Part shown: positions 1-24,261 of the stretch, piece by piece
Layout of the letters: the number at the start of each line of letters is the position of its first letter
How positions within the stretch are numbered: position 1 is the stretch's first letter
Virus record (IMG/VR): IMGVR_UViG_3300042380_001025
Location: 1 to 24,261 of that record
Length of the DNA stretch: 24,261 nt
Direction: 5' to 3' (one strand)
DNA from: a virus
Notes under the pieces: generated by a model
Databases searched by the model: none
Told to the model about the DNA's origin: nothing
Seen by the model: the letters and a program-made list of their open reading frames with translations, nothing else
Position numbers and translations under genes: made by a program

Positions 1-28
1 CAGATAACTAGCGCCACTTAAATGACAG

Positions 29-271
29 TTATTTATCGATCGCGCGCTCAAGCGCCTCGCCTTGCCCGAGACGTCCCTGCACGCCATCGGCAAAGTGTCG
101 ACCGAACCGACTGTCAAGGAAAATGCGCACGGACTCGAGCGGTTGCTCGGTCACAGCGGCGATGCGATGCATGGCAAGCGGCCATGCCGATCTCGCATCG
201 GCTCCCATGGTGCCCCAAAAGCCCCACGCCTCGTTTTGGGTGGGCAGCGTCAAAGTATGGGCATTGGTCAC
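29..271 (-). CDS. Small conserved mobile-element protein, function unknown
   Basis: An 80-residue protein resembling short proteins of unknown function that I know from plasmids, integrative elements and prophages of proteobacteria. The recognisable core is TLTLPTQNEAWGFWGTMG near the N-terminus, then AWPLAMHRIA and FLDSRFGRHFADGV. I place the start at the GTG at 271: it has a GGAGAG ribosome binding site a few bases upstream and the family begins just before the TLTLP motif; an ATG at 376 would add 35 unlikely residues. As I remember the family, many members continue past the final AIDK into a WMGW-type tail, so this copy may be C-terminally shortened. It lies downstream of the DUF3489 gene on the same strand and may share its transcript. 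No enzymatic motif is seen. Family recognition is from memory. Confidence 0.6.
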   Translation of the reverse strand: MTNAHTLTLPTQNEAWGFWGTMGADARSAWPLAMHRIAAVTEQPLESVRIFLDSRFGRHFADGVQGRLGQGEALERAIDK

Positions 272-372
272 TGGAATCTCTCCGTTCGAGTGAGGGTTAC
301 TGCGGTGTCTGTACGTTCGCGCACCGAATGCGGATTTTTGGTGGGTCGCTACATCACGCTTGGTGCGATACA

Positions 373-684
373 TCACAGAACTCGATAAACGCGCGCTTCG
401 CCGGCCACCTTGTTCGAGGCAATCGTCAGGCCGAGTCGCTTTTTGAACGTGCCGGCGAACGTGCCGCGCACGGTGTGGGGCTGCCAGCCTGTGGCTTCGC
501 AGATTTGCGCGACCGTGGCCCCTTCCGGGCGACGAAGTAGTCGCAGCACTTCGGCCTGCTTGCTGTCGGCGCGCCTCGTGGGCGCCTGTGGGGCCGTGGG
601 GGCAAGGCGTTGCGCAGGTTTTGCCTTCGCACTGTGACCGCCGTCTTTCGGGGATCGCTTGGCGTTCGGTGCTTTCTTGCTCAT
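373..684 (-). CDS. DUF3489 domain protein
   Basis: A 103-residue basic protein. Residues 1-45 are a low-complexity K/A/P/R-rich tail. Residues 46-103 match the DUF3489 pattern: SKQAEVLRLLRRPEGATVAQICEATGWQPHTVRGTF..., ending in KRLGLTIASNKV and YRVL. The segment has the look of a winged-helix or helix-turn-helix fold (ATVAQICEATGW as the first two helices, QPHTVRGTFAG as the recognition helix), so DNA binding is plausible but not demonstrated. The start is the ATG at 684, with an AGGA site about 8 bases upstream; extension to 756 is possible but lacks support. It is transcribed away from the terminase genes. DUF3489 genes are common near phage and integrative-element genes in proteobacteria. 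A regulatory role on the phage is inference only. Confidence 0.75.
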   Translation of the reverse strand: MSKKAPNAKRSPKDGGHSAKAKPAQRLAPTAPQAPTRRADSKQAEVLRLLRRPEGATVAQICEATGWQPHTVRGTFAGTFKKRLGLTIASNKVAGEARVYRVL

Positions 685-798
685 GGTCAAAGTCCTCGTG
701 CGGGTGGATTGGTTAATCAACGCGCCGATGAACGCTTCGTTCGCGATCAATAGCAACTCGCTCTTACCGAGCCGAAACCTGCAGGAATTGATGGGCTA
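685..798. promoter_or_regulatory. Divergent intergenic region with a near-palindrome
   Basis: This gap lies between the leftward DUF3489 gene and the rightward terminase genes, so promoters for both directions could sit here, and in lambda-type phages the cos site lies just before the small terminase gene. The one structural signal I see is TTGGTTAATCAA at 709-720, a 12-base dyad that is symmetrical at 10 of 12 positions, which could be an operator. I do not see a convincing -35/-10 pair or a cos-like cohesive-end sequence. Confidence 0.25.
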
Positions 799-1335
799 AT
801 GGGGATCTCAATTCGCGCTTACGGGCGCCATCGCGGCGTTTCGGATGCGGCGGTTCGTAAGGCGATTGCCGCAGGCAGAATCACCCCCGAGCCGGACGGC
901 ACGATTGATGTCGCCGAGGCTGATCGGCAGTGGGCCGAGAACACTGAAGCGCCGCGCGTTGGTACCCGTGCGCGGGCGGTGCAGGCACCTACTGCGTCGA
1001 GCGAGCCAACAGCGAGTGATGTCAGCGCTCCGCTACCTGGCGGCGGCACATCGCTCCTGCAGGCGCGCACGGTGAACGAGGTGGTCAAGGCCCAAACCAA
1101 TCGGGTTCGTTTGGCGCGTCTCAAAGGTGAGTTGGTCGATCGCGCTCAAGCGATGGCCCATGTATTCAAACTCGCGCGGACCGAGCGTGATGCGTGGCTC
1201 AACTGGCCCGCGCGAGTGTCGGCGCAGCTCGCCGCAAAGCTAGAGGTTGATCCGCACACGATGCACATCTCACTTGAGGCTGCGGTGCGCGAGCATCTAC
1301 AGGAACTTGGCGAGATGCGGACGCGCATCGATTGA
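799..1335 (+). CDS. terS: Terminase small subunit (Nu1-like)
   Basis: A 178-residue protein that would recognise the phage packaging site and bring the large terminase subunit to it. The N-terminal 45 residues look like a winged helix-turn-helix: ISIRAYGRHRGVSDAAVRKAIAAGRITP, with a following strand (GTIDVAEADRQW), the arrangement seen in Nu1-type small subunits. A proline/alanine/threonine-rich linker (about 55-90) leads to a helical C-terminal half (TVNEVVKAQTNRVRLARLKGELVDRAQAMAHVF), probably for oligomerisation and TerL contact. The start is the ATG at 799 with AGGA at 783-786; an ATG nine bases earlier hits a stop after two codons. It overlaps the start of the large subunit gene by a few bases, implying coupled translation. 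The assignment rests on the HTH, length and position directly before TerL. Confidence 0.8.
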   Translation: MGISIRAYGRHRGVSDAAVRKAIAAGRITPEPDGTIDVAEADRQWAENTEAPRVGTRARAVQAPTASSEPTASDVSAPLPGGGTSLLQARTVNEVVKAQTNRVRLARLKGELVDRAQAMAHVFKLARTERDAWLNWPARVSAQLAAKLEVDPHTMHISLEAAVREHLQELGEMRTRID

Positions 1336-3293
1336 GCACTTCGATGCTTTACGAGGGTGCGGCCGAAATTGAGCGCGCGTGGCGCGAGGGGCTGACGCCC
1401 GATCCACTGTTGACCGTATCGGAGTGGTCCGATCGACATCGAGTGCTTTCGAGCAAAGCCTCTGCGGAGCCCGGTCGGTGGCGCACGAGTCGAACACCGT
1501 ATCTGAAGGCCATCATGGATTGCCTCTCACCGAGCTCGCCGATCGAGCGGGTGGTGTTCATGAAGGCGGCGCAGCTTGGTGCGACGGAGATGGGCTCAAA
1601 CTGGATTGGTTATGTCATCCATCATGCGCCGGGTCCCATGATGGCGGTGTGGCCGACCGTCGAGATGGCCAAGCGCAACTCGAAGCAAAGAATTGATCCA
1701 CTGATTGAGGAGTCGCCGGCGCTCCTTGAGCTGATCGCACCGGCGCGCTCGCGCGACTCGGGCAACACGATTCTTGCCAAGGAGTTTCGCGGTGGCGTGC
1801 TCGTCATGACAGGCGCCAACAGTGCCGTCGGTCTTCGCTCGATGCCGGTGCGATATCTCTTTTTGGACGAGGTCGATGGATATCCGCTCGATGTCGAGGG
1901 GGAGGGCGATGCGATCTCGCTCGCCGAGGCGCGAACGCGCACTTTCGCGCGGCGGAAGATCTTTCTCGTTTCAACACCCACGATCTCGGGGGCGAGCGCT
2001 ATCGAGCGCGAGTACGAAGCAAGCGATCAACGTCGCTACTTCGTGCCTTGCCCGCACTGCTCACATCGGCAGTGGCTTCGATTCGATCGATTGAGATGGG
2101 AGAAGTCGGAGCCCGAGACGGCCGCCTATCTTTGCGAGTCCTGCGATGAGCCGATTGCGGAGCATCACAAGACATGGATGCTTGAGCACGGTGAGTGGCG
2201 CGCGATGCAGCCGGAGCACGGGTTGCGAACGGCAGGATTTCATCTCTCCTCACTCTATAGCCCGGTCGGCTGGCGCAGCTGGCGAGAGATCGCTCTCGCG
2301 TGGGAGGCTGCCGTGAGCAAGGAGACAGGTTCAGCATCGGCGATCAAGACGTTCAAGAACACCGAACTTGGCGAGACATGGGTCGAGGAGGGCGAAGCGC
2401 CTGACTGGCAGCGGCTCCTTGAGCGGCGTGAGGACTACCCGATCGGATCATTGCCATTAGGCGCGCTCTTGCTCGTCGGTGCCGCCGATGTGCAAAAGGA
2501 TCGGATCGAGGCGTCCATCTGGGCGTTCGGTCGCGGCAAAGAGTCCTGGCTCATCGAGCATCGGGTGTTGATGGGCGATACCGCACGAGATGCAGTGTGG
2601 GCGGCATTGTCGAAGATGCTCGCCGAAAGATGGCGACATGTGTCAGGCGCTGAAGTGCCACTCGCACGCTTTGCGATCGATACCGGGTACGCGACACAAG
2701 AGAGCTACGCATTTGTACGCTCATCGCGTGATCCGCGAATTATGGCGATCAAGGGTGTTCCTCGTGGAGCCGCGCTGATCGGTACGCCGACCGCAGTAGA
2801 TCTGACGGTAGCGGGCAAAAAACTTCGCCGCGGTATCAAGGTATACGCCGTCGCAGTCGGTATCGCGAAGCTCGAGATCTACAACAACCTACGCAAGAGC
2901 CCCGAGGTCGCCGAGGACGGAGTGAGCGTGCGGTATCCGGGCGGGTACGTGCATCTACCGAAGGTCGACGCGGAGTACCTGCATCAGCTGTGCGCAGAGC
3001 AGTTGATCACACGACGTAACCGCAACGGATTTCCGATTCGTGAGTGGCAAAAGATACGCGAGCGAAACGAGGCGCTTGATTGCTACGTGTACGCCCGAGC
3101 GGCCGCGAGTGCCGCGGGGCTCGATCGATTCGAGGAGCGGCACTGGCGAGAGCTCGAGCGACAGCTCGGGGTCGAAACCAAGCCATCAACTCCAAGCGAA
3201 CCGCCTGCGAGCGAGGAGGCTCCTGTGATCGGGAATCCCGAGACACGCGCGCTATCGCGCCGCGTCATCAAGAGCCGCTGGTTAACCCGATAG
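1332..3293 (+). CDS. terL: Terminase large subunit (gpA family)
   Basis: A 653-residue DNA-packaging motor and nuclease of the lambda gpA family. The ATPase half has a divergent Walker A region (FMKAAQLGATE, residues 76-86) and a clear Walker B with catalytic acid (YLFLDE, 175-180). A four-cysteine zinc-ribbon follows (CPHC at 240-243 and CESC at 268-271). The C-terminal nuclease half carries the acidic motifs GAADVQKDR (about 383-391) and FAIDTGY (447-453), expected to bind the metal that cuts concatemeric DNA. Length is normal for the family. Two starts are possible: TTG at 1332, overlapping the terS stop as TTGA, or ATG at 1344. Neither has a strong ribosome binding site, and ATG 1344 could be the true one. 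It acts with TerS at the portal vertex. Identity is very secure; the exact start is not. Confidence 0.95.
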   Translation: MSTSMLYEGAAEIERAWREGLTPDPLLTVSEWSDRHRVLSSKASAEPGRWRTSRTPYLKAIMDCLSPSSPIERVVFMKAAQLGATEMGSNWIGYVIHHAPGPMMAVWPTVEMAKRNSKQRIDPLIEESPALLELIAPARSRDSGNTILAKEFRGGVLVMTGANSAVGLRSMPVRYLFLDEVDGYPLDVEGEGDAISLAEARTRTFARRKIFLVSTPTISGASAIEREYEASDQRRYFVPCPHCSHRQWLRFDRLRWEKSEPETAAYLCESCDEPIAEHHKTWMLEHGEWRAMQPEHGLRTAGFHLSSLYSPVGWRSWREIALAWEAAVSKETGSASAIKTFKNTELGETWVEEGEAPDWQRLLERREDYPIGSLPLGALLLVGAADVQKDRIEASIWAFGRGKESWLIEHRVLMGDTARDAVWAALSKMLAERWRHVSGAEVPLARFAIDTGYATQESYAFVRSSRDPRIMAIKGVPRGAALIGTPTAVDLTVAGKKLRRGIKVYAVAVGIAKLEIYNNLRKSPEVAEDGVSVRYPGGYVHLPKVDAEYLHQLCAEQLITRRNRNGFPIREWQKIRERNEALDCYVYARAAASAAGLDRFEERHWRELERQLGVETKPSTPSEPPASEEAPVIGNPETRALSRRVIKSRWLTR

Positions 3294-3300
3294 GGGAGCG

Positions 3301-3507
3301 ATGATTTACACCGTTACACATCTGGACGCATTGAAACGCGCTCTTGCAAGCGGCGAGCGACGCGTGAGCTTTGGCGATAAGTCGATCGAGTATCGATCGG
3401 TCGATGAGCTACAAGCGGCGATTCGCACTGTCGAGAGCGCGCTGGCGCGTGAGACGGGTACGCAGTCGGTGCGACAGATTCGAATCACGACGGACAAGGC
3501 GAGCTGA
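3301..3507 (+). CDS. gpW-like head-tail joining protein
   Basis: A 68-residue protein with the size, charge and order of lambda gpW, which joins the filled head by plugging the portal and forming the site where gpFII and the tail attach. The sequence is a helix (LDALKRALASGE), a beta-hairpin (RRVSFGDKSIEYRSVDEL) and a second helix (ELQAAIRTVESALARE), the alpha-beta-alpha layout known for gpW. It lies between TerL and portal, exactly as W lies between A and B in lambda. Its stop overlaps the portal start by one base (TGATG). The AGGGGAG just upstream of the ATG supports this start. Confidence 0.8.
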   Translation: MIYTVTHLDALKRALASGERRVSFGDKSIEYRSVDELQAAIRTVESALARETGTQSVRQIRITTDKAS

Positions 3508-4997
3508 TGAGTTGGTTTGCCAAACTACGTCGCGGTCTTTGGGGCGGCGTCACGCCGACCTATGACGGTGTGGGCAGCGGGCGACGCGCGGTGGCATGGC
3601 AGGTCGGCAACCCCAGCGCGATCGCCGCACTCGCGTACACGCAAAACGAGCTTCGCGCCAAGAGTCGCGATCTCGTTCGTCGTAATGCCTGGGCGGCATC
3701 GGGCGTGGAGGCGTTTGTCGCCAATGCAATCGGTACCGGCATCAAGCCGCAGTCGATGGTGAGCGACAACCGCGTACGCGAGTCGATCCATGCACTGTGG
3801 AGCGCGTGGTGTCATGACGCCGATGCCGCCGGAGTCACGGATTTTTACGGTCTACAAGCCCTAGCGTGTCGGGCCATGCTCGAAGGCGGCGAGGTACTCG
3901 CTCGCTTGCGCTACCGTCAGCGCGAGGATGGTTTGTCGGTGGGGCTGCAGCTGCAGCTTCTTGAACCGGAGCACCTGCCGCTCGCGATGAATCAGACGCT
4001 CGCCTCCGGAAATGTCATCCGCGCAGGCATCGAGTTCGATCGGCTCGGGCGACGCGTGGCCTATCACCTGTATCGCGCTCATCCGGAAGATGGTGCGCTC
4101 TCACCGATGTCGGGCATCGGTGGCATCGAGACCGTGCGGGTGCCGGCAGCCGAGGTGATTCATCTCTTTCGCCCTCTGAGGCCCGGCCAGATTCGTGGGG
4201 AGCCGTGGCTCGCGCGCGCACTCGTAAAGCTCAACGAACTCGATCAATACGACGATGCCGAGCTCGTGCGCAAAAAGACTGCTGCGATGTTCGCGGGGTT
4301 CATCACGCGTCTGTCGCCTGAGGACAACCTGATGGGCGAGGGCGCACCGGATACGCACGGTGTTGCCCTGGCGGGTCTTGAGCCTGGGACATTGCAGCTG
4401 CTTGAACCCGGTGAAGATGTGAAGTTCAGCCAGCCGGCCGATGTCGGCGCGAGCTACGCCGAGTTTTTGCGCATGCAGTTTCGCGCGGTGGCAGCGGCGA
4501 TGGGGATCACCTACGAGATGCTGACGGGCGATCTCACGCAGGTGAACTACTCCTCCATTCGCGCAGGGCTTCTCGAGTTTCGGCGTCGCTGCGAGGCAAT
4601 TCAGCACGGCGTTATTGTTCATCAACTTTGCCGTCCAATTTGGCACGCATGGATGGCGCAAGCGGTAATCGAGGGCGGGCTGACGCTGCCGAGTTTTGCC
4701 TCGAGGCGAGCGCAGTACATCTCGGTCAAGTGGATCCCGCAAGGTTGGCAGTGGGTCGATCCCAAGAAGGAGTTCGACGCCATGCTCACGGCCATTCGGG
4801 CTGGGCTCCTCTCGCGCTCGGAGGCGATTTCGGCTTTTGGGTATGACGCCGAAGACATTGATCGGGAGATCGCGGCGGACAACGCGCGCGCCGATGCGTT
4901 GGGACTCATTTTCGATTCAGACCCGCGTCACGACCACGCGCGCGGGAGCGATGTAAGTACGGCCTCTGCGCCGTCCGTCTCCTCCGAGGATTTCTGA
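3507..4997 (+). CDS. Portal protein (lambda family)
   Basis: A 496-residue portal subunit of the lambda gpB family. A dodecamer would form the channel through which TerL pumps DNA and on which head assembly starts. Visible family marks are an N-terminal stretch SRDLVRRNAWAASGVEAFVANAIGTGI (about 53-79), the LLEPEHLP segment (151-158), the GEPWLARAL region (231-239), and the signature VNYSSIRAG at 346-354, followed by an arginine-rich helix. The C-terminal tail is acidic and serine/alanine-rich, as is usual. It lies between gpW and the protease in one continuous operon. Nothing suggests truncation. Confidence 0.95.
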   Translation: MSWFAKLRRGLWGGVTPTYDGVGSGRRAVAWQVGNPSAIAALAYTQNELRAKSRDLVRRNAWAASGVEAFVANAIGTGIKPQSMVSDNRVRESIHALWSAWCHDADAAGVTDFYGLQALACRAMLEGGEVLARLRYRQREDGLSVGLQLQLLEPEHLPLAMNQTLASGNVIRAGIEFDRLGRRVAYHLYRAHPEDGALSPMSGIGGIETVRVPAAEVIHLFRPLRPGQIRGEPWLARALVKLNELDQYDDAELVRKKTAAMFAGFITRLSPEDNLMGEGAPDTHGVALAGLEPGTLQLLEPGEDVKFSQPADVGASYAEFLRMQFRAVAAAMGITYEMLTGDLTQVNYSSIRAGLLEFRRRCEAIQHGVIVHQLCRPIWHAWMAQAVIEGGLTLPSFASRRAQYISVKWIPQGWQWVDPKKEFDAMLTAIRAGLLSRSEAISAFGYDAEDIDREIAADNARADALGLIFDSDPRHDHARGSDVSTASAPSVSSEDF

Positions 4998-4998
4998 T

Positions 4999-6342
4999 AT
5001 GCCGCTCGTACATCTGGCGTCCCGTCTCTACGGGACGCCGCTTCTGATTGCGCGATCAAAACTCGATGTCATTTTATCTGTGCTCGGACCGCGAATCGGT
5101 CTTACGCACATCGAGGCGAGTGCGCCAACGATGGCACTTCGCGAAATGCCGGAGCGTCGCCGCGGTGGGATCGCGATCATTCCGATCCACGGTACGCTTG
5201 TCCGACGAGCAATGCCGGTGGAGGCCGCCTCGGGTCTGATCTCGTACGGTGAGATCGCCGACCGTCTCGATGAAGCACTCGCCGATCCGTCGATTGATGG
5301 CATTTTTCTCGATATCGACTCGCCGGGCGGTGAGGCCGGTGGAGTCTTTGAGCTCGCATCACGCATCCGTGCCGCAACCGCGATTAAACCGGTCTGGGCG
5401 CACGCGAATGATTCCGCGTACTCAGCAGCCTATGCCCTTGCGGCGGCCGCATCCCGACTGACGCTCTCCGAAACGGCCGGCGTCGGCTCGATCGGGGTGA
5501 TTGCCTTGCATGTCGATCAATCGGTCAGAGATGCGAGGGATGGTCTCGCGTTTACAGCGATCTACGCAGGTCATCACAAAAACGACTTCTCACCGCACGC
5601 ACCGCTCTCACCGCAAGCCACCTCGTCCTTGCAGGCGGAGGTCGATCGGCTCTACGGAATGTTTGTCAGGCAGGTTGCGAGCTTTCGCGATCTGGACCCC
5701 GAAGCAGTGCAGGCGACCGAGGCGAGCTTGCTGTTTGGCGAGCAGGCGATCGGTGCCGGGCTCGCCGATGCGGTGCTGAGTATGGATCGCGTGCTCAGTG
5801 AGTTTTCGATGGCGCTTAAAGCAGGCGCTCGACTTGATGTCCCGATCGCACGCGTCGAGCGGCGAGGGGCACCCGTACGTGCCTCACCGAAGGTCCTGCA
5901 GGCCGATGCGTCTCTCTTGTCCCAACCACCCCTTTCATTGGAGAACCCCATGACCTCAAACGAGGTAATGATGATGCCGGAGATCCCGGCCGCTAAACCC
6001 CAGCCCGTGCGCGTGCCGGAAGATTCATCCGTTTCGGATGTATCGGCGCCATCGGCTGTCCTTACACCCCCAACCCCAAGCGCGACGGTGCAGGCCTTTG
6101 CTGAGCGCGGAGTCGATGCGCAGGCGATTGCCGAGCTTTGTCTGATCGCCGGCGCTTCACAGCGAACTGCGGAATTTCTCTCCGCGGGCCTTAGCGAGGC
6201 ACAGGTGCGTCAGGCGCTACTTGAGGCGCGTGCCACGCAGCCTGAGATCAGCTCGCGCCTCAGCGCCGAGAGCGCAAGTTCGTTCCGAGCGGAGAGCAGT
6301 CCGGTCGTGGCGGCTGTGAAAAAGATGACTTCCAAGGAGTAA
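4999..6342 (+). CDS. S49 family prohead protease (lambda gpC-like) with C-terminal scaffold region
   Basis: A 447-residue serine protease of the SppA/S49 clan that would process procapsid proteins from inside the shell. The fold marks are GIFLDIDSPGG (101-111, the oxyanion-side glycines), the nucleophile motif AYSAAYALA with Ser142, and AGHHKNDFSP with Lys194 as the expected general base. The protease domain ends near residue 275. The remainder (about 290-447) is proline- and alanine-rich, then helical, and looks like a capsid scaffold. As in lambda C/Nu3, an internal in-frame start should also make that part alone (listed separately at 5950). A GAGGA site supports the ATG at 4999, one base after the portal stop. 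Length and order match the lambda head operon. Confidence 0.93.
   Translation: MPLVHLASRLYGTPLLIARSKLDVILSVLGPRIGLTHIEASAPTMALREMPERRRGGIAIIPIHGTLVRRAMPVEAASGLISYGEIADRLDEALADPSIDGIFLDIDSPGGEAGGVFELASRIRAATAIKPVWAHANDSAYSAAYALAAAASRLTLSETAGVGSIGVIALHVDQSVRDARDGLAFTAIYAGHHKNDFSPHAPLSPQATSSLQAEVDRLYGMFVRQVASFRDLDPEAVQATEASLLFGEQAIGAGLADAVLSMDRVLSEFSMALKAGARLDVPIARVERRGAPVRASPKVLQADASLLSQPPLSLENPMTSNEVMMMPEIPAAKPQPVRVPEDSSVSDVSAPSAVLTPPTPSATVQAFAERGVDAQAIAELCLIAGASQRTAEFLSAGLSEAQVRQALLEARATQPEISSRLSAESASSFRAESSPVVAAVKKMTSKE
5950..6342 (+). CDS. Nested scaffolding protein (Nu3-like), internal start of protease gene
   Basis: In-frame internal initiation inside the protease gene at Met318 would give a 130-residue protein. 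A strong GGAG site at 5940-5943 sits six bases before this ATG, in a stretch that as protein is merely linker (SLENPMTSNEV), which is what one expects if the DNA is selected as an initiation site. The product begins with a flexible proline-rich part and ends in two predicted helices (about VQAFAERGVDAQAIAELCLIA and LSEAQVRQALLEARA) and a lysine-containing tail (AAVKKMTSKE), suitable for binding capsid protein. Known precedent: lambda Nu3 is made in this way within gene C. Use of this start is inferred. Confidence 0.6.
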   Translation: MTSNEVMMMPEIPAAKPQPVRVPEDSSVSDVSAPSAVLTPPTPSATVQAFAERGVDAQAIAELCLIAGASQRTAEFLSAGLSEAQVRQALLEARATQPEISSRLSAESASSFRAESSPVVAAVKKMTSKE

Positions 6343-6345
6343 CCC

Positions 6346-6723
6346 ATGTCTGTCATTCAGGAATCTAAAAATCTCGGTGATCTTCTCAAGTACGAGGCAC
6401 CGAATCTCTACTCGCGCGATCAGGTGGTTGTGGCGAGCGGCCAGAACCTCGCACTCGGTGCGGTGGTCGGTCGGGTCACGACGAGCGGCAAGATCAAGGT
6501 GCTAAGTCCCGCCGCCACCGACGGCACCGAGGTGGCGATCGGTGTACTCGCAGGCGATATCAACGCGAGTTCTAGCGATCGCGATGACGCCGTGCTCATC
6601 ACTCGACACGCCTTGGTCGCAAGCCACGCGCTCGTGTGGCCCGCGAGCATTACTAATGCTCAAAAAACGACGGCCATCGCGCAGCTTGAAGCGCGCGGCG
6701 TGCTGATCCGAACCGCTGCTTGA
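6346..6723 (+). CDS. Head decoration protein (lambda gpD family)
   Basis: A 125-residue capsid-stabilising protein of the HDPD/gpD family, which sits as trimers on the expanded shell. Family marks are the N-terminal capsid-binding arm, LLKYEAPNLYSRDQVVVASGQNLALGAVVGRV (about 13-44), the strand-rich core with ATDGTEVAIGVLAGDINAS, and the C-terminal ALVASHALVWPASITN. The length is slightly above that of lambda gpD. AAGGAG at 6332-6337 overlaps the end of the protease gene and gives a strong start at 6346. Its place immediately before the major capsid gene is the D-E order of lambda. Confidence 0.9.
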   Translation: MSVIQESKNLGDLLKYEAPNLYSRDQVVVASGQNLALGAVVGRVTTSGKIKVLSPAATDGTEVAIGVLAGDINASSSDRDDAVLITRHALVASHALVWPASITNAQKTTAIAQLEARGVLIRTAA

Positions 6724-6738
6724 TCTAGGAGATCTCTC

Positions 6739-7743
6739 ATGCAGAACCCGTTTAGTAATCCCGCCTTCTCAATGGCCTCACTGACCGCGGCCATCAACCT
6801 GCTACCTAACCGTTATGGTCGACTCGAAGAGCTCGCACTGATGCCGGAGAAACCGGTACGTCAGCGCCAGGTCATCGTCGAGGAAATGAACGGTGTACTT
6901 AATTTGCTCCCCACGCTTCCGCCGGGTGCGCCGGGAACCGTGGGTGTGCGCGGCAAGCGCACGTTGCGATCCTTTGTGATCCCGCATATCCCACACGATG
7001 ATGTTGTTCTGCCTGAGGAAGTGCAGGGGATCCGCGCGTTTGGATCAGAGACGGATACTGAAGCAGTCGCCGGCGTCATTGCTCGTCACTTGGACACGAT
7101 GCGGAACAAGCACGCTATTACGCTCGAGCACCTGCGAATGGGCGCCCTCAAGGGAGTCATTCTTGATGCCGACGGATCGGTGCTTTACGACCTCTTCGAT
7201 GAGTTCGACATCCCGCCACAGTCCATCTCCTTTGATCTGGCCAACGCCAGTACCAATGTCAAAGCGAAGTGCCTCACGGTACTTGCGGCAATCGAGGACA
7301 ATCTGAAGGGCGAGTTCATGACCGGGGTGCACTGTTTGTGCTCGCCCGAGTTCTTCAGTGCACTTACGGGACACGCGAAGGTTGAGAAAGCCTTCGAGAA
7401 CTGGCAGCAGGGTGCAATCCTCATCAACGACGTTCGACGTGGGTTCACCTACGCGGGTATCACCTTTGAGGAGTACCGGGGTCAAGCGACCGACCCCAGC
7501 GGGACTACGCGCCGATTCATCGCCGCCGGCGAGGCGCATGCGTTCCCGCGCGGTACGGTGGATACCTTTGCGACGTACTTCGCGCCCGCCGACTTCAACG
7601 AAACGGTGAACACGGTGGGTCAGACGCTCTATGCGAAGCAGGAGCCGCGCAAGTTTGATCGCGGCACTGATCTGCATACGCAATCGAATCCATTGCCGAT
7701 GTGTCACCGGCCCGGTGTGCTCGTGAAGCTCACGACGGCCTAA
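6739..7743 (+). CDS. Major capsid protein (lambda gpE family)
   Basis: A 334-residue protein of the phage major capsid protein E family, the HK97-fold shell subunit. Supporting features are the N-terminal LTAAINLLPNRYGRL motif, RSFVIPHIPHDDVVLPEEVQGIRAFG (about 77-102), the helical MRNKHAITLEHLRMGALKGVILDADG (about 121-146) and the C-terminal GTDLHTQSNPLPMCHRPGVLVKL, all in the family order, and a normal total length. AGGAGA just before the ATG gives good initiation. Its stop overlaps the next gene by one base. Being a shell protein, it should be the most abundant translation product of the cluster. Confidence 0.95.
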   Translation: MQNPFSNPAFSMASLTAAINLLPNRYGRLEELALMPEKPVRQRQVIVEEMNGVLNLLPTLPPGAPGTVGVRGKRTLRSFVIPHIPHDDVVLPEEVQGIRAFGSETDTEAVAGVIARHLDTMRNKHAITLEHLRMGALKGVILDADGSVLYDLFDEFDIPPQSISFDLANASTNVKAKCLTVLAAIEDNLKGEFMTGVHCLCSPEFFSALTGHAKVEKAFENWQQGAILINDVRRGFTYAGITFEEYRGQATDPSGTTRRFIAAGEAHAFPRGTVDTFATYFAPADFNETVNTVGQTLYAKQEPRKFDRGTDLHTQSNPLPMCHRPGVLVKLTTA

Positions 7744-8027
7744 TGGGCTTGATCGAACGCTTATACGAAGCGGCGGAGCGGTCGGGGCTTCTTACGGCGG
7801 TAGACATCGCCGGGCAGTCGGTTGCGGTCGACTTCTCGGCGGCCGACGAAACCGTGCTTGAGGGTTTGGTGCGGGGGGCGGATTACTCGATCCGCTACCC
7901 CGCGTCCGCCTTGCCGCAGCTTGCAGTCGGCGATGCACTCGTGATTGCGGGTCTCAACTATACGGTGCGCGATATCCGCGCTATCGGCGATGGCGGTGAG
8001 CATCGTGCGGATTTGAGTCGCGCGTAG
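7743..8027 (+). CDS. Head-tail joining protein (gpFII-like)
   Basis: A 94-residue protein directly after the major capsid gene, where lambda has FI/FII. It begins with a helix (GLIERLYEAAERSGLL) and continues as alternating strands (VDIAGQSVAVDFSAADE, ADYSIRYPAS, VGDALVIAGLNYTVRDIRAIGDGGEHRADL), the pattern of the phage attachment/FII family that caps the filled head and accepts the tail. I use the ATG at 7743, overlapping the capsid TAA by one base (TAATG), rather than an upstream start at 7701 inside the capsid gene. The assignment rests on size, strand pattern and position. Confidence 0.7.
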   Translation: MGLIERLYEAAERSGLLTAVDIAGQSVAVDFSAADETVLEGLVRGADYSIRYPASALPQLAVGDALVIAGLNYTVRDIRAIGDGGEHRADLSRA

Positions 8028-8037
8028 GACGCTCGCG

Positions 8038-8463
8038 ATGAACTCCATTCGCGAACAGATCCTCCAGGCAACGGAGGCTCGGGTGCGCACGGCCATCGCG
8101 CCCGTGCCGCTACACCGGCACCCCACCGTGCCGGTTGATCGGGAAGGGAGCCCTGCGGTCGTACTCATCGCAGAGGGGGATGCGATCAGCAGCTACGCCA
8201 ATGGACGCGTTGATCGAGCACTCACCGTTCGATGTGTGGCCCTCGCGCGGGGTGCCAACGCCTTTGATACGACCGACCAGCTCATCGTGGCGGTGCACAG
8301 CGCTCTCATGACCGAGTCCAATCTCAACGCGCTCATGCTGGCTGTACGCGAGATCGACTGCGAGTGGGACTCCGAGGACATCGATGCCGGCGTGGTCGCG
8401 ATCCCCGCGCGCTACGAGATCCGATACCGCACCCATGCTCACGATCTGACTCTCGCCGGCTAG
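8038..8463 (+). CDS. Tail terminator / minor tail protein (gpU/gpZ-like)
   Basis: A 141-residue protein between the head-tail joiner and the tail tube, the place of gpZ and gpU in lambda. An N-terminal helix (NSIREQILQATEARVRTAI) is followed by strands (TVPVDREGSPAVVLIAEG), a long helix (TTDQLIVAVHSALMTESN) and a C-terminal strand pair (VVAIPARYEIRYRTHAHDL). The ending in which a protein closes with an edge strand of an R-Y-R-T type is common in tail terminators. It would cap the growing tail and connect it to the head. Whether it corresponds to U or Z cannot be settled from sequence alone. Confidence 0.6.
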   Translation: MNSIREQILQATEARVRTAIAPVPLHRHPTVPVDREGSPAVVLIAEGDAISSYANGRVDRALTVRCVALARGANAFDTTDQLIVAVHSALMTESNLNALMLAVREIDCEWDSEDIDAGVVAIPARYEIRYRTHAHDLTLAG

Positions 8464-8499
8464 CACCGGCTCATCGTTCAACTCTGAAGGAGATTCACC

Positions 8500-9255
8500 A
8501 TGGCTTATTTTTCGGGACAGGGACGCGTCTACATTGGCGCCCGCGACACGAGCGGCATGCCGCAGGGGCTCACCTATGTCGGCAACGTGCCGGAGCTCAA
8601 GGTATCGCTGTCGGTCGAGACGCTTGAGCACCAAGAGTCCACGAGCGGGCAGCGGTTGACCGATCTACAACTGATTAAGACCAAAAAGGGCGAGTTCGCC
8701 TGCACGCTCGAGGAGTTGATGGCCTCGAACTTGAGTCTCGCGCTCTACGGTACGACGGTGTCGCAAACGAGCGGTACGGTGACCGCGGAGGCGCTACCGA
8801 ATCCGATCACCTTGGCGAGTCTTTACATTCTCGCTAAGCAGAATGTTTCCTCTGTCGTCGTCAAAGACTCGACTACCGGCACCGCTAAGACGTTGCCCGC
8901 GGCGCAATACACCCTCAACGCTAAGCACGGATCCATTGCGATCAATGACAAGACGACCAGCGGACCTTACGTTGAGCCCTTCAAAGTCGATTACTCCTAC
9001 GGAGCGGCACAAAGCACGAGCATGTTCACGCAGCCGTTGCCCGAGCGGTGGGTTCGGTTTGAGGGGCTCAACACTGCTGATGGTAATCGCGAGGTGGTGA
9101 TTGACCTCTATCGGGTTGCGATTAATCCGGCCAAGGAGCTCTCGATGATTACTGAGGAGCTGTTGAAGTTTGAGTTATCCGGTCAAGTGCTCGCCGATAC
9201 CTTGAAATCCGCTACAGGAGATCTTGGGCAGTTCGGTCGGATCGTATTGCTGTAA
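8500..9255 (+). CDS. Major tail tube protein
   Basis: A 251-residue protein preceded by a strong AAGGAGA site. Residues 1-90 (FSGQGRVYIGARD..., GNVPELKVSLSVETLEHQESTSGQ, KKGEFACTLEELMASNLSLALYG) have the N-terminal pattern of siphophage tube proteins, where the strand LKVSLSVE precedes a helix. The middle (ASLYILAKQNVSSVVVKDSTTG...) is threonine/serine-rich and strand-like, and the C-terminal part (REVVIDLYRVAINPAKELSMITEELLKFELSGQVLAD) closes the tube beta-barrel. It should polymerise in hexameric rings around the tape measure. Length and its place before the G/T chaperone pair fit lambda gpV equivalents. Confidence 0.87.
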   Translation: MAYFSGQGRVYIGARDTSGMPQGLTYVGNVPELKVSLSVETLEHQESTSGQRLTDLQLIKTKKGEFACTLEELMASNLSLALYGTTVSQTSGTVTAEALPNPITLASLYILAKQNVSSVVVKDSTTGTAKTLPAAQYTLNAKHGSIAINDKTTSGPYVEPFKVDYSYGAAQSTSMFTQPLPERWVRFEGLNTADGNREVVIDLYRVAINPAKELSMITEELLKFELSGQVLADTLKSATGDLGQFGRIVLL

Positions 9256-9264
9256 GACGATCGT

Positions 9265-9657
9265 ATGAGCACGAGAGACCTTGAGACGATCTTCCCGCAG
9301 GGGCAAATACTCGACATCGGCGGGCAGCGAATAGAGATCCGACCGCTGGTTCTCGGAGAGCTTCCGGCGATGCTGCGGGCGATTCGCCCCTTCGCTAGCG
9401 AGCTCTCTGCGGAGCCTGACTGGCTTGCTTTACTCGCAGAGCACGGCGAGGCACTCCTTAGGGCATTGGCAATCGCCAGTCATCGTTCCGATGACTGGGT
9501 GGCCTCTCTCGAGCTCGACGATGCCATTACGCTAGGGGCCGCTGTCTTTGAGGTAAATGCCGATTTTTTCGTGTGCCGGGTCGCCCCGAAAGTCGGCGAT
9601 CTGGCGCAGCAGATCGGCCAGCGACTCAGCAGTGGTTCGATGCTATCGCCCGGCTAA
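9265..9657 (+). CDS. Tail assembly chaperone (gpG-like)
   Basis: A 130-residue acidic, helical protein directly after the tail tube gene and before the tape measure region, the place of lambda gpG. It starts with a strand-like segment (GQILDIGGQRIEIRPLVLGELPAMLRAI) and continues in helices ending with VFEVNADFF, a sequence I recognise from tail assembly chaperones of other proteobacterial phages. Such proteins coat the tape measure during assembly and are absent from the virion. In most phages of this kind a fraction of ribosomes shift -1 near the end to make a G-T fusion. Here a second overlapping frame continues to 9857, and a canonical slip site is present at 9564-9570. Confidence 0.75.
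   Translation: MSTRDLETIFPQGQILDIGGQRIEIRPLVLGELPAMLRAIRPFASELSAEPDWLALLAEHGEALLRALAIASHRSDDWVASLELDDAITLGAAVFEVNADFFVCRVAPKVGDLAQQIGQRLSSGSMLSPG
9564..9570 (+). promoter_or_regulatory. Candidate programmed -1 ribosomal frameshift site (TTTTTTC)
   Basis: Codons GAT TTT TTC in the gpG-like frame give the heptamer T-TTT-TTC, which satisfies the X-XXY-YYZ slip rule: both phenylalanine tRNAs can re-pair after moving back one base. Six bases downstream, CGGG (9577-9580) can pair with CCCG (9585-9588) across a four-base loop; alternatively GCCG (9575-9578) can pair with CGGC (9594-9597). No other canonical heptamer lies in the overlap of the two frames. The site is at codon 102 of 130, earlier than in lambda, which lowers certainty. 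Confidence 0.5.
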
Positions 9658-9857
9658 TTCGTGCCGGGCATCGGCTTGAGGACATCCGCACCTACACGCT
9701 CGGGCAAGTGAACGGCTTTCTCGCAGCAGACCGCCGACTCCAGTTCGAGCGCTTATCGATGCAACTCACGTTAGGGAGCGCAGCAGCCCAAGGCAGCACC
9801 GAGAGTATTCGTCGACTACGCGCAGACCTTGATCGGGAGGCAGATCGTGAAGATTGA
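9570..9857 (+). CDS. gpT-like -1 frame extension of the tail assembly chaperone
   Basis: An open -1 frame relative to the gpG-like gene, running from the slip site to a stop at 9857. It would give a 197-residue G-T fusion (102 residues of G plus 95). The conserved-looking portion is WFDAIARLIRAGHRLEDIRTYTLGQVNGFLAADRRLQFERL, a helical domain resembling the second chaperone product in related phages, followed by a charged helix (SIRRLRADLDREADRED). The only early independent start, GTG at 9573, has no ribosome binding site, so frameshifting is favoured over separate initiation. Residues encoded between 9570 and about 9630 (arginine/serine-rich) look less natural than the zero frame, so the shift may occur later than the slip site I name. 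Confidence 0.6.
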   Translation, partial: RVPGRPESRRSGAADRPATQQWFDAIARLIRAGHRLEDIRTYTLGQVNGFLAADRRLQFERLSMQLTLGSAAAQGSTESIRRLRADLDREADRED

Positions 9858-10494
9858 TCTCGTATCACAAGGGCTACTCGATCAGCGCCGATTCGATACC
9901 TGGCGACGCGACACGCAGCAGGCGATGCGTAAAGCGACTGCGCGCGCGATGCGCGAGAGCGGTCAGCAGATCGCGAGCGAGGTTCGCGTCGATATGGCGA
10001 GCGGCTTTCGCTCTGCGAGCCCCGCGTTTTTGCGCTCCATGCGAAGTAAGGTGTTTGATCGTAAGCCTAACCAGTTTCCGGCGCTCTATATCGGATCAAA
10101 GATCCCGTGGCTTGGGATTCATATGCAAGGCGGCACGATACGGGGCCGAATGCTGATCCCGCTATTGCCCGAGGGTCAGAGAGTGGGGCGAAAGGCGTTT
10201 GCGCGGATCGTGAACGCGCTGATGCGGTCGGGAAACGCGTGGTTTATTGAAAAGAATGGCCAGCGAATTCTCATGGCAGAGAATCTTGCGGAGAACGCAG
10301 CGCCCCTGGGGCGGTTTCGACGTGCTGAGCGATTGCGTAGCGGCCTTAAAAGACTGCCGCGAACGCGAGAGATTCCGATTGCCGTTCTCGTGCGATCCGT
10401 GACGCTTAAGCGACGATTCGATCTGCTTCGCGTGGTACGCAGCGCTCTGCCGCGCCTCTCGTCGGCGCTTTCCCGAGCGCTACGGGCGATCTGA
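9847..10494 (+). CDS. DUF6441-type minor tail protein
   Basis: A 215-residue strongly basic protein that resembles the phage DUF6441 family found between the tail chaperones and the tape measure. The N-terminal KIDLVSQGLLDQRRFDTWRRDTQQAMRKATARAMRESGQQIASEVRVDM is helical, followed by PNQFPALYIGSKIPWLGIHMQGGTIRGR, a strand pair with a glycine-rich turn, and RILMAENL. The last 60 residues are very arginine-rich. The GTG start at 9847 follows GGGAGG at 9835-9840 with ideal spacing; the gene overlaps the T-like frame by 11 bases. The function is not known; a minor tail or assembly role is inferred from position. Confidence 0.7.
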   Translation: MKIDLVSQGLLDQRRFDTWRRDTQQAMRKATARAMRESGQQIASEVRVDMASGFRSASPAFLRSMRSKVFDRKPNQFPALYIGSKIPWLGIHMQGGTIRGRMLIPLLPEGQRVGRKAFARIVNALMRSGNAWFIEKNGQRILMAENLAENAAPLGRFRRAERLRSGLKRLPRTREIPIAVLVRSVTLKRRFDLLRVVRSALPRLSSALSRALRAI

Positions 10495-10497
10495 CCG

Positions 10498-13400
10498 ATG
10501 GCGAATAATCGCGCGCAAATACTGATCACGGCAGTCGATGAGACGCGCCGAGCGTTTCAGTCGATCAATGGCAGTTTAAGCCAGTTGCGCGATCAGGCGG
10601 GACAGGTGAGCTCGGTGCTCTCGCGCATAGGCGCGGCAGTCGGTGTGGGGCTCGGTGCGCGCGAGCTCATCACGATTGCCGATCAGTACAAGAACCTCCA
10701 GTCACGCCTTCGGCTCGCGGTAACTTCGCAAGCTGAGTTCAACCTCGCGCAGAACGAACTCTTTCAAATTGCACAGCGCAATCGCGCTCCGCTTGCCGAG
10801 ACCGTCACGCTTTACGCGCGCCTAGCCCCTTCAGTACAAGCGCTCGGGCGGTCGCAGGCGGAGGTGCTTGCGGCCACAGACGCTATCGGACAGGCGGTCG
10901 CACTGTCGGGCGCGTCGGCCGAGGCCGCCTCGGCTGCGCTGGTGCAGCTCGGACAGGCTTTTGCTTCGGGGCAACTGCGCGGCGAGGAGTTCAACTCGGT
11001 CATCGAGCAGACACCGCGCCTTGCGCAAGCGATTGCCGATGGCATGGGCGTTTCACTCGGATCGCTACGCGCGCTCGCCAAAGAGGGTAAAGTCACTTCG
11101 CAAGCGGTGCTGGATGCATTGCTGACGCAGCGGGAGCGACTGGCAGCAGAGTACGGGAGCCTTCCCGATACTGTCTCCGGAGCGATCACTCGGTTAAAGA
11201 ACGCGTTCCAGCGCGCGCTTGGAGAACAAGACGCGGGATTGGGGGTGACCTCGGGACTCGCGCAGGCGATTCAATTGATCGCTGCCCGACTTGATGTGCT
11301 GATCAATCTCGCCGGCATCGCCCTCGTGGCTGCATTTGGTCGAATGGTCAGTGCGTTTTTTGCCAGTATCGCCGCGACGCGTGCCGAGACGGTGGCGCGG
11401 ATTGCCAACCTGCGTGTCCTTGAGACAGAAGCTATCGCTCGTGCGGCACTCGCGCAGGCCGCTCTCACTCAGGCTCAAGCCCAAGGGGTAGCAACGGCGA
11501 CGCTCGCCGCCGATCTCGCGCGCGCTCAGGCGCAGGCGAGTGCGGCAAGCGTGGCGCTCGCCAGTGCAACAGCTGCCTCAAGCCTATTTGGCCGAGTCGT
11601 CGGGACTTTGCGTTCGATCCTTGCGCTCTTGGGCGGTCCTGTCGGCCTGTTGGTCACCGCGGTGACGCTGCTGGCAGGCGCGATTTACTCGGCACGTGAC
11701 GCGGTAGTGGAGTTTGGGGGTCGGACGGCCTCACTTCGGCAGATTGTGCGAGCGACGTGGGATCTCGCCCTGGAGAAGTTGCGGGATTTTGGCGCAGCGC
11801 TCACCGATCTCTTCGGCTTAAGCGGCATCTCATGGGCGGGTATTCGCGACTCGGCGGTAACCGCGCTCGAGTTTATTGGGAGCGCGTTTCGCACGCTCAT
11901 CAACACCGCGCTGGGTGCGTTCACAGCGATCGGCCAGACGGCGAGTATTGCCGCAGGGTTTCTCACGGAGCGGTTTCGTAACGCTTTCGCCGATATCCGA
12001 TCGTTCACGCGCGCGCTTAATGAAGATCTCGCTCGCGTATTCGCTGGCGATTTCTCCATGACGGCGCTTGAGGGCTCGCTTGGACGAAGTGCGAGTCGGT
12101 TACGTGCGATCGGAGGCGATCTCGCGGCAGCTGTCCGCGAGTCGTTTGCACGTGATTACGTCGGTGAAGCCGCTGCGGCGATCGCGCGGCGCATCCGACC
12201 AGACGCTGCGTCCACTGCGCTTTTTGGGCAGACACAGCGAGGTTCAGATCGCACCACCGCCGAAACCAGCGCGACAGCGAGAGCGACTCTCGAGCAGGCG
12301 CAGGCGGATGCACAGTTCAAGATTCTGAAAGACGCGCTCGATCGTCAGACCCGCGCGATTGACCAGGCGCTTGAGGATCGACTGATATCGCTCGCGGAGT
12401 ATTACGCGGCAAAGACTCGGCTTGAACAGACTGAGATCGACGCTGAGATCGCCCGCAATCAGCGCGCACTCGATGCGCAGCAAAGAAGCGTAGATCTCGG
12501 TAAAGACGAGGCCGCAAAACTTAAAGCGCAAGGCGAGATCGCCAAGCTCGAAGCTGAGCTTATCGTGTTGAATACGCGTCGCGCCGATGTCGAGGTGCGT
12601 AATGCACGTCGCGCTGCCGATGCCGAACGGGATCTGCGCGACGAGCTTGCCAAGGTGCGTGCGGAATTACTGGATCTGACGGGGGTGTCCTCGAGTGCCG
12701 ATCGTCGAGGGGCGATCGAGCGCCAGTACGAGCCGCTGCTCGCACGTCTTCGCGCCGAAGATGATACCGAGGGCGTCACTACCGTCGGGCGGCTGATTGA
12801 TGTTAAGGCGGCAAGTGCAGATCTTGCTGCGTACGAGGAGCAATTCAATCTCGCGCTCTCGCGCATGCGTACGACTGAAGAGTCGATCAATGTGCAGCGT
12901 GAGACCGGTCTCTTAACCGAAGCGCAAGCGCGCACGGCAATCCTCACATTGCATCGCGAGACGGCGATCGCGTTAGAGGCAATCCTTCCTCAACTCGAGG
13001 CCGCTGCGATGGCGATCGGGCCGGACGCGGTCGCCCGCGTGCAGGCGTGGCGTAACGAGATGGCGCAGGTCAAGGTCGTCGTGGATGACGTTGCGCTCGC
13101 GATTGATGGCGCCGTTCGTGATGGATTTGCGCAACTCTTTGAAGACATCGGGCGAGGAGCGAAGTCCGCCAAGGATGCATTTGGCGATTTCGCCCGATCG
13201 GTGCTCCAAGCGATAAATCGGATTGCCTCGCAAAAGCTTGCCGAATCGCTCTTTGCACGGCTCTTTGGTAGTCCCACAGGTGCAGGTGGGGGCGGATTAG
13301 GGGCGTTCATCTCGTCGCTTCTCGGCTTTGCATCAGGGGGCTATGTCCGCGGCCCCGGAAGTTCAACGAGCGACTCCATTCCGGCGCGACTCTCTGATGG

Positions 13401-13692
13401 CGAGTACGTGATCAATGCTCGGGCGGTCAGTCGCGTCGGAGTGTCTTTTCTGGATGCGCTCAACGGCTTATCGATCGGTCCGCAAGTGAGAGGTCCCGCT
13501 CTGGCCTTTGCGTCAGGTGGTCTCGTGACGACGCCCGCAGAGCCGCCCGCATCGGGACAAAACATCCGGATCGTCAACGTGATTGATCCAGCGATGGCGG
13601 CGGACTATCTCAGCAGCAGTGCAGGAGAGCGTGTGGTGATGAATCTGATCCAGCGTAACGCGACATCGGTACGCAACATTCTGGGGCGCTAA
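10498..13692 (+). CDS. Tape measure protein
   Basis: A 1064-residue protein that sets tail length and is threaded through the tail tube. Residues about 60-250 match the tape-measure N-terminal domain (YKNLQSRLRLAVTSQAEF, LAPSVQALGRSQAEVLAATDAIGQAVALSGAS..., RGEEFNSVIEQTPRLAQAIADGMG). Hydrophobic segments near 265-293 and 373-400 may help DNA cross the inner membrane. Alanine/glutamine-rich coiled coils occupy about 290-360 and 590-720. Near the C-terminus (about 944-995) is the widely shared motif GGYVRGPGSSTSDSIPARLSDGEY. At about 0.15 nm per residue it predicts a tail of roughly 160 nm. It starts three bases after the DUF6441 stop. Confidence 0.95.
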   Translation: MANNRAQILITAVDETRRAFQSINGSLSQLRDQAGQVSSVLSRIGAAVGVGLGARELITIADQYKNLQSRLRLAVTSQAEFNLAQNELFQIAQRNRAPLAETVTLYARLAPSVQALGRSQAEVLAATDAIGQAVALSGASAEAASAALVQLGQAFASGQLRGEEFNSVIEQTPRLAQAIADGMGVSLGSLRALAKEGKVTSQAVLDALLTQRERLAAEYGSLPDTVSGAITRLKNAFQRALGEQDAGLGVTSGLAQAIQLIAARLDVLINLAGIALVAAFGRMVSAFFASIAATRAETVARIANLRVLETEAIARAALAQAALTQAQAQGVATATLAADLARAQAQASAASVALASATAASSLFGRVVGTLRSILALLGGPVGLLVTAVTLLAGAIYSARDAVVEFGGRTASLRQIVRATWDLALEKLRDFGAALTDLFGLSGISWAGIRDSAVTALEFIGSAFRTLINTALGAFTAIGQTASIAAGFLTERFRNAFADIRSFTRALNEDLARVFAGDFSMTALEGSLGRSASRLRAIGGDLAAAVRESFARDYVGEAAAAIARRIRPDAASTALFGQTQRGSDRTTAETSATARATLEQAQADAQFKILKDALDRQTRAIDQALEDRLISLAEYYAAKTRLEQTEIDAEIARNQRALDAQQRSVDLGKDEAAKLKAQGEIAKLEAELIVLNTRRADVEVRNARRAADAERDLRDELAKVRAELLDLTGVSSSADRRGAIERQYEPLLARLRAEDDTEGVTTVGRLIDVKAASADLAAYEEQFNLALSRMRTTEESINVQRETGLLTEAQARTAILTLHRETAIALEAILPQLEAAAMAIGPDAVARVQAWRNEMAQVKVVVDDVALAIDGAVRDGFAQLFEDIGRGAKSAKDAFGDFARSVLQAINRIASQKLAESLFARLFGSPTGAGGGGLGAFISSLLGFASGGYVRGPGSSTSDSIPARLSDGEYVINARAVSRVGVSFLDALNGLSIGPQVRGPALAFASGGLVTTPAEPPASGQNIRIVNVIDPAMAADYLSSSAGERVVMNLIQRNATSVRNILGR

Positions 13693-13694
13693 CA

Positions 13695-14666
13695 ATGGCG
13701 TGGACTTCAGGGACCTCGACGAACGCGAGTGATCTTTTCGACAAACTGATCACGTTCTTGACGACGAACGCGTCGCTCGTAGCGGCAGGGGAGGCGTGGA
13801 CGCTCCTTCGGCGCGATACCTTTACCGCCGATACAAAGCGCGACTTGGCTGAACTACGGGGGCCGGGCTCCTCCGCCGGCGATGCAATCTACGTCCAGAT
13901 CTCGTTGCTCGCCGATGCCGCCGCACCGGCTTATTCGATACGGGTGCTCGGGTCGCAGTCATGGCTGAGTAGTACGCCGATCATCAACCCCGAATCGCAG
14001 CCGGGGAGCATTCAAAGCGGAGCAGGCTCTCTCGGGATTTTGCCCCGTATGCCGATCTTCAATAGCGCGATCAGCTACTGGTTTATCGCCAATGGCAGAC
14101 GGTTCATGGTCATTGCTAAATCCTCGGCCTACTGGGGTTCGCTCTATGCCGGTTTTCTCATGCCGTACGCCACGCCGTCACAGTATCCCTATCCGCTTTT
14201 TATCGGCGCGAATACCTCTCGCGGCGATAACTATCAAAGTGCCGACTTGGATATTGCGGGGTCCGCCCTCTGGCGTAATGACGGCGAGTTCAGCGCGTTC
14301 GGTGCGGGACTGCTCCAACCTAGCGGCGGATGGATTGGCACTAACCGATTTGATTCGACCTATACGGGCCGAACGTGGCCATGGGCGATGTCACTAGAGG
14401 CGAGAAAGATCAGCCTTGGTCGCTTTGAGTTAGGGGCATTAACGCAGCTACCGAGTGGTGAAAGTCCACTCCTTCCGGCGATTCTTTACAACGCCGCAAG
14501 CACGATGCCTTTCACCATTTGGGGTGAGTTACAGGGGGTGTATGCCGTGCCGGGATTTGGTGTTGCTGCCGGCGATACGGTCACGGCCTCGGGGAAGTCA
14601 CATCTGGTGGTCCAAGCAGCGAGTTCCACCAACGCAGCGCGCTTCGCTGCCTTTGAACTTATCTAG
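13695..14666 (+). CDS. Phage tail protein, function unknown (first of a related pair)
   Basis: A 323-residue strand-rich protein without a signal peptide or catalytic motif. The central segment SYWFIANGRRFMVIAKSSAYWGSLYAGFLMPYATPSQYPYPLFIGAN (about 133-178) is typical of a group of virion-associated proteins found just after the tape measure in proteobacterial siphophages. It begins MAWTSGTSTNASDLFDKLITFL, which resembles the start of the next gene (MAYVIGASADISTLLTAIKNFA), and the following YWFIANG... aligns with YAYHLFSNGDFVHVVIE there, so the two are probably ancient duplicates. It starts three bases after the tape measure stop. A structural role in the tail tip or fibre is inferred from place and composition only. 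Confidence 0.6.
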   Translation: MAWTSGTSTNASDLFDKLITFLTTNASLVAAGEAWTLLRRDTFTADTKRDLAELRGPGSSAGDAIYVQISLLADAAAPAYSIRVLGSQSWLSSTPIINPESQPGSIQSGAGSLGILPRMPIFNSAISYWFIANGRRFMVIAKSSAYWGSLYAGFLMPYATPSQYPYPLFIGANTSRGDNYQSADLDIAGSALWRNDGEFSAFGAGLLQPSGGWIGTNRFDSTYTGRTWPWAMSLEARKISLGRFELGALTQLPSGESPLLPAILYNAASTMPFTIWGELQGVYAVPGFGVAAGDTVTASGKSHLVVQAASSTNAARFAAFELI

Positions 14667-14674
14667 AGGGCGCT

Positions 14675-15820
14675 ATGGCTTATGTTATCGGTGCGTCAGC
14701 GGATATCAGTACGCTGCTGACTGCTATCAAAAACTTTGCAGTTGCGAACGGCTGGACCGCAAATGCGACCGATACCACGACATTGACCTTTTCCAGTACC
14801 ACCAGCAACGGAAACGCGAGCCACATCAATACGCTCTCCATGGTGTCATCGGTCAGCTCGTCCGATGCTTACGATAACCAGGGAGAGTCGAGTTTGTCGG
14901 CAAGCCGAGTCGTTCTGACAAAGAATGGCGTTTCATATCAGATCCTTGCCTATAACAAAAAACTCTATAAAAACGGAGTCAGTGGCACTTATTCATGTCT
15001 GGAGGCGTGGGTCTGTGATGGATTCAACGCGGGCGTTGCCGCAAACCTTCAAACTAACAACAGAAAGTTTTCGCTCATTGGTCCTCTTGCAACCTCGATC
15101 TACGCATACCACCTGTTCTCCAACGGCGATTTCGTGCACGTGGTCATCGAGGAAACTATCGGCCGATTTCGGCATCTGTCTTTTGGCTTCATAAAAAAGT
15201 ATGGCACGTTCGCCGGCGGTCAATACCTGACAGCAGGTACGCCAATTGAGTCTTTCACTACGAGTGCGTCGGCATTCAACACGTCAACGGCAATGGTGCC
15301 GTTCGGATCAAACGCACAAAACGCAAGTCGCCCTGGTATCGCCTCTAGTGCTTATCCCGGTACGTACGTCCGCGCTGATATTGATGGGTGGACAATCGGA
15401 TGGCGCTTGATCTCAATCAACACGTACTTTGATTCGTCACAGATGGACGCCTATGGCTGTTCGGTTTACTCGAACACGGTCAACGGCAGAGCGGGGTATC
15501 TGTCCTCAGGGATGCAGGTTTCCATGAGTACGCTTGGCCACGACATCGGTTACCACTGCTCTCCGCAGAACTACAACGGCCTCGCGCCGATGCTTCCTTG
15601 TTACGTCGGGGTATATCGCTCGCCGTATAACACGACCTGGACACTACTCGGTGAATTCCCAGACGTTCGATTTCTCAATATCTCGAACTACAACGCCGGG
15701 GAGGAGATCACGCTTGGTACCGATACGTGGAAAATCTTTCCGTTATGGAACAAGAGCTATACAGTCACGTCCGAGCCCGTGAGTTACGACTACGGTATTG
15801 CCTATCGAAAGGTGGTCTAA
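14675..15820 (+). CDS. Phage tail protein, function unknown (second of a related pair)
   Basis: A 381-residue serine/threonine/tyrosine-rich protein. The N-terminus (SADISTLLTAIKNFAVANGWTANATDT) is a helix followed by strands; IYAYHLFSNGDFVHVVIEETIGRFRHLSFGFIKKYG (about 144-179) is the most conserved-looking part, followed by GGQYLTAG. The C-terminus ends W-KIFPLWNKSYTVTSEPVSYDYGIAYRKVV. The polar, tyrosine-rich content suits a surface-exposed tail component that may touch the host. Its DNA looks somewhat less GC-rich than its neighbours, in line with exchange of host-range genes. The next gene starts directly after its stop. No enzymatic motif is seen. Confidence 0.6.
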   Translation: MAYVIGASADISTLLTAIKNFAVANGWTANATDTTTLTFSSTTSNGNASHINTLSMVSSVSSSDAYDNQGESSLSASRVVLTKNGVSYQILAYNKKLYKNGVSGTYSCLEAWVCDGFNAGVAANLQTNNRKFSLIGPLATSIYAYHLFSNGDFVHVVIEETIGRFRHLSFGFIKKYGTFAGGQYLTAGTPIESFTTSASAFNTSTAMVPFGSNAQNASRPGIASSAYPGTYVRADIDGWTIGWRLISINTYFDSSQMDAYGCSVYSNTVNGRAGYLSSGMQVSMSTLGHDIGYHCSPQNYNGLAPMLPCYVGVYRSPYNTTWTLLGEFPDVRFLNISNYNAGEEITLGTDTWKIFPLWNKSYTVTSEPVSYDYGIAYRKVV

Positions 15821-17503
15821 GTGGCCATGGTTCCGGGCGCACGTAGCTCCGAGATCAGTCGGGGATACCCAAGCGCGGGTCTGCATACGCTGTGGGATCT
15901 TGGGCGCCCAACGTTTTATGCGCCAACGAGTGATGTTGCCGCGATCAATGCGCAAGTTGGCGCAATCACCTTTGGCCAGCCCTCGCCAGAGGCGTTTGCA
16001 ATCATAGGTGGAGCTCAGGCGGGTGCGTTCTCGTTCGACTTCTACTACAGAATTTATCTGCAGCCCTCTCGAATCGAGTTTGGCAATCTCGTCATCCCGA
16101 CGACGCGGACAGTGGATGTCTGGAACGCTTATCCGAGCGCAGTAACGATTGATCAGCTCGATGGCGATACCGAGGGACTCGATCTTGGATTCATGCCGCC
16201 GACGGTCATGCGGGGACTCGCCTATGTGACGTACGACGTGACCGCAACACTCGATGGACCGAGTTTCGTCGATACGTTGCTCACGCTGCATTTCTCACTT
16301 GGTGGTACGCGTGATCTTGCCGTGAGCTACGGGCGAGTGCTCGTGTTGGCGACACTCCATGAGTGGCGAAGCGGGTTCCTCGAGAGGCTCGAGTGGTTGA
16401 CCGATGTGTCGATCGCACGGGATGGGTCAGAGCAACGCGTGGCGTTGCGTGCGCAACCTCGGCGCTCGTTTGAGTTTGATGTGCTCGAGTACGGAAATCG
16501 CGGCGCGCTCGATCTACTGCTTAACGCGTGGCAGTCACGGGTATATGCCGTACCGGTATGGACAGATAAATCGCGCCTATCAGCGACCCTGAGTGCAGGG
16601 GCGACCAGCATTGCGACCAGTACGACGGATCTCGACTATCACACCGGTGGACTCGTCGTGGTCGGCAATACGGCTGGCGCAACAGAGGCGCTTGAGATCC
16701 TCTCGCTTACAGCGAATACGTTGACGCTAAAGCGGCCGGTGATCGGCAACTGGCCCGCAGGCTCGTGGATCGCTCCGGCGCGACTTGCGCGGTTGCCAGC
16801 CTCGCAGACCGTCACCCGACCGACCGCGGCGATGTCGCAGGCCAAACTTCGATTCGAACTCGACGATCTCGTACTGCCGGTGACAGCGACGAGTTCGGCA
16901 GTGCAGTACCGCGGCTACGACACGTTGCTGCGCTATCCCAACCGGGTTGAGGACGTGACGGTGGAGTATCAGCGGATTACCGATGTGCTCGACTATCAAA
17001 CGGGCTCCCCGATCGTGACCGATACGCCAAATCGTCCCTTCATTGTGCGCCGGTATGAGTTTTTACTCGTTGATCGAAGCGATATCACGGCGATGCGTCG
17101 CTGGCTTTTGGCCCGCGCCGGCCGGCAGGTACCCGTCTGGGTACCGACCTGGGAGCGCGGTGTTGAAATCGCTGCTGCGTTTGCATCGGATGCGACAGAG
17201 ATCTTCGTCGAGTCGCGCAGCTTCTCGACGTATTACACGGCGATGCCGGGGCGAGCGGATATCGCGTTCCTACACAACGATGGATCATGGGCGCTGCGAC
17301 AGATCACTGCCTTCGAGTATGTCGACGGCGTCGTGGAGCGCATGCGTCTTAACGCTGCGCTCGGGCGGCCCGGGTCAGCGGCGGATTTCAAGATCGTGTG
17401 TTTCCTGGAACTTGCTCGGCTCGAGAGTGATGCGATCGAGATCTCTTTCGAGACCGACCAAATAGCCCGCGTGAGTGTGCCGCTCAGGAGTATCAGCGCG
17501 TGA
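15821..17503 (+). CDS. Tail-tip protein with an internal duplication (DUF2460/gpM-like repeats)
   Basis: A 560-residue protein between the tail proteins and the gpL-like gene. Residues about 213-348 and 410-545 look like two copies of one domain: RRSFEFDVLEYGN...LNAWQSRVYAVPVW in the first and RRYEFLLVDRSDITAMRRWLLARAGRQVPVW in the second, each followed by a strand-rich part and ending FELDD or SFETD. The pattern (a basic/aromatic strand, a helix, then V-P-V-W) recalls DUF2460-type tail-tip proteins that link tail end and hub. The first 210 residues are separate and strand-rich (PTTRTVDVWNAYPSAVTI). The GTG start lies immediately after the preceding stop, with AAGGTGG five bases before it; ATG at 15827 is an alternative. 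Function in the tip is inferred. Confidence 0.65.
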   Translation: MAMVPGARSSEISRGYPSAGLHTLWDLGRPTFYAPTSDVAAINAQVGAITFGQPSPEAFAIIGGAQAGAFSFDFYYRIYLQPSRIEFGNLVIPTTRTVDVWNAYPSAVTIDQLDGDTEGLDLGFMPPTVMRGLAYVTYDVTATLDGPSFVDTLLTLHFSLGGTRDLAVSYGRVLVLATLHEWRSGFLERLEWLTDVSIARDGSEQRVALRAQPRRSFEFDVLEYGNRGALDLLLNAWQSRVYAVPVWTDKSRLSATLSAGATSIATSTTDLDYHTGGLVVVGNTAGATEALEILSLTANTLTLKRPVIGNWPAGSWIAPARLARLPASQTVTRPTAAMSQAKLRFELDDLVLPVTATSSAVQYRGYDTLLRYPNRVEDVTVEYQRITDVLDYQTGSPIVTDTPNRPFIVRRYEFLLVDRSDITAMRRWLLARAGRQVPVWVPTWERGVEIAAAFASDATEIFVESRSFSTYYTAMPGRADIAFLHNDGSWALRQITAFEYVDGVVERMRLNAALGRPGSAADFKIVCFLELARLESDAIEISFETDQIARVSVPLRSISA

Positions 17504-18303
17504 GTTACGCGAGCCTTGAGGCGAGTACTCACGCAGGAAAACCCGTCGAGCTGTACCGATTCGCACTCGGAACCTCCGTATGGCGCTATACGTCTGCCCA
17601 AAGCGCGATCACCCATGGTGGTGAGAGTTATAGTCCGGCGCCCATTCGACGCTCCGAGATTGAGCAGACGCAGGAGTTTGGGCGCGCGATGCTCACGGTC
17701 GAGGCAGCGCTGACCCTCGGCGTTGCAGAAACCTTTATCGCGACTCCCCCCGATGGGGTGCTTTCACTCACGGTGTTTCGTGGGCACTTGGGCGATCTTG
17801 ATAACGAAATCATCACATGGTGGAAGGGCCGCGTGGTGACCGTGATCTTCGGTAACGCCACCGCAACTCTGCGATGCGAACCGATTTTCACCACCCTCAA
17901 GCGTTCCGGTCGACGAGCAAACTATCAGCTCAACTGCCGACATCCGCTTTACCACTCCGGCTGCAAGGTCAATGCAGCCGACTACAAGTCAACGGGCTTC
18001 ATTGAGAGCGTGGTCGGGCTGGAGGTGACCTCTGCCGTGGTGCTCTCGAAGCCAAGCGGATGGTTCGTCGGTGGGCGGTTTGCCGCTGCCGGGGCGCAGC
18101 GCCTCATTATTGCGAGTTCAGGTAACGCAATCACGCTCTCTGCACCGATCCCTTTGCTCGCCGCTGGAGTCGCCTTTGAGGCCTATCCGGGTTGCGATCA
18201 CACACTCGCTACCTGCACGGCTAAGTTCTACAACCATCTGAACTTCGGCGGCTTCCCGTATATCCCTGTTAAAAACCCCTTCGCAGGGGATGCACTCGTC
18301 TGA
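17500..18303 (+). CDS. DUF2163/BR0599 tail-tip protein (gpL-like, possible Fe-S cluster)
   Basis: A 267-residue protein of the DUF2163 plus phage BR0599 type, the counterpart of lambda gpL in the tail tip. The N-terminal half (VELYRFALGTSVWRYTSAQSAITHGGESYSPAPIRRSEIEQ) is the DUF2163 strand pattern. The C-terminal half carries paired cysteines: C146 and C155 (C-x8-C), then C232 and C239 (C-x6-C). From memory, lambda gpL binds a 4Fe-4S cluster through cysteines with the same pair spacings, so a cluster here is plausible. The GTG start overlaps the preceding stop as GTGA with CAGGAG nine bases upstream. It would sit between the tip protein before it and the hub encoded after it. Confidence 0.85.
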   Translation: MSYASLEASTHAGKPVELYRFALGTSVWRYTSAQSAITHGGESYSPAPIRRSEIEQTQEFGRAMLTVEAALTLGVAETFIATPPDGVLSLTVFRGHLGDLDNEIITWWKGRVVTVIFGNATATLRCEPIFTTLKRSGRRANYQLNCRHPLYHSGCKVNAADYKSTGFIESVVGLEVTSAVVLSKPSGWFVGGRFAAAGAQRLIIASSGNAITLSAPIPLLAAGVAFEAYPGCDHTLATCTAKFYNHLNFGGFPYIPVKNPFAGDALV

Positions 18304-18312
18304 GGTTTTGCG

Positions 18313-18543
18313 ATGTGGCAGCAGCTCATTGTGTGGGTCATCACGACTGCGCTCTCCTCACTGCTTGCCCCGCGCCCAAAAGTTACCACTCCAAAGCCCG
18401 GCGAAGTGGAAGCGCCGATTGCCGCCACCGACAGCCCCATTCCCGTGCTCTTTGGCACCCGAGTCATCAAACAGCCGAACTGCGTGTGGTTTGGCGATGT
18501 TCGTACGACCCCGATCAAGAGCTCGGGTGGAGGCAAGAAGTGA
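18313..18543 (+). CDS. Short tail-hub N-terminal-type protein
   Basis: A 76-residue protein starting with a hydrophobic segment (MWQQLIVWVITTALSSLLAP), then a proline-rich linker and TDSPIPVLFGTRVIKQPNCVWFGDVRTTPIKSSGGGKK. The IPVLFGT...VWFGD pattern is the one found at the N-terminus of large tail hub/TipJ proteins (IPRVYGT..V..W in gene transfer agent gp15-type hubs). The hub gene downstream starts MGSKGGSVTVGYRYYAG, the segment that follows this pattern in unsplit homologues as I remember them. I therefore read this as a detached N-terminal piece of the hub. It overlaps the next gene by four bases (GTGA). The hydrophobic start may insert in the membrane or be a buried hub helix. Confidence 0.6.
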   Translation: MWQQLIVWVITTALSSLLAPRPKVTTPKPGEVEAPIAATDSPIPVLFGTRVIKQPNCVWFGDVRTTPIKSSGGGKK

Positions 18544-18749
18544 TCGCAACCCATCAAGACGCCAAGGCGCTCGGGTACTGCAACTCGGGGATGCGTCAGT
18601 GGTTTCCGCGGGAAGGGGTGACGTTTGAGATGTTTCGCGCTCAGGGTGTATCGACCGCCTGGTTGCGATCGACCGGGGATGCCATGGCGATCCGCTTTGC
18701 AGACTTTATTGAACATCGAGCCGCGCGCGAGGTAATCGATGGGCAGTAA
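18540..18749 (+). CDS. Small phage protein inserted in the tail-hub locus
   Basis: A 69-residue protein (ATHQDAKALGYCNSGMRQWFPREGVTFEMFRAQGVSTAWLRSTGDAMAIRFADFIEH). It resembles a recurring family of short phage proteins with the pattern H-x-x-A-x-G-Y-C-x-x-G-x-R-x-W-F then G-D-A, seen beside tail hub genes in proteobacterial phages. The function is not known. The start is GTG at 18540, overlapping the preceding stop, with GGTGGAGG at 18526-18533 six bases upstream; a longer upstream extension in this frame has no such support. It overlaps the hub gene by 11 bases. The coding frame differs from both flanking genes, while those two share a frame with each other. Confidence 0.7.
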   Translation: MIATHQDAKALGYCNSGMRQWFPREGVTFEMFRAQGVSTAWLRSTGDAMAIRFADFIEHRAAREVIDGQ

Positions 18750-20952
18750 GGGCGGTAGTGTCACCGTCGGCTACCGCTATTACGCTGGCATGCACTTGGC
18801 GCTCTGTCATGGGCCGATCGATTCGCTAAACAAAATCGTCGTTGGTGAGCGAGTCGCGTGGTCAGGGGCGCAGCCGAGTAGCGGTCAAATCACGATCAAC
18901 CAGCCAGAACTCTTCGGTGGAGATGATCGTGAAGGCGGCATCGTCGGCGCAGTGGATCTCGTGATGGGCGATGCGAGCGATGGACAGAACGACTACCTTG
19001 TCTCGCAGCTTGGCGCCACGGTACCGGCCTTTCGCGGGGTAGTCTCGCTCATTCTGCGACAGCCTCAGCTCTCTGCGCTCAATCCCTATATCAAGCCGTG
19101 GAGTGCAGAACTCACACGCATCATTCGGCGATCGGATGGCTCACCCCAGTGGTACTCCACCAAGGCGGCGATCAACGGCGATATGAACCCAGCGCACGTC
19201 ATTCACGAGTGCCTGACTGATCGCGTCTGGGGCCGCGGGTATGGGCTCTCGGATATCGATGACACAGCCTTCCGCGCCGCAGCCGATACGCTCTATACGG
19301 AAGGTTTTGGCATCTCGCTGCTGTGGGATCAGTCGCAAGATATTGATGCGCTGATCGAGCGCGTGCTGCAGCACATCGACGGCTCGCTTTACGTGAGCCC
19401 ACGCACGGGGCTCTTCACGCTCAAGCTCACTCGCGACGACTACGATATCGCGATGATTCCGACTCTCGATGAGTCGAATGTTCTCGCGCTCGAATCCTTC
19501 GAGCGGACTCTTCCAGAGGAGCTCGTCAACCAAGTCACGCTTTCTTATCACGACCGTGATACTGATAAGAGTGTTTCGATTGCGGTGCAGGACATCGCGG
19601 GGATTGAGCGTAACTTTGGCGAGGTCAAAGACGCCAAGGTGAGTTATGAGGGCGTGGCAAACGGCGCGCTGGCAGCACGTCTGGCGATGCGCGATTTACG
19701 GCAGCTCTCCTCAACGCTCGCCAAAGTGACGCTCGTTGCGAACCGCGCAGCAGCCTCGCTCAACATTGGCGATGTGTTCACACTCGCATGGCCCGAATTG
19801 CAGATCCAGCAGATCGTCTGTCGTGTTGTGCAGATCAGTTTCGGAACGCTCACGGACGGTCGTGTTCGTATCACCTGTATCGAGGATGTGTTTGGATTGC
19901 CGCAGGCTGTGTACTTCGCGCCAGCGACAAGCGGATGGGTCGATCCGCGGCAGGCGCCCGTCGCGGCACCAAATGCAGCGGTCGGGGAGTTGCCGTACTG
20001 GACGCTGATTCGCGAGATCACCGGAGAGTCGACGACGGCGCAGAGTGAGATTAATCCGTTGGGCGGCGTGCTGACGGTGTACTCCCCGCGCCCGTCCGCG
20101 CCTGCCATCAACTACACCGTCATGACCCGACAGGGCTCTGCCGCATTCGCCAAGGTCGGTGCGGGTGATTTCGCGCCCTCAGGGTTGCTCGTCAATGCCA
20201 TCGGGCAAACCGAGACGGCGTTGACGCTCACCAACCGAGTGGATCTGGATCTCGTTCAGTTGAACAGCTACGCGATGATTGATCAGGAGTTCGTCGCCGT
20301 GAGAGCGATCAACGTCAGCACTGGTGCAGTGACGGTGGATCGCGGCGTGCTCGATACCGTGCCGGCTGCCCATGCAGCCGGTGCGCGAATGACCTTCATC
20401 GAGGGCGCGCAGTTTTTCACGAACTCTCAGTATCTCGAAGGCGAGAGCCTGCAAGCCAAGGTGCTGCCCTCGACAGGGATCGGAACCTTCGCCGAAGGGT
20501 CTGCGACGGCCTTGAACTACACGTTCGCCAAACGACAGATCCGGCCGTATCCACCCGGGCGCGTACGGGCAAACGGCTCTGACTACAGCGTGAGCTTCAT
20601 TACCGGAGCCGTGACCGTGTCTTGGGCTCATCGAAGCCGCTTGCTGCAGACGGCATACCTCGTAACGCAGAGCGAGTCGAGTATCGGTCCTGAAACCGGA
20701 ACGACCTACACCGTGCGTATCTACGGCGAAGCGGGGAGCCTGCGGCATACGGAGTCGGGTCTCACCGGTACGAGTTGGACTTACCCGATCGCCACGGAGG
20801 TCAGCGAGAGCGGCCTTGGGCGCTCGAACGAGTCGCTCCTCATCAAGCTCGAGGCGGTGCGCGACGGCCATACGAGTTGGCAGGCTCAACAAATTTCGAT
20901 CCCGGAGTGTCGCGGCTACGGGATGTTCTACGGCGCAACGTACGGAGAATGA
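18739..20952 (+). CDS. Tail hub / host specificity protein (TipJ, gpJ-like)
   Basis: A 737-residue tail-tip protein, the probable counterpart of lambda gpJ and the largest tip component. It begins GSKGGSVTVGYRYYAGMHLALCHGPIDSLNKIVVGE, the usual hub opening. Residues about 150-260 contain the phage-tail_3/TipJ signature: NPAHVIHECLTDRVWGRGYG, then a helix pair (SQDIDALIERVLQHIDGSLYVSPRTGLFTLKLTRDDYD). The middle (LPEELVNQVTLSYHDRD..., NRAAASLNIGDVFTLAW) belongs to the hub beta-sandwich. The last 300 residues are Ig/fibronectin-like strands, including YSVSFITGAVTVSWAHRSR, and may contact the receptor. GAGG at 18729-18732 sets the ATG start. It is shorter than lambda gpJ (over 1100 residues). 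Confidence 0.88.
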   Translation: MGSKGGSVTVGYRYYAGMHLALCHGPIDSLNKIVVGERVAWSGAQPSSGQITINQPELFGGDDREGGIVGAVDLVMGDASDGQNDYLVSQLGATVPAFRGVVSLILRQPQLSALNPYIKPWSAELTRIIRRSDGSPQWYSTKAAINGDMNPAHVIHECLTDRVWGRGYGLSDIDDTAFRAAADTLYTEGFGISLLWDQSQDIDALIERVLQHIDGSLYVSPRTGLFTLKLTRDDYDIAMIPTLDESNVLALESFERTLPEELVNQVTLSYHDRDTDKSVSIAVQDIAGIERNFGEVKDAKVSYEGVANGALAARLAMRDLRQLSSTLAKVTLVANRAAASLNIGDVFTLAWPELQIQQIVCRVVQISFGTLTDGRVRITCIEDVFGLPQAVYFAPATSGWVDPRQAPVAAPNAAVGELPYWTLIREITGESTTAQSEINPLGGVLTVYSPRPSAPAINYTVMTRQGSAAFAKVGAGDFAPSGLLVNAIGQTETALTLTNRVDLDLVQLNSYAMIDQEFVAVRAINVSTGAVTVDRGVLDTVPAAHAAGARMTFIEGAQFFTNSQYLEGESLQAKVLPSTGIGTFAEGSATALNYTFAKRQIRPYPPGRVRANGSDYSVSFITGAVTVSWAHRSRLLQTAYLVTQSESSIGPETGTTYTVRIYGEAGSLRHTESGLTGTSWTYPIATEVSESGLGRSNESLLIKLEAVRDGHTSWQAQQISIPECRGYGMFYGATYGE

Positions 20953-20953
20953 G

Positions 20954-21307
20954 ATGGCAGCATCGACCGGCCCCAATCTTGGCGTGAGTTATGGCTGGAG
21001 CTTTCGCGAGTCCGGTTGGAACAGTGGCATGGACACCAACCTGAAGTTGCTGGATGCGATCTTGCAGCTCTCGGTGAAGTCTCGCGCCTTGGCGACGCCC
21101 CCAGCATCTCCGGCTAACGGAGATCGGTACATCGTCGCTGCGAGTCCTACCGGTGCATGGGCCGGCAAGACCGGGCAGGTGGCCGTTCGCATCGAGGCTG
21201 CATGGTCATTCTTCGTTCCGAAAGTCGGCTGGACAGCCTTCATCGAGGACGAGAACGTGCTCAGTGCCTACAAGAGCGCCGGCTGGAGCACCGGTATCGC
21301 TATATAA
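20954..21307 (+). CDS. DUF2793 tail-tip/fibre-associated protein
   Basis: A 117-residue protein of the DUF2793 type, commonly encoded directly after phage tail hub genes. Marks are GVSYGWSFRESGWNSGMDTNLKLLDAILQLSVKS, then APPASPANGDRYIVAASPTGAWAGKTGQVAVRIEAAWSFFVPKVGW and a final YKSAGWSTG. These are strand repeats of a small carbohydrate-binding-like or fibre-attachment domain; the exact role is unknown. GGAG at 20944-20947 supports the ATG at 20954, two bases after the hub stop. Longer versions in the same frame begin inside the hub gene and are not supported. It is the last gene before the terminator. Confidence 0.82.
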   Translation: MAASTGPNLGVSYGWSFRESGWNSGMDTNLKLLDAILQLSVKSRALATPPASPANGDRYIVAASPTGAWAGKTGQVAVRIEAAWSFFVPKVGWTAFIEDENVLSAYKSAGWSTGIAI

Positions 21308-21332
21308 GAAGTTTCCGGAAATTGTTTTGTTG

Positions 21333-21361
21333 AACCCGCCCTTAAGGCGGGTTTTATTTTT
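21333..21361 (+). terminator. Rho-independent terminator between tail and lysis genes
   Basis: An eight-base-pair stem, AACCCGCC (21333-21340) with GGCGGGTT (21346-21353), around a five-base loop, followed by a T-rich tract (TTATTTTT). It lies 26 bases after the DUF2793 stop. The next gene begins only 13 bases past it, so lysis transcription must read through it or be antiterminated, unless there is a start inside this element. Confidence 0.88.
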
Positions 21362-21373
21362 GGGAGACAGTGC

Positions 21374-21673
21374 ATGAACGATGTTCAGATTCGCCCTCGT
21401 GACGATAGTCCGCTCGTACTTCGCGCCGAGGATCTTGATGAGCTTCTTGCCCGTGCCGCACAGCGCGGTGCAGAGCATGCGCTCGCTTCGCTTGGCTTGG
21501 AGAACGGGCACGCTGCGGAAGACATTCGCGATCTGCGGAGCCTCATTGACTCGTGGCGCGAGGCGCGTCGTACGGCGTGGCAGACGGTGATCAAGGTGGT
21601 GACGACGGGCATCTTGGCGGCGCTTCTGGTGGGCGCAGCGATCAAGTTTCGTCTGATGGGAGAGCCACAATGA
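21374..21673 (+). CDS. DUF6127 family membrane protein
   Basis: A 99-residue protein that resembles the DUF6127 family, found in phage lysis regions. Residues 15-65 form a charged amphipathic helix region (AEDLDELLARAAQRGAEHALASLGLE and DIRDLRSLIDSWREARRTAW). Residues about 70-92 (QTVIKVVTTGILAALLVGAAIKF) are one hydrophobic membrane span close to the C-terminus. That makes it a candidate holin partner or antiholin-like protein, but no function is proven. GGGAG at 21362-21366 lies seven bases before the ATG, inside the foot of the terminator. Its stop overlaps the following ATG (ATGA), implying coupled translation. Confidence 0.72.
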   Translation: MNDVQIRPRDDSPLVLRAEDLDELLARAAQRGAEHALASLGLENGHAAEDIRDLRSLIDSWREARRTAWQTVIKVVTTGILAALLVGAAIKFRLMGEPQ

Positions 21674-22146
21674 TCGAGACACTCCTGGGCGGTGCATTAG
21701 GGGGTGCTTTTCGCCTGGCTCCCGAGGTCCTGAAATGGTTCGACCGCCAAGGAGAGCGTGGCCACGAGTTGGCCATGCAGGACAAGGCGCTCGAGTTTGA
21801 GAAACTTCGTGGTGCTCAACGCATGTCCGAGATCGGAGCAGCTGCCGATGGCGCATGGAATACAGGCGCAATCGAAAATCTTCGCGATGCTGTGCGCACT
21901 CAGGGTGAAAAAACTGGGGTTGCCTGGGCCGATGCACTTTCCAGCACAGTTCGCCCAGTGATCACCTATTGGTTCATGGCGCTGTATTGCGCGGCGAAGA
22001 CGGCAGCATTCGCGGCGGCTTTGTCTGCCGGTGCTGACTGGGGTACGGCAGTTCTGCACGCCTGGACTGAAGCCGACCAGGCGCTGTGGGCCGGGGTCCT
22101 GAACTTTTGGTTCTTGGGCCGCGTGTTTGACAAGGTTCGGCCGTGA
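21670..22146 (+). CDS. Holin-like phage membrane protein
   Basis: A 158-residue protein that begins METLLGG-type (MIETLLGGALGGAFRLAPEVLKWFDRQGERGHELAMQDKALEFEKLRGAQRM), a pattern I know from proteins encoded just before lysozymes in proteobacterial prophages. Predicted membrane segments are about 95-118 (RPVITYWFMALYCAAKTAAFAAAL) and 137-152 (QALWAGVLNFWFLGRV), with an amphipathic N-terminal helix. It could form the inner-membrane holes that let the lysozyme out; many annotations call these proteins holins, although direct proof is rare. Start ATG 21670 overlaps the preceding stop; its own stop overlaps the lysozyme GTG. The upstream extension in this frame lies within the previous gene and is not supported. 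Confidence 0.68.
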   Translation: MIETLLGGALGGAFRLAPEVLKWFDRQGERGHELAMQDKALEFEKLRGAQRMSEIGAAADGAWNTGAIENLRDAVRTQGEKTGVAWADALSSTVRPVITYWFMALYCAAKTAAFAAALSAGADWGTAVLHAWTEADQALWAGVLNFWFLGRVFDKVRP

Positions 22147-22598
22147 TCGATGTTCCGCAAGCAGCTATCGACTTGGCTAAGCGCTTCGAGGGATTCTGCC
22201 GAGTGCCCAAGTCAGACCCTGATCGTGCTTATCCGTATGTCTGTCCGGCAGGGTTTTGGACCATTGGGTACGGTCATCTTTGCGATCCCAAGCATCCGCC
22301 AATAACCAGATTAGAGGGCGAGGCATATTTGGAGACCGACATGGGAGACGCTCTAAGAGCCGCACTGCGGTACTGTCCGGTACTGGCCTCTGAGCCAGAG
22401 GGGCGGCTTGCGGCCATTGTTGACTTCACCTTCAACCTCGGAGCCGGTCGGCTACAGACGTCAACGCTTAGGCGGCGGGTCAATCAACGGGACTGGACTG
22501 GAGCAGCGCAGGAGTTGCGTCGCTGGGTTTACGGTGGCGGCAGACTGCTGCGTGGATTGGTGCTTAGACGCGAGGCAGAGGCTGTCTTGATTGAATAA
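22143..22598 (+). CDS. Endolysin, GH24 lysozyme
   Basis: A 151-residue muramidase that hydrolyses the beta-1,4 bond between N-acetylmuramic acid and N-acetylglucosamine in the cell wall. The catalytic glutamate is E16 in KRFEGF. The substrate pocket motif is CPAGFWTIGYGH (34-45), giving an E16...C34-x5-T40 arrangement with Cys in place of the usual Asp, as in P1-type lysozymes. VDFTFNLGAG and GGGRLLRGLVLRREAE are the normal family end motifs. There is no signal or signal-anchor segment, so it needs a holin to leave the cytoplasm. GTG at 22143 overlaps the holin-like stop. No Rz/Rz1 spanin is visible downstream. Confidence 0.93.
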   Translation: MIDVPQAAIDLAKRFEGFCRVPKSDPDRAYPYVCPAGFWTIGYGHLCDPKHPPITRLEGEAYLETDMGDALRAALRYCPVLASEPEGRLAAIVDFTFNLGAGRLQTSTLRRRVNQRDWTGAAQELRRWVYGGGRLLRGLVLRREAEAVLIE

Positions 22599-22753
22599 GT
22601 TGATCTTGTTGTTGGTTTTCGGTCATCACCGGGCATTCGATCCCAATGGGTGGGCAGCAGGTTAAGGCTGATTGCAGTCGTTGAAACCTTGGTCGCCCGA
22701 GCCCATTTTTGAGCGGTTAAACTCATTTTTAGACAGCAATTGAGGTAAGTAGC
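22599..22753 (+). other. Spacer between lysozyme and decarboxylase genes
   Basis: No gene and no hairpin terminator is visible here. TTGAAA at 22681-22686 could be a -35 element for the decarboxylase gene, but I cannot pair it with a good -10. AGGTAAG some nine bases before the ATG at 22754 serves as ribosome binding site. This is where phage-like composition gives way to that of the next gene, so a boundary may lie here. Confidence 0.3.
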
Positions 22754-23968
22754 ATGGACAAGGAATTCGCCATCAACTCTGACGGGTTGCATCAGGCCGT
22801 TGAGTTGATGAGTCGTGATTTCAGTAACGCGGCAGGTCTTGACCTGCCGCTAGAACTACCACAGTTCGGGGTTGGTTCCACGGGTGCACTGAATTCGCTG
22901 GCGCCTAGCATTCTTGGGGGCGCGGCGCGTTTGGGCGAGGCTACATCATTTGCGCACATGGACCCGCCAACTCCATGGATAACTTGGGCTATTACGCTTT
23001 GGAACGCATCGCTCAACCAGAACCTCCTTCATCCCGCCACAGCACCTGTTGCTCGCCAACTGGAAGAACGGGCCGTGGCATGGCTTGCTCCCTTTTTTGG
23101 CATGAATGGCGGACACATGACGCCCGGTTCGACTGTGGCCAATTTGACCGCATTATGGTCCGCGCGAGAGTGCGCTGGCATTACGGAGGTGATTGCATCA
23201 GACGGAGCGCATCTTTCCATTGCAAAGGCGGCTCATATCTTGGGTCTCAAATACCTGAGTGTGCCCATAGACGCCAATGGCTCGATGGACGCGGCGCGGT
23301 TGCCGACCAACTTGAGCAATTCCGCTCTGGTCCTCACCGCCGGTGCAACCAGTACAGGCGCAATAGACCCATTTGACTTAGCCGGTAGGGCAGCTTGGAC
23401 TCATGTAGACGCCGCCTGGGCCGGTCCTTTACGGATGAGTAATTACGCCAATCTACTTGCCGGTATTGAGTCGGCGGACTCTGTTGCCGTATCTGCACAT
23501 AAGTGGCTTTTCCAACCAAAAGAGTCTGCGCTTGTATTGTTCAAGAACACCGAGAAGGCCCACGCGGCGGTTAGTTTCGGTGGAGCGTACCTTGCCACAC
23601 CCAATGTTGGAGTTCTTGGTTCCCATGGTGCAGCTGCCACGGCCCTTCTGGCAACGCTGCTTGCATGGGGGCGTGAAGGGGTTGCTCAGCGCATCGAGCA
23701 CTGCATGGACCTTGCACGTTGCTTGAGAGATTTTGTGGTTGCTGACGAGCGCCTTGAGCTTTATGCGGAACCCCGAACGGGTATTGTGGTCTGGCGGCCT
23801 AAGAACGAGAACTTGTTTGACCAGGTACTGCACAAGATGCCTCTTGGTTCCACGTCTACAACAACAATTGCGGGTATCAAGTGGTTCCGCAACGTGGCGG
23901 CCAATCCCAGTGCAGACATTGACCTGCTTATTGCAGCCATCCAGGGGGCCTTACCTGAGCGTGCTTAG
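22754..23968 (+). CDS. Group II pyridoxal-phosphate-dependent decarboxylase
   Basis: A 404-residue PLP enzyme of the glutamate/aromatic amino acid decarboxylase group. Expected residues are present: GSTVANLTAL (125-134), His153 in DGAHLSIAKAA for stacking on the cofactor ring, TAGATSTGAIDP (195-206), Asp219 in THVDAAWAGP for the pyridine nitrogen, and Lys250 in SAHKWLFQP for the Schiff base. It would remove CO2 from an amino acid; the substrate cannot be told, and some members have other activities. It is shorter than typical members (about 450-500 residues), lacking part of the C-terminal domain. Ribosome binding site AGGTAAG. Composition (about 52% GC in a sampled line, no GATC) is unlike the phage genes. 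It may be lysogenic cargo or host sequence beyond the prophage. Confidence 0.9.
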   Translation: MDKEFAINSDGLHQAVELMSRDFSNAAGLDLPLELPQFGVGSTGALNSLAPSILGGAARLGEATSFAHMDPPTPWITWAITLWNASLNQNLLHPATAPVARQLEERAVAWLAPFFGMNGGHMTPGSTVANLTALWSARECAGITEVIASDGAHLSIAKAAHILGLKYLSVPIDANGSMDAARLPTNLSNSALVLTAGATSTGAIDPFDLAGRAAWTHVDAAWAGPLRMSNYANLLAGIESADSVAVSAHKWLFQPKESALVLFKNTEKAHAAVSFGGAYLATPNVGVLGSHGAAATALLATLLAWGREGVAQRIEHCMDLARCLRDFVVADERLELYAEPRTGIVVWRPKNENLFDQVLHKMPLGSTSTTTIAGIKWFRNVAANPSADIDLLIAAIQGALPERA

Positions 23969-24055
23969 TTCGCGCTCAATGGCTGCTATCGCTGCGAAGT
24001 TGTCCATCATGCAGATGAACGGAATTTCTGCACAGGGTAGATTTCGATCGGTCAT
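23951..24055 (-). CDS. Possible 34-residue ORF overlapping the decarboxylase end
   Basis: A short antisense frame, from ATG at 24055 to TAA at 23951, gives a 34-residue peptide beginning MTDRNLPCAEIPF and ending with a helix-like IERELSTLR. It overlaps the last 18 bases of the decarboxylase gene. No ribosome binding site is seen upstream of the ATG and I do not recognise the sequence, so it may be chance. It is listed because it is the only frame with protein-like character in the final 300 bases. Confidence 0.2.
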   Translation of the reverse strand: MTDRNLPCAEIPFICMMDNFAAIAAIERELSTLR

Positions 24056-24261
24056 AAGGATTTGAGCGGGATTTGCAAATGAAATGGCAGTTCGAAATAA
24101 GAAAAAAACAATTAGCCGTCCTAACATTTAGAATCACGTTTTGGACCCCAAGTGCTTAAACGGCTTGCCCTTGGGAAATTAGACGGTTTGTGATGAGGGG
24201 TGTTCTGCCCCGCCATTTACTGCGCTGTGAACTCGCTCAGCCCGTTTTAAGCGCGCGCGGA
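23969..24261. other. AT-richer right flank without a clear gene
   Basis: No convincing gene is seen apart from the tentative 34-residue antisense frame. Part of it is about 43% GC, clearly lower than the rest of the window, and it includes an A-rich run near 24102-24109. CCCAAG (24147-24152) and CTTGGG (24170-24175) form a weak six-base inverted repeat without a following T-tract, so it is not a convincing terminator. No tRNA or attachment-site duplication is visible. Confidence 0.4.

Follow-up and report, generated by a model that had tools for sequence, protein, structure and literature searches.

A bacterial-type decarboxylase gene as probable prophage cargo between a phage lysozyme gene and a dispersed repeat

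The window analysed here, a complete virus record of 24,261 bp that holds the late region of a phage from terminase to lysozyme, carries behind its lysozyme gene an intact gene for a group II PLP-dependent decarboxylase. Sequence comparison indicates that this gene probably lies inside the prophage, as cargo. It is read as cargo because sister prophages end at a dispersed repeat of about 94 nt, and the window's only copy of that repeat lies beyond the decarboxylase. An earlier sequence-only reading had left two possibilities, a lysogenic conversion gene inside the prophage or a marker of the host edge; the position of the gene relative to the prophage-ending repeat now favours the first, short of proof.

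In the explanation that we propose, the phage would be a temperate one that infects a Burkholderiales bacterium, and the decarboxylase would be its moron, housed in a variable slot that runs from the lysozyme gene to the right terminus marked by the repeat (Table 1). The gene would have come from a bacterial chromosome as a compact, intact unit with its own leader, and in the lysogen it would be transcribed either from that leader or by late-operon transcription that reads through into it; a promoter consensus scan gave no candidate better than chance. The enzyme would then use PLP chemistry to strip an amino acid of its alpha-carboxyl group and so supply the lysogen with an amine. We infer the inside position of the window copy, as well as its expression and any benefit to the lysogen. 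If the gene does lie inside, lysogeny brings the host an intact amino-acid decarboxylase and with it a possible change in amine production or acid tolerance.

Table 1 Features of the window around the decarboxylase gene and of the phage region
Feature	Position	Strand	Basis or remark
Large terminase subunit	1332-3293	+	PHROG phrog_15, E 1e-267; 25 GATC
Conserved phage protein upstream of lysozyme	21670-22146	+	phrog_6637, E 5e-56; no known function
Phage lysozyme (endolysin), last recognisable phage gene	22143-22598	+	PF00959, 104.7 bits; phrog_7
Lysozyme-to-unit gap, 65 bp	22599-22663	+	Sister-prophage spacer of ~230 bp not recognisable
Decarboxylase 5' leader	22666-22753	+	Homologous to leaders of chromosomal copies (blastn)
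Group II PLP-dependent decarboxylase, 404 aa	22754-23968	+	PF00282; best Foldseek matches PLP decarboxylases; dN/dS 0.09-0.14
3' end of unit common to chromosomal copies	23969-23995	+	blastn
Segment ahead of repeat	24011-24122	+	Homologous to intergenic DNA of host genome G479 (89%, counted with the repeat)
Dispersed ~94-nt repeat; marks the right terminus in sister prophages	24123-24215	+	DNA search, query 22590-24261
Presumed host flank, 46 bp	24216-24261	+	Inferred from divergence point in sister prophages

An intact gene of bacterial type

The open reading frame starts with ATG, encodes 404 aa without an internal stop, and lies on the same strand as the lysozyme gene, which ends 155 bp upstream, as had been noted from the letters alone. 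Its product matches the Pfam family PF00282 (Pyridoxal_deC) with 108.7 bits at a gathering cut-off of 27. The PLP-binding or catalytic residues H153, D219, H249 and K250 and the loop residue Y279 are invariant across 23 aligned decarboxylase sequences, which, together with the unbroken frame, bears out the earlier description of an intact gene with all PLP-binding residues. We take K250 to be the Schiff-base lysine, D219 the PLP-binding aspartate, H153 the ring-stacking histidine and Y279 the loop tyrosine; a phmmer alignment pairs Y279 with the 4rit tyrosine that is changed by the Y333Q mutation in 4riz. The AlphaFold model has a mean pLDDT of 83.4, with values below 50 at residues 68-91 and at residues 276-283, the latter around Y279. 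The gene had also been called short, and it is so beside the seven best PDB sequences (475-497 aa), but not within its own family, where the matches in 80 fetched loci cover 374-404 residues and the shortest of them ends at a contig end. Full family length and a dN/dS of 0.09-0.14 against six homologues rule out a truncated or decayed enzyme, and by these substitution ratios the family is under purifying selection.

The base composition of the gene is less telling than had been supposed. The GATC counts themselves hold, with none in the 1,215 bp of the decarboxylase gene and 25 in the 1,962 bp of the terminase gene, or one per 78 bases. The accompanying claim of a foreign composition, however, is not established: synonymous-codon shuffles of the gene (2,000 trials, mean 2.39 GATC) give zero in 5.4% of cases, 15 chromosomal homologues contain 0-5, and the GC content of 0.560 is not outside that of the phage's own genes, which span 0.512-0.639 among those measured. 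GATC avoidance is as such a weak sign of origin, and it is homology, not composition, that identifies the gene as one of bacterial type.

This homology was traced in a single scan of a one-genome-per-species collection, which may omit records very near to the query and which gave 162 decarboxylase relatives, 80 of them kept. Among these best 80 of 162, the closest 18 have 79-94% protein identity, are mostly betaproteobacterial by title (three are titled Hyphomicrobiales, Gammaproteobacteria and 'proteobacterium') and include many lake or pond MAGs. At the DNA level, the match to chromosomal copies forms a discrete unit, 22666-23995, which includes the 5' leader and is 80-92% identical in L002-L016 (L numbers denote fetched loci, G numbers genomes). 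Specifically, blastn homology begins at 22666-22672 for L002, L003, L006, L012, L014 and L183 and ends at 23991-23995 for L002, L003, L005, L011 and L012. When 18 sequences are compared pairwise, the common stretch begins no more than 82-89 bp ahead of the start codon even in the best pairs, closer to it in the remaining ones, and runs on for as much as about 27 bp past the stop, with mostly different surroundings; the exceptions are common upstream DNA in L005, L008, L009 and L013, common downstream DNA in L007/L008 and L018/L019, and one nearby gene in some pairs. Close copies occur in 5 of 399 genomes of one family, in 3 of 89 genomes of one genus, where a fourth stands at 66%, and in 1 of 90 genomes of another genus. 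Such patchy occurrence of a short unit in differing surroundings makes this seem a stand-alone gene that moves horizontally.

The closest homologue, at 92% DNA identity (L011, 1-1122), sits in a contig binned as a gammaproteobacterium, and the other 136 genomes of its family gave no comparable copy; transfer or misbinning may account for it. In L038, the decarboxylase adjoins genes for a pyridoxamine-oxidase-like protein, an FMN-binding PaiB-type protein and a GntR/aminotransferase (MocR-type) regulator, and PaiB-type neighbours similar to these were read by eye in L006, L007 and L008. This suggests an amine- or vitamin-B6-linked gene context in some hosts, which the window copy is without. 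The L038 cluster (10055-14973; decarboxylase at 62% aa identity, PNPOx-like, PaiB-type and MocR-type genes) immediately adjoins a related prophage at its lysozyme end and is a second pairing of the decarboxylase family with this phage family.

The phage family and its variable slot

Viral relatives of the phage were gathered with three queries. Matches to PF00239 and PF07508 identify a large serine recombinase gene near the left end of the relatives L153 and L355, so the family is probably temperate. In host genome G576, a prophage shares 99% identity with L355 in its recombinase and 86% with the window in its lysozyme. A tyrosine integrase (PF00589) was found in two of 16 relative records, one of them over the cut-off, and the Mu-type transposase PF02914 in none of the 16, which is uninformative since 14 control genomes had none either. 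A search for closer prophages in 399 bacterial genomes of one family gave only relatives at 34-42%, in nine genomes. Next to the lysozyme, the region of the phrog_6637 protein gene is matched in 20 viral loci at 96-99% identity; the protein is holin-like by position only. At the other end of the window, a DUF3489 protein is encoded just ahead of the terminase genes (373-756, minus strand), with a similar one readable in L153. The left, recombinase end of relatives carries large accessory blocks that look defence-like by eye (L372, 9214-20000, and L375); these blocks differ between G576 and G479, and G567 has host-like cobalamin genes in their place.

The DNA behind the lysozyme varies from relative to relative. 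The 167 lysozyme loci reduce to 98 distinct post-lysozyme sequences, with 31 loci that have no DNA past the lysozyme counted as one sequence and many viral loci being the same record fetched twice. Among the 95 sequences long enough for comparison, 35 have no near-start DNA in common with another, and 60 fall into 15 groups of 2 to 16 members. PADLOC models place a type III restriction enzyme after the lysozyme in L095, a IIG enzyme in L088, and a CBASS cyclase plus 2TM effector in L082, a close phage relative, where they lie directly past the lysozyme (9513-11159). Pfam matches give ChrB and a chromate transporter ahead of the repeat in L282, a UvrD-like helicase ahead of the repeat in L288, and a sigma-54-activator (RtcR-like) protein past the lysozyme in L283. 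A DUF411 cargo is common to viral record L287 and host genome G567 (84.9%) and sets in 144 and 62 bp past the lysozyme, respectively; the decarboxylase unit sets in at about +66.

The most direct view of such cargo comes from L283, L292 and host genome G576, in which the same 5.1 kb cargo and the repeat follow the lysozyme. Identity is 95.1% between L283 and L292 up to the end of the repeat, 90.1% between G576 and L283 to 7 bases past it, and 90.5% between G576 and L292 to a point inside it. Because the three then continue into different DNA (1,224, 185 and 5,325 bp, all different), the 5.1 kb cargo travels with the phage, and this comparison shows that cargo in the post-lysozyme slot can move with it. 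The decarboxylase itself is not a conserved gene of the phage family, a candidate ruled out because tblastn gave no match in 185 viral loci and pattern-based scans gave no other viral contig with it. In a phage collection there were four matches, 25% identical, in records named Acinetobacter phage MD-2021a.

A repeat at the end of sister prophages

Four distinct sister records have the repeat downstream of their lysozyme gene, and it is present in 5 of 29 close records, window included, with one copy each at the lysozyme end. In L181 and L185, prophages of host genomes G601 and G731 from two genera, the lysozyme gene, a spacer of 236-237 bp and the repeat are homologous at 85.6%, and the homology stops at the end of the repeat. 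Together with those of L283, L292 and G576, which represent another prophage type, these pairwise divergences, which fix the right ends, show that the repeat is the right terminus of five sister prophages. Ten distinct viral records have a lysozyme at ≥86% identity and more than 1 kb past it; three of them have the repeat, and seven have none over 1.3-3.3 kb, which longer cargo or another end type would each explain. L292, with its lysozyme at 85%, is a fourth viral record with the repeat. L082, with 8.4 kb past the lysozyme, holds only the last bases of the repeat, and the 384 bp past the lysozyme of L084 hold a kinase-like ORF and no repeat.

Near decarboxylase genes the repeat is rare, so a chance copy 155 bp past the window's decarboxylase is unlikely. 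At E 1e-5, there was no match in 1,485,564 bp of 92 loci, mostly decarboxylase flanks, that were fetched regardless of the repeat (the count excludes L371, a locus with a repeat-bearing prophage of its own), and the flanks of 80 chromosomal decarboxylase loci gave one 23-base match at E 0.008. G622, of the same genus as the repeat-bearing G479, has no repeat past its decarboxylase within the 1.5 kb fetched. Elsewhere, 29 out of 90 genomes in one Burkholderiales genus contain the repeat (a 30th matched the decarboxylase only), and several of them have co-oriented copies 2.7-8.7 kb apart, with copy numbers that are lower bounds because at most three candidates per genome were scored. Repeats of this family also lie between ordinary host genes and in chromosomal clusters, and the 112 bp ahead of the window's repeat have a chromosomal counterpart in G479, where 20 kb contain no lysozyme.

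As to the nature of the repeat, an integron attC is not supported. The integron integrase model TIGR02249 was matched over its cut-off in none of 31 genomes, 23 of them repeat-bearing; IntI-like pieces below it scored 172 bits in G631, which has repeats, and 141 bits in G574, which has none. The consensus fold is weak, and 18 copies contain no pair changed on both sides. A known RNA was rejected as well, since 22580-24261 has no Rfam match at E up to 5. No second copy turned up in any record that was searched over its full length, nor in the left-hand regions of G576, G567 and G479, so a duplicated att site is not established.

Two further patterns were noticed. In four distinct places, the repeat is followed exactly 72 bp on by a convergent 110-aa gene, AlpA-like by our own reading and without a Pfam match; this observation covers the window's repeat (24123-24215), L138/L188, L167, L169, L189, L381 and L382. 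Furthermore, phage L299 and the L038 prophage (14369-14511) have a second sequence, of 143 bp, that begins where the lysozyme gene stops. In L003 (5292-5433), where there is no lysozyme, this sequence recurs 91 bp ahead of the decarboxylase unit; a 59-bp piece of it (76%) lies beside the MocR-type gene in L006 (4022-4080).

Inside the prophage or beside it

The alternative that survives best, although we consider it unlikely, is that the decarboxylase is ordinary host DNA: the prophage would end at 22599-22664, integrated upstream of a chromosomal decarboxylase that happens to stand beside a dispersed repeat, and the gene would mark the edge. The unit with its leader is indeed chromosomal in type, given its 80-92% DNA identity in L002-L016, and repeats of the same family do occur between ordinary host genes, but the repeat is absent at E 1e-5 from the flanks of those 80 chromosomal decarboxylase loci. 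Likewise, 7 of 10 close viral records lack the repeat in the 1.3-3.3 kb past the lysozyme, and pattern-based scans found no second phage with the decarboxylase, whereas the five sister prophages L181, L185, L283, L292 and G576 end at the repeat, and the window's single copy lies on the far side of the decarboxylase. In L038, about 180 bp separate the MocR-type gene of the PaiB/MocR/decarboxylase cluster from the lysozyme end of the related prophage beyond it, which is readable as integration beside such a locus.

The left end of the window's prophage is missing, and neither an attL nor an empty site was seen. Next to the ~65-bp gap that takes the place of a recognisable sister-prophage spacer, the DUF411 cargo of G567 is comparable in likewise beginning so close to the lysozyme. 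The same gene in the same place in strains without the prophage, which had been proposed as the mark of host sequence, did not appear in the genomes fetched. Among 19 genomes with homologues, the 18 closest included, 18 had no match to this phage's terminase and one had a distant match at 35%; none of the 19 is shown as the same place, because their decarboxylase neighbourhoods mostly differ from each other.

With the window copy read as prophage cargo, the question arises how cargo enters the slot. One improbable answer is that the repeat is a recombination site common to the phage family and Burkholderiales chromosomes, at which cargo would be exchanged with the slot in a cassette-like manner and with no classical integron integrase. 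Prophages would end at the repeat, co-oriented copies would space chromosomal gene modules, and decarboxylase, chromate efflux and defence genes would swap between chromosomes and the slot through it. A chimeric contig, in which phage and bacterial reads were misjoined at about 22600-22664 or at the repeat, is very unlikely: dispersed repeats break or mislead assembly, and the record ends 46 bp past one, but the order of lysozyme, cargo and repeat agrees with independent viral records and host genomes.

The repeat-bounded slot, or the dispersed repeat itself, is a more interesting lead than the decarboxylase. As a candidate recombination site, the repeat links prophage ends with chromosomal modules, and the slot can serve as a cargo finder when DNA is read from this lysozyme to the terminal repeat.

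Comparison with known systems

Prophage morons, or lysogenic conversion genes at a prophage end, are a known kind. The decarboxylase resembles them as a bacterial-type gene in a variable prophage-end slot where sister prophages carry other cargo, and it differs in being a single-gene amino-acid decarboxylase with its own leader, in a slot bounded by a dispersed repeat. Titles and abstract openings in the literature name neither this decarboxylase gene nor the repeat, which is no proof of absence in print.

Nearest in structure are bacterial PLP decarboxylases, found with Foldseek at E 6e-22 to 6e-19 (TM-score by query 0.65-0.70, 21-30% identity) and, among PDB sequences, with phmmer at E 1e-25 to 6e-16. 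Fold and catalytic residues are alike in 4rit/4rj0 (Sphaerobacter thermophilus), 4obv (tryptophan decarboxylase of Ruminococcus gnavus) and 2qma (a diaminobutyrate decarboxylase), and the window enzyme is about 70-90 residues shorter than these. As a member of this enzyme family, it likely decarboxylates an amino acid. Which one is not readable from family models, because the scores lie far below the equivalog cut-offs, at 114.7 bits against 900 for the L-2,4-diaminobutyrate decarboxylase (RhbB) model NF052646 and 85.5 bits against 299.4 for the tyrosine decarboxylase MfnA model TIGR03812.

According to PMC9992855, viruses encode functional amino-acid decarboxylases, including those for ornithine and arginine. 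The viral polyamine enzymes described there have the alanine-racemase fold or are pyruvoyl enzymes, whereas the window enzyme belongs to group II and has the aspartate-aminotransferase fold. Taken together, prophage cargo and phage-borne amino-acid decarboxylases are already known, and this decarboxylase is a new member.
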